Source: Flavobacteriales bacterium (GTDB lineage: Bacteria > Bacteroidota > Bacteroidia > Flavobacteriales_D > Crocinitomicaceae). Taken from it: a stretch of 64,000 bases of DNA. Both the position numbers and the translations under genes were made by a program. The stretch is taken from contig CANGJM010000002.1 of the NCBI GenBank assembly GCA_947454525.1, positions 124,001 to 188,000 on the forward strand, given 5' to 3'. A model generated the notes under the pieces. The model was not told the origin of the DNA, did no database searches, and saw only the letters and a list, made by a program, of their open reading frames with translations. Position 1 is the first letter of the stretch; the number at the start of each line of letters is the position of its first letter. Shown piece by piece: positions 1 to 64,000 of this stretch.

Positions 1-69
1 GTCTTTTTATTGCTTGATTATCAAAAATAAACGAGCGTGATAGATTTCCTTTTTATTTGACGCGAGCTT

Positions 70-1998
70 TTAGCGAATTTGATAATAGGAACGTTCCGTC
101 ATAGGAGCGCCATATTCCAAATTTAATTGAGGATAATAGTTTTTTTCGGACTTCTGAACTTTATTTAGTCGCTTCTGAAAATGTAGCTCTTGACTAAGCG
201 TGATTAATTTTGTGTACTGAATGCCTATTAGTTTATCTTTTTGTATGGTGTTGATGCATCGCAGAATTTGTTTTAATTGATGCTCATATAAATCAACTAC
301 ATCGTATTCCAGAAGAATATCTATGCAATCTTGAACTTGTCCATCAAATTCGCTTTTGGTGACGGAAATGGATTCCTCCGCAGAGACTACCTCCGTTAAA
401 TAATCGAAGCCGCGGTTACTTCTTTTGAATATGTAATTATCCCAGAATGCTGGGTCATTGATTATTTCTTGATCTTCAGTAAAATTTGAAATGTGATTTA
501 GGTGTGTTTCCGCACAACGTAGTAACGAATAATTAGACCAATATAAAAGTGGTTTAAAATAATACCAATCATACAACGTATAGCTGTCATCAGTGTTTTT
601 CAGTAAAACATAGAATTTAAATTCTTCATTGGAATAATAATATTCAAGATCATTTTGATCTCCTTTTAGGTTTAGGATTACCGGAAAGATAAACGCTGTC
701 TTCTCTGGATTGGAAATCAATACATCTTTGAAGATGAATTTCTCGGTATACTGCTCATCCCAATTAGCTGTTGTTTGCTGCGAAATGCGTTGACAAAAAT
801 ATTCATACGGACTATTTTCCTCATTGAACAACGTCGTTAATTTCGGTTCGATAACTGTTCTAACCAATGTTTCTGTTTCAACAGATGCGGGTTCATGGAC
901 AAGTTCAATGTGGTAAAAAAGTTCAGAAAGATTTTCCGCTTCATTTTTAATTACCCAGTTTTCCTCCATAAAACGTTTGTCTGAACCAATTCCAGCATTG
1001 TAAAAAGACCTAATAACCGTTAGTGAATCTGCATTGTAATCGTTTGAATAATAGATGTGCCAGTGACCATTTTTCTTTTCAAAATTCCATTTTATCGATG
1101 TTAATTCAAGGTAGCTAATTTCTTCCTCAAGTTCCTCGTCATACTGGACTTCAAGTTCAGATGTACCACTCAATAAACTTATCTTTTGTTCATCTTTACT
1201 TATTAATACTCCTATGACCTGATCGAATGGAATGTGATATGGAATGTCTTTTAAAAGTTTTCTCGCTTGCTCGGTTCCTTTCGAAAGGTATTCTTTGGTT
1301 GTAAATCCCAGTTTACTTAGTAATGCATCTGTTTGTCTGTCTCGTTCATCTGCACTCACCAAAGTGGGATCTACCTGCAAGATGACTTTTTCCAACTGCT
1401 CCATGGCTTTTACTTCTTTGAAAAATTCACTCCAAAAGCTCAGCCAAGCCAATCTCCCAGAATCTCCATTGTCAATGAGTAGACGTCCCGTTGGACAACT
1501 AAAATGAATGGTTTGCGCCGGAGCCCCAGGGTTCTTAAGGCTCTTTACCACAATGTCCATGGCGCTTTCAGATGAACTCACTTGGATATTATTAATGGAA
1601 ATTTCGAGTGTTACTGCACCAAGCTCTTTTAATGTAACCTTTTGCAAACTGAGGTAAATAGGATCCTCTATTGTTTTTTGGTAGGTTCTAATTACTGCAT
1701 CTGCGAGTGAATATGGCGCGAAATTACTTTCTGGGTCTTTTCCTATGGTTTGAATTGCTTCAAAATAGGATTGCTGTTCGAGTCGCATATCCTTCACGTA
1801 AAAATCGTCTGACTTTTGTCTTTTGTTGAGTCTCTTGATTTGTTCTTGGATTTCTGTTTTCGTCTTCTCGACCATTTTCTGACAAATCGGATCCGTGATG
1901 CGAATGGATGAATTAGAGGAAAACAAAAAGTGTTCTGGACCTTGTGCGAAACTCGTCCCTAACCATGTGAGACTTAAAAGGAGGAAAAATGACTTCAT
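70..1998 (-). CDS. Secreted protein of unknown function
   Basis: I do not recognise the family. The 642-residue product begins with a clear Sec signal peptide (MKSFFLLLSLTWLGTSFAQ) without a lipobox, so it should be periplasmic or exported. The remainder is hydrophilic, rich in charged residues and aromatics, with no further membrane segment. Residues about 40-80 are Lys/Glu-rich and probably helical. I see no T9SS-type C-terminal domain; it ends in TERSYYQIR. A weak promoter-like TACCTTCG (2003-2010, minus strand) lies just upstream. It is separated from pdhB by that gene's terminator, so it is probably its own transcription unit. The reading frame and signal peptide make it a real gene; no function can be proposed. 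Confidence 0.8.
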   Translation of the reverse strand: MKSFFLLLSLTWLGTSFAQGPEHFLFSSNSSIRITDPICQKMVEKTKTEIQEQIKRLNKRQKSDDFYVKDMRLEQQSYFEAIQTIGKDPESNFAPYSLADAVIRTYQKTIEDPIYLSLQKVTLKELGAVTLEISINNIQVSSSESAMDIVVKSLKNPGAPAQTIHFSCPTGRLLIDNGDSGRLAWLSFWSEFFKEVKAMEQLEKVILQVDPTLVSADERDRQTDALLSKLGFTTKEYLSKGTEQARKLLKDIPYHIPFDQVIGVLISKDEQKISLLSGTSELEVQYDEELEEEISYLELTSIKWNFEKKNGHWHIYYSNDYNADSLTVIRSFYNAGIGSDKRFMEENWVIKNEAENLSELFYHIELVHEPASVETETLVRTVIEPKLTTLFNEENSPYEYFCQRISQQTTANWDEQYTEKFIFKDVLISNPEKTAFIFPVILNLKGDQNDLEYYYSNEEFKFYVLLKNTDDSYTLYDWYYFKPLLYWSNYSLLRCAETHLNHISNFTEDQEIINDPAFWDNYIFKRSNRGFDYLTEVVSAEESISVTKSEFDGQVQDCIDILLEYDVVDLYEHQLKQILRCINTIQKDKLIGIQYTKLITLSQELHFQKRLNKVQKSEKNYYPQLNLEYGAPMTERSYYQIR

Positions 1999-2063
1999 CT
2001 ATCGAAGGTAAATAAAAGTTGGAGAATTACAGATAGAAAACATATAAAACGAGAGGTATGGAT

Positions 2064-2094
2064 AAAAAAAAGGAATCCACTTGGGATTCCTTTT
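2064..2094 (-). terminator. Rho-independent terminator of pdhB
   Basis: An 11-bp perfect stem (AAAAGGAATCC with GGATTCCTTTT, 5-nt loop) lies 20 bp past the pdhB stop. It is followed on the minus strand by a run of U residues (plus-strand A-run at 2064-2071). Confidence 0.85.
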
Positions 2095-2114
2095 CTTGTC
2101 TTAAAAGACTAATT

Positions 2115-3092
2115 TTATCTGTACATGGTTGCTTTTACTGCTTTAATCAAACGATCTACATTTGGAAGTGCTTCGTCAATTAAGGTCGGCGAGAATGCGA
2201 ATGGCGTATCTGTTTGTGTCACACGTTGAACAGGAGCATCTAAGTAATCAAATGCATAGCGTTGTAGGTGATAAGCAATTTCAGATGAAATGGACGCTAA
2301 AGGCCAAGATTCTTCTAAAACAACACAACGATTCGTTTTCTTAATGGATTCAACGATTGTTCCGTAATCTAATGGTCGAATTGTGCGTAAATCGATGATT
2401 TCAACATTGATGTTATCTTTTGCTAAGATCTCCGCAGCCTCTTCAGCAACTTTAATGATTTTACCAAAAGTAACGATGGTTACGTCTGTTCCTTTGCGAA
2501 CAACGTTAGCTACTCCAATTGGAATGATGTATTCTCCTTCAGGAACTTCTCCTTTGTCTCCGTACATTTTTTCTGACTCCAAGAAAACAACTGGATCATT
2601 ATCTCGAATGGCTGCTTTCAAAAGTCCTTTTGCATCTGCTGGATTAGATGGTGTGACAACTTTTAATCCTGGTACATGTGCGTAAAATGCTTCGAAACTT
2701 TGTGAGTGCGTTGCAGCTAATTGTCCAGCGGTACCATTTCCACCACGGAAAACGATTGGACAAGAATATTGTCCACCGGACATTTGCAACATCTTCGCTG
2801 CAGAGTTAATGATTTGATCCGCTGCAAGAATCGCAAAGTTCCATGTCATGAATTCTACAATTGGACGAAGTCCGTTCATGGATGCTCCAACAGCGATACC
2901 CGTATAACCTAGTTCGGCAATTGGTGTATCGATTACTCTTTTTGGACCAAATTCATCCAGCATTCCTTGAGAAACTTTGTAAGCACCATTATATTCGGCT
3001 ACTTCTTCTCCAAGTAAAAACACGCGCTCATCGCGACGCATTTCTTCGGACATAGCTTCTCTTAAGGCTTCTCTAAATTGTAATGTTTTCAT
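2115..3092 (-). CDS. pdhB: Pyruvate dehydrogenase E1 component, beta subunit
   Basis: This is the beta subunit of the thiamine-diphosphate-dependent E1 enzyme, which with the alpha subunit decarboxylates pyruvate to feed acetyl-CoA into the citrate cycle. The 325-residue length is normal for E1-beta. Family blocks are clear: the N-terminal REALREAMSEEM, the GEEVAEYNGAYKVS stretch with the conserved Glu that activates thiamine, RVIDTPIAELGYTGIAVGAS, the Gly-rich FRGGNGTAGQLAATHSQ, and a C-terminal transketolase domain with VVLEESWP. The alpha subunit and E2 are not in this window, so E1-alpha must be encoded elsewhere. It has its own promoter (TACTTTTG) and terminator, so it is probably monocistronic. 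Branched-chain oxo-acid E1-beta is a less likely alternative. Confidence 0.93.
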   Translation of the reverse strand: MKTLQFREALREAMSEEMRRDERVFLLGEEVAEYNGAYKVSQGMLDEFGPKRVIDTPIAELGYTGIAVGASMNGLRPIVEFMTWNFAILAADQIINSAAKMLQMSGGQYSCPIVFRGGNGTAGQLAATHSQSFEAFYAHVPGLKVVTPSNPADAKGLLKAAIRDNDPVVFLESEKMYGDKGEVPEGEYIIPIGVANVVRKGTDVTIVTFGKIIKVAEEAAEILAKDNINVEIIDLRTIRPLDYGTIVESIKKTNRCVVLEESWPLASISSEIAYHLQRYAFDYLDAPVQRVTQTDTPFAFSPTLIDEALPNVDRLIKAVKATMYR

Positions 3093-3112
3093 AGTTCAAA
3101 AATTTCGAATTG

Positions 3113-3120
3113 CAAAAGTA
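3113..3120 (-). promoter_or_regulatory. pdhB promoter -7 element
   Basis: The minus strand reads TACTTTTG, an exact match to the Bacteroidota TAnnTTTG -7 element, 20 bp upstream of the pdhB ATG. No good -33 TTG was found. Confidence 0.6.
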
Positions 3121-3147
3121 TAAAAACCAGCTAATTCGCGCGTTATT

Positions 3148-4380
3148 TTAAGCCACTTTTAATGTGGCGATTTTAGATTTTGAGAATTTCTCCTCTGCAT
3201 ATTGAATCGTTACTTCTAATGATTTCACATTAGCGGATGGAATGTCGAACATGGCATCGGTTAAAATGGCTTCACAAATGGATCTAAGTCCTCTCGCTCC
3301 AAGTTGAAATTCGTTGGCTTTTTTCACCATGAAGTCCAACACTTCATTATCGATGCTCAATTTCACGCCATCCAACTCGAATAAGCGTTTGTATTGTTTG
3401 ATCAAAGCGTTTTTCGGTTCGGTAAGAATTCGTTTCAGATCCGCGTCGGACAGTGGCTCTAAGTACGTAAGTACGGGAAAGCGTCCGATGAGTTCTGGAA
3501 TGAGTCCAAATGAACGAACATCGCTAGGGGAGATGTACTTCAGTAGGGAATCCTTTTCAATCGTTTCTTCTGTATCTGAAGAGAATCCAATGGTTTGACG
3601 ATTCACGCGATTCGCAATTAACTTTTCAATTCCATCAAAGGCTCCGCCACAAATAAACAAAATGTTTTTCGTGTCGATTTGAATCATCTTTTGCTCTGGA
3701 TGCTTTCTTCCTCCTTGTGGTGGAACATTCACTACAGCACCTTCCAATAACTTAAGTAAGGCTTGTTGAACTCCTTCTCCGGAAACATCTCGCGTGATGG
3801 ATGGATTGTCGTTTTTTCGTGCAACTTTATCAATTTCATCAATAAATACGATACCCATTTGAGCGCTTTCTACATTGTAATCAGCTGCTTGAAGCAAGCG
3901 AGAAAGGATGCTTTCCACATCTTCACCAACGTATCCAGCTTCGGTTAATACCGTTGCATCAGCGATACAAAAAGGAACGTTTAATAATTTCGCAATTGAT
4001 TTCGCAAGCAAGGTTTTACCAGTACCTGTTCTTCCAACTAAGATTACGTTCGATTTCTCAATGTCTACATCATCGTTAGTTACCTTATAACCAAGTCTTT
4101 TGAAGTGATTGTATACAGCAACGGAAAGAAATTTCTTCGCCTCGTTTTGTCCAATCACATATTGATCCAAATGAGCTTTGATTTCTTGTGGTTTCAACAA
4201 ATTGACTTTTACCAGCTCTAATTGATCCTCTTTTACTTTTTCGGATAATTCTTCCTGAACAATTTTATTTGCTTGGGATGCACAGTTATCACAGATGTGA
4301 CCGGATATTCCTGCAATAAGAATACCTACGGCAGCCCTTTCGGAACCGCAAAATGAGCATACAGCTTCTTTTTTTGCCAT
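3148..4380 (-). CDS. clpX: ATP-dependent Clp protease ATP-binding subunit ClpX
   Basis: ClpX is the hexameric AAA+ unfoldase that recognises substrates and feeds them into ClpP. The 410-residue protein has the N-terminal C4 zinc-binding domain (C8, C11, C30, C33), Walker A GRTGTGKT, Walker B VFIDEIDK, and ClpX blocks such as [17 protein letters not shown] and [12 protein letters not shown]. The pore loop GYVGEDVES and the C-terminal sensor region [13 protein letters not shown] are present, so it looks fully functional. It starts 2 bp after the clpP stop and surely shares its mRNA. In many flavobacteria the trigger factor gene precedes clpPX; here tig is about 23 kb away. Confidence 0.97.
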
Positions 4381-4382
4381 GT

Positions 4383-5048
4383 TTATTTCGGATTACGAAG
4401 CAAAACTTCATCCACCATTCCGTAAGATTTCGCTTCATCGGATGTCATCCAATAATCACGGTCAGAATCAGCCCAAACTTTTTCATAGTCTTGTTTGGAA
4501 TGACGAGCGATAATATCGTATAATTCTTTCTTCAACTTTTGAATTTCTCTCGCTGTAATTTCAATATCAGAAGCTTGTCCCTGTGCTCCACCTAATGGTT
4601 GGTGAATCATGACACGTGAATGTTTCAACGCACTTCTTTTTCCTTCTGCTCCAGCACAAAGTAACACTGCTCCCATAGAAGCAGCCATTCCTGTACAGAT
4701 TGTTGCTACATCAGGACGAATGTATTGCATAGTGTCGTAAATACCTAGTCCGGCATAAACGGATCCACCTGGAGAATTTAAATAAATCTGAATGTCTTTC
4801 TTTGCATCAACTGATTCTAAGAATAACAATTGTGCATTGATAATATTTGCAACTTGGTCATTGATTCCTGTTCCAAGGAAAATGATTCTATCCATCATCA
4901 AACGAGAGAACACGTCCATTTGGGTCATGTTCATCGGACGTTCTTCGATGATGTATGGCGTTAAAGATGACTCGATGTAATGGTCTACCACCATACTGTT
5001 GAGGCCGATATGTTTTGTCGCGTATTTGCGAAATTCGTTACTATCCAT
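4383..5048 (-). CDS. clpP: ATP-dependent Clp protease proteolytic subunit ClpP
   Basis: ClpP is the barrel-forming serine peptidase of the ClpXP protease. The catalytic triad is visible: Ser124 in GMAASMGAV, His149 in RVMIHQP, and Asp198 in DSDRDYW. The family motif [17 protein letters not shown] is intact. At 221 residues it has a roughly 25-residue extension before the usual mature N-terminus, probably an autoprocessed propeptide. A TAACTTTG promoter element lies 18 bp upstream, and clpX follows after 2 bp, giving a clpP-clpX operon. Confidence 0.97.
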
Positions 5049-5066
5049 TTTTTAATTTTTAGAATA

Positions 5067-5074
5067 CAAAGTTA
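5067..5074 (-). promoter_or_regulatory. clpP-clpX promoter -7 element
   Basis: The minus strand reads TAACTTTG, an exact TAnnTTTG match, 18 bp upstream of the clpP start. It is the only promoter-like element in the gap before the neighbouring lipoprotein gene's terminator. Confidence 0.65.
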
Positions 5075-5110
5075 CGGAAATTCGTGAAGTACGAATGAAA
5101 TACCTGGGCA

Positions 5111-5138
5111 AAAAAAAATCCCGATTTCTCGGGATTTT
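5111..5138 (-). terminator. Terminator of the OmpA/TPR lipoprotein gene
   Basis: A perfect 10-bp stem (AAAATCCCGA with TCGGGATTTT, loop TTTC) lies 19 bp past the stop of the downstream-reading gene. It is followed on the minus strand by a U-run (plus-strand A-run from 5110). Confidence 0.85.
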
Positions 5139-5157
5139 AAAAAGTATCTTAAACAGA

Positions 5158-6885
5158 TTATTTCACAACGTTTGTGAAGGTAGCTTCTGTAGAAATTTTC
5201 AAGAACTCACGATCTTTCGCTGCTTTATCTTTCAAGGAAGCATTTTTAGAAATCGCTACTTTTAAGTGTGAAACTACTGCATCAACTCCTTCGTTAGATC
5301 GAGCAGCAATAATTGCTTTCAAGTAAGCAGTTTCGGCTGTTTCAGTTAATCCGGATAATGTTTTCTTCGCTGCATCTGCTTTCCCAGACAATACTTGAGC
5401 TAAAGCTTTGTTGTAACTGTTTTCAGAGAAGTTTCCATCAGCAGCAGCATATTTTCCATCCATGATATTCAAAATACCTAAGTTGTAATTAACTGCTGTT
5501 TTTTGACTTGCTTCACCTTTTGAATCAAAAGCTGTTTTCGCTTGAGTAATCAATTTTTTTGTATTGGCACGATTACCATCTAGAATTGTTGTTGCAGCCA
5601 AGTTGTTTTTTGAAATTCCATTGTCTTTCAATGACGCTGCTTTTTCAAATGAACTTTTCGCTTCAGCTGTTTTGTTCAATTGGAACGATGCAGCACCTAA
5701 ATTGGTATGTGTACGGTAATCAGAAGCAAAATTTGTAGCAGCTACTTTGTAGATTCTTGCTTTTTCATTTAAATCCGTAGTCAACTTATTTGCGGTGAAC
5801 AATAACTCTTCAACTGAAAGTGAATTTGGATTGTTACTAGCTGCAGCTTTTAATTCATCGTCTGTTAAACCAAACTCTGTGTATTTCACAACAACCATCG
5901 CACGGCGAATTTTAGGGAATACATCTTTCTCCAATTCGCTGTAAGATTTACCTAGATTAATCATTTCTTTTTCACGTTGCTCCAAGTCTTTTGTCATCTC
6001 CAAGATGCGAATGAACAAGTTTTTGTCCGCTTCTGCAATCGTTGTAGAGGCAGCCAATTGCGCTTTAAAACCGTCAAAATCCTCGCCGTATTTGTTGAGT
6101 TTGTACATGTTCGTGTCCGTGTAAGCAGTCAATTTTGCTTTTTTCATCAGCGCAATGATTGCTGTTCTGGTTGAAGCGGTACGATCATACGAAAGGTTAT
6201 CGTTTTTCGAAACTTCTCCATCCGGTGAAGCATATCCGTTGATTTCAATCGCATTGATTTTAATTTTCGGATTTGACTGTGCTGCTTGAATCCAAGAAAC
6301 CAATGAAGCGATATCGGCATCTTTCAACTCAGTCGCACGAACATCTGATTTTCCTTTTTCAAAGTTAAACGTAGCCTCTGATGATTTCTCGAACTGACGA
6401 ACCAACGCATCTTCTTCGTATAAAACTTTAAACGTTTTGTTTACCAAATAAGGGGTAATGATTGTTGCATCAGCAATTTTCGTTTCTGGCAAAGCGTCTT
6501 TCTCTTTCGTTTGCTTGTAGATTTTACCGGTAATCATCAAATCAGCAGCTTCCATCTCTGGTAAGTATGGAATGGTTTGTTCGAACGTTGCTGTTCCACC
6601 ATTTTTAAAATTAATCGTTGTGCCGTTCTCTGTAACTTTCTCACCATTCACGTACCAAGTACCAATCGCATAAGAACCTAATTTTGGTGTGATTTCAGCT
6701 TTCGCTTTTTTCTTGATTCCTTTTTCAGGAACATTCACCGTAATCGCGATTTTCACACTGTCAGCATGCATTTCAAGTGGATTAGTGCTAACGGAATAAG
6801 TCACGTCTTTAACTAAATCACATGATGCCAAAAACATCATACCTGAACCTAAGAAGAACAAATTGCTCGAACGAAATAATTTCAT
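5158..6885 (-). CDS. Outer-membrane lipoprotein with OmpA-like and TPR-like regions
   Basis: The 575-residue protein starts with a lipoprotein signal peptide ending in the lipobox LASC (mature Cys about residue 22). Residues about 30-150 look beta-rich. Residues about 165-260 resemble an OmpA-type peptidoglycan-binding domain (FNFEKGKSDVRATELKDADI, then INGYASPDGE and SYDRTASTRTAII). The C-terminal third is Ala/Lys-rich with TPR-like helices (TNLGAASFQLNKTAEAKSSFEKAASL and NYNLGILNIMDGKYAAADGNF). The likely role is anchoring the outer membrane to peptidoglycan while the TPR part binds a partner; that is inference. It has its own promoter (TACATTTG) and terminator. No specific gene name can be assigned. 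Confidence 0.8.
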   Translation of the reverse strand: MKLFRSSNLFFLGSGMMFLASCDLVKDVTYSVSTNPLEMHADSVKIAITVNVPEKGIKKKAKAEITPKLGSYAIGTWYVNGEKVTENGTTINFKNGGTATFEQTIPYLPEMEAADLMITGKIYKQTKEKDALPETKIADATIITPYLVNKTFKVLYEEDALVRQFEKSSEATFNFEKGKSDVRATELKDADIASLVSWIQAAQSNPKIKINAIEINGYASPDGEVSKNDNLSYDRTASTRTAIIALMKKAKLTAYTDTNMYKLNKYGEDFDGFKAQLAASTTIAEADKNLFIRILEMTKDLEQREKEMINLGKSYSELEKDVFPKIRRAMVVVKYTEFGLTDDELKAAASNNPNSLSVEELLFTANKLTTDLNEKARIYKVAATNFASDYRTHTNLGAASFQLNKTAEAKSSFEKAASLKDNGISKNNLAATTILDGNRANTKKLITQAKTAFDSKGEASQKTAVNYNLGILNIMDGKYAAADGNFSENSYNKALAQVLSGKADAAKKTLSGLTETAETAYLKAIIAARSNEGVDAVVSHLKVAISKNASLKDKAAKDREFLKISTEATFTNVVK

Positions 6886-6905
6886 ATCTGGTTTTTTATT
6901 TTTTA

Positions 6906-6913
6906 CAAATGTA
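6906..6913 (-). promoter_or_regulatory. Promoter -7 element of the OmpA/TPR lipoprotein gene
   Basis: The minus strand reads TACATTTG (exact TAnnTTTG), 20 bp upstream of the start codon, in the gap between this gene and folK. Confidence 0.6.
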
Positions 6914-6945
6914 TAAAAGTTTTCACTACTAAGAAAATAAACGAT

Positions 6946-7383
6946 TTAGCTCTTAATGAAATGATAAAATGGATCTTCTTTTTTAACGATTTCTTCAAGT
7001 GGAATCATGACGAACTCCCTGCTTTTAAAATATGGATGCGGAATGGTCAATTGCTCTGTTTCGATTTCAACGTTATTGTAAAAAACAATATCGAGGTCAA
7101 TGCAACGGTCTTCATATCCACTAACTGTCTTTATTCTTCCCATGCTTTGTTCAATTTTCTTTAGTTGAGTAAGCAATTCAAGTGGTGAAAGATGAGTGTA
7201 ACAGGTTATACATGCATTCAAAAACTGGTTTTCTGAATCGTAGCCCCAAGGTGCGGACTCGTAAAAGGAAGAAATGAATTCAACATCTCCAATCAAAGCC
7301 TTCATGTCATTAATTGCTTGATTTAGGTTTGCTGATTTGTCTCCTAAATTGGACCCCAAGGATATCAGCGCACGGTTGAACAT
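6946..7383 (-). CDS. folK: 2-amino-4-hydroxy-6-hydroxymethyldihydropteridine pyrophosphokinase (HPPK)
   Basis: HPPK transfers pyrophosphate from ATP to 6-hydroxymethyl-7,8-dihydropterin in folate synthesis. Family motifs are present: ALISLGSNLGD at the N-terminus, FYESAPWGYDSENQFLNAC in the substrate loop, the LKKIEQSMGR block, DRCIDLDIVFYNN with the Mg-binding Asp pair, and IPHPYFKSREFVMIPLEEI. The ORF track starts at 7395, but the ATG at 7383 overlaps the gldD stop as TAATG and gives the usual short N-terminus, so I prefer it (145 residues). It is the last gene of ssb-gldE-gldD-folK. folB, acting earlier in the pathway, is at 36.6 kb. Confidence 0.93.
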   Translation of the reverse strand: MFNRALISLGSNLGDKSANLNQAINDMKALIGDVEFISSFYESAPWGYDSENQFLNACITCYTHLSPLELLTQLKKIEQSMGRIKTVSGYEDRCIDLDIVFYNNVEIETEQLTIPHPYFKSREFVMIPLEEIVKKEDPFYHFIKS

Positions 7384-7967
7384 TACTTTTTCCATTCAAA
7401 ATGACGAACTAATTCCAATAAGTCTTGCTTCAAATATTCCAAAGTAGGACGAAGGGAGTCGTAATTCGGACGACAGTTCAATAATACTTCTCCGCGGACA
7501 AAATTCGTGCTGGAATCCGTTAGGTAAAATTGAAAATTGGTCGCGACGTTACCTTTTAACTCAAAAAAGGTTCCGTAAACTTTTTTTTGGGGTTGAACGA
7601 TTTGCTCAAAGTTGATTTTATCTGCCTTGATTTTGTGTTCATCTACTTTGTCATTCGCGAAATTGATGATTTCAGCAAGTGAGTCCTTACTTGGTAAGCG
7701 CAAATAATACAAGAATAATTTTCCATTCAGTGGACCTAAATCAATTTCTTGCACGCAATAATTAGACTGCGGTTGTTCCCCCGCCGAAGCGAAATAGAGG
7801 TCGGACAACTTCATCGAATACGGACAATCGCTTTTGAACACGCGGTAACTATGTTCCGGTAAGTTCATTCGCAGGTATGTGGATGGTTTTGGAACAGGAT
7901 TTTCATCTGAGCAAGCAGCCAAAACGAAAATCAAACAGAGTACCTGGAAAATCAATCGTGGAGTCAT
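7383..7967 (-). CDS. gldD: Gliding motility lipoprotein GldD
   Basis: GldD is a Bacteroidota-specific lipoprotein required for gliding in Flavobacterium johnsoniae; its exact role is not established. The 194-residue protein has a signal peptide ending in a lipobox (VLAAC, Cys about 19), then characteristic blocks PVPKPSTYLRMNLPEHSYR and CPYSMKLSDLY. The central KKVYGTFFELKGNVATNFQFYLTDS and RGEVLLNCRPNYDSLRP also fit the family. Its start overlaps the gldE stop by 4 bp (ATGA) and its stop overlaps the folK start, so translation is probably coupled. The ssb-gldE-gldD order is typical of flavobacteria. Confidence 0.93.
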   Translation of the reverse strand: MTPRLIFQVLCLIFVLAACSDENPVPKPSTYLRMNLPEHSYRVFKSDCPYSMKLSDLYFASAGEQPQSNYCVQEIDLGPLNGKLFLYYLRLPSKDSLAEIINFANDKVDEHKIKADKINFEQIVQPQKKVYGTFFELKGNVATNFQFYLTDSSTNFVRGEVLLNCRPNYDSLRPTLEYLKQDLLELVRHFEWKK

Positions 7968-9292
7968 GGAAGTTTGATTTTGATGGTTTTCATTCTTTTT
8001 TTGTCGGAAGATTCCACAATGAACTTCACCTTGTCGATAAAGATAAACTCATTGTTTTTCAAGATTCTTCCCGCTTGTTCAAGGACAAGTCCACCAATTG
8101 TTTCTGCTTCTCCTTTGACCTCCTCAAATGCATCTTGGTATTCTTCTCCGATTACTTTGTAAAAGTCGTTTAGCGAGGTTCTGCCTTCAAAAATAAACGT
8201 GTGCTCGTCTAATTTCGTGTAAGCAATCTCATTGTCGTCAAATTCATCTGTGATGTCTCCAACGATTTCCTCGAGAATATCCTCCAAGGTCACAATGCCA
8301 CTTGCTCCACCGTATTCGTCTACAACAATTGCCATGTGCATGCGCATGCCTCTGAATTCCTGAAGTAAATCGTTGATTTTTTTATTTTCCGGAATGAAGA
8401 ACGGTTTGCGTAGTACGGTTTTCCAATCGAAGTCCGCACCTGCGTTTAAATGTGGTAATAAATCTTTGATGTACAGAATTCCTACAATGTTATCAGGAGA
8501 TTCTTCGAAAATCGGCATACGTGAATATCCTGCTTCCAGCACGGTTTGCATAACCTCTTCGAAACTCGATTCTGCGTCAATGGCTTCCACTTCAATTCTG
8601 GGTGACATGATTTGACTCGCATCCGTTTTTCCAAATTTCACAATTCCTTCCAGAATCTTGTGATCCTCTTCTGAACTGGAATCTTCTCGTGTCAATGCAA
8701 GGGCCTGTTCAAGTTCATCTTGGTTCACTTTAACCGAAGTTTTTGTGCGTTTTTGAATGAAACTTGTTCCATAAACCAAGGCTGATTTCAACCAAGACAA
8801 CGGTGGAACAGAGCCAAGAAAATAGAGTGGGTAGGACATCCATCGAACGACACTCATCGTGTTGCGTGCTGCAAAAATTTTCGGAACAACTTCACCCAAT
8901 AGCAGGATTAGAAAGGTAATTCCAACTACTTCTAGCAAGAATCGTTTCAATTCTCCTCCGGATGTTGGCGGATAAACATCATTCAGGATGAAGGTAGAAA
9001 GAATAACAATTCCAACGTTCACGAAGTTATTCGTGATTAAAATGGTTGCTAGCAGTTCTTTTGGTTTCCCGAGTAGCGTCAAAATAAGTTTAGAACGCGA
9101 GCTGTTTTCTTTTTTGAGGTCCTCGTTGTCTGCAGGACGCAAGGAGAAAAAAGCACTTTCAGATCCTGACATTAACGCTGATACGAAAAGTAAAAGTGCG
9201 ATACATACGATGTAAATTACGGTCGTAGAATCAAATCCACTAGGTAAAGATTTCGTTAAACTGATAAAACTGGGAGGCTCGATTAGGCTCAT
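7964..9292 (-). CDS. gldE: Gliding motility-associated protein GldE (CNNM/CorC-type transporter family)
   Basis: The 442-residue membrane protein has the CNNM/CorC layout: several membrane segments (about 20-165), a CBS pair (about 205-330, with MSPRIEVEAIDAES and VVDEYGGASGIVTLEDILEEIVGDI), then a CorC/HlyC transporter-associated domain to the C-terminus. Family members are linked to divalent cation transport, and GldE can suppress or support GldD function in F. johnsoniae. Its position between ssb and gldD identifies it as gldE rather than a generic CorC paralogue. It lies 2 bp after the ssb stop and overlaps gldD by 4 bp. Confidence 0.92.
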   Translation of the reverse strand: MSLIEPPSFISLTKSLPSGFDSTTVIYIVCIALLLFVSALMSGSESAFFSLRPADNEDLKKENSSRSKLILTLLGKPKELLATILITNNFVNVGIVILSTFILNDVYPPTSGGELKRFLLEVVGITFLILLLGEVVPKIFAARNTMSVVRWMSYPLYFLGSVPPLSWLKSALVYGTSFIQKRTKTSVKVNQDELEQALALTREDSSSEEDHKILEGIVKFGKTDASQIMSPRIEVEAIDAESSFEEVMQTVLEAGYSRMPIFEESPDNIVGILYIKDLLPHLNAGADFDWKTVLRKPFFIPENKKINDLLQEFRGMRMHMAIVVDEYGGASGIVTLEDILEEIVGDITDEFDDNEIAYTKLDEHTFIFEGRTSLNDFYKVIGEEYQDAFEEVKGEAETIGGLVLEQAGRILKNNEFIFIDKVKFIVESSDKKRMKTIKIKLP

Positions 9293-9294
9293 GA

Positions 9295-9738
9295 TTAAAA
9301 TGGTAAAGAATCTTCAATATTATTTTCTAAACCGCTCATTGGTGAAGGATTAGCGGGCTTTCCTTCTTGGGAATATGGGGCGTTATTTCGCTCGGCTTGA
9401 TCGCTGCGAGTAAGAATGGTTAAATCATCACCAACAACTTCGGTAGCATAACGTGTGTTCCCTTCTTTGTCTTGCCAAGAGCGTTTCTTTAATTTTCCTT
9501 CGATGTAAACTTTGGATCCTTTACGGACGTACTTTTCAGCAATTTCTGCTAGTCCACGCCACAAAACGATGTCGTGCCAATCGGTAATTTCCTTGCGTTC
9601 TCCCGTTTGTTTGTCGTTGTAAATCTCTGACGTAGCCAGTGGGAAACTCGCAACGATGGATCCATTTTCAAGACGACGGACTTCAGGGTCTTTGCCTAGG
9701 TTTCCAATTAAAATTACTTTATTGACACTTCCATTCAT
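9295..9738 (-). CDS. ssb: Single-stranded DNA-binding protein
   Basis: The 147-residue protein has the OB-fold domain of bacterial SSB over residues 1-110 ([22 protein letters not shown], then the [30 protein letters not shown] block). A Pro/Asn-rich linker follows, and the acidic C-terminal tip EDSLPF matches the partner-binding tail of SSB. It leads the ssb-gldE-gldD-folK operon. A TAGTTTTG promoter element ends only 5 bp before the ATG, so the mRNA leader would be very short or absent. Confidence 0.96.
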
Positions 9739-9743
9739 TTGGA

Positions 9744-9751
9744 CAAAACTA
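9744..9751 (-). promoter_or_regulatory. Promoter -7 element of ssb-gldE-gldD-folK
   Basis: The minus strand reads TAGTTTTG (exact TAnnTTTG). Only 5 bp separate it from the ssb ATG, which predicts a near-leaderless transcript. Confidence 0.6.
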
Positions 9752-9774
9752 AAGGTTTACGGTATCAATAATAC

Positions 9775-12093
9775 TTATTTTTTTTTAAATGCGCGTTTTT
9801 TAGCTGGTTTTGCTGCATCCGTTTTTGAAATAGCGATGCATTCTTCCAAACTTAATTTTTCCGCTTCGGTTCCTTTCGGCAATTTGAAATTGTCTTTTCC
9901 GATTTTCAAATATGGACCATAACGTCCGTTGAGCAATTGAACATCTGGATTTTCATCGAAACTTTTAATCAAACGATTCGCTTCCACTTGAAGTTTTTCA
10001 AGGTAGATTTCTAGTGATCGTTCGTAGGTAATGGACATCGGATCTTCTCCTTTCGGAATTGATGCGAAAATCTTTCCAACTTGAACGTAGGGTCCAAAAC
10101 GACCGTTGTTGACTTTCATGTCTTGATCTTCGTATTGTCCAACAACGCGTGGTAATTGAAACAATTTCAAGGCATCTTCAAGAGAAATATTTCCAATGGA
10201 TTGATTTGGTTGAAGGGAAGCAAATAATGCTTTTTCACCATCCACTTTTTCATCACCAATCTGAACCATTGGTCCAAACTTGCCAATTCTAACGATGATT
10301 TTTCTTCCACTTTCAGGATGAACACCTAACTCGCGTTCGCCTGTAGCTCTTTCACTGTGTTCTAATGTATTTTCAACTACGGTGTGGAAAGGCTTGTAAA
10401 AAGTTTCCATCATGTTGGTCCACTCTAAACGTCCCTGCGCAATCTCATCGAATTCCGCTTCCACTTTCGCGGTAAATTGGTAATCCATGATTTGCTCAAA
10501 ATGTTCTTTGAGGTAGTCTGTTACGACAATTCCGATATCTGTTGGAAACAGTTTATTTCGGTCTTTCCCTGTCGTTTCGGATTTTTCTTCTTTCGAAATT
10601 TCTCCTTTGCTTAGGGTTAACAAACAGTAATTTCTAATTTCTCCTTCACGCTCTTGTTTTTCAACATATGTACGTTTTTGGATGGTCGATATGGTTGGCG
10701 CATACGTAGATGGACGACCAATACCAAGTTCTTCTAATTTTTTCACCAATGAAGCCTCTACGTAGCGAGATGGTGGACGCGTGAATCGTTCAACAGCTGT
10801 ACAAATCGATAAATCAACAGATTCGTTTACCGTAACTTTCGGTAGAAGTCCGTCTGTTTCTTCGTCTGATTCTTCGTCCAAACTTGATTCCATGTATACT
10901 TTTAGGAATCCGTCGAATACAATCACTTCACCTTTCGCTGTGAAATAATCACTTGTCGGTAATCCACCAATTTTTACGGTTGTACGCTCTAGTTTGGCAT
11001 GTGCCATTTGACTCGCAATGGATCTTTTCCAAATCAATTCATACAGTCTCGTTTCGTCACGTTCTGAATCGATGCTTGTTTTTCCAAAGTCAGTTGGACG
11101 TATCGCCTCATGCGCTTCTTGTGCGCCAGAACTTTTTGTCGTGTATTTTGTCGGTTTTGAATAATCGTTTCCGTAAAATTCTTCAATGGCTGCTTTCGCT
11201 CCATTCACGGCTGTTTCAGAAAGGTTCACAGAATCCGTTCTCATGTAGGTGATGTGTCCAGACTCATACAAACGTTGTGCAACGCTCATTGTTTTCGTTA
11301 CGGAAAACCCAAGTTTTAAACTGGCTTCCTGTTGTAATGTTGATGTCGTAAACGGTGCAGCAGGAGACTTTGTGCTTGGTTTTTGTTGTACATCATCGAT
11401 GACAAACGAAGTATTTCGACACAATTCCAAGAATTCTTGCGCCTCTTTTTCCCCGTTTAAATGACGGTTCAACTCTGCTTTTAATACACCGTTGTTTGCG
11501 CCAAAGTTTCCGTTGACACGAAAGAATGGGTTGACGTTGAATGCTTGAATTTCACGTTCGCGATCGACGATGAGTCGAACTGCTACGGATTGAACGCGTC
11601 CGGCTGATAAACTTGGACGCACTTTTTTCCAAAGAACGGGAGAAAGTTCAAATCCAACAATGCGATCTAATACACGACGAGCTTGCTGTGCATCCACTAA
11701 TTCCTTATTAATCTTACGCGGATTTTCAATTGCTTTTAAAACCGCTGTTTTCGTAATTTCATTAAAGGTAATACGGTGCGTATCTTTCTTTGCTAAATCT
11801 AGGGTCTCGAATAAGTGCCATGAAATCGCTTCTCCCTCGCGGTCCTCATCGGTAGCGAGCCAAACAACTTCTGCTGCTTTTGCTAATTTTTTCAATTCAG
11901 CTACGACTTGTTTCTTGTCGGCGCTGACTTCATACAAGGGATTGAAATGATTGTCAATTTCGATGGCTAGTCCTTTCTTGGTCAAATCTCGAACATGTCC
12001 GAAACTTGACTTTACAATGAAGTCTTTTCCAAGATATGATTCGATGGTTTTTGCCTTTGCAGGGGACTCAACGATGACGAGATTTTTTGACAT
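9775..12093 (-). CDS. topA: DNA topoisomerase I
   Basis: Type IA topoisomerase that relaxes negative supercoils. The track start (12150) is too early. The ATG at 12093 gives MSKNLVIVESPAKAKTIESYL, the canonical TopA N-terminus, and leaves a promoter element (TACATTTG) upstream. The 772-residue protein has the Toprim domain (ATDEDREGEAISWH), the active-site Tyr in ESGHITYMRTDSVNLS, and the type IA core with GIGRPSTYAPTI. The C-terminal half carries repeated FGPMVQIG/FGPYVQVG/YGPYLKIG units instead of Cys4 zinc fingers, as is common in this phylum. It ends in a basic tail (AKKRAFKKK). Confidence 0.96.
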   Translation of the reverse strand: MSKNLVIVESPAKAKTIESYLGKDFIVKSSFGHVRDLTKKGLAIEIDNHFNPLYEVSADKKQVVAELKKLAKAAEVVWLATDEDREGEAISWHLFETLDLAKKDTHRITFNEITKTAVLKAIENPRKINKELVDAQQARRVLDRIVGFELSPVLWKKVRPSLSAGRVQSVAVRLIVDREREIQAFNVNPFFRVNGNFGANNGVLKAELNRHLNGEKEAQEFLELCRNTSFVIDDVQQKPSTKSPAAPFTTSTLQQEASLKLGFSVTKTMSVAQRLYESGHITYMRTDSVNLSETAVNGAKAAIEEFYGNDYSKPTKYTTKSSGAQEAHEAIRPTDFGKTSIDSERDETRLYELIWKRSIASQMAHAKLERTTVKIGGLPTSDYFTAKGEVIVFDGFLKVYMESSLDEESDEETDGLLPKVTVNESVDLSICTAVERFTRPPSRYVEASLVKKLEELGIGRPSTYAPTISTIQKRTYVEKQEREGEIRNYCLLTLSKGEISKEEKSETTGKDRNKLFPTDIGIVVTDYLKEHFEQIMDYQFTAKVEAEFDEIAQGRLEWTNMMETFYKPFHTVVENTLEHSERATGERELGVHPESGRKIIVRIGKFGPMVQIGDEKVDGEKALFASLQPNQSIGNISLEDALKLFQLPRVVGQYEDQDMKVNNGRFGPYVQVGKIFASIPKGEDPMSITYERSLEIYLEKLQVEANRLIKSFDENPDVQLLNGRYGPYLKIGKDNFKLPKGTEAEKLSLEECIAISKTDAAKPAKKRAFKKK

Positions 12094-12109
12094 AAGAAGA
12101 ATTTTGGGA

Positions 12110-12117
12110 CAAATGTA
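12110..12117 (-). promoter_or_regulatory. topA promoter -7 element
   Basis: The minus strand reads TACATTTG (exact TAnnTTTG), 16 bp before the preferred topA start at 12093. It lies inside the ORF-track extension, which supports the downstream start. Confidence 0.6.
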
Positions 12118-12263
12118 TATGGAAAACACGGCAAATCGCAAGTTGTTCACTGCAAAATTTTTTGAGTCTTTTCCTTTAACCTATGGTTAAGAAAAATTTC
12201 CATAGAAAAAAAACTTATTCGATGAATTTGGTCTGTCAATTTGTCATGCGGTTTTATTTGTCG

Positions 12264-12271
12264 TAAATTTG
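12264..12271 (+). promoter_or_regulatory. miaB operon promoter (-33 and -7)
   Basis: TAAATTTG is an exact -7 match 24 bp upstream of miaB. A TTTG ends at 12243, a 20-bp spacing that fits the Bacteroidota -33/-7 arrangement. This is the best two-part promoter seen in the window. Confidence 0.65.
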
Positions 12272-12295
12272 TGTCCCTAGAAATAAACGTAAGCA

Positions 12296-13729
12296 ATGGA
12301 ATTTGAAAATAAAGTGATTGATGAATCAATGCAGGGAACTGCCATCGAATTACAAAATCAAGGAGGAGAAGGAAAGAAAAAACTGTACCTGGAAAGTTAT
12401 GGTTGTCAGATGAATTTTTCTGACAGTGAGGTTGTTGCTTCCATTTTAGCACAAGATGGTTACGAAACTACGCGTAATATGGATGAAGCAGATGTGATCC
12501 TTTTAAATACCTGTTCTATTCGTGAAAATGCCGAGCAGCGTGTGCGTAATCGCTTGACTGAATTCAAAATCAAAAAAGAAAATAACCCGGAATTAGTGGT
12601 AGGAGTGTTAGGTTGCATGGCCGAACGACTTAAAAAGAATCTACTGGAGGAAGAAAAATTGGTGGATTTAGTCGCAGGTCCGGATGCTTACCGAGATTTG
12701 CCTAATTTAATTGAAGAAGTAGGAACAGGACAAAAAGCAGTCAATGTATTGCTGTCGCGTGACGAAACCTACGCTGATATTTCTCCTGTTCGTTTAGATC
12801 AAGGTGGAATCGCAGCTTTCGTAACGATCATGCGTGGATGCGATAACATGTGTTCGTTCTGCGTTGTGCCATTTACGCGTGGTAGAGAGCGTTCACGCGA
12901 CCCACAAACGATTGTGGAAGAATGCAAAGATCTATTTTCCCGTGGATACCGTGAAGTCACCTTGCTTGGACAAAATGTGGATTCATACCGATGGAATTTA
13001 AGTTCCAAAGGAGAAGTGAAAAATGCAGAAGAGCCTACAACCAACTTTGCGCAATTGATGGAAATGGTTGCGTTAGTCTCACCTCTTTTACGCGTTCGTT
13101 TCAGTACTTCACATCCAAAAGACATGACGGATGATGTGCTTGAAATCATGGCGAAATACGAAAATATTTGTCCTTACATACATTTACCAGTACAATCTGG
13201 AAACACGGATGTCCTTTACCGCATGAACCGTGGATATTCACGTGAATGGTACATGGAGCGCATCAATGCCATTCACCGCATTGTTCCAAATTGTGCGATT
13301 TCAACGGATGTTATTACTGGATTCTGTGGTGAAACTGAAGAGGAACACCAAGAAACACTTTCCTTAATGGATTTCGTTGAGTACGATTTTGCTTACATGT
13401 TTAAGTATTCAGAACGTCCAAAAACCCTTGCGGAACGAAGATTCGAAGATGATATTCCCGAAGATGTAAAAGGACGACGTTTGAATGAAATCATTGAAAA
13501 GCAATTGGCGCATTCATTGAAAAGCAATCAAAAGCAAATTGGTACGGTACAAAAAGTATTAATTGAAGGTAATTCGAAACGTTCGGAAGAACATTTATGC
13601 GGAAGAACCGGAAGAAATTCGATGGTTGTTTTTCCAAAAGAATCATACGAGAAAGCACAATATGTGATGGTTCGAATCGATAGTTGTACTTCTGCAACAC
13701 TGATGGGTGAAGTAGTTTCTGTTTGTTAA
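12296..13729 (+). CDS. miaB: tRNA-2-methylthio-N6-dimethylallyladenosine synthase MiaB
   Basis: Radical-SAM methylthiotransferase that thiomethylates i6A37 in tRNAs reading UNN codons. The 477-residue protein has the N-terminal UPF0004 domain ([20 protein letters not shown], then [13 protein letters not shown] and [10 protein letters not shown], supplying the three Cys of one cluster). It also has the radical-SAM motif CDNMCSFC in [21 protein letters not shown], and a C-terminal TRAM domain ([11 protein letters not shown] to the end). It is first in a run with an AAA+ activator, lptE, an acidic protein and secG, ending at the terminator at 16.95 kb. The next ATG is 11 bp beyond its stop. Confidence 0.95.
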
Positions 13730-13740
13730 ACGCTATTCAG

Positions 13741-14985
13741 ATGAATATTCAACAAGTTAAACAGCGCTTTGGAATTATCGGGAATTCTCCGATGTTGAAC
13801 CGCGCCTTGGAAGTTGCGATGCAGGTTGCACCAACGGACATTTCTGTACTTGTGACGGGAGAAAGTGGAACAGGAAAAGAAATCATCCCACAGGTGATTC
13901 ACCAATTGAGTTCGCGCAAACACGGAGAGTACATTGCGGTGAACTGTGGTGCGATTCCGGAAGGAACAATCGATTCGGAATTGTTTGGACACGAAAAAGG
14001 ATCGTTTACTGGAGCGAGTGGAAGTCGACAAGGATACTTCGAAGTGGCAAACGGCGGAACCATTTTTTTGGATGAGGTCGCAGAATTACCGATGCAAACG
14101 CAAGTCCGTTTGTTACGTGTTTTGGAAACGGGTGAATTTATTCGCGTTGGATCCTCTAAAGTGATTAAAACGAACGTGCGAGTAGTCGCTGCTACGAATG
14201 AAAACATGCAACAAGCCATTCATTCTGGAAAATTTCGCGAAGATTTATTTTACCGCTTAAGCACGGTTCCAATTCAGCTTCCAGCGTTGAAAAACAGACA
14301 GGAAGACGTTCATTTATTATTTCGCAAATTCGCAAATGACTTTGCTGAAAAGTACCGGATGCCAGCGATTAAATTGTCTGATGAGGCAGTGATTTTACTC
14401 CAAAATTATCCCTGGCCAGGAAATATTCGCCAATTGAAAAATTTAGTGGAGCAATTGTCGGTGATCGAAACGGCGCGTGACATTGATGCAATGATGCTCG
14501 CTTCGTATTTGCAGCCGATTGCGGAGAAGTCGAGTTTCTTGGTCAAAAATGATCAAACACAAGAATCGATTTCAGAACGAGAATTGATGTACAAGTTTCT
14601 TTTCGACATGAAAAAAGACTTGACGGAGTTAAAGAAATTGGTTTTAGAAGTCATCAATAATGGTCAATCCGTCAACCTAAATCAGGATCAAACAGCATTA
14701 GTGAATCGCATTTACCAAGATGTTTACGAAGACGCGCCTGTCTCTGCTCGCATGCTTCCTTCTGGAACAGCGAACGACGCACATGCAACGTATCCTGCAA
14801 CATCAGAAGCGTTTGAGATACACGAAGAAATAGAAGAATCCTTATCTTTGGAAGATCGCGAAAAGGAATTGATTCAGAAAGCTTTAGAAAAACACCGAGG
14901 AAAGCGCAAGTATGCAGCTCTTGAATTAGGAATTTCTGAACGAACACTTTACCGCAAAATTAAGGAATACCAACTAGGAGAATAA
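13741..14985 (+). CDS. Sigma-54-dependent AAA+ transcriptional activator (Fis-type HTH)
   Basis: The 414-residue product has a sigma-54 interaction AAA+ domain starting almost at residue 1, with no receiver or sensor domain. Walker A is GESGTGKE (residues 40-47) and Walker B is [11 protein letters not shown]. The sigma-54-contacting loop is GSFTGA (87-92) instead of the usual GAFTGA. After a variable acidic linker, a Fis-type helix-turn-helix closes the protein ([24 protein letters not shown]). The track start (TTG at 13723) overlaps the miaB stop; the ATG at 13741 fits better. The lptE ATG overlaps its stop (TAATG), so they are coupled. Targets are unknown; this locus order is familiar in flavobacteria. 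Confidence 0.9.
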
Positions 14986-15494
14986 TGAAGTACGTTTTAT
15001 TCATTTTCGTGGCAATTGGATTAAGTGCTTGCTGGCCAAGTAGCTTTTCGTTCAGAGATACTGGAGGAATGCCCGAGGAATGGAAAACATTTACCTTAAA
15101 AACCTTGTCCTTAGAAGCTGCAACGTGCCCCTTGAATTTTGCTGCTGTGCTATCTGAAAACATGAAGGACGGCGTTCAGAACAACACGCCACTTTTGTTA
15201 AATACAAGCTATGGCAAAGGGGAAGTGAATATGGAAGGGAAAATAACCCAATATTCCGTTCAACCCTTGGCTGTTCAGGGAAACAACAATGCATCTCAAA
15301 ATCGATTGACGATGACTGTCGTGATGACCATTAACATTACAAAGCCCAAAGAAGAACAATGGACCATGACCAGCACGCGTTTCGCTGATTTCAGTTCTGG
15401 AACGAATCTTTCCCAAGTGGAAACGAAATTGTTTGAAGATATTTCCGCTCAAATGGTACAAGACCTAATCAATAAATTATTAAGTAACTGGTGA
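14985..15494 (+). CDS. lptE: LptE family LPS-assembly lipoprotein
   Basis: LptE plugs and helps assemble LptD, the outer-membrane LPS translocon. The 169-residue protein begins with a lipoprotein signal (FVAIGLSAC, Cys about 16), then the Bacteroidota LptE pattern: early SFSFRDTGGMPEEWKTFTLKTL, a short Pro-containing segment, EGKITQYSVQPLAVQGNNNASQNRLTMTVVM, and a final amphipathic helix (LFEDISAQMVQDLINKLLSNW). It overlaps the upstream activator stop by 1 bp and the next ORF starts on its own TGATG, so these are co-translated. Sequence similarity to E. coli LptE is low, so the call rests on pattern and context. Confidence 0.82.
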   Translation: MKYVLFIFVAIGLSACWPSSFSFRDTGGMPEEWKTFTLKTLSLEAATCPLNFAAVLSENMKDGVQNNTPLLLNTSYGKGEVNMEGKITQYSVQPLAVQGNNNASQNRLTMTVVMTINITKPKEEQWTMTSTRFADFSSGTNLSQVETKLFEDISAQMVQDLINKLLSNW

Positions 15495-16621
15495 TGTTAA
15501 GCAGCGAATCCATTCACCAACAGATGCGAAACACATCCAGCTGTTCGACTCTTCACTTAAATGAGTTGAAAGAGCTCATGGATTTGTATCCCTATGCTTC
15601 AAGTATCGTCACTCTGTATTTGAAGTCCTTGGCGAATGATCAGGATTTACGCTTGAGTTCACAGTTAGAAAAATACGCGTACCAAATTCCTAACCGTACT
15701 TTGTTGTATGATTTGCTTGTTACCCAAACAAATATCCCGAGGGAAGAGGTGACTGCACAACCAGAAATCATTCAAGAAGTTCGTGCCGAAATCCCTGTGG
15801 AGGAGAAAACGACCGAAGTGGAACAGACCGCACCGATTGTTCCTATCTCGGTAGAAACGAGTGTCGCAGAACAAACAGTCGAAGTGGAACAGATTGCACC
15901 AATTGTTTCTATATCGGCAGAAGTGCTTCCAATCGAACAAACAGAAACGCCTGTTTTCTCGGAGGAAGAAACAGAGGAGTTAGAGACATTGATTGAACCA
16001 GTTTCTAAAACCGAGATTCTTTCGACTGAAGAAATAGAAGTTAAACAAGAAGTTCTGGACGAAGGAGAGGAAGAAAGCTCCTTGAACATTCCTCATCAAA
16101 TGGAAGAGACAAGGGAGATGGATGAGGTGGATACCATGATTCAATCGGCGGTAATTTCATCATCTTACCTGCAATTGGCCTATCCAGGTGCGGCTGAAGA
16201 AGTGGAATCAGAAGAAAAAAATATTCCGACCGAAGAAACCCAACCCGAAGAAGTTAAATTGGAAACGATTCAAGTACTTGAACCATCCACTACGGCAGAA
16301 CCGAAGTCCTTTACAGATTGGTTGAAAATGGGAGAGATTTTGAATGGAAGCACCGAAGATCCAGCGCCAGAGGAGAAAAAACCGAGTTTCTATCACTTCG
16401 AAAAACCGAAGAAAGAATTCTTTTCCCCTGTCAAAAAAGCGAAGGAAAGTCTGGACGAAAATAAGATGCCTGTGAGTGAAACACTAGCTCAGGTATTTGC
16501 CTTGCAAGGAAATATTAACAAAGCAATTCTCGTTTATGAGCAATTAATTTTGATTTTTCCAGAAAAAAAGAGTTTCTTTGCAAGCCAAATTAGAAATTTA
16601 AAGAGAAAACTTAATTCTTAA
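15494..16621 (+). CDS. Acidic repeat-containing protein of unknown function
   Basis: The 375-residue product has no signal peptide or membrane segment and is probably cytoplasmic. Residues 1-80 look globular and helical (LNELKELMDLYPYASSIVTLYLKSL). Residues about 85-265 are low-complexity and strongly acidic, including two adjacent 22-residue repeats (EVEQTAPIVPISVE and EVEQIAPIVSISAE). The C-terminal 50 residues form a TPR-like helical pair (VSETLAQVFALQGNINKAILVYEQL). The track begins at a GTG; the ATG one codon later, overlapping the lptE stop as TGATG, is preferred. It lies between lptE and secG in one operon, which hints at an envelope-related role, but nothing firmer can be said. Confidence 0.8.
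   Translation: MLSSESIHQQMRNTSSCSTLHLNELKELMDLYPYASSIVTLYLKSLANDQDLRLSSQLEKYAYQIPNRTLLYDLLVTQTNIPREEVTAQPEIIQEVRAEIPVEEKTTEVEQTAPIVPISVETSVAEQTVEVEQIAPIVSISAEVLPIEQTETPVFSEEETEELETLIEPVSKTEILSTEEIEVKQEVLDEGEEESSLNIPHQMEETREMDEVDTMIQSAVISSSYLQLAYPGAAEEVESEEKNIPTEETQPEEVKLETIQVLEPSTTAEPKSFTDWLKMGEILNGSTEDPAPEEKKPSFYHFEKPKKEFFSPVKKAKESLDENKMPVSETLAQVFALQGNINKAILVYEQLILIFPEKKSFFASQIRNLKRKLNS
15815..15946 (+). repeat. Two-copy 66-bp in-frame tandem repeat
   Basis: Two adjacent 66-bp units (15815-15880 and 15881-15946), both opening with GAAGTGGAACAGA and closing with GAACAAACAG, encode 22-residue repeats in the acidic protein. The copies have diverged at many positions, so the duplication is old. 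Confidence 0.75.
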
Positions 16622-16623
16622 TC

Positions 16624-16923
16624 ATGGATTTATTATTGTCTATCATCATCATCGCAGCAAGTATTTTGCTGATTTTAGTTGTTTACGTTCAAAACCCGAA
16701 AGGTGGAGGCTTAAGCTCAGATTTCGGATCCCCATCTCAATTGGGTGGTGTTCAGAAAACAAATGAGTTGATTGATAAAATGACTTGGGGATTGGCTGCA
16801 ACAATTGTTGTAGTGAGTTTAGTGATGACGATTCGTCAACCAAAAGCAGCTAAACCAGTTGCTCCTCAACAAACACAACAAGGACAAGGGCAAGGACAAG
16901 CGCCAGCTCAAGGAAATAAATAA
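16624..16923 (+). CDS. secG: Preprotein translocase subunit SecG
   Basis: SecG is the small membrane subunit that assists SecYEG translocation. The 99-residue protein has two membrane helices (about 3-22 and 52-72) joined by a loop with the SecG signature NPKGGGLSSDFGSPSQLGG. A Gln/Gly-rich hydrophilic tail (TQQGQGQGQAPAQGNK) follows, common in Bacteroidota SecG. It starts 2 bp after the acidic protein gene and is followed by a strong terminator, so it ends the miaB-to-secG operon. Confidence 0.94.
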   Translation: MDLLLSIIIIAASILLILVVYVQNPKGGGLSSDFGSPSQLGGVQKTNELIDKMTWGLAATIVVVSLVMTIRQPKAAKPVAPQQTQQGQGQGQAPAQGNK

Positions 16924-16942
16924 GATTCGGTTCCGACCGTAG

Positions 16943-16978
16943 AAATGTCAGTATGTCACGCATGCTGACATTTTTTTT
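16943..16978 (+). terminator. Terminator of the miaB-secG operon
   Basis: A 13-bp stem with one G-U pair (AAATGTCAGTATG with CATGCTGACATTT, loop TCACG) is followed directly by an eight-base T-run, 19 bp past the secG stop. Confidence 0.9.
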
Positions 16979-16998
16979 GTCCAAAAGCGAAAAAATGT

Positions 16999-17025
16999 CC
17001 ACTTTCCACGAGTGGCATAATATTG
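16999..17025 (+). promoter_or_regulatory. Putative groES-groEL promoter with small inverted repeat
   Basis: TAATATTG (17018-17025) matches TAnnTTTG at all but one specified position, 29 bp before groES. Just upstream is a short inverted repeat, CCACT-N7-AGTGG (16999-17015), which might be an operator. No CIRCE element (TTAGCACTC-N9-GAGTGCTAA) is present. Confidence 0.4.
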
Positions 17026-17054
17026 GTAAAATTAACATCCAAAATAAATAAACA

Positions 17055-17330
17055 ATGTCAGTAAATTTTAAACCTTTGGCAGACAGAGTTCTGGTAGAAC
17101 CTGCGCCAGCAGAGCAAAAAACAGCAAGTGGAATCATTATTCCAGACACAGCAAAAGAAAAACCATTGCGCGGAATTGTTGTAGCAGCTGGTTCCGGTAA
17201 AAAAGATGAGCCAATGTCAGTGAACGTTGGAGATTCTGTTTTATACGGACAATACGCTGGTACGGAAATCAAAATCGATGGTGCGAACTATCTGATTATG
17301 AGAGAATCTGATATTTATGGAATTTTTTAA
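17055..17330 (+). CDS. groES: Co-chaperonin GroES
   Basis: GroES caps the GroEL cage during ATP-driven folding. The 91-residue product matches the family throughout: [33 protein letters not shown] including the mobile loop, the VVAAGSG turn, [29 protein letters not shown]. It precedes groEL by 22 bp and shares its transcript. Confidence 0.97.
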
Positions 17331-17334
17331 TTAA

Positions 17335-18990
<1,656 letters not shown>

Positions 18991-18997
18991 GATTTAT

Positions 18998-19015
18998 AAG
19001 AGCCTTCGGGCTCTT
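18998..19015 (+). terminator. Hairpin after groEL (first)
   Basis: AAGAGCC-TTCG-GGCTCTT forms a perfect 7-bp stem with a very stable UUCG tetraloop, 7 bp past the groEL stop. The following sequence is only moderately T-rich, so it may stabilise the mRNA 3' end as much as terminate. Confidence 0.65.
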
Positions 19016-19067
19016 TCCCGTTTCCTTCTTCCCGATTCATTCGGATAGCTGGAGACGACTCTATATG

Positions 19068-19093
19068 GCCACTCGCAAGAGTGGCTTTTTTTT
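19068..19093 (+). terminator. Terminator after groEL (second)
   Basis: GCCACTC-GCAA-GAGTGGC forms a 7-bp stem with a GNRA loop and eight T residues follow. It is about 80 bp past the groEL stop and separates that operon from the SRAP gene. Confidence 0.85.
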
Positions 19094-19141
19094 GTCCCAA
19101 CTTTTCATCTTGTTTCTTAACTTTAACATTCAATCTTGTTT

Positions 19142-19852
19142 ATGTGCTACGCGAATTCTTCTACCTCAGTCAATATTGATTTAGCGAAACGCTACCAAAA
19201 GGTCGTTCCAGAGTTGATTCCAGATAAACCAACGTTTTACGCATCGGGATTCGATCATCCCAATTGGCGTATTGTTACGACTGACCCGCACATTCAACAA
19301 ATGAACTGGGGACTCGTTCCCTTTTGGTTTAAAGGTCAAAATCGTTTGGATGTAAGTAATAAAACACTCAATGCGCGCATCGAAACGTTAGAAGAACGAA
19401 GTTCCTTCAAGCATTTATGGAATCGACAACATTGCTTGGTTCCTTCCTCCGGATTTTTTGACTGGCAACACCAAGGGAAAAACCGAATTCCATACTTTAT
19501 TCGTTGCAAAGAGCACGAACTCTTTTCGCTAGCAGGAATGTACGATACGTGGATGAATACGCATACGCAAACCATGGAACAGACTTTTACCATCGTGACC
19601 TGTGAAGCGAATGAGTTAATGGCAGAAATCCACAACGTGAAAAAACGCATGCCCTTGATTTTAACACCTGAATTGGAAGCTGATTGGTTGAGTGGGAACT
19701 TTCAATGGGACCTTTCCAAACGCATTCCTTCCGATAAACTCATCGCTCATACCATCAATAAACGTTTAATCCTCTCTCCTCAAGCAAATAGCGCGGAAAT
19801 ACATAAAGAATTTATGGACGATAGTCAACGTCAAACAAATCTATTTGACTAA
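19142..19852 (+). CDS. SRAP-domain abasic-site-processing protein (YedK/HMCES family)
   Basis: SRAP proteins covalently cap abasic sites in single-stranded DNA through the amine and thiol of Cys2. The track starts at a TTG (19136); the ATG at 19142 yields Met-Cys-Tyr, placing Cys at position 2 as catalysis requires, so I moved the start. The 236-residue protein shows NWGLVPFWFKG, LNARIETLEERSSFKHLW, RQHCLVPSSGFF, the PYFI strand, SLAGMYDTW, and the active-site His block HNVKKRMPLIL. One oddity: the GFYEW-type motif bearing the catalytic Glu reads GFFDW, so Asp replaces Glu. A promoter-like TAACTTTA lies about 15 bp upstream. Confidence 0.9.
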   Translation: MCYANSSTSVNIDLAKRYQKVVPELIPDKPTFYASGFDHPNWRIVTTDPHIQQMNWGLVPFWFKGQNRLDVSNKTLNARIETLEERSSFKHLWNRQHCLVPSSGFFDWQHQGKNRIPYFIRCKEHELFSLAGMYDTWMNTHTQTMEQTFTIVTCEANELMAEIHNVKKRMPLILTPELEADWLSGNFQWDLSKRIPSDKLIAHTINKRLILSPQANSAEIHKEFMDDSQRQTNLFD

Positions 19853-19861
19853 TTTTGGCAT

Positions 19862-19869
19862 TACATTTG
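19862..19869 (+). promoter_or_regulatory. Promoter -7 element upstream of the 224-residue lipoprotein gene
   Basis: TACATTTG is an exact TAnnTTTG match, 13 bp before the GTG start at 19883 and 10 bp after the SRAP stop. It probably drives the three-gene lipoprotein/secreted-protein cluster. Confidence 0.55.
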
Positions 19870-19882
19870 ATTTCAATCGCAC

Positions 19883-20557
19883 GTGAAAAAAATTACCCTT
19901 CTTTTAGTATTGTTTTTATCCTTGGTTTCGTGCATTGAAATCTCTGATGATTTGACCATGCACAACGATGGTTCGGGAACATTACGTTACAAAGTGAATT
20001 TGTCCGCAAGTAAGGTAAAAGTGAATTCCATTCTAGCATTAGACAGCCTTGACGGTAAAAAAGTACCAAGCATTCAAGACATCAGTGCGAAAGTAGGAGA
20101 GTTTGCTAAAATACTGGATGCCCAATCGGGAATTTCCAATGTCTTAATCGAAGAAAATTACACAGACTTTATCTTGAAATTCTCTTGTGATTTTACCAGC
20201 ATCATGTCCCTTCAAGCTGGTTTAGCAAACGCGATTGAAGCTGTTTCTAAAGATAAACTTGGTCCAGAAGCGGATGAAATTTGGATTACATGGGACGGTA
20301 ACAAATTAAAACGTTCCATTCCTGCTTTTGCTCGCGCTAAAGTGAAAGCGTTTAAATCGAATGACCTTGAGTTATTGAGAGATGGATCTTATACCTCCAT
20401 TACTCGCTTTGATCGTCCGATAGAAAAATTCGATAATACTCTAGGAACTTTGAGCAAAAGCAAGACAGCGGTGATGATAAAATCCAGCGCTTATAGCATC
20501 AAAGAAAACCAAGATTTACTCGAAAATACAATCTATTTAATCTCGACGAAAAACTAA
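19883..20557 (+). CDS. Predicted lipoprotein of unknown function
   Basis: The 224-residue product starts at a GTG and carries a lipoprotein signal (LLLVLFLSLVSC, Cys about 17). The mature part begins IEISDDLTMHNDGSGTLRYKVNLS, a beta-rich opening I have seen in other uncharacterised Bacteroidota lipoproteins. It is followed by a helical region (SIQDISAKVGEFAKILDA) and another beta-rich stretch. No catalytic motif is visible. It sits 46 bp before two mutually similar secreted proteins and may act with them at the cell surface or in the periplasm, but this is only context. Confidence 0.78.
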   Translation: MKKITLLLVLFLSLVSCIEISDDLTMHNDGSGTLRYKVNLSASKVKVNSILALDSLDGKKVPSIQDISAKVGEFAKILDAQSGISNVLIEENYTDFILKFSCDFTSIMSLQAGLANAIEAVSKDKLGPEADEIWITWDGNKLKRSIPAFARAKVKAFKSNDLELLRDGSYTSITRFDRPIEKFDNTLGTLSKSKTAVMIKSSAYSIKENQDLLENTIYLISTKN

Positions 20558-20603
20558 CGAGATTATGATTAAATTCGCTTCATATTTCATTTGAAAATTG
20601 CCT

Positions 20604-22463
20604 GTGAAAAACGCACTTATTTATTCCTTTGCCTTGTTCTCCAGCACCTTGCTGTTTGGACAAAAATCTGAACTATTCATTCCAAAAGATGCTGTAACGG
20701 TTTTTAGTATCAACAACATTAACTTGTTGCAGAAAATCTCGATGGATGATTTAGTGAAGTATGAATTCATGGAAGAAGTGCACCAAGAATTATTTGACGG
20801 TTCAACTTCAGGTAAAACCTTGAAGGATGCTGGAATTGACTTCGATCAGCGTTTGAACTTGTTCTATGGAAAAACCTATCAAAACGAAATTTCTGGTTTT
20901 ACTTTTGGAGTAAAAAATAAGGCGCAATTATTCGAAGTCTTTGATGATTTTCAAAAACTGGACATGAAATTCCCTGGTGTGGAAATGTATGGCACCTTCT
21001 TCAATAACTTAATAATCAAAGGAAATACAGCTATTCTCATTCGCATCGAGCCTACCATGGATTACATCGATCAAATGACGGATTCTTTGTGGTATGCGCG
21101 TGGCAACGAAATGCCTTATGAGTTGTTCGATGTGGAAGAAAACGTTATCGATGAAGAAGAAATTCTGAATGAAGAAGAATTTACCAATGATCAACCCGTA
21201 GAACAAGCATCTTATCCAGATGCAACGGAAAACCCAAACATTAAAAATTACTACGAACTACGCGATAGCGTTCAGTCCGTTCTTCAGGAGCGTGAATTGG
21301 AACGTTTGATGAACGAATTGTTTGTGAATGAAGTGAATTTGTATTCTCAGGATTTGCGTTTTGCTGGACAGATGTCCCACGAAGCAATCGGTACATTTTA
21401 CTTAGATAATTCACGTAATTTCGAGAAATCACAAGGACTATGGTATTTTCAAACGGTGCTTCCATCCCTGTACAAGGATATCCAAGAGTTGTATACAGGA
21501 AATGTGATTTTAGGCGATTTAATTCTGAAAGAAAACAAGGTAGAATTCCACGTTGAGGCGAACTACGGAAAAGAATTAGGTTCCATCTACAAAGAAATGA
21601 ACGATTCTAAGTTCGATAAACATGTCTTAAAATACATTCCGCAATCAAGTACGGGTTACTTTACCTACAATGTGAACTTACGTCAAGCGTATGAGCAAGC
21701 GTACAAAGTCATTATGCCTGTGTTGAGTGACGAGAAAAATGCACAGATATCGATGAATGTCTTAACCATTGAATTGTTGAACGAGTTTGTCAACAAGGAT
21801 GCGCTTTTTGGTACCTACAAAGGAAGTATGTTCGGTACATTCAATGGAATTAAAAAAATTAAAACGAAGAAAATCGAGTTTTTCTACGACGAAGAAACAT
21901 TCGAATACGGGGAGCGTGAAGCGGAAGCAGAAGAGGACATGCCAATTTTTACTGTTGGATTCTCTATTGACCGTTCGGATATTCCAGAGAAAGTAATGAA
22001 GCACATGAGTCGCTTGACGTCTAAATTTAAGAATTGTGGCGATTATTGGAAATTTGACAATGCCATTTTAGATGCGGCACCGATGTATTTCATTAGCCGA
22101 AATGGATTGTTTATTTTAACAAATGACGAGGATTTAGCGGTGAACCATTCGGATGGCTATGGTAAAGAGGCGATTTCACGCAAGGAATGCAAAGCAGCGG
22201 AGAAAAGTGGCTTCATGTATGGACACATCGACATTGAAGAAACCTTAAACCGTTTCCCTACAGGTGTTCTGAATCCAAGACAAGAGGAAATCCTGAATTC
22301 ATTGAAAGGGAAATCTGGTCAGTTCGAATTAAACTCAAGTAAAACGACGAGCGAACAAACAAAATTCAATTTACAGTATTCATTTGAAGGAGAGGAAACA
22401 ACAGGGAAACACTTGTTGGATTTGATCAATTCAATTTATGTTGTGACCACTTTTAATCCATAA
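20604..22463 (+). CDS. Secreted protein, possibly DUF4836-like
   Basis: The track starts at a TTG (20598); a GTG two codons later gives MKNALIYSFALFSSTLLFGQ, a clean signal peptide, so I prefer 20604 (619 residues). The mature protein opens with FIPKDAVTVFSINNINLLQKI, then TLKDAGIDFDQRLNLFYG, which recalls DUF4836-type Bacteroidota proteins. A very acidic segment follows (about residues 178-200), then long alpha/beta regions (GTFYLDNSR, SSTGYFTYNVNLRQAYEQAY). The next gene has the same N-terminal plan and starts 2 bp later, so the two look like diverged duplicates in one operon. Function unknown. Confidence 0.8.
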   Translation: MKNALIYSFALFSSTLLFGQKSELFIPKDAVTVFSINNINLLQKISMDDLVKYEFMEEVHQELFDGSTSGKTLKDAGIDFDQRLNLFYGKTYQNEISGFTFGVKNKAQLFEVFDDFQKLDMKFPGVEMYGTFFNNLIIKGNTAILIRIEPTMDYIDQMTDSLWYARGNEMPYELFDVEENVIDEEEILNEEEFTNDQPVEQASYPDATENPNIKNYYELRDSVQSVLQERELERLMNELFVNEVNLYSQDLRFAGQMSHEAIGTFYLDNSRNFEKSQGLWYFQTVLPSLYKDIQELYTGNVILGDLILKENKVEFHVEANYGKELGSIYKEMNDSKFDKHVLKYIPQSSTGYFTYNVNLRQAYEQAYKVIMPVLSDEKNAQISMNVLTIELLNEFVNKDALFGTYKGSMFGTFNGIKKIKTKKIEFFYDEETFEYGEREAEAEEDMPIFTVGFSIDRSDIPEKVMKHMSRLTSKFKNCGDYWKFDNAILDAAPMYFISRNGLFILTNDEDLAVNHSDGYGKEAISRKECKAAEKSGFMYGHIDIEETLNRFPTGVLNPRQEEILNSLKGKSGQFELNSSKTTSEQTKFNLQYSFEGEETTGKHLLDLINSIYVVTTFNP

Positions 22464-22465
22464 TC

Positions 22466-23794
22466 GTGTTTCGTAAAATAAGCACCCTACTTTTACTTGC
22501 CGGCGCACTCGGATTAGTGCTTTTTCTGAAAAACATTCTTTTTCAGAAACCAACTCCTCCAAGATTAATTGATCGTCTGCCGACTGCTGATTTCATTGCT
22601 ACAGCAAATATTCTCGATTTAGCAAAGGAAACAAACGGGATGTTGCAATACAACAAGATCTCTGCACGCGATTTCACTACCTACGAATTTTTACTTGGAC
22701 AAGGTAAAATGTATGGAATTGATCTACAGCAAAACGTATATCTTTTCGGTAATGAGGATGGAAACATCGGTGCAATGGCGCACTTGAGTGATAGCTCCAA
22801 AATCATGGGTGGTATCGAGCGTTTGAAAAAGTTCGTGGATATTTCTGATTCCGTTTTTAATGACCACAAATACTATTACAATTTAGAGGATAAGTCCTAC
22901 CTGCATTATGGCGATGGCTACTTGTTTTTCTACAAAGGAAACGATTTTAAAACGGTCTTAGAGCAAGTCATCAGCGCACGTCACCTCGGTGTTCACAAGG
23001 ATTGGAAACGTTTCCTCGCACAAAAACAATTTAAAAATGAGCACCTCGTCATTTATTCGAATTGGGCCAAGTTGAAATCCTTGGGGATTGAAACGGCAAT
23101 GTTTGCACATGACAGTGACTCATCAAGCTTTAAATTGAAGAGCTATTTAAAAAAGACGAATCCACTCTATTTCAAGCGTAAGGAAAATGCCTTGAGTTAT
23201 GCTTCATCCTTTGGGACACAGCGCATGGTGGATGTTCATTTGGATATCGAAAAGTTCAAGGAAAATAAGGAAGATTCCATGTTTGTTCAATTCTCTAAAA
23301 TTGGCAAGCGCTTCGGTTTTCCTTTTGCTGAATTCATCCAAGCTTGGACTGGAGATTTGTGTTTCATCGAGGGTGGAATGCAAAAAGTAAAAGAACGATA
23401 CATTGAAACCGTATTGGATGAGGACTTTAATGAAGAAGAGGTCACACGTGAAAAAGAAGTATTGATTCCAACGTATTCAGCTATGATTTCCATGAATGAA
23501 TACGGTCAACTTTTCTTGAATAAACTCATGAGAAAAGGAATCCTCCGAAAAGAAGGCGAGGATTTTCGTTTCTTATTTTCTCCCATCTTGAAATTAAAGA
23601 AACTAGGGGATATCTATCAATTTTACTCGGGAACATCTGCTCCTAAATTAGTTCCGAGCACGAATAATCATGTGACTTGGACCAACAAGGGAACGAAGTA
23701 CTTCTTTAGCATCGATTCCTTAACACGAAACGAAGTTTTTGGAAGTCTCCAAATTCCTGTTCGACGCATCTTCCGCCGCAATAAATTGATTTAA
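22466..23794 (+). CDS. Membrane-anchored or secreted protein, paralogue of the preceding gene
   Basis: The 442-residue product (GTG start) has one N-terminal hydrophobic helix (LLLLAGALGLVLFL) without an evident cleavage site, so it is probably an anchored periplasmic protein. Its opening LPTADFIATANILDLAKE and YGIDLQQNVYLFGN align with IPKDAVTVFSINNINLLQ and AGIDFDQRLNLFYG of the upstream gene, indicating shared ancestry. The middle has Asp/Tyr-rich segments and the C-terminus is basic (RRIFRRNKLI). It starts 2 bp after its neighbour. Its stop overlaps the convergent dus stop by 4 bp, leaving no room for an intergenic terminator. Confidence 0.8.
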   Translation: MFRKISTLLLLAGALGLVLFLKNILFQKPTPPRLIDRLPTADFIATANILDLAKETNGMLQYNKISARDFTTYEFLLGQGKMYGIDLQQNVYLFGNEDGNIGAMAHLSDSSKIMGGIERLKKFVDISDSVFNDHKYYYNLEDKSYLHYGDGYLFFYKGNDFKTVLEQVISARHLGVHKDWKRFLAQKQFKNEHLVIYSNWAKLKSLGIETAMFAHDSDSSSFKLKSYLKKTNPLYFKRKENALSYASSFGTQRMVDVHLDIEKFKENKEDSMFVQFSKIGKRFGFPFAEFIQAWTGDLCFIEGGMQKVKERYIETVLDEDFNEEEVTREKEVLIPTYSAMISMNEYGQLFLNKLMRKGILRKEGEDFRFLFSPILKLKKLGDIYQFYSGTSAPKLVPSTNNHVTWTNKGTKYFFSIDSLTRNEVFGSLQIPVRRIFRRNKLI

Positions 23795-24798
23795 ACTTCG
23801 GACGCTTGAGCAAAGTGAAATTCGTCTGCGTGCGCTTGAATGTAATTCAGTATACCAGAGATTTCATCTAAATCATAACTAGAAACGAGTTTCGTTCGGT
23901 ATTCCTTGAAATGTGAAATTCCTTTAAAGTAATTCGTGTAATGACGCTTCATCTCATTGATTCCGAGCTGCATTCCTTTCCATTTGATGCTCATTTCGAG
24001 GTGATCTCGACAGGCTTGTACGCGATCTTGGATGCTTGGTCCGGCTAGGTGCGTACCAGTCGCCATAAAATGTTTGATTTCATTAAACACCCAAGGATAG
24101 CCAATACTTGCGCGTCCAATCATGATGCCATCGACCCCATAGCGATTTTTGTATTCTAGTGCTTTTTCCGGTGAGTCAATGTCGCCATTTCCAAAAACAG
24201 GAATGCGCATGCGCGAATTGTTTTTCACTTCCCCAATTAAGGTCCAGTCTGCTTCACCTTTGTACATCTGCTTGCGTGTACGTCCGTGAATGGAAATCGC
24301 TTCAATTCCGATATCCTGTAATCTTTCTGCCGTTTCCACCACATATTTAGTATCGTCATCCCATCCCAAACGCGTTTTAACCGTAACTGGAAGCGATGTT
24401 GCTTTCACAATTGCTTCCGTCATGCGAACCATCTTCGGGATATCTTGCAAAAGTCCTGCACCAGCGCCCTTACAAGCTACTTTCTTTACTGGACAACCAT
24501 AATTGATGTCTAATAAATCAGGTTTCACTTGATCGATGATTTCAGCACATTGAATCATGCTTTCGATGTCCGAACCAAAAATCTGAATCCCAATCGGACG
24601 CTCGTATTCAAAAATATCTAATTTCTGAACACTTTTTGCTGCATCGCGAATCAGTCCCTCGGAGGAAATGAATTCGGTATACATTAAGTCAGCGCCGTGT
24701 TGCTTGCAGAGTGCACGAAAAGGTGGGTCACTCACATCCTCCATTGGAGCAAGTAAAAGCGGAAATTCACCTAATTCTATGTTGCGAATTTTTACCAT
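23791..24798 (-). CDS. dusB: tRNA-dihydrouridine synthase, DusB-like
   Basis: Flavin-dependent enzyme that reduces uridine to dihydrouridine in tRNA. The 335-residue TIM-barrel protein has LLLAPMEDVSDPPFR (FMN site), YTEFISSEGL, the catalytic Cys in INYGCPVKKVACKGAGAGLL, VKTRLGWDD, the phosphate-binding IHGRTRKQMYKGEADW, and VFGNGDI with MIGRASIGYPW. It starts on the manC stop (TAATG) and so is third in sprT-manC-dus. Its stop overlaps the convergent gene's stop at TTTAAA. DusB is the likeliest subtype, since Bacteroidota usually have this form. Confidence 0.93.
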   Translation of the reverse strand: MVKIRNIELGEFPLLLAPMEDVSDPPFRALCKQHGADLMYTEFISSEGLIRDAAKSVQKLDIFEYERPIGIQIFGSDIESMIQCAEIIDQVKPDLLDINYGCPVKKVACKGAGAGLLQDIPKMVRMTEAIVKATSLPVTVKTRLGWDDDTKYVVETAERLQDIGIEAISIHGRTRKQMYKGEADWTLIGEVKNNSRMRIPVFGNGDIDSPEKALEYKNRYGVDGIMIGRASIGYPWVFNEIKHFMATGTHLAGPSIQDRVQACRDHLEMSIKWKGMQLGINEMKRHYTNYFKGISHFKEYRTKLVSSYDLDEISGILNYIQAHADEFHFAQASEV

Positions 24799-25889
24799 TA
24801 TTTTTGAAAGTATTCGGGACGATTTGTTTCTAAAACTTTCAAGTAATTTTTGAGTTGTTGCTCGTTGGAAGATTTTAAAATCATCAGCATGTGCTCAGAT
24901 TCAACCACGATGTAATCGTTTAATCCATCTAACAAAACCAATTTGTCTTTAGGTACGTTGACCAAGCAATTACTTGAATCAAAAGCAAACACATTGTCTC
25001 CAATAATCGAATTTGCTTCGTTATCTTTTGGCAAGTGTTCGGTTAAACTTCCCCAGGTTCCAAGGTCACTCCAGTCGAAATCCGAAAGGACAACAGAAAC
25101 ATTTTTAGCATGTTCCATTACCGCGAAGTCGATGGAGATATCCTCACATTGATCAAAGGCTTGGTATAAAAAGTCTGTTTCTTTTGTCGTTCCATAGGCA
25201 CTCGTGTCCGTCATGAAAATCTCGTGAAGCATTGGTTGGAATTTGTGTAAAGCATCTAGAATCACATCAGCACGCCAAACAAAAATACCTGCGTTCCAAT
25301 AAAAGTTTTTCGCGTCTAAAAATTGTTGCGCGGTTTCCACATTTGGTTTTTCGCGAAACTGTATCACTTCTGTTGCTTGTCCCTTTTGAACCCCGCTACT
25401 TAAGTCAAACTCAATGTATCCATATCCGGTATCGGGACGACTCGGCTCAATACCAAGAGTAACTAGGTGTTTTTTATCATTAGCCACCGTAATCGCAGTG
25501 GAAATGATTTCTTGAAACCTCGTTTCGTTCACGATGAGGTGATCGGACGGAGAGATGATCAATGTAGCATCTGGATTACTTGCATGAATCTTGGCAGCTG
25601 CGTATGCGATACACGGCGCGGTGTTTTTACGCATTGGTTCGCACAAAATTTGCTCGAAACTTAATTCAGGAAGTTGTTCCTTTACTAATTCGCGGTACGA
25701 AGTATTTGTTAAAATATAGATGTGTTCGGATGGAACAGATTTCAACATTCGCTCGAATGTCAAGCGTAATAATGATTTACCGATTCCAAGTACATCAAGG
25801 AATTGTTTCGGTTTTTGAGGTGTGGACATTGGCCAAAAACGACTCCCAACGCCACCTGCCATGATTAGTCCGTAATTATTTGTGCTCAT
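24798..25889 (-). CDS. manC: Mannose-1-phosphate guanylyltransferase
   Basis: Makes GDP-mannose from mannose-1-phosphate and GTP for glycan synthesis. The 363-residue protein has the nucleotidyltransferase signature MAGGVGSRFWPMSTPQKPKQF, the metal-binding ISPSDHLI, REKPNVETAQQFL, FYWNAGIFVWRADVIL, and FDWSDLGTWGSL. It lacks the cupin phosphomannose isomerase domain of bifunctional enzymes, as usual in this phylum. Its start overlaps the end of sprT by 14 bp and its stop overlaps the dus start by 1 bp. Confidence 0.95.
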   Translation of the reverse strand: MSTNNYGLIMAGGVGSRFWPMSTPQKPKQFLDVLGIGKSLLRLTFERMLKSVPSEHIYILTNTSYRELVKEQLPELSFEQILCEPMRKNTAPCIAYAAAKIHASNPDATLIISPSDHLIVNETRFQEIISTAITVANDKKHLVTLGIEPSRPDTGYGYIEFDLSSGVQKGQATEVIQFREKPNVETAQQFLDAKNFYWNAGIFVWRADVILDALHKFQPMLHEIFMTDTSAYGTTKETDFLYQAFDQCEDISIDFAVMEHAKNVSVVLSDFDWSDLGTWGSLTEHLPKDNEANSIIGDNVFAFDSSNCLVNVPKDKLVLLDGLNDYIVVESEHMLMILKSSNEQQLKNYLKVLETNRPEYFQK

Positions 25890-26508
25890 ATTTTTCGATT
25901 AATTCAACGGTTGCAAGTGCATGAACTAAATAAGGTTTCCCCGTTTTTAATTCGGTACAAAGATAACGACTTCTGCGCAGTAAGCCTTTCTCGAATGATT
26001 TTCCATTCAAATGAAACATGCTTTTGTGCGGAATTTCTTCTAAAGTTGTCCCGGGGGACTTATCGTAGAGCTTTAAGGTGCGACTCAATTGGATGTCGGT
26101 ACACGAGGAAGCTTTCGTATTAGTGAAATTTTTCCACAGTGCTTTTTCCACATCTGCGGGCAATTCCTTACTGACCAAAATAGGTTCCATTAAGCGACGG
26201 TACGCCTGTTTCCACTCCATTCCATGTGCTTGAATACGGTGTCCATGATCGCGAAAAGCTTCTAAATGAGCTAATTCATGGATTGCAGTGACGAGGAATG
26301 AGAATTTATTCAAATCACCGTTGACGGTAATCGTCGGTTTTTCTTCTCCGGCCTTCACGCGGAAGTCCCCGAGTTTGGTGCTTCTTCCGGGAACGATTTT
26401 AAACTTGACTTTAGCGGAAAGAATTAAATCCGTCAGGTATTCCGTAAAAACTTCCGGAGCGAAACGATTCAACGTTTCAATAAATTGTTCTCTTTTTGAA
26501 TTCGACAC
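25876..26508 (-). CDS. SprT-like zinc metalloprotease domain protein
   Basis: The SprT-like fold carries a zinc-peptidase HExxH: IHELAHLEAFRDHGHRIQAHGMEWK gives both HELAH and a third downstream His. The C-terminal part has FHLNGKSFEKGLLRRSRYLCTELKTGKPYLVHALATVE, resembling the OB/zinc-ribbon end of the family, though a full Cys4 set is not obvious. The track start (TTG at 26526) lies upstream of a TAACTTTG promoter element at 26512-26519; the GTG at 26508 (210 residues) follows the element by 3 bp and is preferred, implying a leaderless mRNA. It overlaps manC by 14 bp. Substrate unknown; eukaryotic relatives cleave DNA-protein crosslinks. Confidence 0.85.
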   Translation of the reverse strand: MSNSKREQFIETLNRFAPEVFTEYLTDLILSAKVKFKIVPGRSTKLGDFRVKAGEEKPTITVNGDLNKFSFLVTAIHELAHLEAFRDHGHRIQAHGMEWKQAYRRLMEPILVSKELPADVEKALWKNFTNTKASSCTDIQLSRTLKLYDKSPGTTLEEIPHKSMFHLNGKSFEKGLLRRSRYLCTELKTGKPYLVHALATVELIEKYEHK

Positions 26509-26511
26509 AAA

Positions 26512-26519
26512 CAAAGTTA
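26512..26519 (-). promoter_or_regulatory. Promoter -7 element of sprT-manC-dus
   Basis: The minus strand reads TAACTTTG (exact TAnnTTTG), 3 bp before the GTG at 26508. It places the transcription start essentially at the start codon. Confidence 0.55.
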
Positions 26520-26580
26520 AAAACAAAATGAAAGCAAAATCACCTTACACCACCTTGGAAAATATCCTTAACTTAGCTTC

Positions 26581-27324
26581 GTGAAATTATTACAAAATAT
26601 AGGGAAGTACACATTGATGTTGACCATGGTTTTCACCAAACCAAAAAAATGGAAAATATTCTTATCGCGCTTAATCAATGAACTCGAAAACATTGGCATT
26701 AGTTCCCTGCCGATTGTTGCTTTGATGTCCACTTTTATTGGAGGTGTTATTGCCTTGCAAACGGCTTCGAGTATGTCCAATCCACTTTTGCCAAAATACA
26801 CGGTAGGATACATTACGCAATCAAGTACCATTTTAGAATTTTCACCAACGATTATTTCCTTGATTCTTGCAGGGAAAGTTGGTTCAAATGTCGCATCCGA
26901 AATTGGCACCATGCGTGTGACCGAACAAATTGACGCCCTGGAAATTATGGGAGTAAATTCCTTGAATCATTTAGTCTTGCCGAAAATCATTGCCGCAATC
27001 TTGTTTTTTCCAGTTCTCATTATTTTCTCCATGACCTTAAGTATGTTGGGTGGATGGATGGCCTTGATGATTACCGATCTAACGACAACAGAAACATATG
27101 TATTAGGATTACGTGCATTTTTTAATCCATTTCACATCACCTACGCTTTAACAAAAACAGTCGTGTTTGGATTTTTAATTGTTTCTGTTTCTTCGTTCTA
27201 CGGTTATTATGTAAAAGGAGGTTCAATCAATGTTGGACAAGCTTCTACACAGGCTGTTGTCAGTAGCAGCGTTGCGATATTAGTAGCCAACTTAATTCTC
27301 ACACAATTATTATTGTTGTCATGA
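26581..27324 (+). CDS. mlaE: MlaE-family ABC transporter permease
   Basis: Inner-membrane permease of an Mla-type lipid transporter, which moves phospholipids between membranes to keep outer-membrane asymmetry. The 247-residue protein has the MlaE hallmarks: FLSRLINELENIGISSLPIVALMSTFIGGVIALQT, SLILAGKVGSNVASEIGTMRVTEQIDALEIMGVN, and five or six membrane helices. It starts at a GTG (26581) 4 bp after a near-consensus TAACTTAG. Its end overlaps mlaF by 4 bp. The substrate-binding MlaD partner is not adjacent and must be elsewhere. Confidence 0.92.
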   Translation: MKLLQNIGKYTLMLTMVFTKPKKWKIFLSRLINELENIGISSLPIVALMSTFIGGVIALQTASSMSNPLLPKYTVGYITQSSTILEFSPTIISLILAGKVGSNVASEIGTMRVTEQIDALEIMGVNSLNHLVLPKIIAAILFFPVLIIFSMTLSMLGGWMALMITDLTTTETYVLGLRAFFNPFHITYALTKTVVFGFLIVSVSSFYGYYVKGGSINVGQASTQAVVSSSVAILVANLILTQLLLLS

Positions 27325-28088
27325 TTGAGGTTAAAAATGTCATGAAATCATTTAACGGACAGCAAGTTTTGTCCGATATTAACCATCAATTTGAAACGGG
27401 AAAAGTCAATTTGATTATCGGTCAATCCGGACAAGGGAAATCAGTATTAGCGAAATGCATAGTTGGTTTATATGAAGTCGATGAAGGTCAAATTTTGTTT
27501 GACGGAAGAAATTTCACCGATATGGAACGCTTTGAACGAAGTCAAATTCGCGAGGAAATCGGTATGTTGTTTCAAGGAGTAGCCTTGTTTGACTCTTTAA
27601 CTGTGGAGCAAAACATCATGTTTCCATTGACGATGTTCACTAACATGACGAAAGGAGAAATGCAAAAACGTGTTGATTTTTGTCTGGATCGTGTCAACTT
27701 AAGCGGACGTAATAAATTGTTTCCAGCCGAATGTAGTGGAGGAATGCAAAAACGTATTGGCATTGCACGGGCGATTTCGATGAATCCAAAATACTTGTTT
27801 TGTGATGAACCAAATTCAGGTTTAGATCCGAAAACTTCCATCGTTATTGATGGCTTAATTAAGGACATTACTGCCGAATTCAACATGACAACGGTGGTGA
27901 TTACGCATGACATGAACAGTGTGATAGAAATTGGACAAAGCATCCTTTTCATTCACCAAGGAAAGAAATGGTGGAGTGGAGATAAAAATTCTATCCTCAC
28001 AACAGATAATCCTGAAATCCTCAGTTTTGTGTATGCATCTGAATTTATGAAAGAAATTCGGTCCATCATGCAGGAAAAAAGAACATAA
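27321..28088 (+). CDS. mlaF: MlaF-family ABC transporter ATP-binding protein
   Basis: The 255-residue ATPase has Walker A GQSGQGKS, the Q-loop LFQGVALFDSLTVEQNIMFPL, the signature CSGGMQKRIGIARAISM (CSGGM where LSGGQ is typical), Walker B YLFCDEPNSGLDPKTS, and the H-loop VITHDMNSV. These features and the overlap with mlaE place it in the lipid transporter. The tRNA-Leu gene follows 108 bp downstream with its own promoter-like element. Confidence 0.93.
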   Translation: MIEVKNVMKSFNGQQVLSDINHQFETGKVNLIIGQSGQGKSVLAKCIVGLYEVDEGQILFDGRNFTDMERFERSQIREEIGMLFQGVALFDSLTVEQNIMFPLTMFTNMTKGEMQKRVDFCLDRVNLSGRNKLFPAECSGGMQKRIGIARAISMNPKYLFCDEPNSGLDPKTSIVIDGLIKDITAEFNMTTVVITHDMNSVIEIGQSILFIHQGKKWWSGDKNSILTTDNPEILSFVYASEFMKEIRSIMQEKRT

Positions 28089-28124
28089 TTTTCCCTCGAT
28101 ACTTTCATTTTAGAAAATTAACTT

Positions 28125-28132
28125 TATCTTTG
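28125..28132 (+). promoter_or_regulatory. tRNA-Leu promoter -7 element
   Basis: TATCTTTG is an exact TAnnTTTG match, 64 bp upstream of the tRNA-Leu 5' end. No convincing -33 TTG lies at the right spacing. Confidence 0.5.
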
Positions 28133-28196
28133 CAACCCAACAAGAAAGAAATTTCGAATGGGCGCGGGTAAACGATCCCGATGTTTTATTAGAATT

Positions 28197-28278
28197 GCGG
28201 ATGTGGTGAAATTGGTAGACACGCCAGACTTAGGATCTGGTGCCGAGAGGTATGCGGGTTCGAGTCCCTCCATCCGCA
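28197..28278 (+). tRNA. tRNA-Leu (anticodon UAG)
   Basis: The acceptor stem GCGGATG pairs with CATCCGC, followed by discriminator A. The anticodon stem CCAGA/TCTGG encloses loop CTTAGGA with anticodon UAG, reading CUN Leu codons. The D-arm (TGGTAGACACG), a long class II variable arm, and the T-loop GGTTCGAGTCC are all present. CCA is not fully encoded (ACA follows). This is the only tRNA I could find in the window. Confidence 0.96.
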
Positions 28279-28280
28279 CA

Positions 28281-28313
28281 AAAGGTCTCGTTGGTAACGA
28301 GGCCTTTTTTTTT
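28281..28313 (+). terminator. Terminator of tRNA-Leu
   Basis: A 12-bp stem with one G-U pair (AAAGGTCTCGTT with AACGAGGCCTTT, loop GGT) ends in a nine-base T-run, starting 2 bp past the tRNA. Confidence 0.9.
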
Positions 28314-28340
28314 AACATAAATTGATAAAAACACAACAAA

Positions 28341-29693
28341 ATGAACATTACTCGTCAAGAAGTAGATGCACAGAATGCTGTACTTAAAGTGAACATTGCT
28401 CCGGCTGATTACCAAGGAAAAGTGAAAGCTTCTTTGGAGAAATATAGAAAAACAGCGAAAATCCCAGGATTTCGCCCAGGAAATATTCCAATGGCACTTA
28501 TCCAAAAACAAGTTGGAAAGTCCGTTTTAGCTGAAGAGTTAAATAAATTGACGAACGATGCTTTGTACAGATACATCTCTGAGGAGAAATTGGAAATTCT
28601 AGGAAATCCAATTCCGAAAGAAGATGAAGGAATGACAGGAAGCTTCGAACAACCTGAAAATTTTGAATTTTCATTTGAAATTGGTTACAGTCCATCTTTT
28701 GAATTACCAATTAACGCGAAATCAAAATTCGATTACGCAACAGTGAAAATCGATAAAGACTTAATCAATAAACAAGTAGAAGATTTACGTCGCCGTTACG
28801 GTAAATTGGTTTCTTCTGATGCGGTTGGTGACAAGGATATGGTCATGGGTAAATTCGAGGAGAAAGAGGCGGATGGATCTGTAAAAGCAGATGGAATCAG
28901 TCACTCCTCTACCATTTCTATGGAATTCCTAGAAAATAAAGCGGGAATCAAATCATTGAAAGGAAAGAAAGTAAATGAAGTCATTGACTTGGATCCTAAA
29001 AATGTCTCTAAAGACGATAAAGATTGTGCAGCGTTGTTGGGAATTACCGAAGAACAAGTTGCTGGATTAACATCAAACTTTCAATTTACCATTGCCGATG
29101 TGAAACGCATGGAAATGGCGGATTTAAATGAAGAACTATATACGAAGTTATTCGCGGAAGAAGTGAAAACGGAGGAAGAGCTTCACGCACGTATCTCTGC
29201 TGATTTGACACGTATGTTCGCTGAGGATACTGACCGAATCTTTACACGTAACGTTTACAATCACTTGGTGAACGAAACAAAAATGACCTTGCCAGAAGCA
29301 TTTTTGAAAAGATGGATTCGTGTTTCTTCCGAGAAACCAGTAACGGAAGAAGATATCGATGCGGAATTTGATGCGTATTTGAAATCATTGAAATGGCAGT
29401 TGATTCAAACCCGTATTTTTAAGGACAACAACATCCAATTGACAAACCAAGAAGTGATGGATTTCACGAAAAGTTTATTAGTTGGAAACTATGCACAATA
29501 TGGACTTCCAGCTCCTGACGATCAAGAATTGACTGAAACAGCTGCGCGTTTGTTGCAAAACAAAGAGCAAGTAAATGGTATTTATGACCGTTTGGCTGAA
29601 CAAAAATTAACTGATTTCTTCAAGACAGCAGTGAACTTGGTGAAAAAAGAAGTGAAATACGATGACTTCATTAAATTGGCATCTGCACAATAA
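28341..29693 (+). CDS. tig: Trigger factor
   Basis: Ribosome-associated chaperone that binds nascent chains. The 450-residue protein has the N-terminal ribosome-binding domain (RKTAKIPGFRPGNIPMALIQKQVGKSVLAEEL, containing the GFRxG loop), a central PPIase-like region whose FKBP motifs are degenerate, and a long helical C-terminal domain (FLKRWIRVSSE onward). The divergence of the PPIase domain is typical of Bacteroidota trigger factors. It stands between tRNA-Leu and a terminator, not next to clpP-clpX. Confidence 0.93.
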   Translation: MNITRQEVDAQNAVLKVNIAPADYQGKVKASLEKYRKTAKIPGFRPGNIPMALIQKQVGKSVLAEELNKLTNDALYRYISEEKLEILGNPIPKEDEGMTGSFEQPENFEFSFEIGYSPSFELPINAKSKFDYATVKIDKDLINKQVEDLRRRYGKLVSSDAVGDKDMVMGKFEEKEADGSVKADGISHSSTISMEFLENKAGIKSLKGKKVNEVIDLDPKNVSKDDKDCAALLGITEEQVAGLTSNFQFTIADVKRMEMADLNEELYTKLFAEEVKTEEELHARISADLTRMFAEDTDRIFTRNVYNHLVNETKMTLPEAFLKRWIRVSSEKPVTEEDIDAEFDAYLKSLKWQLIQTRIFKDNNIQLTNQEVMDFTKSLLVGNYAQYGLPAPDDQELTETAARLLQNKEQVNGIYDRLAEQKLTDFFKTAVNLVKKEVKYDDFIKLASAQ

Positions 29694-29715
29694 ATGTAGT
29701 TTTAGTGATAAATTT

Positions 29716-29748
29716 AAAAGGGTTGAACGAACGTTCAGCCCTTTTTTT
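29716..29748. terminator. Bidirectional terminator between tig and oxyR
   Basis: GGGTTGAAC/GTTCAGCCC (9-bp stem, one G-U, 4-nt loop) is flanked by an A-run and a T-run, so it can serve tig (plus) and oxyR (minus). It touches the oxyR stop codon. Confidence 0.85.
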
Positions 29749-30670
29749 ATTTCCAGTCTAGGACTTGAAGCTGCTTGAGTTTCGTTGCTTGTCCATATGT
29801 AAATTGAATACTTCGCGCTAATGCCTCAATGCCTTGCATCTTTCCAGTTCGATTGGAACTTAATGCAATGATTTCTCTTGCCGGGGATGCCTGTAAGTCA
29901 CGAATGGTCTTGATTCCACGCTTCTGAATTTCCGTTAATGGAAAATTACTTGGAATCAAGGTGTAGCCTCCATGACGGTCAACCATTTCCATGATGAGTG
30001 GAAGGTTTCCTCCCTCATAGTTCCATGCGTTTTCATCAACCGTTTTTTTCAGTTGGCAAAAATGGACCATTTGAGTGCGTAAGCAATTACCTTGATTGAG
30101 GAGCCAGGGATGCATTTCTTGTAAATCCGACATTTGAATGCTTTCATCTGTCACACTTGGTGCGTAAATGTAAATCTCCTCTTGATACAAGGGAATTGTG
30201 CGTAGTCGAGCATCCATGTGTGGGCCAGCAATAATACCGAGGTCGAGTTCCTTTCGTTCCATCGCCTCCAAAACATCAACCGTTTTGAGTTCGTGTATGC
30301 TCAGTTTTAATTCGTCAAAAGTCGATTGCCACTCGCCGAAAAGTTGAGGAATCAAATAGCTGGCAACGGTTGGAATGATGCCCAAACGAATTTCCTCCTT
30401 GATTTTTCCTTTCAATTGATCGGATAAATACTTGATTTTTTCCGTTTCACTTAAAATTTCACGTAGAATCGGCAATAAACGAATACCAGCTGGAGTCAGG
30501 CGAAGTGGATTAGAATCTCGGTCAAAAACCAAGTATCCCAATTGTTCTTCTGCCTTCTTAATTTGCATAGAAAGCGTAGGCTGCGTGACAAAACAGCGCT
30601 CACTCGCTCGTTGGAATTGTTGTTCCTCACTGAGAACAACGATATACTGCATTTGTTGGATGGATATCAT
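29747..30670 (-). CDS. oxyR: OxyR-type LysR family regulator of peroxide response
   Basis: The 307-residue regulator has a LysR helix-turn-helix at residues 2-60 (MQYIVVLSEEQQFQRASERCFVTQPTLSMQIKKAEEQLG) and a periplasmic-binding-like effector domain. Two Cys, C196 and C205, sit in NCLRTQMVHFC with the same 9-residue spacing and context as the redox pair of E. coli OxyR (C199/C208), so it should sense hydrogen peroxide by disulphide formation. The track start (30799) is implausible; ATG 30670 gives the standard N-terminus and follows a TATATTTG element. It is divergent from a peroxiredoxin operon, its likely target. Confidence 0.93.
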   Translation of the reverse strand: MISIQQMQYIVVLSEEQQFQRASERCFVTQPTLSMQIKKAEEQLGYLVFDRDSNPLRLTPAGIRLLPILREILSETEKIKYLSDQLKGKIKEEIRLGIIPTVASYLIPQLFGEWQSTFDELKLSIHELKTVDVLEAMERKELDLGIIAGPHMDARLRTIPLYQEEIYIYAPSVTDESIQMSDLQEMHPWLLNQGNCLRTQMVHFCQLKKTVDENAWNYEGGNLPLIMEMVDRHGGYTLIPSNFPLTEIQKRGIKTIRDLQASPAREIIALSSNRTGKMQGIEALARSIQFTYGQATKLKQLQVLDWK

Positions 30671-30686
30671 ATAAATAAAATCTATG

Positions 30687-30694
30687 CAAATATA
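30687..30694 (-). promoter_or_regulatory. oxyR promoter -7 element
   Basis: The minus strand reads TATATTTG (exact TAnnTTTG), 16 bp before the oxyR ATG at 30670. Confidence 0.55.
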
Positions 30695-30729
30695 AAAAGT
30701 ATTGAAGAAATATATGGTTTTTACCTCCG

Positions 30730-30737
30730 TAACTTTG
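30730..30737 (+). promoter_or_regulatory. Possible distal promoter -7 element toward the peroxiredoxin gene
   Basis: TAACTTTG is an exact TAnnTTTG match in the oxyR-prx intergenic region, 121 bp before the peroxiredoxin ATG. Confidence 0.4.
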
Positions 30738-30818
30738 TTCCACAAAAAAAGCAAGAGAAATAGCAAATGGTTGCATTTTTTAACACCAACATGTAACAAC
30801 GATCAAACCTTTTAGCTT

Positions 30819-30826
30819 TAACTTTG
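30819..30826 (+). promoter_or_regulatory. Proximal promoter -7 element of the peroxiredoxin operon
   Basis: TAACTTTG is an exact TAnnTTTG match 32 bp before the peroxiredoxin ATG. No TTG sits about 20 bp upstream; such a weak -33 is what an activator-dependent (OxyR) promoter might look like. Confidence 0.55.
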
Positions 30827-30858
30827 TAGTAGTATTAGTAACTAATTAAATTAAGTAT

Positions 30859-31479
30859 ATGTCAACATTTGTAGGAAAGCAATTTCCAGACGTAACTGTC
30901 AAAGCAATCGATGAAATGGGTGATGCATTTCAAATCAATGTCCTTCAACAAGCAATCGACAACAAGAAAAAAGTTGTTTTATTTTGGTATCCAAAAGATT
31001 TCACGTTCGTTTGTCCTACGGAAATTCATGCATTTCAAGAAGCAGCTGCTGAGTTCGCGAAAAGAAATACAATCGTTATCGGAGCTTCTTGTGACACAGC
31101 TGAGGTTCATTTTGCTTGGTTAAACACATCAAAAGACAATGGTGGAATCGAAGGTGTGAAGTTTCCAATTATCGCAGATTCTACGCGTAATTTAGCAATG
31201 GAATTAGGCATCTTGGATTACGACATGTTCGACGAAGATTCAGTTGGTGATAACGTACCTTACCGTGCTACTTATTTGTTAGACGAGACTGGAATGGTAT
31301 TCCACGAATCAATCAATCACTTCCCTGTTGGACGTAATGTTCAAGAGTACATCCGTTTGATCGATGCATTTACACATGTTCAACAACATGGTGAGGTTTG
31401 TCCAGCAAACTGGGAAGAAGGAAAAGATGCAATGAATGCAACTCGTACTGGCGTTGCGGATTACTTAAGCAAACACTAA
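30859..31479 (+). CDS. 2-Cys peroxiredoxin (AhpC/Prx1 type)
   Basis: Thiol peroxidase that reduces hydrogen peroxide and alkyl peroxides. The 206-residue protein has the peroxidatic Cys52 in FTFVCPTEIHAF and the resolving Cys181 in HGEVCPANW, the standard arrangement of typical 2-Cys enzymes. RATYLLDETGMVFHESINHFPVGRN is the conserved strand region. It is divergent from oxyR and followed 6 bp later by a thioredoxin-fold gene that could recycle it. There is no AhpF-like reductase in the window. ahpC is a possible name, but Prx1-type is closer. Confidence 0.93.
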   Translation: MSTFVGKQFPDVTVKAIDEMGDAFQINVLQQAIDNKKKVVLFWYPKDFTFVCPTEIHAFQEAAAEFAKRNTIVIGASCDTAEVHFAWLNTSKDNGGIEGVKFPIIADSTRNLAMELGILDYDMFDEDSVGDNVPYRATYLLDETGMVFHESINHFPVGRNVQEYIRLIDAFTHVQQHGEVCPANWEEGKDAMNATRTGVADYLSKH

Positions 31480-31485
31480 GAAATC

Positions 31486-31800
31486 GTGTTTACGGAATTA
31501 ACAGAAGATCATTTGGATCAACTTTTGGCGAGCAACGCTAAAGTAATGGTACAATATGGCGCGACATGGTGCGGGAATTGCAAAATTACCAAGCCGAAAT
31601 TCAAACGCATGGCGGAGGAAAATGAAGGCATTGAGTTTTACTACATCGATGCGGAAAAACTTCCAAATTCCCGTCAATTTGCGAATGTAAGCAACTTGCC
31701 AACTTTTGCTGGGTTCGTGAACGGAGCTTTAGTAAAAGAAGCGCAAGGAAATAAAATAGAAACCATTCAAGAAGTTTTAAATGCGGTTACCAGTCATTAA
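31486..31800 (+). CDS. Thioredoxin-family protein
   Basis: The 104-residue product (GTG start) is a single thioredoxin fold with the active site WCGNC (Cys29, Cys32) and a cis-Pro strand NLPTFAGFVNG. The CGNC centre differs from the classical CGPC, which may alter its redox potential. There is no signal peptide, so it is cytoplasmic. It sits 6 bp after the peroxiredoxin and overlaps the next ORF by 20 bp, so it is probably the dedicated reductant of that peroxiredoxin (inference). Confidence 0.9.
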   Translation: MFTELTEDHLDQLLASNAKVMVQYGATWCGNCKITKPKFKRMAEENEGIEFYYIDAEKLPNSRQFANVSNLPTFAGFVNGALVKEAQGNKIETIQEVLNAVTSH

Positions 31801-32035
31801 ACACATCGTCGAATTCATTGAGAACAATGATGAAGACTACGTTATTGAAACCATGGAAACACTCGAGAATTTAATTGAGGCTCCAGGAATTAAGGACGAA
31901 GAATTGGATGTAATCGGCGAATTATTGTCGAATTATTCTGGCGCATTAGAAGTGCATAAGGACATTCAAACCGGGACAGCGAAAAGAGATGCGTTAAATG
32001 CATTTATGAAGCGCGTAACAGGTTCGATTGACTAA
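31781..32035 (+). CDS. Small acidic protein, DUF6952-like
   Basis: The 84-residue acidic protein (MRLPVIKHIVEFIENNDEDYVIETMETL) appears mostly helical and lacks a signal peptide, metal motif or cysteines. I recognise it as the small protein often found after the peroxiredoxin-thioredoxin pair in flavobacteria, which I believe is annotated DUF6952. Its start lies inside the thioredoxin gene (20-bp overlap), implying translational coupling. A terminator follows 20 bp after its stop. Function is unknown; a partner or regulator of the antioxidant pair is plausible. Confidence 0.8.
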   Translation: MRLPVIKHIVEFIENNDEDYVIETMETLENLIEAPGIKDEELDVIGELLSNYSGALEVHKDIQTGTAKRDALNAFMKRVTGSID

Positions 32036-32054
32036 ACTTGAATCAATGTATGTG

Positions 32055-32084
32055 AAAGCCAACGAATTTCGTTGGCTTTTTTTT
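32055..32084 (+). terminator. Terminator of the peroxiredoxin operon
   Basis: An 11-bp perfect stem (AAAGCCAACGA with TCGTTGGCTTT, 3-nt loop) with an eight-base T-run. It isolates this operon from prfA. Confidence 0.92.
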
Positions 32085-32136
32085 GTTTACAACGGAAGGA
32101 TTAACCCCAATGCTTTGCTTTCGCAGATGTTCTTCT

Positions 32137-32144
32137 TATCTTTG
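32137..32144 (+). promoter_or_regulatory. prfA-pyrF promoter -7 element
   Basis: TATCTTTG is an exact TAnnTTTG match just 4 bp before the prfA ATG (32149), predicting a leaderless prfA transcript. It also rules out the track's earlier start. Confidence 0.6.
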
Positions 32145-32148
32145 CTAC

Positions 32149-33228
32149 ATGTCAGATTTACTATCGAAATTAGAAGCGATTCACTACCGTTTTGTGGAAG
32201 TTGGAACCATGATCACCGATCCGGATATCATTTCGGATATGGAACGTTACGTGAAACTCAATAAAGAATACCGTGATTTAGAATCCTTGGACGAAATGTA
32301 CAAGGCCTATAAAAATGTGCTTGAAAATTTAAGTAGCTCGAAAGCCATGTTGGAGGTCGAAACAGACCCCGAAATGCGCGAAATGGCGAAGATGGAAATT
32401 GATGAATTGGAAAGTAAGCGTCCCATTATGGATGAAGAAATCAAAATGATGTTGATTCCAAAAGATCCAGAGGATGATAAAAATGCCATCATCGAACTTC
32501 GTGCTGGAACAGGTGGAGATGAGGCGTGTATCTTTGTCGAAGATATCTTCCGCATGTATACCATGTATTTCAAAGAAATGGGATGGCAATACGAAGTAAT
32601 CAATTCATCAGAAGGAACGGTGAAAGGATACAAAGAGATTTCTATTGATGTCGCAGGTGCTGGAATCTACGGAATGCTCAAGTTTGAGTCGGGCGTTCAC
32701 CGCGTTCAACGTGTACCGGAAACAGAATCACAAGGACGCGTGCATACCTCTGCAATCACTGTAGCGGTTTTACCGGAAGCAGAAGAGGTAGACTTCAACT
32801 TAGACATGAACGATGTGCGTAAGGACACCTTCCGAGCATCTGGAGCAGGTGGACAGCACATTAATAAAACAGAGTCCGCGATTCGTTTGACTCACCTTCC
32901 AACTTTGACCGTAGTAGAATGTCAAGATGGACGTTCACAACATAAAAACTTAGAAAAAGCGATATCGGTACTTCGTTCACGTTTGTACCAAGCAGAGTTA
33001 GACCGCGTTCACAACGAGCGCGCGGCTCAACGTAAGACACTCGTTTCGACGGGAGATCGTTCTGCTAAAATTCGCACATACAACTATCCACAAGGAAGAA
33101 TTACAGATCACCGTATCAATAAAACAATGTACAACCTTAGTTCATTTATGAACGGCGATGTGCAAGAAATGATTGACGCTTTGAAAATGGCGGAAAATGC
33201 GGAAAAACTGAAAGGACAAACGCTATGA
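32149..33228 (+). CDS. prfA: Peptide chain release factor 1
   Basis: RF1 terminates translation at UAA and UAG. The ATG at 32149 gives the normal [18 protein letters not shown] start and 359 residues; the track's longer N-terminus crosses the promoter. The catalytic GGQ is in [24 protein letters not shown]. The anticodon-like tripeptide occurs near [21 protein letters not shown], with PET in the position of the RF1 PxT motif (RF2 would have SPF). The adjacent pyrF starts within its stop codon (ATGA). Confidence 0.96.
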
Positions 33229-34040
33229 CAAAACAAGAATTAATTCAACAAATTCGTTTAAAAGAGTCCTTTCTGTGTGTAGGATTAGATCCGGATATGA
33301 GTAAAATTCCGACACATTTGTTGGAAATGGACGATCCGATTTTTGAATTTAACAAAGCCATCATTGATGCGACGCATCCTTATGCGGTAGCGTTTAAACC
33401 AAACACGGCATTCTTTGAATGTCATGGTTCGAAAGGTTGGGATTCTTTGGAGAAAACAATCAACTACATTCCTAAAGAATGCATGATCATTGCGGATGCA
33501 AAACGCGGAGATATTGGAAACACGTCAACTTATTATGCGAAGACCTTTTTCGAGACGCTTCATGCGGATGCCGTTACCGTTGCGCCATACATGGGTTCAG
33601 ATAGCGTTTTGCCATTTACCAAATTTGATGGAAAGTGGGTCGTTTTATTGGCCTTGACTTCCAACGAAGGAGCAAAGGATTTTCAATTAAAATCAGGTCA
33701 AGACGGACTTTTATTTGAAAACGTATTGAGAACGTCCATGCAATGGGCTAGTTCAGAAAAAATGATGTTTGTGGTGGGTGCTACGAGAGCTGAAGATATT
33801 GCCGAAGTGAGAAAATTGGCTCCTGATTATTTTTTCCTCGTTCCAGGTGTTGGAGCGCAAGGCGGAAGTTTAGAGGATGTAGTGAAGTATGGTGCGAATG
33901 AGGAATGTGGCTTGTTAGTCAATTCGTCGCGTGGAATTATTTATGCCTCTTCAGGATTGGATTTTGCAAGTGCTGCAAAAAAAGAAGCGCTGAAAATACA
34001 AAACCAAATGGCCGTGCATGTTCAGCGCTGGAACTTTTAA
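33225..34040 (+). CDS. pyrF: Orotidine 5'-phosphate decarboxylase (type 2)
   Basis: Final enzyme of de novo UMP synthesis. The 271-residue length and motifs fit the type 2 family: [29 protein letters not shown], the catalytic [21 protein letters not shown] (Asp-Lys pair), [26 protein letters not shown], and the phosphate site [16 protein letters not shown]. It overlaps prfA by 4 bp and is probably co-transcribed from the prfA promoter. Confidence 0.95.
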
Positions 34041-34050
34041 GATAAGCGAA

Positions 34051-34191
34051 TTATTTAGACGCTAAATCTGAATTTTCTGTTTGTTGGATACTTCCGTATG
34101 CATCGCAGCTAGCTGTACGTCCTGCTCCACAAGAAGCTAAAATTACTGATACTACCGCTGCACAGATTAATAGAGTGAATTTCGTTTTCAT
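34051..34191 (-). CDS. 46-residue predicted lipoprotein
   Basis: Too short for the ORF track. The minus strand encodes a 46-residue product starting MKTKFTLLICAAVVSVILA and continuing with lipobox ASC, then GAGRTASCDAYGSIQQTENSDLASK before TAA. Mature Cys is residue 21 and there is one further Cys. A near-consensus TAACTTTA (minus strand, about 50 bp upstream) and an A/C-rich leader precede it. The K-rich n-region, hydrophobic h-region and lipobox in order are unlikely by chance. It has no neighbours on its strand. Role unknown, resembling other small surface or periplasmic lipoproteins. Confidence 0.72.
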   Translation of the reverse strand: MKTKFTLLICAAVVSVILASCGAGRTASCDAYGSIQQTENSDLASK

Positions 34192-34299
34192 TGTTGTTTG
34201 TTTTGTTGTTTGTGGCTTCTCTAACGAGTCACATTTTATAAAGTTACAATTTTTTCAAAAAAGAGGAGTTATATCCTCATAAGTTTCGATTTTTACCAG

Positions 34300-35985
34300 G
34301 TGAAAAAACTACTCTTTTCGTTGATTACTCTTGTGTTTTTGTCCTTTTTGAGCATTGGACAAAAAAACATTGTTTTTTTTCAAGAAAATGGACTCGGTTT
34401 TCCCAGCGCTGTGGCAAAATCATTGGAACCTCAATCGACAAATCAAGTCTTTAAATCTGTTCAACTCATCCGGAATCAATGCATTGAGAAAGGATATTTG
34501 TTGTGCGACATTCAATTGAGTCAATCATCCGAAGTCTGTGATTCCTTCCTCGTAACTCTTGGAGATCAATACACAGGACTGAATCTTCAGTTAAATGACA
34601 GTACGGAAAAAATGCTTCAACGAATCTTCCCTTCGCAACGAAGCCTTCGAAAGGAAACCCAAGGAATGAGTCCTGCCAAGTACGTTCAGTTTATGAACCG
34701 TGTGTTGAATGATCACCTAGATCATGGATTTCCATTTTGTCGGGTTTACCTAAAACACATCGTGACAAGAACGCATGTTATCGATGCTGAACTTGTCGTG
34801 GAAAGCGGTCCGTATTACACGTGGACAGAAATATATCTAAAGAATGATTTGCCAGTTTCAACGAATACCTTGCAAAGTATCATCGGTATTCGATTGAATG
34901 ACGAATACAACGAAGCTTTATTGAATGGCATTGAACAACGTGTCCTTCAAACGGGGATTTTTGCTTTAAAGAAAAAGTGCGAAGTTCTTTTTACCTCAAA
35001 TGGTGCAGAGCTTTTTGTTTACCTCGAACGAGTGAAAGCAAGTTCAGCACAAGGAATCATTGGGTTTCAACCGAATCCGGTGACGAATGCCTTGACCTTT
35101 ACTGGCGATATGCAATTGAAGCTAATAAATTCTGTAAAGCACAATGAATCGTTTCAATTTGCGTGGAAGAGTATTCAGCCGAGAACACAGGCTTTACAAA
35201 GTAGTTTGATCGTTCCCTACCTATTTAAATCGCCATTCGGAGTCATCGGTGATTTTCAGTTGTATAAACGAGACTCTAGTTTTTTGGATGTCAAATCCTC
35301 ATTGGGGGTTCAATTTCAGTTTCAGAATGGTTGGCAATTGCGCGCGAATTATTATTTCGTAAACTCCTCCGTGATTTCAGAAAGCAATGCGAATCCAATG
35401 TTTAGCAAATTGGCGAGTTTAAAAACGAATAGTTACGGGTTGGTGTTGTTTCAACGAAAACTCGATTACATCCCAAATCCTAGAAAAGGATTTTCGGTTT
35501 TCCTCGAGGGTCAACTTGGCGAGCGGAAGATGGAACAAAATTCAGCATCTATTTGGAAGACACATGCTTCGGTTTCTTATTTTCAACCATTGGCAGGAAG
35601 AATGACTTTCCTTACCCAATTAGAGTTGGATACGTATCATGCACCGAGTATTTATCAAAATGAACTTTACCGTTTTGGCGGAACCAATTCCTTGCGTGGA
35701 TTTAATGAGGAAAGTATCTTCGCTACGACGAAAGCCATATTGACCCTTGAATACCGATTTTTACTCGATCAGAATTCTGCCGTTTTCGCTTTTTTCAATC
35801 AAGGATTTTATGAAAACACCTCCGTGAATTATGTGAAAGACCAGCCTTACGGATTCGGTTTTGGTATTTCAGCTGGAACGAATTTGGGTATTTTTCGATT
35901 GGCCTATGCACTAGGCAAGGAATTTAACAATCCAGTTCAATTGAATTCGGGTAAAATACACATTGGATACATTTCTTATTTTTGA
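34300..35985 (+). CDS. BamA/TamA-like outer-membrane beta-barrel protein
   Basis: The 561-residue protein (GTG start) has a signal peptide (LLFSLITLVFLSFLSIGQ), a long N-terminal part with POTRA-like segments (VIDAELVVESGPYYTWTEIYLKNDLPV, TLQSIIGIRLNDEYNE), and a C-terminal beta-barrel. The barrel carries the FGGTNSLRGFNEESIF motif typical of the Omp85 superfamily and ends in aromatic F. It is shorter than BamA, closer to TamA-like or surface-antigen proteins. rdgB follows 3 bp later, probably only sharing a transcript. A role in assembling outer-membrane proteins is likely but not certain. Confidence 0.85.
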   Translation: MKKLLFSLITLVFLSFLSIGQKNIVFFQENGLGFPSAVAKSLEPQSTNQVFKSVQLIRNQCIEKGYLLCDIQLSQSSEVCDSFLVTLGDQYTGLNLQLNDSTEKMLQRIFPSQRSLRKETQGMSPAKYVQFMNRVLNDHLDHGFPFCRVYLKHIVTRTHVIDAELVVESGPYYTWTEIYLKNDLPVSTNTLQSIIGIRLNDEYNEALLNGIEQRVLQTGIFALKKKCEVLFTSNGAELFVYLERVKASSAQGIIGFQPNPVTNALTFTGDMQLKLINSVKHNESFQFAWKSIQPRTQALQSSLIVPYLFKSPFGVIGDFQLYKRDSSFLDVKSSLGVQFQFQNGWQLRANYYFVNSSVISESNANPMFSKLASLKTNSYGLVLFQRKLDYIPNPRKGFSVFLEGQLGERKMEQNSASIWKTHASVSYFQPLAGRMTFLTQLELDTYHAPSIYQNELYRFGGTNSLRGFNEESIFATTKAILTLEYRFLLDQNSAVFAFFNQGFYENTSVNYVKDQPYGFGFGISAGTNLGIFRLAYALGKEFNNPVQLNSGKIHIGYISYF

Positions 35986-35988
35986 TAC

Positions 35989-36573
35989 ATGAAACTTATT
36001 TTTGCTAGTCACAACGCCCACAAAGCATCAGAAATACAAAGCATTCTTCCCTCGTGGATAGAAATAAAAACGCTTTCCGACCTCCAATATCTCGATGAGA
36101 TTCCAGAAAATGAAGCGACGATTGAGGGGAATTCTCAATTTAAATCACGTTTTGTCCATGAGAAATTTGAACAAAATTGTTTTGCGGATGACACCGGTTT
36201 GGAGATTTTTGCCTTGAATGGACGTCCTGGTGTGCATTCTGCCCGTTATGCAGGTGAACAGAGAGATTCGGACGATAACATGAATAAAGTGTTGAAGGAA
36301 TTGGAAAGTACTTCGGATCGTTCAGCACAATTCAAAACAGTCATTACCTTATATTGGGAAGGTGTAGAACATCAATTTGAGGGAATTGTTCGTGGACAGA
36401 TTGCTACGGTTAAAACGGGGTCAGAAGGATTCGGTTATGATCCAATTTTCATTCCAGAAGGGGAATCACGAAGTTTTGCAGAAATGTCTTTGAGTGAGAA
36501 AAATCAATTCAGTCACCGTGCAAGAGCAATCGAAAAACTTGTTTCGTTTTTCAATACACTTCCAAGTCACTAA
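35989..36573 (+). CDS. rdgB: Non-canonical purine NTP pyrophosphatase (RdgB/HAM1)
   Basis: House-cleaning enzyme that hydrolyses ITP, dITP and XTP. The 194-residue protein shows the family motifs FASHNAHKASEI, IEGNSQFKSRF, CFADDTGLEIFALNGRPGVHSARYAG with the catalytic Asp pair, GFGYDPIF, and FAEMSLSEKNQFSHRARAI. It is 3 bp after the barrel protein gene. Its last 23 bp overlap the end of the convergent folB, so the two mRNAs would be antisense at their 3' ends. Confidence 0.96.
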   Translation: MKLIFASHNAHKASEIQSILPSWIEIKTLSDLQYLDEIPENEATIEGNSQFKSRFVHEKFEQNCFADDTGLEIFALNGRPGVHSARYAGEQRDSDDNMNKVLKELESTSDRSAQFKTVITLYWEGVEHQFEGIVRGQIATVKTGSEGFGYDPIFIPEGESRSFAEMSLSEKNQFSHRARAIEKLVSFFNTLPSH

Positions 36574-36916
36574 TGATGATGGCCACGTTTTTAACATCGC
36601 CGTTGATAGGCGGAGTTAACTTGGTGATCTTCACACGCAATTGGTGAATTCCGTTCAATTCTTGACGGATACGCAGATTCATTCGTTCTCCGACGTGTTC
36701 AATTAATTTGGAACGAATGGCCATTTCCTCTTTCACAATTTGATTGATGGCAACGTAGTCAACGGTTTGATTCAGTTCGTCTGTTTCCGCAGCTGACTGA
36801 AAGTCGGTCAATAAAGCTATGTCAACAATGTAATGTCCACCAATGAGTGCTTCCTCAGGAAGACATCCATGGTGCGCATACAATTGAATTCCATTAACCT
36901 CAATGACTTGCTTCAT
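36551..36916 (-). CDS. folB: Dihydroneopterin aldolase
   Basis: Cleaves 7,8-dihydroneopterin to 6-hydroxymethyldihydropterin, the substrate of FolK. The 121-residue protein has the family blocks IEVNGIQLYAHHGCLPEEALIGGHYIVDI (with the catalytic region), DELNQTVDYVAINQIVKEEM, KLIEHVGERM and LRVKITKLTPPINGDVKNVAI. The track starts on a GTG; the ATG one codon later is preferred. Its start lies within the end of gltX (17-bp overlap), so it is translated from the gltX message. Its 3' end overlaps rdgB. Confidence 0.94.
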   Translation of the reverse strand: MKQVIEVNGIQLYAHHGCLPEEALIGGHYIVDIALLTDFQSAAETDELNQTVDYVAINQIVKEEMAIRSKLIEHVGERMNLRIRQELNGIHQLRVKITKLTPPINGDVKNVAIIISDLEVY

Positions 36917-38432
36917 CACGTAAATTTTGTATGGCAGTTAATCCAGATGCTAGTCTAGCCAAGACTTCGTCCTTACCCAAGAATGCGGAAATATCGAACA
37001 TTCCCGGTCCAGCACCAACACCTGTGACGCACAAACGGTATGGCAATAACACGGCACCAATTCCAACTTGTTTTGCTTCTAAAAAGGATTTAAATGCTTT
37101 TTCAATTTCTTCCGCAGTGAATGTTGAAATGTCCCCGACGATGGTACTCCATTCTTGGATGTAACCCGTTGTCTCATCCTTCCATTTTTTCAAAATCGTT
37201 TCTTTGTCGAACTCTGTTGGTCGATTAAATAAGTAAGCACCTTCTGTCAAGATATCTTGAGCAAATGTCGCGCGTTCTTTCATCAATCCACAGATTTCAG
37301 TCAAGCGATCAAGTGGCATTACCACACCTTCGGAAATAAGTTGTGTGGCAATCGCTTCGTTACTCAGTGATCTCAAATATTGTTGTTGGAACCATTTCGT
37401 TTTTTCCGGATCGAATTTCGCTCCAGCTTTTGAGACGCGTTCCAAAGAGAAAGCTTCACATAATTCTTCCAATGAGAAGATTTCTTGTGTCGTACCTGGA
37501 TTCCAGCCAAGTAAGGCAAGCATGTTGATGAAGGCATCTGGTAAATATCCTTTTTCACGGTATCCTGAATACAATTCACCTTCTGCAGTTGTCCAGTTTG
37601 TTGGGAACACAGGGAATCCCAATCGATCTCCATCGCGTTTCGACAATTTCCCGTTTCCATCGGGACGCAATAACAATGGTAAATGTGCAAACTCTGGACA
37701 ATCCCAGCCGAATGCTTCGTATAACATCACGTGAAGTGGGGCAGAAGGCAGCCATTCTTCACCACGGATCACGTGACTGATGTTCATGGTGTGATCATCC
37801 ACGATGTTTGCCAAGTGATACGTTGGCATTCCGTCGCTTTTGAAAAGTACTTTATCGTCTAAGTTATTCGTGTTAACCACAACCCATCCACGAATTAAAT
37901 CATGAAAACGGATGTCTCTATTGCGTGGCATCTTCATACGGATGACGTACGGATGTCCTTCCTCAAGTAATTTCGCTACTTCGGTTTGAGGTAAATTCAA
38001 GGAATTTCTCATGGAAGTACGCGTTACACTGTTGTATTGCCAGTTGGGCATTCCCATCGCTTTCGCTTGGTCACGCATGGTCACCAATTCTTCTGCGCTA
38101 TCAAATGCGTAATACGCTTTGTCTTCAGAAACCAATGTTTCAGCGTATGGACGGTACATTTCTTTTCGTTCAGATTGAACATAAGGTCCAAAATCTCCAC
38201 CTAGTCCAGGTCCTTCCGTTGGCATAATTCCACACCAATTCAATGCATCCATGATGTACTCTTGAGCGCCAGGAACGAAACGTGTTTGATCGGTATCTTC
38301 GATGCGAATCAAAAAAGTTCCATTGTGTTTTTTAGCGAAAAGGTAATTGTATAATGCTGTACGCACACCACCCATGTGTAAGGGTCCAGTTGGTGAAGGT
38401 GCAAAACGAACGCGAACGGCTTTTTCTGACAT
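36900..38432 (-). CDS. gltX: Glutamate--tRNA ligase
   Basis: Class I synthetase that charges tRNA-Glu. The 510-residue protein has the HIGH-equivalent in APSPTGPLHMGGVRTALYNYL, the DTDQTRF block, DDHTMNISHVIRGEEWLPSAPLH, HLPLLLRPDGNGKLSKRDGDR (KMSKS-equivalent KLSKR), and the C-terminal anticodon-binding region (LEAKQVGIGAVLLPYRLCVTGVGAGP). A TATCTTTG promoter lies 15 bp upstream. folB follows within its end. In bacteria lacking GlnRS this enzyme may also charge tRNA-Gln; that cannot be told here. Confidence 0.97.
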   Translation of the reverse strand: MSEKAVRVRFAPSPTGPLHMGGVRTALYNYLFAKKHNGTFLIRIEDTDQTRFVPGAQEYIMDALNWCGIMPTEGPGLGGDFGPYVQSERKEMYRPYAETLVSEDKAYYAFDSAEELVTMRDQAKAMGMPNWQYNSVTRTSMRNSLNLPQTEVAKLLEEGHPYVIRMKMPRNRDIRFHDLIRGWVVVNTNNLDDKVLFKSDGMPTYHLANIVDDHTMNISHVIRGEEWLPSAPLHVMLYEAFGWDCPEFAHLPLLLRPDGNGKLSKRDGDRLGFPVFPTNWTTAEGELYSGYREKGYLPDAFINMLALLGWNPGTTQEIFSLEELCEAFSLERVSKAGAKFDPEKTKWFQQQYLRSLSNEAIATQLISEGVVMPLDRLTEICGLMKERATFAQDILTEGAYLFNRPTEFDKETILKKWKDETTGYIQEWSTIVGDISTFTAEEIEKAFKSFLEAKQVGIGAVLLPYRLCVTGVGAGPGMFDISAFLGKDEVLARLASGLTAIQNLRDEASH

Positions 38433-38447
38433 AGCTTAATTTTTGTG

Positions 38448-38455
38448 CAAAGATA
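38448..38455 (-). promoter_or_regulatory. gltX-folB promoter -7 element
   Basis: The minus strand reads TATCTTTG (exact TAnnTTTG), 15 bp before the gltX ATG. It lies inside the track's extended reading of the next plus-strand ORF, supporting a later start for that gene. Confidence 0.6.
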
Positions 38456-38568
38456 CATCAAATTCAATGTTTTTATCGACATTTTTCATGCTAGAAATCA
38501 TAAGACTTCTTGATTATTGTCATGTTTTCATGCATAGAATCGGTCGAACTTTGTCTAAAACAAAACAC

Positions 38569-38952
38569 ATGACAATGAAAGCAAATATTATCGACCAACA
38601 TTTGGAGAACCAAGATTGGTTAAAAAGACTGGATTTTTACAAAGAAGAAATCACGATTCTGAAAGAGCGTTTGGATGAAGTAACAGGCAAAAACACTGCG
38701 CCAGATTTCCTGAAGGATGTGGAACATTTTCAAAATCAATTCATTGTTCAACGAAACAATATCGATGAACTCGGACATTCCATTAAAATGAATGAAAAAG
38801 GATTAGTCAAAGAAGTAAATGCAAATCCGGTTGCAGTGGATCGTCGAAAAGTGGATAGTCATGAGAATGAGTCTGACTTTATCTCTTACTTTGAAAAGAA
38901 TTTCGCGGAATTAAGAACGGACTACAACAAGTTCTTATCCAAGTGGATGTAA
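38569..38952 (+). CDS. Small cytoplasmic coiled-coil protein of unknown function
   Basis: The track ORF begins at 38443, but that stretch is the divergent gltX promoter region. The ATG at 38569 (or 38575) gives a plausible 127-residue protein without signal peptide. It is strongly charged and helical: LKRLDFYKEEITILKERLDEV, then FLKDVEHFQNQFIVQRNNIDELGHSIKMNE and YFEKNFAELRTDYNKFLSKWM, suggesting a coiled coil or helical bundle. A GAACTTTG, one base off the -7 consensus, precedes it. It is monocistronic and ends at a perfect hairpin. I do not recognise a family. Confidence 0.7.
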   Translation: MTMKANIIDQHLENQDWLKRLDFYKEEITILKERLDEVTGKNTAPDFLKDVEHFQNQFIVQRNNIDELGHSIKMNEKGLVKEVNANPVAVDRRKVDSHENESDFISYFEKNFAELRTDYNKFLSKWM

Positions 38953-38968
38953 GAATAACAAATCATTG

Positions 38969-38993
38969 GAAAGAGGAGAAATGCTCCTCTTTC
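38969..38993. terminator. Perfect hairpin between convergent genes
   Basis: GAAAGAGGAG and CTCCTCTTTC form a perfect 10-bp stem with a 5-nt loop, between the coiled-coil gene (plus) and the beta-helix gene (minus), touching the latter's stop codon. There is no strong T-run on either side, so termination is likely but may be inefficient. Confidence 0.65.
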
Positions 38994-40390
38994 TATGGTT
39001 GAATGAGTCGCATTTTCGTTCCGTTTTCTCCTACGAGCAAGAGTATACCTGGACTGGCTTCAGTTTTGAACATGTTTTCACCTTCCGTAAGGGAAAAAGT
39101 GGAGATTTTCCTTCCCATTCCGTCGTAAAGTTGAACGACTTGATTTGTTTCACTGATGAATTTCAAATCATTCGTTGACATGAAAAATGCTTGGAATTCA
39201 GATGTTGATGTTGCTTCGATATTCGCTGATCCACCCAAGTCTATTTTAACGACGTATTCCAATACATTTTGACACGAATCGTCGTAAATCGCATAGTTGA
39301 CAAGTCCACGAGTGATGTCGTCGTAACCATCGTAAATCAATCCTTCGATGTACGTTGAATCGGAGGAACAAAAGCAATTCGCATTCACATCGAAATTTTT
39401 ATCCGTGCCATTTTCTAAATTGTACAGGGTGTTATTGCAAATAATGTTGTCTGAAATATTCATTGAATTTGGTGACCATCCGGTAATCACAATTCCTCGG
39501 TCGTTATTCAAAATTTGATTGTTGGTAATGATGCTATTATCTCCCATGCGCATCGCTGTTCCATTTCCTTGAAAGAAACAATTGTTAATGTTCATGGAAC
39601 CTGATGCATCAATTCCGATTTGATTGTTTTCGAAACTACAATTGACGATGGTAATTCCATTCGCTTCCGTCACGGCATTTGTGTTGTTATTGAAAATACA
39701 ATCGGTTATAGTTCCTGGTGAACCTACGATGTTGTTTTCATTTCCATCAAACGTACAATTCGAAACATTGATGGAATTCGACCACGTGAAAGAGCAGAAA
39801 TTATTTAGAAATTGACAATTGGAAGCTGTTAAGGTGCCATAGGAAATTTGTGCTGCGTTTCCAACGCCATTCTCTTCGAACAAACAATTTGTATAAACCA
39901 TGTCCGCATTGAATTGAACTGCGTATTGGTTATTTTTAAATTCACATCCGTTGAAAGTATAACTTACTCCTGGTTCTGCAATATCGTTGTGCAAGCCGTA
40001 GAAGGAATTCGTCAACTTGAAGTGGTCCATTTCCACGAGTCCACCTTGACTTCCTTTGATGCGGATACCCAACCAATTTGACTCATTGGCAGGAATCGAT
40101 GATGTGAAGGTGATCGGACTACTTGTTGTTCCAATGGCATTCAATGTTCCACGCACTTCTAAATAAATGAAATTTCCAGTATTGAAGCTTTGGTCAGCCG
40201 TTACACGAACGATTGTGCCCGGTTCGATTGTTAGTGTTTTACCTGGGAAAATCACCAATGACTGTGTTAATAAATAAGGACTATTGGCAGCGGTCCAAGT
40301 GGTATTTGCGTAAATACCTCCACCAACAACTGTTTGAGAATGACTTGTTCCGATAATAAATAGAACGATGGTAAGGAAAAATGCTTTCAT
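38993..40390 (-). CDS. Secreted right-handed beta-helix protein with T9SS-like C-terminus
   Basis: The track start (40447) gives an awkward leader; the ATG at 40390 gives the clean signal peptide MKAFFLTIVLFIIGTSHSQ, so I prefer it (465 residues). Residues about 60-330 are parallel beta-helix repeats rich in Asn (NCSFENNQIGIDASGS, NNCFFQGNGTAMRMGDN), with a LTIEPGTIVRVTA entry typical of these folds. The last 70 residues (VVQLYDGMGRKISTFSLTEGENMFKTEASPGILLL) resemble a type A T9SS sorting domain. It is last in the minus-strand run from the nuclease locus, 67 bp after the DUF4249 gene. Substrate binding or adhesion is possible; no catalytic residues stand out. Confidence 0.8.
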   Translation of the reverse strand: MKAFFLTIVLFIIGTSHSQTVVGGGIYANTTWTAANSPYLLTQSLVIFPGKTLTIEPGTIVRVTADQSFNTGNFIYLEVRGTLNAIGTTSSPITFTSSIPANESNWLGIRIKGSQGGLVEMDHFKLTNSFYGLHNDIAEPGVSYTFNGCEFKNNQYAVQFNADMVYTNCLFEENGVGNAAQISYGTLTASNCQFLNNFCSFTWSNSINVSNCTFDGNENNIVGSPGTITDCIFNNNTNAVTEANGITIVNCSFENNQIGIDASGSMNINNCFFQGNGTAMRMGDNSIITNNQILNNDRGIVITGWSPNSMNISDNIICNNTLYNLENGTDKNFDVNANCFCSSDSTYIEGLIYDGYDDITRGLVNYAIYDDSCQNVLEYVVKIDLGGSANIEATSTSEFQAFFMSTNDLKFISETNQVVQLYDGMGRKISTFSLTEGENMFKTEASPGILLLVGENGTKMRLIQP

Positions 40391-40457
40391 GATAAAAATG
40401 ATGAGTAACATGAAAGGAACAACTCTATCATAAGATTGTTCGGCCAACTAAATTTTT

Positions 40458-41393
40458 TTATTCCACACAATAGAGTGTATCATAACACGGAGAGAATCCA
40501 GCCCACACTCCGAGTAATCCCGGGATGTTTGATGGAACATTAATCGGCGTAGAAAATGGACTTGAAGCGGAATTCAGTTGTGCATATTTTTTATCGTAAA
40601 ACGAAAACACCTGTTGATCCATTTTTGAAAATTTTACGACTACGGAATCTCCCAAACGGTACATTCTTTTGAATTCCTTTAAATGGGTGGTGTCCTTTCG
40701 TTTTAAGGGATTCTCGTAATAAAACTCAATGGTTTGACCATCAAAAAACTGATCCGAAAAGAATCCGCCAAATCCACGTTTATAGATATCGTCTAATTCT
40801 TCGCCATTCGCTTTGAGGTTAATGCGCTTCACTTCCCATTTATATCCATCAAATTGATTGGCTGGATCGCTTAAACGTGCCCAAGAGTAACCATATTCTA
40901 GATTTCCCGCTACCGGTTTCCAGTAAATTGAATCCAGGGGAGTGGGATTGGGTAAATGAGTGGTTCCTTTGAACGATTTCCCTTGATGTTTGATTTCCAA
41001 GGTATAGGAGGTGTTTGCTTGCGCAACTAAGGCAATCGAACTATACACTTTAATGGGAAGAAGTAAGGCTTCGTTCCAATCTAAACGAAGCATTTCAGCT
41101 ACCTTTTTTTGACTGTTTATCGGAAGTTCAGCTATCGTAAACAGGGATAGGGGAAACGTGTCGTTGCCAGAAATGACGTTTAGCTGTGCATCATAAACAA
41201 AACGAGAAAGGTATGCAGCAAGATCACTTGTTTCATAGATATTTGCGCTTTGGGAAAGGAGTACAATGGGGTTTCCTCCTGTTTCAATGATTCCATCAAC
41301 GACTAATTGGTTTTGATAGCTGGGAATATCAATGTTTACTTCCTTGGTGCAGGAAAAAAAGACAATGAATAACAAGACCGTCCAAACTTTCAT
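40458..41393 (-). CDS. DUF4249-type lipoprotein
   Basis: The 311-residue protein has a lipoprotein signal with lipobox FFSC (Cys about 15) and opens TKEVNIDIPSYQNQLVVDGIIETGGNPIVLLSQS, the pattern of DUF4249 proteins. Further family-like blocks are GKSFKGTTHLPNPTPLDSIYWK and VKFSKMDQQVFSFYDKKYAQL. DUF4249 genes usually sit beside TonB-dependent receptors, as here (the receptor is four genes upstream in the same operon). It probably forms part of the outer-membrane uptake complex, but the exact role is unknown. It starts 17 bp after the phosphoesterase gene. Confidence 0.87.
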   Translation of the reverse strand: MKVWTVLLFIVFFSCTKEVNIDIPSYQNQLVVDGIIETGGNPIVLLSQSANIYETSDLAAYLSRFVYDAQLNVISGNDTFPLSLFTIAELPINSQKKVAEMLRLDWNEALLLPIKVYSSIALVAQANTSYTLEIKHQGKSFKGTTHLPNPTPLDSIYWKPVAGNLEYGYSWARLSDPANQFDGYKWEVKRINLKANGEELDDIYKRGFGGFFSDQFFDGQTIEFYYENPLKRKDTTHLKEFKRMYRLGDSVVVKFSKMDQQVFSFYDKKYAQLNSASSPFSTPINVPSNIPGLLGVWAGFSPCYDTLYCVE

Positions 41394-41410
41394 GTGTTAA
41401 AGATACGCGA

Positions 41411-42313
41411 TTATTCGATGCTGTGTTTGCGGCAAGAAACATGAGTCGCGCTGATGTCCATGCGTCCCAAAAAGATTCCACCAAATCCAACTTGATGCAC
41501 TACCGTTTTCTTTCCTCCTTTATTTTCAAAAGTGGCGGGTGCTTCCATGAATGTGTGGGTGTGTCCACCAAGAATTAAATCGATGTGCTCATTTTCAGCC
41601 GCTAATCTGACATCACTAGGTTTCGAGGCCTCTGCATAGCTAAAACCTAGGTGAGATAAACATATGATCAAATCACAGCCTTTTTCACGTAGTTCACTTG
41701 CTATCTCATTGGCAACACTGATTGGCTCTAAGTATTTTGTTTTTCCAAATTTCTCTGCGGGAACCAAGCCATCTAATTTGATCCCAATGCCAAAAACACC
41801 AATTTTTAGTCCCGCTTTACGAAATATGTGGTAGGCTTTGGTTTGATCCTTTAATGCTGTCTCAGAAAAATCATAATTCGCACATAAAAATGGAAAGTTG
41901 GCGAATTGTTTTGCGTTCAAAAAACCATCTAAGCCAATGTCGAAATCATGATTCCCCATCGTTGCGGCATCATATTTCATGGCGCTCATGAGTTTCATCT
42001 CTAATTCTCCATGGAAGATATTGAAGTAGGGTGTTCCTTGAAAAATATCTCCGGAATCTAGGAGAAGAACATGTTCCTCTTGTTGGCGAATTTCTTCGAT
42101 TAATTTTGCCCGTTTTGCCACTCCACCCTTGTTTGCGTATTTGGGATGATTAGCTGGGAACGGTTCTATTTGCGAATGCGTATCGTTCGTGTGTAAAATG
42201 ACCAACTTTTTCTCCTTCAAGGTTTGAAAAGAGCGATTCAAACGAAAAGAGGAAAGCAGCACGAACGCACTGGAACCGAGAATACTTGTTTTTAGAAAAC
42301 TACGTCTTTTCAT
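41411..42313 (-). CDS. Metallophosphoesterase half of a split 5'-nucleotidase (UshA-like N-domain)
   Basis: The 300-residue protein carries the catalytic domain of 5'-nucleotidases, with all dimetal motifs: LHTNDTHSQIEPFP, LDSGDIFQGTPYFN, MGNHDFDIG, ICLSHLGFSY and LILGGHTHTF. The start at 42313 gives MKRRSFLKTSILGSSAFVLL, a twin-arginine-like signal with the RRSFLK motif, so it may cross the inner membrane folded. It lacks the substrate-binding C-domain, which is encoded just upstream as a separate gene (4-bp overlap). Expected reaction: release of phosphate from nucleotides outside the cytoplasm. Confidence 0.9.
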   Translation of the reverse strand: MKRRSFLKTSILGSSAFVLLSSFRLNRSFQTLKEKKLVILHTNDTHSQIEPFPANHPKYANKGGVAKRAKLIEEIRQQEEHVLLLDSGDIFQGTPYFNIFHGELEMKLMSAMKYDAATMGNHDFDIGLDGFLNAKQFANFPFLCANYDFSETALKDQTKAYHIFRKAGLKIGVFGIGIKLDGLVPAEKFGKTKYLEPISVANEIASELREKGCDLIICLSHLGFSYAEASKPSDVRLAAENEHIDLILGGHTHTFMEAPATFENKGGKKTVVHQVGFGGIFLGRMDISATHVSCRKHSIE

Positions 42314-43020
42314 TTCAGTTGGATCCGTTTTTCCGGTGAAGCAATGAGTTCTCCTTGTAGTTGACATTCTGACATAAAAATATCGCGCAAAAGCTGCGGT
42401 TTTTGTTGTCGATCGATCGCGTCAAGAAAAAAGTCCATGCGGTCACCACCATTTGCTAAATAATCACTGGTAATCACCCAAAAATGTGTAGTGTTTTCTT
42501 TTAGACCGTTTAAGACGAGTTTTCCTTGAATGAGCTGCGCATTGGAAATCGGTTCACCACCAGATTGATTCAAATACGCTTCAATTTTTGTTAAACTTGA
42601 AATAGGCATGCGCATCCACACAACTTGGTTATCGAAGGGCATGAGTCGAAAAATATCACCACGCGTAACCTTTCCTTTTCCGATGGCAGATCTTAATCCA
42701 CCAACGCTCAACAAGCAGAAAACGGGTTCACTCATGCGTACTGTCCGCGTTTGATTGGCAAAGAGTGCGTCCGCGGTCCAATTTCCAAGAAGGCTATTTG
42801 GTCTTCCACTTTCGAAATCGATAGCGGCTGTTGCCAAAACAGTACTCATGACTTTTTCAACCGAGTCCTTGTAAGGTTGAATAACTTCTTTTATGTCCGT
42901 TTGGTCTTGATTATTTTCAAGAATGGCTGTTTTCCCACTTGTGGGTAATATGGTGAAATGAGAAGAGCAAGCCACAAGGCTTGCTCCAATCAAAAAAAGT
43001 ATACTGTTTATTCGGATCAC
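42310..43020 (-). CDS. Substrate-binding half of a split 5'-nucleotidase (C-terminal domain lipoprotein)
   Basis: The 236-residue protein matches the C-terminal domain of UshA-type 5'-nucleotidases: GNWTADALFANQT, VGGLRSAIGKGKVTRGDIFRLMPFDNQVVWMRM (the substrate-stacking region) and ITSDYLANGGDRMDFF. A lipoprotein signal precedes it (IGASLVACSS, Cys 18). It has no metal site of its own and must cooperate with the next gene's phosphoesterase, which its 3' end overlaps by 4 bp. Its start overlaps the nuclease stop (ATGA). The order (C-domain gene first) rules out a simple frameshift of an ancestral fused gene. Confidence 0.9.
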   Translation of the reverse strand: MIRINSILFLIGASLVACSSHFTILPTSGKTAILENNQDQTDIKEVIQPYKDSVEKVMSTVLATAAIDFESGRPNSLLGNWTADALFANQTRTVRMSEPVFCLLSVGGLRSAIGKGKVTRGDIFRLMPFDNQVVWMRMPISSLTKIEAYLNQSGGEPISNAQLIQGKLVLNGLKENTTHFWVITSDYLANGGDRMDFFLDAIDRQQKPQLLRDIFMSECQLQGELIASPEKRIQLK

Positions 43021-45281
43021 TCGACGATAAATTCGCGTTGAACTTGACCGAATGCTGTTCCAACTTGTAGAAGATACATTCCAGATTTGAATTCAGTTGT
43101 TCCCAATTCTAAAACAGGAACTTGAACATTAGATGAAGATTTAATTACTCTTCCTTGCATATCTGTAATGGTGTATTCAACGATTTCTAGTCCATTTACT
43201 TGTGCAAACAGTTTACCTGAAGTAGGAACTGGGAAAACGGAGAAATTAGCTGCTAATTTCTCATCGATTCCTGCGTCACAAACCAAATAAGACATGTTCG
43301 CGAAATTCACGTGACAAACAAAATTAATGGAATCTATGTATGGATTTCTGTTCGCTTGTTTACTGAAAATAAATTCGTTACGTGCAATTTCATAATTATC
43401 AGGTAGGTCATTGTAGTGCCATGTTTTCAAAGACTCTTGACTTTGATTGGAAGGCAATTGCCAGTTGTTACCGCCTTGTCCATTATATGCAGTCGCCATG
43501 TAGAATATTGAACGTGCCGCATTTCCTTTTTGAGCAGCGCGTGGTTCGTAAACCAATTGATTTCCGCTATAACCAACGCTTCCTTCTAAGTATGTAAATA
43601 CGACAGTTCCATCGATATCCATTAATGGCAAGTTACTTCTTGGTGTATTTGCTTGTTGCAGGTTTGTTGGCCATAAGTTGTGTTGGTCATTGTATTCTGG
43701 TTGCTCAGGATTGTCACATGGGTATGTCGGCATCCAAGAGTGACAATAAGAGTGCTCACGAGAATATCCTACTGCTGTCCAATCGAAAGGCTCGTCAAAT
43801 ACTTTTCGCTCTCCTGAATAAACACACGTGACGAATGATTGTCCATTTGTAGTATCACGAATCTCAAATTGATTCATCAAGGTTGTTTTATAATTGAAAT
43901 ACGAAACAACAGTGTGAGGATTAATCAAGGCACTTAAATCACTTAAAAAAGTTGATGCACCAGAACTAATTCCTGAGTAGTAGTTTCCAATTTGTTGTCC
44001 TTGACTAGTCACGTTTCCGATTGCCGGTGTTGTTGTTTTGTAATTCTCAAATCCAGCAGGACCATTAAATGCGTAAACAGCAAAATGGTAGTTTTGATTA
44101 GCGATGATTCCACGTGGTGTGAATCCCGTTCCGCTTCCGATGTATGCCACACGTGCATCACCAACAACATCTCCTCTTTTGTAGCTTGTGCCATCCGTTG
44201 GCATTCCTGTTACAGCTGCACCATTTTTCCAAAGGACAATATAATTATCAGCATTCGTTCCTGCCGTGTATTGTCCACCAACGGTATATGCTTTTACCAA
44301 TGGGAAAGTTAAGTTCGTCGGATTCGTAGTCGGCTCTGTAGCCAAGTTGTTGGTTCCAATTGCATACAAGTGGATGATGTACGGATTCTCATCACTATCA
44401 TTGTTTGCAATGGAAATTGTTGCTGTGCGCGTACCTGTTCCTGTAGGGGTAAATGTCAAAGAGTAATTATTACTTCCTAATCCAGCCACTGTTCCTGTTG
44501 TTAAGTTTATTCCGAATTCAGAAGCATTTGTACCTGTAAAGGTAACACCTGAAAGTGTCAAACTGGAAACTCCAGAATTTTCGATGCTTACACTTGTTGA
44601 GGCTGCTGTCCCAACCACATATGTATCGTTGTTTAACACTGTTGTGCCATTTACTTTCACATTGATTTCTCTTGCAGGAGCAACGTATGCAAAGATATCC
44701 TGCAAGTTTCTTGGGATGATTTGGTAATTCGCATTGAATTGTCCTAATTCGCCAATAATGGAAATAGGTCCAGTTGGAATCGCTGTCCCGTCGATGTTCG
44801 TGGATCCATTGATGCGCACATCGAAAGTTGCCGTTCCGTTTGAAACTTGTACGGTGCTATTTCCTGTTGCGAAGGTGCCGGTTTGAACAAAAGTTACATT
44901 GTCAAAACGGACTAATTGACTTTCTAAAGCCTCCGTTCCACTTGAGAAAGGAATGGTTTGAGCTTGCGGCAAAACACCTGCTCCATGGTTGATAAAACTA
45001 TTTGTTGGTGATAATTCCAATAAACCGCTAAAGTCGAATAAGACACCAGTTGCAGTAATTGAGTCTCCACGCTGAACGGATGACAATGAACTTCCGTAAC
45101 ATGCGATTCCGGCTGAACCATCTTGGATGTAACGAATGTTTCCAAGTTCGCTACCGTTTGTTGCTACACCCGAAACGGTAACAGTTTGTCCAATTCCTAA
45201 GTTTCTTACCTGAGAAATGTTTTGTGCTTTTCCACTGAATACAGCGAAAAAGGCTAGGGTACTAAGTATTACTTTTTTCAT
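43017..45281 (-). CDS. Secreted modular endonuclease I with T9SS C-terminal domain
   Basis: The 754-residue secreted enzyme has a signal peptide (LSTLAFFAVFSGKAQ), an OB-fold-like N-terminal region (about 20-200, VRNLGIGQTVTVSGVAT), a choice-of-anchor/Ig-like domain (about 205-310, SVSIENSGVSSLTLSGVTF), a fibronectin-like region (about 315-425), and an endonuclease I catalytic domain (about 430-665). The nuclease motifs are SREHSYCHSWMP and YNDQHNLWPTNLQQANTPRSN. The tail FSVFPVPTSGKLFAQ to the end fits a type A T9SS sorting domain. It starts 2 bp after the TonB receptor and overlaps the 5'-nucleotidase gene, consistent with a role in degrading extracellular nucleic acid. Confidence 0.9.
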   Translation of the reverse strand: MKKVILSTLAFFAVFSGKAQNISQVRNLGIGQTVTVSGVATNGSELGNIRYIQDGSAGIACYGSSLSSVQRGDSITATGVLFDFSGLLELSPTNSFINHGAGVLPQAQTIPFSSGTEALESQLVRFDNVTFVQTGTFATGNSTVQVSNGTATFDVRINGSTNIDGTAIPTGPISIIGELGQFNANYQIIPRNLQDIFAYVAPAREINVKVNGTTVLNNDTYVVGTAASTSVSIENSGVSSLTLSGVTFTGTNASEFGINLTTGTVAGLGSNNYSLTFTPTGTGTRTATISIANNDSDENPYIIHLYAIGTNNLATEPTTNPTNLTFPLVKAYTVGGQYTAGTNADNYIVLWKNGAAVTGMPTDGTSYKRGDVVGDARVAYIGSGTGFTPRGIIANQNYHFAVYAFNGPAGFENYKTTTPAIGNVTSQGQQIGNYYSGISSGASTFLSDLSALINPHTVVSYFNYKTTLMNQFEIRDTTNGQSFVTCVYSGERKVFDEPFDWTAVGYSREHSYCHSWMPTYPCDNPEQPEYNDQHNLWPTNLQQANTPRSNLPLMDIDGTVVFTYLEGSVGYSGNQLVYEPRAAQKGNAARSIFYMATAYNGQGGNNWQLPSNQSQESLKTWHYNDLPDNYEIARNEFIFSKQANRNPYIDSINFVCHVNFANMSYLVCDAGIDEKLAANFSVFPVPTSGKLFAQVNGLEIVEYTITDMQGRVIKSSSNVQVPVLELGTTEFKSGMYLLQVGTAFGQVQREFIVE

Positions 45282-45283
45282 AA

Positions 45284-48034
45284 TTAAAATTGAATTGCAA
45301 GTGAAAGATTGAATCGGAACCCACCTCCAAACATGACGGTAGCTGATTTCGAATCAAAGGTATTATATATGTCATTCGCATTATTTGTTGCGTCAGAAAT
45401 ATATGTTTTATTTAAAGCATTTGTAATTGTCCCGGTTGTTAGTAAACTGAAGGATTTAAATGGAATTTTATATCCTGCAAAGACATTCAATAGGGCATAG
45501 GATGGCATTTTCCAAGAATCTCTTCCACCATTTACTCCTTGCAGTGTGAATGGGTCAAAGTTTGAATAATAGCGATCGAAATACTGTAATTGAACTTTCA
45601 GGTAAAAGTTTTTAAATGGTTCATAGCGCATTGATGCCGCCATGGCAGTTTGAGCGGCATCACCTACGTGAACACCTTTCGCATCGAAACTAAATTGCAA
45701 AGAATCATATTGTGGGACAATTACTGTTTTAGATGAATTCCAATACCATTGTCCGACAGAGACCATCACATCTCCAGATAATTTCTTGCTCAATTTGAAA
45801 GCCGCATCGAATTCACCTCCCAAGTGTACGGCATCCATTCCGTTGATGTTTACACGAATGAACTCTGTTGGGTCGTTTGGATCCGGAACAGCAACACCGT
45901 AAGGAAAAGGTTTATTTTTCCAATTCGTTGCATATGCATTGACATTAAATCCGAATTTCTCTTTGGCATAATTGTATCCACCTTCCGCAGAGAGGATCTT
46001 TTCATTGACGATTTCACCGAAAAAACTATTTGTATTATTATCAATGACATTCGAGAATTGCGGAGTGCGGTTTAAGAATCCAACATTGACATACGCCGTT
46101 GCATTTTTCTGTACTTTATAACTTAATCCGGATTTAAAGGTAAATCCAGGGAGAAATTTCCAATCTGTAGCGTAGTACTTTAAATCTTTATTGCTCGCAT
46201 CATACGTTGTTCCGTTGTAGGTTATTGTATCCAATGCACCAATTCTAAGAATCGTGTCACCTAAATCGAGAACTCGTTTTTGGAATCGATCTACTCCTTT
46301 ATACCCATTCAAAATCGCAGATAGGTTGACGAAAAAAGAGAGTTTTTTATCGGTGTATTCCATTTGACCAAAGGCACCGGACCATTGCACAATTCCATCG
46401 CGGTCAGCATTAAATGCATTTTTAGCAATTTTATCTCCAACTCGTTGCATTGGATCCGCATCGTTTTTATCAGCAGTACTCACAAAATAGTCACCGCCTA
46501 AAAGATTGGTGATGACTTGGTAATGTGAACCTTGATAATAACGGAAGTCAACTCCACCGGATAACTCAATTTTTTTATTGTATTGGTAATTAAATTGTCC
46601 TAAATATCCAGCCCAGAAATGGTTGTTCATACTTTCGTAAATGATTTGACTGGACTTAATTTCAGTTGGTGAATAAATGGGGTCGATGTTCGGAGTACCA
46701 AATAGTGAGTTCACTTTATTTTCATGAATGACAAGGTCCCAGTTAATTGTACCGGTAGTATCGCGCAATAAAGCTGATGAATTAAAAATACTTGTCCCCC
46801 CACCTCGTCCAATGGATACGTAGGCAATATTGGAAATGGAAAGTTTGTCGTTAACTGTCCAAAAATCCTTCAAAGTAAATTGAGGTTTTGTATAGTAATT
46901 CATGCGCTCACTAAGAACTTCTTTCTTTCCACTAATGGAATCAGTTTGATAACCCCAATGTTGGTTAAAACGAATTCCCATGTCATAGAAATTTGCATTC
47001 GAATCAACGATTGCACCTAAATTTCGGGCTGTTTTCGCATCAAAATATTGAATGGCTTGATTGTAAGCACGCTGTCCATGCTCTTGTGGTGCTGCAAATG
47101 CGGATAAGGTCAATAAATGTTTGTCCACTTTCTTTGATACTTTGATGTACCCAAATTTCCCTTGACTTGGAGTTCCATATACCCAACCATCCGCTTGTTT
47201 ATAGGATGCAGAAAACGTCAATCCCCATCCGGACTTCGTCATTCCGGTATTATAGGAAAGTGTAGAGCGCAATAAATTCCCTGTTCCGTATTCTTGGCGA
47301 AAGGATCCACCTGGCTTGTTTGAGACACCTTGTGTGATGATATTTATAGTTCCACCAATGGACGGCATCGCAATTTTAGTCGCTCCGAGTCCACGTTGAA
47401 CTTGCATTTGAGCAGTAATGGCATCTAGTCCAAACCAATTGGACCAATAAACAGCGCCATTTTCCATGTCGTTCACGGGAACACCATCGATCATAACCCC
47501 AACGTTTCGTTGATCGAATCCACGTACATTGATTCGTGCATCTCCATCTCCACCACCTTGTTGTGTCGCATAAACTCCAGGAGTTCCATTTAGCAACATC
47601 GGTAAATCACGAGAACCAAGTTCTTCAGTAATTTTTTGCAGGGGAATTTTGGTGACAGCCACAGGGACATTTTGAGAACCCGCTAAATTACCAATGACTT
47701 TGATTTCGCGGTATTCTTGACTTGCACCGATGTAAAAATTGACTGTCATTACTGGTTTAGAAACTTGAATTTCCTGAACCATTGAATCAAATCCCATCAT
47801 TTTAAATGTAATGGAATAATCGCCATAGGTCACATCGGTCATTTCGTAAATCCCTTGTGAGTTGGACATGGCTCTTTTCATCACCACACCTTTATTGTTG
47901 TAAAGGGTGATTTTAGCGCCACCTAAAAGTTGGTTCGTAGCATTTTCACTGACTTCACCAGTGATCTTTGCAGAAGCCTGACTGAAACTCCATTCAGCAA
48001 AGCACGCGAAAAGAATAAGAATAAAATATTTCAT
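45284..48034 (-). CDS. TonB-dependent receptor with carboxypeptidase-like N-terminal domain
   Basis: The 916-residue outer-membrane protein has a signal peptide (ILILFACFAEWSFSQ), a carboxypeptidase regulatory-like domain (about 22-105, KITGEVSENATNQLLGGAKITLYN), and a plug domain (about 110-235, LPMLLNGTPGVYATQQGGGDGDARINVRGFDQRNVGVMIDGVPVND). A long 22-strand-type barrel follows, ending in aromatic F. It imports a substrate using TonB energy. The 2-bp gap to the nuclease gene and the neighbouring 5'-nucleotidase suggest nucleotides, nucleosides or phosphate-bearing fragments. No SusD partner is adjacent, so it is not a standard SusCD glycan system. Confidence 0.93.
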   Translation of the reverse strand: MKYFILILFACFAEWSFSQASAKITGEVSENATNQLLGGAKITLYNNKGVVMKRAMSNSQGIYEMTDVTYGDYSITFKMMGFDSMVQEIQVSKPVMTVNFYIGASQEYREIKVIGNLAGSQNVPVAVTKIPLQKITEELGSRDLPMLLNGTPGVYATQQGGGDGDARINVRGFDQRNVGVMIDGVPVNDMENGAVYWSNWFGLDAITAQMQVQRGLGATKIAMPSIGGTINIITQGVSNKPGGSFRQEYGTGNLLRSTLSYNTGMTKSGWGLTFSASYKQADGWVYGTPSQGKFGYIKVSKKVDKHLLTLSAFAAPQEHGQRAYNQAIQYFDAKTARNLGAIVDSNANFYDMGIRFNQHWGYQTDSISGKKEVLSERMNYYTKPQFTLKDFWTVNDKLSISNIAYVSIGRGGGTSIFNSSALLRDTTGTINWDLVIHENKVNSLFGTPNIDPIYSPTEIKSSQIIYESMNNHFWAGYLGQFNYQYNKKIELSGGVDFRYYQGSHYQVITNLLGGDYFVSTADKNDADPMQRVGDKIAKNAFNADRDGIVQWSGAFGQMEYTDKKLSFFVNLSAILNGYKGVDRFQKRVLDLGDTILRIGALDTITYNGTTYDASNKDLKYYATDWKFLPGFTFKSGLSYKVQKNATAYVNVGFLNRTPQFSNVIDNNTNSFFGEIVNEKILSAEGGYNYAKEKFGFNVNAYATNWKNKPFPYGVAVPDPNDPTEFIRVNINGMDAVHLGGEFDAAFKLSKKLSGDVMVSVGQWYWNSSKTVIVPQYDSLQFSFDAKGVHVGDAAQTAMAASMRYEPFKNFYLKVQLQYFDRYYSNFDPFTLQGVNGGRDSWKMPSYALLNVFAGYKIPFKSFSLLTTGTITNALNKTYISDATNNANDIYNTFDSKSATVMFGGGFRFNLSLAIQF

Positions 48035-48066
48035 CGTTTTTCGAGTAGGACAATAAACTGTCGTAC

Positions 48067-49125
48067 TTATCTTAAGATGATTTTACGGATCAATTGTTGT
48101 CCGTTAACATCTGTCATTCGAATGATGTAAACACCGCTGAAATCGCTCAAATCTAAAGAAATAACTGGTTTTGAACCGATGTTTGCTTGCGTGTAGATCG
48201 TTTGTCCAAGTGAGTTTAATACTTGAATTTTACGAATATTTCCGTTGCTTTTGATGTTTACAAGTCCATTGCTTGGATTTGGATAAACACTTAATGAACT
48301 CACTTCATTTTCATCTACCGCAGCAGGATTACATGAACAGTTGTGTGTTCCGAGTGAACTCCAGTTACCATCAAGAATAGGATTTCCACTTGTTCCAAAA
48401 AGCGTATCTCCGTTTGCATCTAAACGAACGATCACTGGTGGAATGGAATCGTAATCTAAAAGTGGGTCAAAAAATGATGGATTCGTTGTTGAACCTTTCA
48501 CGATCGTTGACTTACGAATCATGGAATGGTCTTTCGTAATTAATACACCTAAACCAGTACTGTAAGGAAACTGTGTTGACCATGCTCCATCATTACCAGA
48601 AGAAGTTCCTGTTTCATTCGCTGGATTCTCTCCGATTTTCCCGAAAAGATCCACAATGGCGAATCCAGGTACATTGGTTGCATTGATTAAGGTTGTCGCT
48701 GTAGAAGGTAACGTTCCCTTTGCCAACATAATGGCATCGTTTCCATTCCAATAAAATGAATTTGATGTATTATATACAGGACAATAGAATCCATCTGCAC
48801 GAGCTTGCAATGAATCCCATATTGGAGCTTCTTGTCCTGTTCCGTTTGGGTCTTGTTTGTCAAGAACGGCAACATATACGTCATGTGCAGCGATGGTTCC
48901 AGATAATTGAATGGAATTCGCAACTGTTGCAGTTGTTGCACCATTGGAATAACGCGCTACGAAATAACCATTTAGATTAATTGGATTGGCCGTTGGGTTA
49001 TAAATTTCCAAGGCTTTGTTGTTTGACCATCCTTCTACGTACTCAGAAATAAATAATTCAGAACAATTTTGAGCAGTTGCATTCAGTGTTAAAACACTTG
49101 TGATAAACAGTAAAATTTTTTTCAT
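48067..49125 (-). CDS. Secreted lamin-tail-domain protein with T9SS C-terminus
   Basis: The 352-residue protein has a signal peptide (LLFITSVLTLNATAQ), a lamin-tail domain (about 20-165: CSELFISEYVEGWSNNKALEIYNPTANPINLNGYFVARYSNG), and a C-terminal type A T9SS sorting domain (SVYPNPSNGLVNIKSNGNIRKIQVLNSLGQTIY). Lamin-tail domains are frequent in secreted Bacteroidota nucleases and phosphoesterases, but no catalytic domain is visible here, so it may act as a binding or anchoring protein. It is first in the minus-strand operon, 32 bp before the TonB receptor. Confidence 0.85.
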   Translation of the reverse strand: MKKILLFITSVLTLNATAQNCSELFISEYVEGWSNNKALEIYNPTANPINLNGYFVARYSNGATTATVANSIQLSGTIAAHDVYVAVLDKQDPNGTGQEAPIWDSLQARADGFYCPVYNTSNSFYWNGNDAIMLAKGTLPSTATTLINATNVPGFAIVDLFGKIGENPANETGTSSGNDGAWSTQFPYSTGLGVLITKDHSMIRKSTIVKGSTTNPSFFDPLLDYDSIPPVIVRLDANGDTLFGTSGNPILDGNWSSLGTHNCSCNPAAVDENEVSSLSVYPNPSNGLVNIKSNGNIRKIQVLNSLGQTIYTQANIGSKPVISLDLSDFSGVYIIRMTDVNGQQLIRKIILR

Positions 49126-49192
49126 AATCCAATAAAAACAAGCAACACGACTCTTTTCGTTTAACAGTTAGTCATGAAGTCATTATTCTTAG

Positions 49193-49231
49193 CACGTGGT
49201 TTCAGCATAGATGCGTCAAGGAGGACACGTG
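49193..49231. promoter_or_regulatory. Paired CACGTG palindromes upstream of the nuclease locus
   Basis: Two CACGTG sites (49193-49198 and 49226-49231) lie with centres 33 bp apart, close to three helical turns, between the putative -7 element and the first gene. This spacing suits a dimeric repressor or activator on one DNA face, but chance cannot be excluded. Confidence 0.35.
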
Positions 49232-49242
49232 TTAAGTTGAAA

Positions 49243-49250
49243 CAAATTTA
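49243..49250 (-). promoter_or_regulatory. Promoter -7 element of the nuclease/TonB receptor operon
   Basis: The minus strand reads TAAATTTG (exact TAnnTTTG), 117 bp upstream of the lamin-tail gene, leaving a long leader that contains the CACGTG pair. Confidence 0.45.
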
Positions 49251-49371
49251 GGTGTTTTTTTGAAAAATATATAAACTTTCAGGTTAAACTTTCATGAATT
49301 CAATGTTAGGGAAAAGAACAAGTTGTTTAATCCAAGTACAATAACTAAATTCGGGCTTCAAATAATTACAC

Positions 49372-51531
49372 ATGAAAAATAGTCTTCTCCTTGTTTTTAC
49401 CTTCGTTTATTCCTTTGTTTTCTCACAAGACCTTACGGTTGAGCGCATTTGGAAAAATTATGAATTTAGTCCTAAGCGAATCGGTGGGTTTAAATCCATG
49501 AACGATGGAGAACATTACACCAATGTCAAAGAGGGGAATTCTATTTATAAATTCAGTTTAAATGACGTAAATGATAAAGGAACTGTTGTTCTTGATGGAT
49601 CGAAACTTTTAGTGGACGGAAAAAAACTATCGTTCGATGATTATGAGTTTAATTCGGATGAGACGAAAATTCTTTTTTTGACGAATGTTGAGTCCATCTA
49701 TCGACGCAGTTTCCAAGCAGTATATTATTTATACGATTTAGCTACACAAAAATTAACACCTCTTGATTCTGAACACACTCCACAAACCTTAGCGGAATAT
49801 TCTCCTGATGGAACAAAAGTTTCCTTTATTCATGGTAATGATCTTTTTGTGAAAACGATTGCGAATGGAAAAGTAGAGAAGATAACACAGGACGGCAAAC
49901 GAAATAAAGTGATTAATGGTACAACAGATTGGGTGTATGAGGAAGAGTTTTCCATCACCAAAGCCTATGGTTGGTCGCCTGATAGCAAATTCATTGCCTA
50001 CTTGCGTTTTGATGAAAAAGAGGTTCCTGAATATAGTATGGATATGTACGGTGGACTTTATCCGGAAGCTTACACCTTTAAATACCCAAAAGCGGGTGAA
50101 GTGAATAGTGTGGTCACCGCACATTGTGTTTCCTTAGAAAGTAAAAAAGTACAGCAGATTGGTTTGGGGTCTTATGAATACATTCCTCGATTGAACTGGT
50201 CTTCAGCATCGAATCAATTGATCATTCAAACAATGAACCGTCACCAAAGTGAATTGAATTATTGGTTGGTGGATGTCGTGAAAGGCAAAGTTTCGAGCAA
50301 AATCTTCTTCACGGAGAAATCAACAACGTACATTGATATCGATGACAATTTATTGATTTTGAAAGATGGGAAATCCATTCTTCGTACAAGTGAAGAAAGT
50401 GGATACCGCCATATCTACCAATTGAATTTTGATGGAAGTGTGAAACAAATCACGAGCGGACCATGGGATGTCATTGATTTTCTTGGTTTTGATGAAGTGT
50501 CCAAACAAATATATTTTAGTTCAGCCGAAAAAGGCGCTATTCACAAATCCATCTATTCAGTGGAAACAAGTGGTTCGAATAAACGTGATTTAACAGCAAC
50601 GATTGGATACAATGAAGCAGAATTCTTGAACGGAATGCATTATTTCATTCATACGTATTCCAATGCCAATCAAGCACCTGTCTATAACCTGTGTAAAAGT
50701 GACGGTTCAGTTGTCCGTGTACTGGAGTCCAATCAGGCCTTCATGGAAAAAATGAAAAAAGAGCGCTTGTCGACCAAACAATTCATCGAAGTAAATGCCA
50801 ATGGCGTGAAGTTAAATGCTTCGGTGATCTTGCCAGTTGGATTTGATCCAGCAAAGAAATACCCGATGTATGTGAATGTCTATGGTGGACCCGGACATAA
50901 CGAAGTATTAGACTCTTGGGACGGAAATGATTATTTCTTTCATCAATTGTTGGCTCAAAAGGGCTACATCGTTTTTCAAGTGGACCCAAGAGGAACTATG
51001 TATCAAGGAGCGGAATTCAAGAAAAGCACCTATTTGCAATTAGGAAAATTGGAAATCGAGGACGTCATGAATGCGGTGAAGGAATATTCAAAAAACACCT
51101 TCGTTGATGCAAGTCGCGTTGGAATCATGGGATGGAGTTACGGTGGATTCATGGCATCATTAGGAATAACCAAAGGAGCGGATGTATTCAAAATGGCGAT
51201 TGCTGTTGCTCCGGTGACAAACTGGCGTTATTACGACAATATTTACACGGAACGATTTATGCGTACTCCACAGGAAAATGCGGATGGCTACGACCGAAAT
51301 TCACCGATTAATTATGTTGATAACGTAAAAGGTAAGTACTTATTAATCCATGGGTCAGCAGATGACAATGTACATTTTCAGAATACAATGGACATGACCA
51401 GTGCCATGGTGAAAGCCAATAAACAGTTTGAGTTATTTGTTTATCCGAACAAAAACCATGGGATCTATGGTGGAAACACACGAAATCATTTGTTTCAATT
51501 GATGTTGACATTCATCGAAGCAAATTTATAA
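49372..51531 (+). CDS. Dipeptidyl peptidase IV-like serine protease (S9B)
   Basis: Releases N-terminal Xaa-Pro dipeptides from peptides. The 719-residue protein has a signal peptide (LLLVFTFVYSFVFSQ), an eight-bladed beta-propeller (about 25-470) and an alpha/beta-hydrolase domain. The triad is visible as Ser589 in GWSYGGFMAS, Asp664 in HGSADDNVHF and His696 in NKNHGIYGG. The conserved DWVYEEEF motif (TDWVYEEEFSIT) has the Glu pair that binds the substrate amino terminus, which marks DPP IV rather than prolyl oligopeptidase. The promoter is not clear (TAAATTCG about 25 bp upstream). Confidence 0.94.
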   Translation: MKNSLLLVFTFVYSFVFSQDLTVERIWKNYEFSPKRIGGFKSMNDGEHYTNVKEGNSIYKFSLNDVNDKGTVVLDGSKLLVDGKKLSFDDYEFNSDETKILFLTNVESIYRRSFQAVYYLYDLATQKLTPLDSEHTPQTLAEYSPDGTKVSFIHGNDLFVKTIANGKVEKITQDGKRNKVINGTTDWVYEEEFSITKAYGWSPDSKFIAYLRFDEKEVPEYSMDMYGGLYPEAYTFKYPKAGEVNSVVTAHCVSLESKKVQQIGLGSYEYIPRLNWSSASNQLIIQTMNRHQSELNYWLVDVVKGKVSSKIFFTEKSTTYIDIDDNLLILKDGKSILRTSEESGYRHIYQLNFDGSVKQITSGPWDVIDFLGFDEVSKQIYFSSAEKGAIHKSIYSVETSGSNKRDLTATIGYNEAEFLNGMHYFIHTYSNANQAPVYNLCKSDGSVVRVLESNQAFMEKMKKERLSTKQFIEVNANGVKLNASVILPVGFDPAKKYPMYVNVYGGPGHNEVLDSWDGNDYFFHQLLAQKGYIVFQVDPRGTMYQGAEFKKSTYLQLGKLEIEDVMNAVKEYSKNTFVDASRVGIMGWSYGGFMASLGITKGADVFKMAIAVAPVTNWRYYDNIYTERFMRTPQENADGYDRNSPINYVDNVKGKYLLIHGSADDNVHFQNTMDMTSAMVKANKQFELFVYPNKNHGIYGGNTRNHLFQLMLTFIEANL

Positions 51532-51647
51532 GTGTGACTAAAATATCAACAAATTGTCATTATTTTACTCGAGACAAACAGAGTTCGATGTTTCTTTTGT
51601 AATTTAGGGCAAACTTTTATACCAAACACATATTTCGACAGAAAAAA

Positions 51648-52934
51648 ATGAGTGAACTAGCTAAAATTGAACTTGACGGAAAAGTATACGAACTTCCGGT
51701 TATAACAGGTACAGAAAACGAAAAAGCAATCGATATCTCCAAATTGAGAGATATGACCGGTTACATTACCTTGGACACAGGTTACAAGAATACAGGAGCA
51801 ACGAAAAGTGCGATTACTTTCTTGGACGGAGAAGAGGGGATTCTACATTACAGAGGATATTCAATTGAGCAATTAGCGGCGAAAGCTTCGTTCATTGAAG
51901 TTGCATATCTTCTCATTTATGGGAATCTTCCAACACAAGCGGAATTAGATCAATTCGAAGATAGCATCAAGAAACATACCTTGGTTCATGAGGACATGAA
52001 ACAATTCTTTGAAGCATATCCATCAAAAGCGCATCCAATGGGTGTCCTTTCTTCGATGATTGCATCTTTGGCAACGTTCTACCCAGAATCTTTGGATCCA
52101 AACAGAAGCAAGGAAGCTAAGAACTTAACGATTCACCGTTTGATCGCTAAATTGCCAACGTTAGCAGCTTGGGCATACAAGAATTCGATTCGTCATCCAT
52201 TCATGTATCCAAAAAATGAATTCGATTACTGCAAGAATTTCTTGTACATGATGTTTGCAATGCCAACGGAGGATTACAAAGTTGATCCAGTGGTTGTAAG
52301 TGCATTAAATACCTTATTGATTCTTCACGCTGATCACGAACAAAACTGTTCTACATCAACGGTTCGTATCGTAGGTTCTTCTCAAGCGAATTTATACTCA
52401 ACTGTTTCTGCAGGTATTTCTGCACTTTGGGGTCCACTACATGGTGGAGCGAACCAAGAAGTAATCGAAATGTTGGAGCAAATCCATAACGATGGTGGAA
52501 ATGTCGACAAATGGGTATTGAAAGCGAAAGACAAAGAAGATCCATTCCGTTTAATGGGCTTTGGACACCGAGTGTACAAAAACTTTGATCCACGTGCGAA
52601 CATCATCAAAAAAGCATGTGATGAGGTATTGGAGAAATTAGGTGTGAATGATCCATTATTGGACATCGCAAAAAAATTAGAGAAAGTTGCCTTGGAGGAC
52701 GAATACTTCAAAGCAAGAAACTTATATCCAAATGTAGATTTCTATTCTGGAATCATTTACAAAGCATTAGGAATTCCTTCAGAAATGTTCACCGTGATGT
52801 TCGCTTTAGGACGTTTGCCAGGATGGATTGCTCAATGGAAAGAAATGACAGAGAACAAAGAACCAATCGGTCGTCCACGTCAGATTTACATCGGCGAAAC
52901 GAACCGAGAGTATGTAGAGATCTCGAAACGATAA
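51648..52934 (+). CDS. gltA: Citrate synthase
   Basis: Condenses acetyl-CoA and oxaloacetate at the entry of the citrate cycle. The 428-residue length and motifs fit the bacterial (type II) family: SKLRDMTGYITLDTGYKNTG, ILHYRGYSIEQLA, LILHADHEQNCSTSTVRIVGSSQANLYSTVSAGISALWGPLHGGANQEVI with two catalytic His, and MGFGHRVYKNFDPRA with the catalytic His. Its Asp is in the FYSGIIYKALGIP region. A strong terminator follows 6 bp after the stop. It is monocistronic. Confidence 0.97.
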   Translation: MSELAKIELDGKVYELPVITGTENEKAIDISKLRDMTGYITLDTGYKNTGATKSAITFLDGEEGILHYRGYSIEQLAAKASFIEVAYLLIYGNLPTQAELDQFEDSIKKHTLVHEDMKQFFEAYPSKAHPMGVLSSMIASLATFYPESLDPNRSKEAKNLTIHRLIAKLPTLAAWAYKNSIRHPFMYPKNEFDYCKNFLYMMFAMPTEDYKVDPVVVSALNTLLILHADHEQNCSTSTVRIVGSSQANLYSTVSAGISALWGPLHGGANQEVIEMLEQIHNDGGNVDKWVLKAKDKEDPFRLMGFGHRVYKNFDPRANIIKKACDEVLEKLGVNDPLLDIAKKLEKVALEDEYFKARNLYPNVDFYSGIIYKALGIPSEMFTVMFALGRLPGWIAQWKEMTENKEPIGRPRQIYIGETNREYVEISKR

Positions 52935-52940
52935 AACACA

Positions 52941-52976
52941 AAAAAGCCCTGACGATTCTGTCAGGGCTTTTTTTAT
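52941..52976. terminator. Bidirectional terminator between gltA and the rRNA methyltransferase gene
   Basis: A perfect 13-bp stem (AAAAAGCCCTGAC with GTCAGGGCTTTTT, loop GATTCT) with an A-run before and a T-run after, between convergent genes. It can terminate both. Confidence 0.93.
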
Positions 52977-52979
52977 GGC

Positions 52980-54194
52980 TTAATTTTCGCTTTCCTCTTG
53001 AGCTTCTCCTAGCTCATCAAACGGAAAATGTGTGCGCTTAGAGCCAGCATACGTTTCAAACATGCGGAAACTACATTCCAAGTCACCGTTGAATACTTTG
53101 TGTTTCACACTTGGACGCAGTCCAATGGATTTTAATCCTTCTTCACTCGACGTAATCACCCACGCTTGTGAGTTCGTCATCGTGTGCTTCAACCAATTAC
53201 CGATGTTTTCATACAGTTCATGTGTATTTGCTGCTAAACGTTCTCCGTATGGTGGATTGGTTAAAATGAAAATCGCTTCGTCTTCTTCTTTTGTGATTTC
53301 ATCAAACGAACACACTTTCGTTTCAATGAAACGTCCAAAACTCATTTGACGCAAATTGCGGCGTGTTTTTAAAATCATCTCATCCGATAAATCCGACCCC
53401 ATGATTCTGCAAGGAAGTGAACGGACATTTCTAGGCGCATTGTCGTAGATGTCATTCCAAACAGTCTCGTCGAAATTCTTTAAATTCTTGAACGCATAAT
53501 GTTGACGCTCGATATTTGATGGAATTCCAGATGCCAATAATGCAGCTTCCATTAAAAGTGTTCCTGAACCACAAAAGGGATCAAGGAAGGTTGTTTTTCG
53601 ATCCCATTTGGATAAGCGAATCAAACTTGCTGCAACAACTTCATTGATTGGGGCATCTCCGACTGCTTCGCGGTATCCGCGTTGGAAAAGAGGAATTCCA
53701 CTTGTGTTCAATGAAATCGTCACTTCGTTTTCCTTGATGTATAAGTCAAATAGAACTTGTGGGCGTTTTAATTCAACATCCGGACGATCATCGAATTCAT
53801 TGCGGAATGAGTCCACAATCGCATCTTTCACCACTAAATATGGATATTGTGTATTGTTAAATAGCGTAGAGAAAACCGCACCTTTTACCGCAAAGGTTTT
53901 TGACACATCGAAAATCTCGGTCCATTTAATCTTCATGGATTTACGGTACAAGTCTTCTTCTGATTTAATGTAGAACTTGTCAAGCTCGACTAGAATCGAT
54001 ATAGCGCAACGTGCATATAAATTTAAATAATATACATCTTTCCATGTTCCTTTAATGCGCACCGCGCGGTTCAATTGCTCTGCTTTTGGGTAACCAAGTT
54101 CTTCCAATTCTTCTACTAATGTTTGCTCAAATCCAAACAAACATTTTAGCGTGATTGTTAACTCTTCATTATTTCCCGTACTCTTCTTTTCCAT
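52980..54194 (-). CDS. rlmL: THUMP-domain rRNA methyltransferase (RlmL-like)
   Basis: SAM-dependent enzyme of the family that makes m2G2445 in 23S rRNA. The track start (54275) overlaps the opposite gene's promoter and start; the ATG at 54194 gives MEKKSTGNNEELTITLKCLFGFEQTL (404 residues). A THUMP domain spans about 30-135 and the methyltransferase domain the rest: FLDPFCGSGTLLMEAALLASGI (SAM binding), SDLSDEMILKTRRN, and the catalytic NPPY in FILTNPPYGERLA. It corresponds to the N-terminal RlmL half of E. coli RlmKL, lacking the second methyltransferase. Confidence 0.9.
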   Translation of the reverse strand: MEKKSTGNNEELTITLKCLFGFEQTLVEELEELGYPKAEQLNRAVRIKGTWKDVYYLNLYARCAISILVELDKFYIKSEEDLYRKSMKIKWTEIFDVSKTFAVKGAVFSTLFNNTQYPYLVVKDAIVDSFRNEFDDRPDVELKRPQVLFDLYIKENEVTISLNTSGIPLFQRGYREAVGDAPINEVVAASLIRLSKWDRKTTFLDPFCGSGTLLMEAALLASGIPSNIERQHYAFKNLKNFDETVWNDIYDNAPRNVRSLPCRIMGSDLSDEMILKTRRNLRQMSFGRFIETKVCSFDEITKEEDEAIFILTNPPYGERLAANTHELYENIGNWLKHTMTNSQAWVITSSEEGLKSIGLRPSVKHKVFNGDLECSFRMFETYAGSKRTHFPFDELGEAQEESEN

Positions 54195-54211
54195 TTTCTC
54201 GTGATAAGGTC

Positions 54212-54219
54212 TAACTTTG
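54212..54219 (+). promoter_or_regulatory. Patatin gene promoter -7 element
   Basis: TAACTTTG is an exact TAnnTTTG match. It overlaps the TTG at 54217 used by the ORF track, so the real start must be further downstream. Confidence 0.55.
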
Positions 54220-54234
54220 TACAAAAGAACGAAT

Positions 54235-56523
54235 TTGCGAAGTTTATCGACCCTTATTTTATCACTTTTTTTCATTCTTTACGCAGAATGTTACGCTCAA
54301 CAGAAAATCGGACTGGTTTTAAGTGGAGGTGGAGCAGCTGGTGTAGCGCATGTTGGCGTGTTAAAAGCACTCGAGGAACGCAACATTCCCATTGATTTTA
54401 TTGTAGGAACTTCTGCGGGTGCACTTGTTGCAAGTATGTATGCAAGTGGGTATTCACCGAAAGAGATTGAAGCTTATGTTTTGAGTGAGCCTTTTCAGTT
54501 AATGGTGAAAGGTGAATTGGAGTCGGACAAGAAATTTTACTTTTTTGATGAGTCGAATACAAGCAGCATGTTTAACATTCCGTTTTCGAAGGATAGTATT
54601 CTACAAAAGTCGATTCCCATGTCGTTTGTCAATCCACGTTACTTCGATTTTGAAATGCTGCGCATTTTGGGTCGAACCAGTGCCTCGGTTGGAAATGATT
54701 TCAATCAACTGTTTATCCCTTTTCGCTGTGTAGCGTCGGATGTGGTTCGAAAAGAGAGTGTGGTTTTTTCCAACGGTAATTTGAATGAGGCCGTTCGCGC
54801 ATCGATGACTTTTCCCTTGTATTTGAATCCGATCCGTATCAACGGCGTCCTTTATTTTGATGGTGGCTTGTACGACAATTTCCCTTTGAATGCGATGTAC
54901 GAGCAATTTGATGCAGACTTTATCATTGGAAGTAATGTGACGAAGAATGATATCAAAGCGAATGAAAATGATTTTTTCGGAATGATTTCAAGCATGATGA
55001 CCACACCAACAAATTATGCATTACCCTGTCAAGAAGGAATCATCATTGAGCCCAAAACAGAAGTTGGAACGTTTGACTTCAAAGATGTACAGCAGGCAAT
55101 TAATGATGGTTATCAAGCAACACTCTTGAAATTAGACTCATTAGAACAATTTATTACGGTACGTGAAAATCCAGATTCGCTTGCAAGCCGAAGAGCAGGA
55201 TTCCGAGGGGGAGTGCCTCCGATTCAGGTTTCCTCTGTTAAAACAGCACCGATCAAAAAGAATGAATTCAAGTACGCGAATAAATTTATCTTACCTAAAC
55301 GAAGTCACCGCATTTTAGATGAGGAGGAATTACAGGAGCGCTATTTCCGTTTGGCTTCTACACCTCAAATCGACTTTCTTTATCCAAATTTTGAGACGAA
55401 ATCCGACGGGACACTCCAACTCAATTTGCATGTGAAAAAGGCAAAGGAATTCCGTGCAGATTTTGGAGGACTCATTTCGTCGAGAGCGGTTAATACAGGA
55501 TACTTTAACTTAAGTTATCGCAGTATCGGTCGTGTCGCACACAAAGTGAACGCTGAATCGTATTTCGGTAAGTTTTATGGTTCACTCCGGACGAACTATG
55601 AATTAGTTTTTCCATCCGTTTTCCCCATTTCGGTCAATGGTTATTTCACCTTGAATCGTTGGGATTATTTCCGAAGTTTTGCTACGTTTTTTGAGGATGT
55701 CAAGCCTTCATTTCTGGTGCAAAATGAAGCGTATGGTGGTATCAAAGTGAAATTGCCACTCGGTAATAATGCACGTTGGACTTTTGACGCGCGTTATTTT
55801 AGTTTAGAGGACGATTATTATCAGTCAAATCAGTTCACAAATAAGGATACGGCTGATTACACACGTTTTTACGGCACAGCACTTTCTTTGGAATACACAA
55901 AGAACAGTTTGAATAAAAAACAATTTGCGACTGAAGGACATTTTTTCCAAGTCAAGTCAAGGTATGTCAACGGATTTGAACGCACAGTTCCAGGAACGAC
56001 GTCCATTTTAAAGGATACGGTGGAAAAAGACCATCAATGGTTAAGTCTACAAGCGGAATTCCAATCTTTTTTCTTGAAAAACGGTCCATTTCATCTTGGT
56101 TTCCATGGGAAGACTGTGTTAAATAGTCAATCACTGTTCGCGAATTATACAGCGAGTCTATTATCGATGCCGGCATTCAACTTAATTCCAGACATGGAGA
56201 CTTTTTTCTTGCCTGAGTACCGTGCAACGCAATACTTTTCACTTGGAACAAATTTGATTTTTGAGTTGGCGAATAAACTGGATTTGCGTTTAGATGTTTA
56301 TTATTTTCAACCCATCGTTCAGTTGCAGCAAAATCAAGATGGAACCATTCAGTATGGCAAGCCATTACAAGTGCATTCGATGGTAGCGTCAAGTTCCATT
56401 TTATATGAAACTCCTATCGGTCCTGTCAGAGCTACCTTAAATTATTTTCCAGCACAAGAAAGTCCATTGTTTTTCCAACTCAGCTTTGGCTACATTTTGT
56501 TTAACGAACGCGCCGTTCGTTAG
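54235..56523 (+). CDS. Patatin-like phospholipase fused to an outer-membrane barrel (type Vd autotransporter-like)
   Basis: The promoter overlaps the track start, so I prefer the TTG at 54235, giving MRSLSTLILSLFFILYAECYAQ as signal peptide (762 residues). The patatin domain (about 25-310) has the oxyanion motif SGGGAAGVAHVGVLKALEE, the nucleophile in GTSAGALVASMY, and the catalytic Asp in DGGLYDNFPL. A POTRA-like segment follows (about 365-410), then a C-terminal Omp85-type barrel ending in NERAVR. This is the layout of PlpD/FplA proteins that export their own patatin domain. Phospholipase activity at the surface is expected; target lipids are unknown. Confidence 0.87.
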   Translation: MRSLSTLILSLFFILYAECYAQQKIGLVLSGGGAAGVAHVGVLKALEERNIPIDFIVGTSAGALVASMYASGYSPKEIEAYVLSEPFQLMVKGELESDKKFYFFDESNTSSMFNIPFSKDSILQKSIPMSFVNPRYFDFEMLRILGRTSASVGNDFNQLFIPFRCVASDVVRKESVVFSNGNLNEAVRASMTFPLYLNPIRINGVLYFDGGLYDNFPLNAMYEQFDADFIIGSNVTKNDIKANENDFFGMISSMMTTPTNYALPCQEGIIIEPKTEVGTFDFKDVQQAINDGYQATLLKLDSLEQFITVRENPDSLASRRAGFRGGVPPIQVSSVKTAPIKKNEFKYANKFILPKRSHRILDEEELQERYFRLASTPQIDFLYPNFETKSDGTLQLNLHVKKAKEFRADFGGLISSRAVNTGYFNLSYRSIGRVAHKVNAESYFGKFYGSLRTNYELVFPSVFPISVNGYFTLNRWDYFRSFATFFEDVKPSFLVQNEAYGGIKVKLPLGNNARWTFDARYFSLEDDYYQSNQFTNKDTADYTRFYGTALSLEYTKNSLNKKQFATEGHFFQVKSRYVNGFERTVPGTTSILKDTVEKDHQWLSLQAEFQSFFLKNGPFHLGFHGKTVLNSQSLFANYTASLLSMPAFNLIPDMETFFLPEYRATQYFSLGTNLIFELANKLDLRLDVYYFQPIVQLQQNQDGTIQYGKPLQVHSMVASSSILYETPIGPVRATLNYFPAQESPLFFQLSFGYILFNERAVR
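56503..56521. terminator. Perfect hairpin spanning the patatin gene's stop
   Basis: AACGAACG and CGTTCGTT pair perfectly around a 3-nt loop at the very end of the patatin gene, between convergent genes 14 bp apart. It encodes LFNERAVR and may serve both transcripts, though no T-run follows. Confidence 0.5.
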
Positions 56524-56537
56524 AAACGTCGTTGCGA

Positions 56538-59102
56538 TTAGATAAGTCCTCGAGAGCGAAGGAATTCGTCTAAGCTTTCAATGTCGCCATACAATACTTC
56601 ACGGGCTTTACTTCCTTGGAATGCCCCGATGATTCCCATGCCTTCTAATTGATCGACAATTCGACCAGCGCGGTTGTATCCAAGTTTCAGCTTGCGCTGC
56701 AATAAGCTCGCAGAACCTTGTTGATTGATCACCACAATGCGTGCAGAGTCTACGAACATTGGGTCAATTTCATTCATGTCCATTTCGCCTCCTGATTCAC
56801 TGCCTTCTGGCGTGTATTCTGGAAGAATGAGTGCTTCGGGATAAGCGCGTTGGTCCCCAATGAAGCTACAAATTTCTTCGACTTCAGGAGTGTCAACGAA
56901 TCCACATTGTAAACGCTTGATGTCTGATCCTGTCGAAATCAACATGTCTCCTCGTCCGATCAATTGATCTGCTCCAGATGCATCCAAGATTGTTCTCGAG
57001 TCAATTTTCGAGAGAACACGGAAGGCAATGCGGGCAGGGAAGTTGGCTTTGATCATACCCGTTATGACATTCACGGAAGGACGTTGTGTGGCAACAATCA
57101 AGTGAATTCCAATCGCACGTGCAAGTTGAGCGATACGCGCAATCGGATGTTCTACTTCTTTTCCAGCCGTCATGATTAGATCGGCGAACTCATCAATCAA
57201 CACAACAATATACGGTAAATAACGGTGTCCTTTTTCTGGATTTAATCGTCGAGCAATGAATTTAGCGTTGTATTCTTTAATTGTTCGAACGCCTGCAACT
57301 TTGAGTAATTCATAGCGCTCATCCATTTCGATACACAAGGAATTTAAGGTGTTTACCACTTTGGATGTGTCGGTGATAATCGCATCCTCTTCTCCCGGTA
57401 ATTTCGCTAAAAAGTGGCGTTCAATTTTGTTGTACAAGGTTAATTCTACCTTTTTCGGATCCACCAAGACAAATTTTACTTGCGCTGGATGTTTCTTGTA
57501 AAGAATGGAAATCAAGATGGCATTTAGTCCTACAGACTTTCCTTGTCCAGTTGCACCTGCAACCAAAAGGTGAGGCATTTTTGTTAAGTCGAAAACAAAT
57601 GTTTCATTGGTGATGGTTTTCCCCATGACGATTGGAAGTTCACCGTCGAAATGTTGGAATTTATCGGAGGCGATCAATGAGCGCATGCTCACCATTTCCG
57701 GATTCGAATTCGGAACCTCAATACCGATTGTTCCTTTCCCAGGGATTGGTGCAATGATACGGATTCCTAAAGCGGATAAACTCAAGGCAATATCATCTTC
57801 CAAGTTTTTGATTTTGGAAATACGAACTCCAGGCGCAGGGACAATTTCATAAAGGGTAACGGTAGGTCCAACCGTCGCTTTGATTTTCGCAATTTCAATT
57901 TTATAATGCTGAAGCGTTTGAACAATCTTGTCTTTATTCGTTTCCAATTCTTCTTTACTCACGGAAACACCGCTTGTTCCCCAGTCCCTCATCAAATCCA
58001 ATGGAGGCAGGACGTAGCCCTCCAAATCTTTGGTTGGATCGTATTCTCCATATTCGCTCACCAGTCTTTTGGCTAAATCGTCGTCGTCTGATTTCTGCGA
58101 TGCATTTGCACCCATAATTGGAGCTGGACTAGGAGGAATAACCACACTTGGTTCTGGTTCTCTTGCGATTTCAATTTCAAATCCATCGTCAGTATCTTCT
58201 TCCTTTTCAGGGAATTTCGACGATACGATTAATTCACTTTCATCAAAAAACACATCTTCGTCCTCTTCGTCTTGTGCGGAGAAATCAACTGTTTCAGAGA
58301 TGACATCTGATTTTATTTGTTCGTCCTTGATGGTGTTCACAACGAAAATGTCTTCGAAGGTATGGCGGTCTTCATCCATTTTTTCTGGAGAGATTTCTGA
58401 CGCAGATGCTTCTTTCTCACGGCTAAAAATAAAGTCCAGCCATTTAGCATAGTTTGGATTAAAGATTAAGGTCGTAATGATGTAAAGGAAAACCAAACTT
58501 AAGGCAAAGGAACCAAAACTTCCTAGGGTCAGCGTGAGCCATTCGTTCACGTAAAATCCAAAAGTTCCACCGAGGTAATTCAAGTTTTCACTAAAGAAAC
58601 CTAGAAAAACGGATCCCCAAAGCATGTAGGCAATGGTAATCGTGAATGACCTTCCTAACGCAACGATGGTATAGTCAAACAGGACGCGTATACCGGAAAT
58701 AAACAACAGGAAGCAAATTCCGAAAGATGTAATTCCAAAAAGACGGTAAATCAAAAGGTGAGAGGTCCATGCGCCAAATTTCCCAAGCCAGTTCTGAACA
58801 GGAGCCTCGGCCGTATCAAAAATATAATCAAGAAAGGAACGTTGTAAAATGCGGTCTTGGTCTTCGGTCCAGGTAAACAAGTAAGATAAACACGCAAGAA
58901 ACAAATAAATGGAAAGTAAGGTCATGGTGGAACCAAGAATTACTTTCAATCGTTTTGAATCAAAATTACCGGCAAAGTTCCACCTTGCAGGTGTTTTTTC
59001 CTTACTAGGTTTTGGGGCTTTCTCTTCTTTTCTTTTCGTTGTCGAACCACTAGGATTTTCAGTTCCAGCCTCTCTCTTTGGTGTAAATTCGTTGTCTTCC
59101 AT
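56538..59102 (-). CDS. ftsK: DNA translocase FtsK
   Basis: Septal DNA pump that clears chromosomes and aids dimer resolution. The 854-residue protein has four N-terminal membrane helices (about 48-225), an acidic linker (about 235-360), the FtsK alpha/beta motor with Walker A GATGQGKSVG and Walker B VVLIDEFADLIM, and a C-terminal gamma winged-helix domain (VVINQQGSASLLQRKLKLGYNRAGRIVDQLEGMGIIG). The linker is shorter than in E. coli, as is normal here. It is convergent with the patatin gene. A TATCTTCG near-consensus element lies just upstream. Confidence 0.96.
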   Translation of the reverse strand: MEDNEFTPKREAGTENPSGSTTKRKEEKAPKPSKEKTPARWNFAGNFDSKRLKVILGSTMTLLSIYLFLACLSYLFTWTEDQDRILQRSFLDYIFDTAEAPVQNWLGKFGAWTSHLLIYRLFGITSFGICFLLFISGIRVLFDYTIVALGRSFTITIAYMLWGSVFLGFFSENLNYLGGTFGFYVNEWLTLTLGSFGSFALSLVFLYIITTLIFNPNYAKWLDFIFSREKEASASEISPEKMDEDRHTFEDIFVVNTIKDEQIKSDVISETVDFSAQDEEDEDVFFDESELIVSSKFPEKEEDTDDGFEIEIAREPEPSVVIPPSPAPIMGANASQKSDDDDLAKRLVSEYGEYDPTKDLEGYVLPPLDLMRDWGTSGVSVSKEELETNKDKIVQTLQHYKIEIAKIKATVGPTVTLYEIVPAPGVRISKIKNLEDDIALSLSALGIRIIAPIPGKGTIGIEVPNSNPEMVSMRSLIASDKFQHFDGELPIVMGKTITNETFVFDLTKMPHLLVAGATGQGKSVGLNAILISILYKKHPAQVKFVLVDPKKVELTLYNKIERHFLAKLPGEEDAIITDTSKVVNTLNSLCIEMDERYELLKVAGVRTIKEYNAKFIARRLNPEKGHRYLPYIVVLIDEFADLIMTAGKEVEHPIARIAQLARAIGIHLIVATQRPSVNVITGMIKANFPARIAFRVLSKIDSRTILDASGADQLIGRGDMLISTGSDIKRLQCGFVDTPEVEEICSFIGDQRAYPEALILPEYTPEGSESGGEMDMNEIDPMFVDSARIVVINQQGSASLLQRKLKLGYNRAGRIVDQLEGMGIIGAFQGSKAREVLYGDIESLDEFLRSRGLI

Positions 59103-59187
59103 TCGCTATATATGCAATATCCAACGAAGATAGGCGATAAGGTCACATTTCTAACGGAAAAAACGGAATTGTATAAACAAGAATTTG

Positions 59188-59841
59188 TTAGTTATTCGGG
59201 ATGCTGGAATTTCCTGAATTCGCGGACTTTTCCATAAATGCTTTCAGGCTAATTTTTTGGTAATCAGTAGGAATCATAAACAACGACAATGGCGGAATTT
59301 TTTTGTCAATTGATTCAAGCGTATACTTGTATAATCCATGGTCATTCACGATAAAATATTGTAGGAGTAGTCCCGGTGCATCTGTAAATGAGCCCAAATA
59401 TTGAGCGGAAATTTTCGGTGTGTACACAACGGTCAATTCATTTTGGATCAGCGTATATTTTGCCGCTAATTTTTTACCTTTCAAACCAGCAATTTTTGAA
59501 TGTCCCTTTGTTGGGTGAAACGTATACGTTTTTGCCGTTGTATCATCCGGACTATCCTTAATCTGCACGGCGAATTTCTCTTGATCTAGTTCAATAAGAA
59601 CATATTTCTTCTGGTAAATCAAATGTTTGATGGTTTCCTGTTTACCAAAGTCGGAACTGAAATTTACAATTTTAATGAGGGAATCCCGAGCGAAAATGAT
59701 CATTTTTGCTTGAACAGAATCCTTCACATCCACGCGTTCAATTCGGTAGGTCAAAGTCCCGCTGAAATGATTCGCATCCTGTCCCCAACAGACCTCAAGG
59801 CTGAAGGAAAATAACACAGTGAAAAGAAGTAATTTGATCAT
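59188..59841 (-). CDS. Secreted protein, GLPGLI/DUF4412-like
   Basis: The track start (59877) lies inside a perfect promoter element (TATATTTG, 59875-59882), so I use the ATG at 59841: MIKLLLFTVLFSFSLEVCWGQ is a clean signal peptide (217 residues). The mature protein is beta-rich: HFSGTLTYRIERVD, VYTPKISAQYLGSFTDAPGLLLQYFIVND and YKYTLESIDKKIPPLSLFMIP. The APGLLLQY turn recalls the GLPGLI motif of a Bacteroidota secreted family, and DUF4412-type proteins share this shape. It may bind lipid or act in envelope function; the assignment is tentative. Confidence 0.75.
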   Translation of the reverse strand: MIKLLLFTVLFSFSLEVCWGQDANHFSGTLTYRIERVDVKDSVQAKMIIFARDSLIKIVNFSSDFGKQETIKHLIYQKKYVLIELDQEKFAVQIKDSPDDTTAKTYTFHPTKGHSKIAGLKGKKLAAKYTLIQNELTVVYTPKISAQYLGSFTDAPGLLLQYFIVNDHGLYKYTLESIDKKIPPLSLFMIPTDYQKISLKAFMEKSANSGNSSIPNN

Positions 59842-59874
59842 GTTTGGGATTCGAAATTGTTCAATTGATGTGAA

Positions 59875-59882
59875 CAAATATA
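59875..59882 (-). promoter_or_regulatory. Promoter -7 element of the GLPGLI/DUF4412-like gene
   Basis: The minus strand reads TATATTTG (exact TAnnTTTG), 33 bp before the ATG at 59841. Confidence 0.55.
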
Positions 59883-59936
59883 CCGAATATTGAAGAAGTT
59901 CAGGAGCTCCAAATCAATACTTCCTATAGAAAGTTG

Positions 59937-59944
59937 TAAATTTG
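59937..59944 (+). promoter_or_regulatory. Arginase-argS promoter -7 element
   Basis: TAAATTTG is an exact TAnnTTTG match. It covers the TTG start used in the ORF track (59942), so translation must begin at one of the ATGs downstream (59954 or 59969). Confidence 0.6.
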
Positions 59945-59968
59945 TCGAGCCCGATGAAAGGGAGTATT

Positions 59969-60904
59969 ATGAATCGTCAATTACAATTTATTTTTAATCC
60001 TTCGGAATTAGGCGCTGGAACGCGCGGGGCTTCCTTAGGTCCTGAAGCAATTCGTGCTGCTGCAAGAGCTCAAAATTCCACTTTGTTTTCAGAATACCCA
60101 GTGTACACCTTGCCGAATCGAAATGATTTGTTGGATCGTCCAACGAACTTTCCCTACGCAAAACGCATTGATGGAGTCCTTCAAATTTTTGAAGGAATTA
60201 AAACACAAGTGAAGGAAGCAATTGATTCCGGAATGTTTCCACTAATCATCGCTGGTGATCATTCTTCCGCAGGAGGGACGATGGCTGGATTGAAATTGGC
60301 TTACCCAGGAAAACGTTTAGGAGTTTTGTGGATCGATGCTCATGCAGATCTTCACTCACCTTATACGACTCCATCCGGGAATATTCATGGAATGCCCATA
60401 GCAACGGCTTTAGGAGTGGACCAGTCTGACCTACAGAAAAACAACTTGGATTTGACCACCATGCAATATTGGAATCAGTTGAAAAGTCATTCGTTAAAGC
60501 CCGCAGACCTTATTTACATCGGTGTACGCGACGTAGAAGAAGAAGAAATTCATGCGATGAAACAACTGAATCTTCGCAATTATACCGTGAAGGAATTAAG
60601 AGACCGAGGATTACAAACGTGTATCGACGAAATTTCAGAGAAATTACAAGCGTGTGACATCGTTTACGTTTCCTTCGATGTTGACTCCATGGATCCAAGT
60701 GAAACTTCCTACGGAACGGGAACTCCTGTCCCGATGGGAATTAGCTTTGATGAAGCGAAGTCTATTCTGACAAGTATGTCCAAACTGAATAATTTGGCTT
60801 GCATGGAGCTTGTTGAAGTGAATCCATGTTTGGATAATGAAAAAAATAAAATGGCTGAACGATCATTTGAATTGATTAATTCGCTGGTAAAAAGTTTAAA
60901 ATAA
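59969..60904 (+). CDS. Arginase family ureohydrolase
   Basis: Manganese hydrolase, probably arginine to ornithine plus urea. The ATG at 59969 gives MNRQLQFIFNPSELGAGTRG (311 residues), a length like other arginases; the ATG at 59954 is a second option. All metal-binding motifs are present: AGDHSSAGGTMAGL, WIDAHADLHSP, GNIHGMP, and SFDVDSMDPSETSYGTGTP. The last is strongly family-like with the two Asp ligands. It is 2 bp before argS, so arginine breakdown and arginine charging share a message. Agmatinase or formimidoglutamase are alternatives, but SPYTTPSGNIHGMP favours arginase. Confidence 0.9.
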   Translation: MNRQLQFIFNPSELGAGTRGASLGPEAIRAAARAQNSTLFSEYPVYTLPNRNDLLDRPTNFPYAKRIDGVLQIFEGIKTQVKEAIDSGMFPLIIAGDHSSAGGTMAGLKLAYPGKRLGVLWIDAHADLHSPYTTPSGNIHGMPIATALGVDQSDLQKNNLDLTTMQYWNQLKSHSLKPADLIYIGVRDVEEEEIHAMKQLNLRNYTVKELRDRGLQTCIDEISEKLQACDIVYVSFDVDSMDPSETSYGTGTPVPMGISFDEAKSILTSMSKLNNLACMELVEVNPCLDNEKNKMAERSFELINSLVKSLK

Positions 60905-60906
60905 CG

Positions 60907-62808
60907 ATGGAAAATCACATAAAAGCGCTCATTCTAGAACACGCAACGACCTTGTTTGGACAAGAGATTGATGAACAATTGATTCAATTTCAAGTGACAA
61001 GAAAAGACGTGGAAGGAGATTTGACTTTAGTCGTTTTTCCTTTCGTGAAATTGCTTCGTTGTACACCTTTAGAAGCCGGACAAAAAATCGGAGACTTCAT
61101 CGAACAGCATGTTTCTGATGTGGAGAAGTGCATTGTCGTGAATGGATTCTTGAACATTGTTTTCTCCAATAACTACTGGTTGACACAGTTAAATGAGGTG
61201 TATCAAACGGCTTCTTACGGATTTGCTCCAAAAGGGTCAAGGCCGACAATCATGGTGGAATATTCTTCACCCAATACAAATAAGCCTTTGCATTTGGGAC
61301 ACCTTCGAAATAATTTCTTGGGATACTCTGTCGCTGAGATTTTGAAGGCGGATGGACACGAAGTCATCAAAACACAGGTGATTAATGACCGTGGAATTCA
61401 CATCTGTAAAAGCATGTTGGCGTGGGAGAAATTCTCGCCTTTGAATGAGAAGGGTGAACGCGAAACTCCACAAAACACTGGGTTAAAAGGCGATAAACTC
61501 GTAGGAAAGTACTACGTTGAATTTGATAAGAACTTGCAAAAGGAAGCCAAAGAACTCATTTCCGCTTGGGAAACGGGTGATTTTTCTTCCTGCTCGAATG
61601 AGGTAAAAACAGCTTTTACCAATTTTCAAACGGCAAAAATCGATAAGGACGAAAAAGCCATCCAAGGAATTGATGATAAAATCAAGGAATTGGCAAAGAA
61701 TAATACAAGTATCCTACTAGAAGCCAAAGAAATGTTGGTGAAATGGGAAGCACGCGATCCACAGGTTTATTTATTGTGGACCACCATGAATTCATGGGTA
61801 TATGATGGTTTCGAAAGTACATACACGAAAATGGGTGTGGACTTCGATAAGTTGTATTTTGAATCGGAAACCTATTTGTTAGGAAAAGACCAAGTGATCC
61901 AAGGAATCGCGGATGGTGTCTTTTTTCAAAAACCTGATGGTTCTGTGTGGATCGATTTAACCGCTGATGGCCTAGACGAAAAGTTAGTGCTTCGTTCGGA
62001 CGGAACTGCTGTATACATGACGCAGGATATCGGAACGGCAATTGACCGTTTTCATGATTTTCCGAGCCTAAATGGAATGGTGTACACCGTTGGAAATGAG
62101 CAAGATTACCATTTCAAAGTGTTGTTCTTGATTCTGAAAAAATTGGGCTATGCTTGGGCGGAAAATTGCTTCCATTTGTCCTACGGAATGGTGGATTTAC
62201 CTACTGGAAAAATGAAATCCCGTGAGGGAACAGTGGTCGATGCGGATGATTTGATGGATGAAGTCATTGAGAAAGCAGAAGAGATGACCAAGGAGCGTGG
62301 ACACATCGAATCCTTAAGTCCAGAGGAGCGCACTGCGCTTTTTGAACAAATTGGTTTAGGTGGACTGAAATATTATTTATTGAAGGTAGATCCGAAAAAA
62401 CGCATGATGTTTAATCCCGAAGAGTCGATTGACTTAACAGGAAATACGGGTCCGTTTATCCAATATGCACATGCCCGAATTTCAACTTTGTTGGAGCGTG
62501 CTGGACAAATTGATTTGAGTGAAATCCAAACGGCGGATTTGATTCATGAGGAAAAGGAAATCATCAAATTATTGACTCAATTCCCGCAAACCATTCACGA
62601 AGCAGCAAGTGGCTATTCTCCGGCAATCGTTGCGAATTACATTTATGATTTGGTGAAGAACTACAATCATTTTTATCAAGCAGTGAAAATTCTATCCGAA
62701 GAAAACACAGCGAATAAAAACCTACGATTAGCGTTGAGCGAATGTGTGCGACGCGCGATTCAGCAAAGCTTAATGGTATTAGGTGTGCAGGCACCGATGA
62801 AGATGTAA
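60907..62808 (+). CDS. argS: Arginine--tRNA ligase
   Basis: Class I synthetase that charges tRNA-Arg. The 633-residue protein begins with the Arg-specific N-terminal domain (Add1), has the HIGH-equivalent in EYSSPNTNKPLHLGHLRNNFLG, KTQVINDRGIHICKSM, LRSDGTAVYMTQDIGTAIDR, YGMVDLPTGKMKSREGTVVDADDLM, and a C-terminal DALR anticodon-binding domain ending QQSLMVLGVQAPMKM. A Lys/Glu-rich stretch (about residues 220-275) looks like the usual insertion seen in Bacteroidota ArgS. It sits 2 bp after the arginase gene. Confidence 0.97.
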   Translation: MENHIKALILEHATTLFGQEIDEQLIQFQVTRKDVEGDLTLVVFPFVKLLRCTPLEAGQKIGDFIEQHVSDVEKCIVVNGFLNIVFSNNYWLTQLNEVYQTASYGFAPKGSRPTIMVEYSSPNTNKPLHLGHLRNNFLGYSVAEILKADGHEVIKTQVINDRGIHICKSMLAWEKFSPLNEKGERETPQNTGLKGDKLVGKYYVEFDKNLQKEAKELISAWETGDFSSCSNEVKTAFTNFQTAKIDKDEKAIQGIDDKIKELAKNNTSILLEAKEMLVKWEARDPQVYLLWTTMNSWVYDGFESTYTKMGVDFDKLYFESETYLLGKDQVIQGIADGVFFQKPDGSVWIDLTADGLDEKLVLRSDGTAVYMTQDIGTAIDRFHDFPSLNGMVYTVGNEQDYHFKVLFLILKKLGYAWAENCFHLSYGMVDLPTGKMKSREGTVVDADDLMDEVIEKAEEMTKERGHIESLSPEERTALFEQIGLGGLKYYLLKVDPKKRMMFNPEESIDLTGNTGPFIQYAHARISTLLERAGQIDLSEIQTADLIHEEKEIIKLLTQFPQTIHEAASGYSPAIVANYIYDLVKNYNHFYQAVKILSEENTANKNLRLALSECVRRAIQQSLMVLGVQAPMKM

Positions 62809-62874
62809 GGATCATTTCTGCGTTTTCATTTCGATTCATTCCTGTCTTTTTTGCTTAACTTAAAGTAAAAAAGC

Positions 62875-63372
62875 ATGTCCGCTAATTTTAGAAAAAGCCA
62901 ATTTCGAATTCCCGATTGGGATTACCGAAAGGATGGAGCATATTTTATCACTATTTGCACGAAGAACAGCATTCATTTTTTCGGGGAAATAAACCAGCGT
63001 AAAATGATCTTATCTGAAATTGGTAAAATTGCGGAAGAATGTTGGTTGGAAATTGAAGGCCATTTCCCGAATGTTCATTTAAGGGAATTTGTTGTGATGC
63101 CGGATCATATGCATGGAATAATTGTCATTGATAAATCAATTTCTGTAAATACAGATCTCTTGTTGAAAGAAAATCGATTTCAAAATATCGGTAGTCAATC
63201 AATTTCAACCATCGTTGGATCATTTAAATCGGCAGTTTCAAGAAAATCACGTGAAATTAATCCCGAATTTGCATGGCACCCTCGTTTTCATGATCGGGTC
63301 ATTCGATCGTCCGTGGAATTGGATAGAATTGAAAATTATATTTCCAAAAACGTTGAAAATTATCATTCGTAG
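62875..63372 (+). CDS. REP-associated tyrosine transposase (RAYT, TnpA-REP/Y1 family)
   Basis: The 165-residue protein matches single-strand HUH transposases that mobilise REP sequences: WDYRKDGAYFITICTKNSIHFFG at the N-terminus, HxH in VVMPDHMHGIIVID, and the nucleophilic Tyr region RIENYISKNVENY at the C-terminus. There are no inverted terminal repeats of a DDE type. The stop codon TAG is part of a GTAG tetranucleotide just before a perfect palindrome (63373-63392), and a second palindrome lies 44 bp on. That arrangement is typical of RAYT-REP units. It lies between argS and topB, without operon partners. Confidence 0.9.
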   Translation: MSANFRKSQFRIPDWDYRKDGAYFITICTKNSIHFFGEINQRKMILSEIGKIAEECWLEIEGHFPNVHLREFVVMPDHMHGIIVIDKSISVNTDLLLKENRFQNIGSQSISTIVGSFKSAVSRKSREINPEFAWHPRFHDRVIRSSVELDRIENYISKNVENYHS

Positions 63373-63392
63373 ACGCAGGGCATGCCCTGCGT
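63369..63392 (+). repeat. REP-like palindrome 1 with GTAG tetranucleotide
   Basis: ACGCAGGGCATGCCCTGCGT (63373-63392) is a perfect 20-bp palindrome, directly preceded by GTAG (63369-63372). GTAG is the classical tetranucleotide recognised by RAYT proteins; its last three bases are the RAYT stop codon. Confidence 0.85.
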
Positions 63393-63432
63393 GAATGGTG
63401 ATTTACGATTATTTGGGTGCACAGTTCATGCT

Positions 63433-63460
63433 GTATACACAGGGCATGCCCTGTGTGTAC
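63433..63460. repeat. REP-like palindrome 2
   Basis: The core ACACAGGGCATGCCCTGTGT (63437-63456) is a perfect 20-bp palindrome, extended to 28 bp with one G-T pair. It shares the AGGGCATGCCCT centre with palindrome 1; the outer arms differ in a compensatory way, so base pairing is retained. Confidence 0.85.
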
Positions 63461-63473
63461 GCATTTCCTGTGC

Positions 63474-64000
63474 CTATCTTCCAAAAATCACCTCGTCTGT
63501 TAGCTCGCGTACCATCAGAAACAATTCTTCTTTAAAGGTTTGTGCCTCGTAGGTTCCTTTTTCAATCTGACGCAGTTTGTGTTCCCATTGACCCGTTAAT
63601 TCTGGACTTTTCAGCAATTCACTCTTGATGGTGTCAATCAGGTTCATTCCGGTATCGGTCGCAACAAGGTTTTTCTTTTTCTTTTCGATGTATTTGCGTT
63701 TGAAAAGCGTTTCGATGATGTTTGCACGTGTCGATGGACGTCCGATGCCATTCTCCTTCATGATCTCTCGCATTTCTTCGTTCTCCACTAATTTACCTGC
63801 GGATTCCATGGCGCGCAATAAGGTCGCTTCGGTATAGTATTTTGGTGGGCTCGTTTTTCCTTTATGAATCAAAGGTTTGTGAGGTCCACTTTCGCCTTTT
63901 TCAAAAATCGGTAAAATTTTATCGTCGCTTTCGCCTTCTTTCTTCTTCGTTCCGGATTCCTTGTTTTCTGCTTTGAGATCATCGTAAATCATGCGCCATC
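63474..64000 (-). CDS. topB: DNA topoisomerase III, C-terminal part (runs off the window)
   Basis: Only the last 175 or so residues are present; the reading frame continues past position 64000, so the ATG at 63992 in the track is not a true start. SPPKYYTEATLLRAMESAGKLV and ENGIGRPSTRANIIETLFKRKYIEKKKK are the signature C-terminal blocks of type IA topoisomerase III. TDTGMNLIDTIKSELLKSPELTGQWEHKLRQIEKG completes the catalytic core. A Lys/Glu-rich linker precedes them. It ends EVIFGR*, without the zinc-finger tail. TopA at 9.8 kb is a separate enzyme. Confidence 0.92.
   Translation of the reverse strand, partial: WRMIYDDLKAENKESGTKKKEGESDDKILPIFEKGESGPHKPLIHKGKTSPPKYYTEATLLRAMESAGKLVENEEMREIMKENGIGRPSTRANIIETLFKRKYIEKKKKNLVATDTGMNLIDTIKSELLKSPELTGQWEHKLRQIEKGTYEAQTFKEELFLMVRELTDEVIFGR

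Follow-up and report, generated by a model that had tools for sequence, protein, structure and literature searches.

A lamin-tail, TonB receptor and nuclease gene trio conserved in the Bacteroidia, probably for the use of extracellular nucleic acid, with a candidate leader RNA

Introduction

The route by which Bacteroidota take up the products of nucleic acids digested outside the cell is unsettled. Some Bacteroidota described as DNA degraders have nucleases that are secreted and nucleotidases in the periplasm (PMC8289736, PMC11495043), and the lamin-tail domain, which is found in secreted DNases, has been linked with DNA binding (PMC4486849). In the literature compared here, nucleases and nucleotidases are listed and an outer-membrane importer is not tied to them. 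A gene cluster in a 2.83 Mb genome, assigned to the Crocinitomicaceae from its closest relatives in the collection (metagenome-assembled members of this family and other Flavobacteriales), raises the question of whether nuclease and importer are encoded together. A sequence-only reading of the window, a stretch of 64,000 nucleotides, had proposed that seven genes at 38993-49125 form one system for scavenging nucleic acid. The analysis suggests that the conserved genes of this aquatic bacterium probably serve to cleave extracellular DNA or RNA and to take up the fragments.

Gene content of the operon

All seven genes are present on the minus strand, as judged by their open reading frames and domain families. 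The proposed junctions of 32, 2, -4, -4, 17 and 67 bp are exact, given the starts MKRRSFLK for the metallophosphatase and MKAFF for the beta-helix protein. The extent of the operon holds for the genes, but a promoter and a structured leader RNA place the beginning of the functional unit approximately 120 nt ahead of the first gene. The features are:

49243-49250, minus strand: TAAATTTG, a Bacteroidota-type -7 promoter element (TAnnTTTG), identified from the sequence
49187-49235, minus strand: structured leader RNA, with P1 of 10 positions (9 paired here), a conserved internal loop and a P2 hairpin, identified by covariation (CM score 53.4 bits)
48067-49125, minus strand: core gene 1, secreted lamin-tail-domain (LTD) protein with a T9SS type A sorting domain (PF00932, PF18962)
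45284-48034, minus strand: core gene 2, TonB-dependent receptor (TBDR) with CarboxypepD_reg and Plug domains, not SusC-like
43017-45281, minus strand: core gene 3, T9SS-secreted nuclease with DUF5689, choice-of-anchor D, Endonuclease I and a sorting tail
42310-43020, minus strand: C-terminal (substrate-binding) half of a 5'-nucleotidase with a lipoprotein-type signal, LVAC (PF02872; aligns to solved nucleotidases)
41411-42313, minus strand: metallophosphatase half of a 5'-nucleotidase with a twin-arginine signal, KRRSFLK (PF00149; aligns to solved 5'-nucleotidases)
40458-41393, minus strand: DUF4249 lipoprotein, optional (PF14054)
38993-40390, minus strand: secreted right-handed beta-helix protein, optional (PF13229)

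Co-transcription of the seven genes would be expected from their spacing. The LTD protein and the nuclease have the features of T9SS substrates, with C-terminal sorting domains (PF18962/TIGR04183) and signal peptides; the signal peptides of these two proteins and of the nucleotidase halves were read by eye from the sequence. The N-terminus of the LTD protein is similar to ExeM. A Pfam match to Adeno_E1B_55K on the beta-helix protein was taken to be an artefact of the beta-helix.

It had been claimed that the operon contains no SusD or glycoside hydrolase, and none is seen among the seven proteins. Family profile searches gave no SusC-type match for the receptor. With neither a SusD family nor a SusC signature among its seven proteins, the operon is not a SusCD polysaccharide locus, nor does it hold the SusD that the SusCD-like transporter of a phosphate utilisation system would need.

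Two nuclease folds in one scaffold

The nuclease of the window contains an Endonuclease I domain (PF04231) that scores 79.9 bits against a cut-off of 25 and aligns with the Vibrio nuclease 1oup. Its EH and HN...RSN catalytic motifs are intact (REHSYCHSWM and DQHNLWPTNLQQANTPRSN), and the same motifs are found in its relatives. Among the proteins examined, the scaffold around the catalytic domain is constant and consists of a DUF5689-type N-terminal region, Ig/fn3-like linkers and a T9SS tail, with DUF5689 falling below the Pfam threshold in some of the Endonuclease I versions outside the Crocinitomicaceae. The catalytic slot is occupied either by Endonuclease I or by a NucT-like double PLD domain, in which the HxKxxxxD motif occurs exactly twice. 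The PLD version is closest to nuclease NucT among NCBIfam models, and to Zucchini-type enzymes and the Nuc endonuclease in the PDB. In one PLD version the DUF5689 region also gives a match to the ExeM/NucH family, and one homologue rich in DUF5689 has a marginal match to an OB-fold model.

That two unrelated nuclease folds occupy one slot argues most strongly for nucleic acid as the substrate. The catalytic domains and motifs are those of the known Endonuclease I enzymes (EndA/Vvn) and PLD nucleases (NucT/Nuc); the difference is that here the domains interchange inside a single T9SS-sorted DUF5689 scaffold. Degradation of DNA or RNA is therefore a well supported prediction for the operon, and the protein families suggest that the nuclease would be active at the cell surface. 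A structure model of the window nuclease has its Endonuclease I part largely below pLDDT 50. Fold comparison of this model was set aside as a functional clue, since the catalytic part is of low confidence and the matches were mainly of Ig/Fn3 type.

The split 5'-nucleotidase

The metallophosphatase half has the motifs HTNDTH, DSGD, GNHD and GGHTH, and the C-terminal half has LGN..ADAL, GGLR, PFDN and ANGGD. In enzymes of the UshA type both domains lie in one chain. Here they are encoded by two genes in reversed order, with the C-terminal half first. The two halves may work as a 5'-nucleotidase if they assemble, and their families are consistent with dephosphorylation in the periplasm. A split pair in the same order is found divergent from the trio of core genes in locus L188 and near a paralogous receptor, on the opposite strand, in L176.

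In a distant family, a separate operon (L192:4932-14986) encodes a DUF5689 protein, Endonuclease I, a fused 5'-nucleotidase and a paralogous TonB receptor. Taken with the operon described here, this suggests that nucleotidase and nuclease have been joined with a TonB receptor at least twice.

Conservation of the gene set

Only part of the claim that the seven genes are one system survives. The LTD-TBDR-nuclease trio is conserved, but the seven genes are not a single unit, because the nucleotidase is specific to the Crocinitomicaceae and the last two genes are optional. By comparative sequence analysis the operon is layered: the trio is the core across the class Bacteroidia, the split 5'-nucleotidase is an addition of the Crocinitomicaceae, and the DUF4249 and beta-helix genes are optional.

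The dominant order in the loci of the Crocinitomicaceae is LTD-TBDR-nuclease-NTC-NTN, where NTC and NTN are the C-terminal and metallophosphatase halves of the nucleotidase. In approximately 69 family loci, many of which end at contig ends, the receptor adjoins the nuclease in 64, the nuclease adjoins NTC in 61, the LTD gene adjoins the receptor in 59 and the two nucleotidase halves adjoin in 57. Both halves are present in 49 of the 55 loci with at least 3.5 kb of sequence downstream of the nuclease, compared with 21 for DUF4249 and 12 for the beta-helix gene. The flanking genes are also syntenic within the Crocinitomicaceae, so that synteny in this family alone proves little.

The sequence-only reading had called for gene order to be compared in other Flavobacteriales, and this comparison bears it out for the trio. 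In 20 out of 20 regions sampled across the order, beyond the genus, the LTD, receptor and nuclease genes are adjacent. Three of these regions are from the Crocinitomicaceae and the rest are from other families; most have unrelated flanks, the flanks differing outside the Crocinitomicaceae. A fairer test is provided by the class, because the order-level loci served as training data for the profiles. Forty regions, mostly one per family, were picked across the class by receptor score; 23 with receptors of at least 900 bits were assigned to the trio clade and the 17 lower-scoring ones to paralogs. The LTD gene is directly upstream in 21 of the 23 regions with trio-clade receptors and in none of the 17 with paralogous receptors (Fisher p = 1.9e-9). 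The nuclease adjoins 19 of the 23 and, again, 0 of the 17. The window operon belongs to the trio as defined here, with an LTD gene directly upstream of a receptor of this clade and a T9SS nuclease adjoining. A phylum-level search outside the class Bacteroidia returned only paralog-level scores for the receptor. In the class-level regions, the 5'-nucleotidase pair is absent from trios outside the Crocinitomicaceae, except for the divergently placed pair in L188.

Other genes are found at or beside the trio in some loci. A gene for an AbiEii-type nucleotidyltransferase and a small ORF are inserted between the receptor and the nuclease in one case (L162:6623-7584). In three families a small putative lipoprotein of about 150 aa is encoded between receptor and nuclease, or after the receptor (L171:9778-10230, L172:9879-10316, L183:9644-10111); the two of these that were searched have no Pfam match. 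In L111, which lacks the nucleotidase pair, the trio is followed by a gene for an Exo_endo_phos_3 (EEP) nuclease (L111:13284-14450).

The receptor clade itself is well conserved, with a mean column identity of 44% over 25 sequences. PDB sequence matches cover only the N-terminal domain and plug, and the structure model (pLDDT 62.9, a low confidence) resembles generic small-ligand TonB receptors. As only generic TonB receptors were matched, fold comparison was discarded as a clue to the substrate. The trio receptors are more basic than the paralogs (median pI 8.9 versus 6.6, p = 0.02), a weak difference and thus a weak hint of a polyanionic substrate. The receptor may import oligonucleotides or nucleotides.

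The leader RNA

The leader RNA is approximately 50 nt in length and begins 7 nt after the TAnnTTTG box in the window. In 57 of 58 leaders the box ends 5 to 10 nt before P1, compared with 3% in shuffled sequence. From this constant spacing the transcript can be expected to start with the hairpin. In an anchored alignment, the internal loop has the 5' strand NNNNCCU[U/A]GA and the 3' strand YGAAAC, with the variable P2 hairpin between them. Tandem G-A/G-A pairs beside P2 are an idea only.

In 41 leaders, 89.1% of the P1 cells are paired and covariation is 0.658, compared with 0.208 (sd 0.019) in shuffled alignments and at most 0.200 in slid ones. With the other sites included (50 sequences), 91.7% are paired and covariation rises to 0.788, against 0.197 shuffled and at most 0.229 slid. 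In nine of the ten P1 pairs both partners vary, and P1 is also predicted by RNAalifold from the alignment alone. The folding energy of the window copy on its own is no better than that of shuffled sequence (z -0.68); the covariation therefore carries the claim. Compensatory covariation and a fixed place in the 5' leaders of related genes are what is generally expected of a structured cis-regulatory RNA, and the leader is accordingly put forward as a new candidate. Rfam 15 has no family above its gathering threshold for the leaders of the window and 14 further loci, where low-scoring chance matches alone were returned. The possibility that the leader is part of the divergent peptidase gene (49372) was rejected, as the element, like its promoter box, is directed towards the operon, and the other sites are directed towards genes of secreted proteins.

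The leader RNA is present in 38 of 56 trio leaders of the Crocinitomicaceae and missing from the other 18; in other families most trio operons do not have it. The model R1 was trained on trio-operon leaders only (40 from the Crocinitomicaceae and one from family f49). It nevertheless found a second strong copy in the genome of the window (G000:C4:125204-125261, L251:1205-1262; 48.4 bits, E 3.7e-7), some 20 nt before the gene of a 621-aa T9SS type B secreted protein that is unrelated in sequence. A weak match in the same genome (G000:C10:41132) is inside a coding region and was taken as chance. Many Crocinitomicaceae genomes have second or third R1 sites, and almost every site inspected lies ahead of a gene for a secreted protein, in many cases a large one (CHU_C, SprB or PKD domains); the gene behind the site in L267 was not assigned.

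The model R2 found the element in families f3, f45, f49 and f53, mostly 11 to 29 nt before the start of a secreted protein. Most of the RNA-linked proteins of these families have a T9SS sorting domain, and the C-terminal domains recognised are all T9SS type A or B. Three of those in f3 hold true lamin-tail domains (PF00932), and in several f49 genomes the element again leads the trio operon (L175, L274, L301). Over 1.36 Mb of loci from the family and its relatives, part of which trained R2, all 39 matches are in the LTD leader. Homology of the RNA-linked INEVSQG proteins (L251) to lamin-tail proteins was rejected, with no Pfam LTD match and an hhalign probability of 1%. In f45 (L306, L309, L310, L297) the RNA and a similar signal peptide (MFSRVVL..IILLTS in L309 and L310) precede differing mature proteins, as if promoter, RNA and signal were a unit combined with different passengers.

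We put at about even the chances that this is a new class of cis-regulatory RNA, either a protein-binding element or a riboswitch, at the 5' end of selected T9SS surface-protein mRNAs in the Flavobacteriales and their relatives, which would tie nucleic-acid foraging to that regulon.

Proposed function and alternatives

Nuclease, phosphate release and TonB import had all been considered represented in the operon. The nucleic-acid part of this claim is strengthened by the two nuclease folds, the intact motifs and the L192 operon, but the pathway has gaps. There is no exonuclease in the operon that would supply the mononucleotides needed by the 5'-nucleotidase, and a search of this genome for a nucleoside permease of the CNT type found none. 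In the proposed scheme, one promoter would drive the operon, and the transcript would begin with a structured RNA common to other secreted-protein genes. This RNA would most likely control expression in cis, in response to a protein or a small molecule. Through the T9SS the LTD protein, which probably binds nucleic acid, and the nuclease would reach the cell surface. Nucleic acid would be cut there, and the dedicated TonB receptor would import the resulting oligonucleotides or nucleotides. In the Crocinitomicaceae, the Tat-exported metallophosphatase half and the lipoprotein substrate-binding half would then remove phosphate in the periplasm. Phosphorus may be the purpose of the operon. We consider it likely that the whole explanation, a surface nucleic-acid utilisation locus including control by the leader RNA, is correct.

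Surface nucleases often act in biofilms, and LTD and T9SS surface proteins are typical partners in adhesion, so the nuclease could instead clear extracellular DNA, in biofilm dispersal, DNA-rich matrices or defence, while the receptor imports something else that is set free. The leader RNA would fit, being common to T9SS proteins without an obvious nutritional role. Against this, the receptor and the nuclease stay linked across many families, and a 5'-nucleotidase has joined them in one family and is also part of a second type of operon. Defence was rejected as a role of the operon, PADLOC giving no match among the window proteins, and clearance of DNA is on balance unlikely. We give little credence to a PhoB-controlled phosphate-starvation locus as in Flavobacterium, aimed at phosphodiesters generally. 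F. johnsoniae does induce EndA1/EndA2 and several TonB receptors under phosphate depletion, according to the part of PMC8115612 considered here, a 5'-nucleotidase is present, and PLD enzymes can act on lipids. Against this, both nuclease folds point to nucleic acid, there is no SusD, no Pho gene lies beside the operon, and the other RNA-led genes encode secreted proteins without a recognised phosphatase domain.

The leader element, for its part, might be a DNA site, such as an operator or a recombination site, in place of an RNA structure. Its outer arms are palindromic, and the unremarkable folding energy of the window copy would suit this. It is nonetheless a very improbable explanation, as the arm sequences vary freely while pairing persists, G-U pairs included, the orientation is fixed towards the gene, and the distance after the promoter box is constant.

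Relation to known systems

The surface nucleic-acid utilisation locus proposed here shares the logic of the SusCD polysaccharide utilisation loci, with a surface enzyme, a TonB receptor and a periplasmic enzyme. It differs in having no SusD or glycoside hydrolase and a receptor that is not SusC-like, and in exporting its enzymes by the T9SS. The phosphate utilisation systems (PUS) of Flavobacterium also place a TonB transporter beside enzymes that release phosphate or cleave phosphodiesters. However, in the portion of that paper covered (PMC8115612), PUSI and PUSII rest on SusCD pairs, the receptor-nuclease-LTD trio is not described, and F. johnsoniae EndA1 and EndA2, which combine fn3, LTD and EndoI domains, are listed as orphans. 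The DNA-foraging loci of Izemoplasma and DNA-degrading Bacteroidota likewise have secreted nucleases, lamin-tail proteins and nucleotidases (PMC8289736), but TonB is mentioned 0 times in the main text of that paper and the Izemoplasma loci use ABC transporters. Candidate leader RNAs of the Bacteroidota, including Flavo-1, Bacteroid-trp and the structured 5' regions of F. psychrophilum (PMC2864571, PMC9723704), are similarly structured and some are in mRNA leaders; neither Flavo-1 nor any other Rfam family matches this hairpin, which is associated with genes for secreted T9SS cargo.

The sequence-only reading knew of no account of this exact set as one system, and no description of the gene set was found in the open-access literature. 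Within the same literature, this is also true of the trio as a unit, the catalytic swap, the leader RNA and any RNA element tied to genes of type IX-secreted proteins. A receptor clade accompanied by a secreted nuclease of one or the other of two unrelated kinds offers a candidate importer that can be tested, and an RNA that is so strongly covarying and so selective for T9SS genes would offer a direct handle on the control of that surface proteome.
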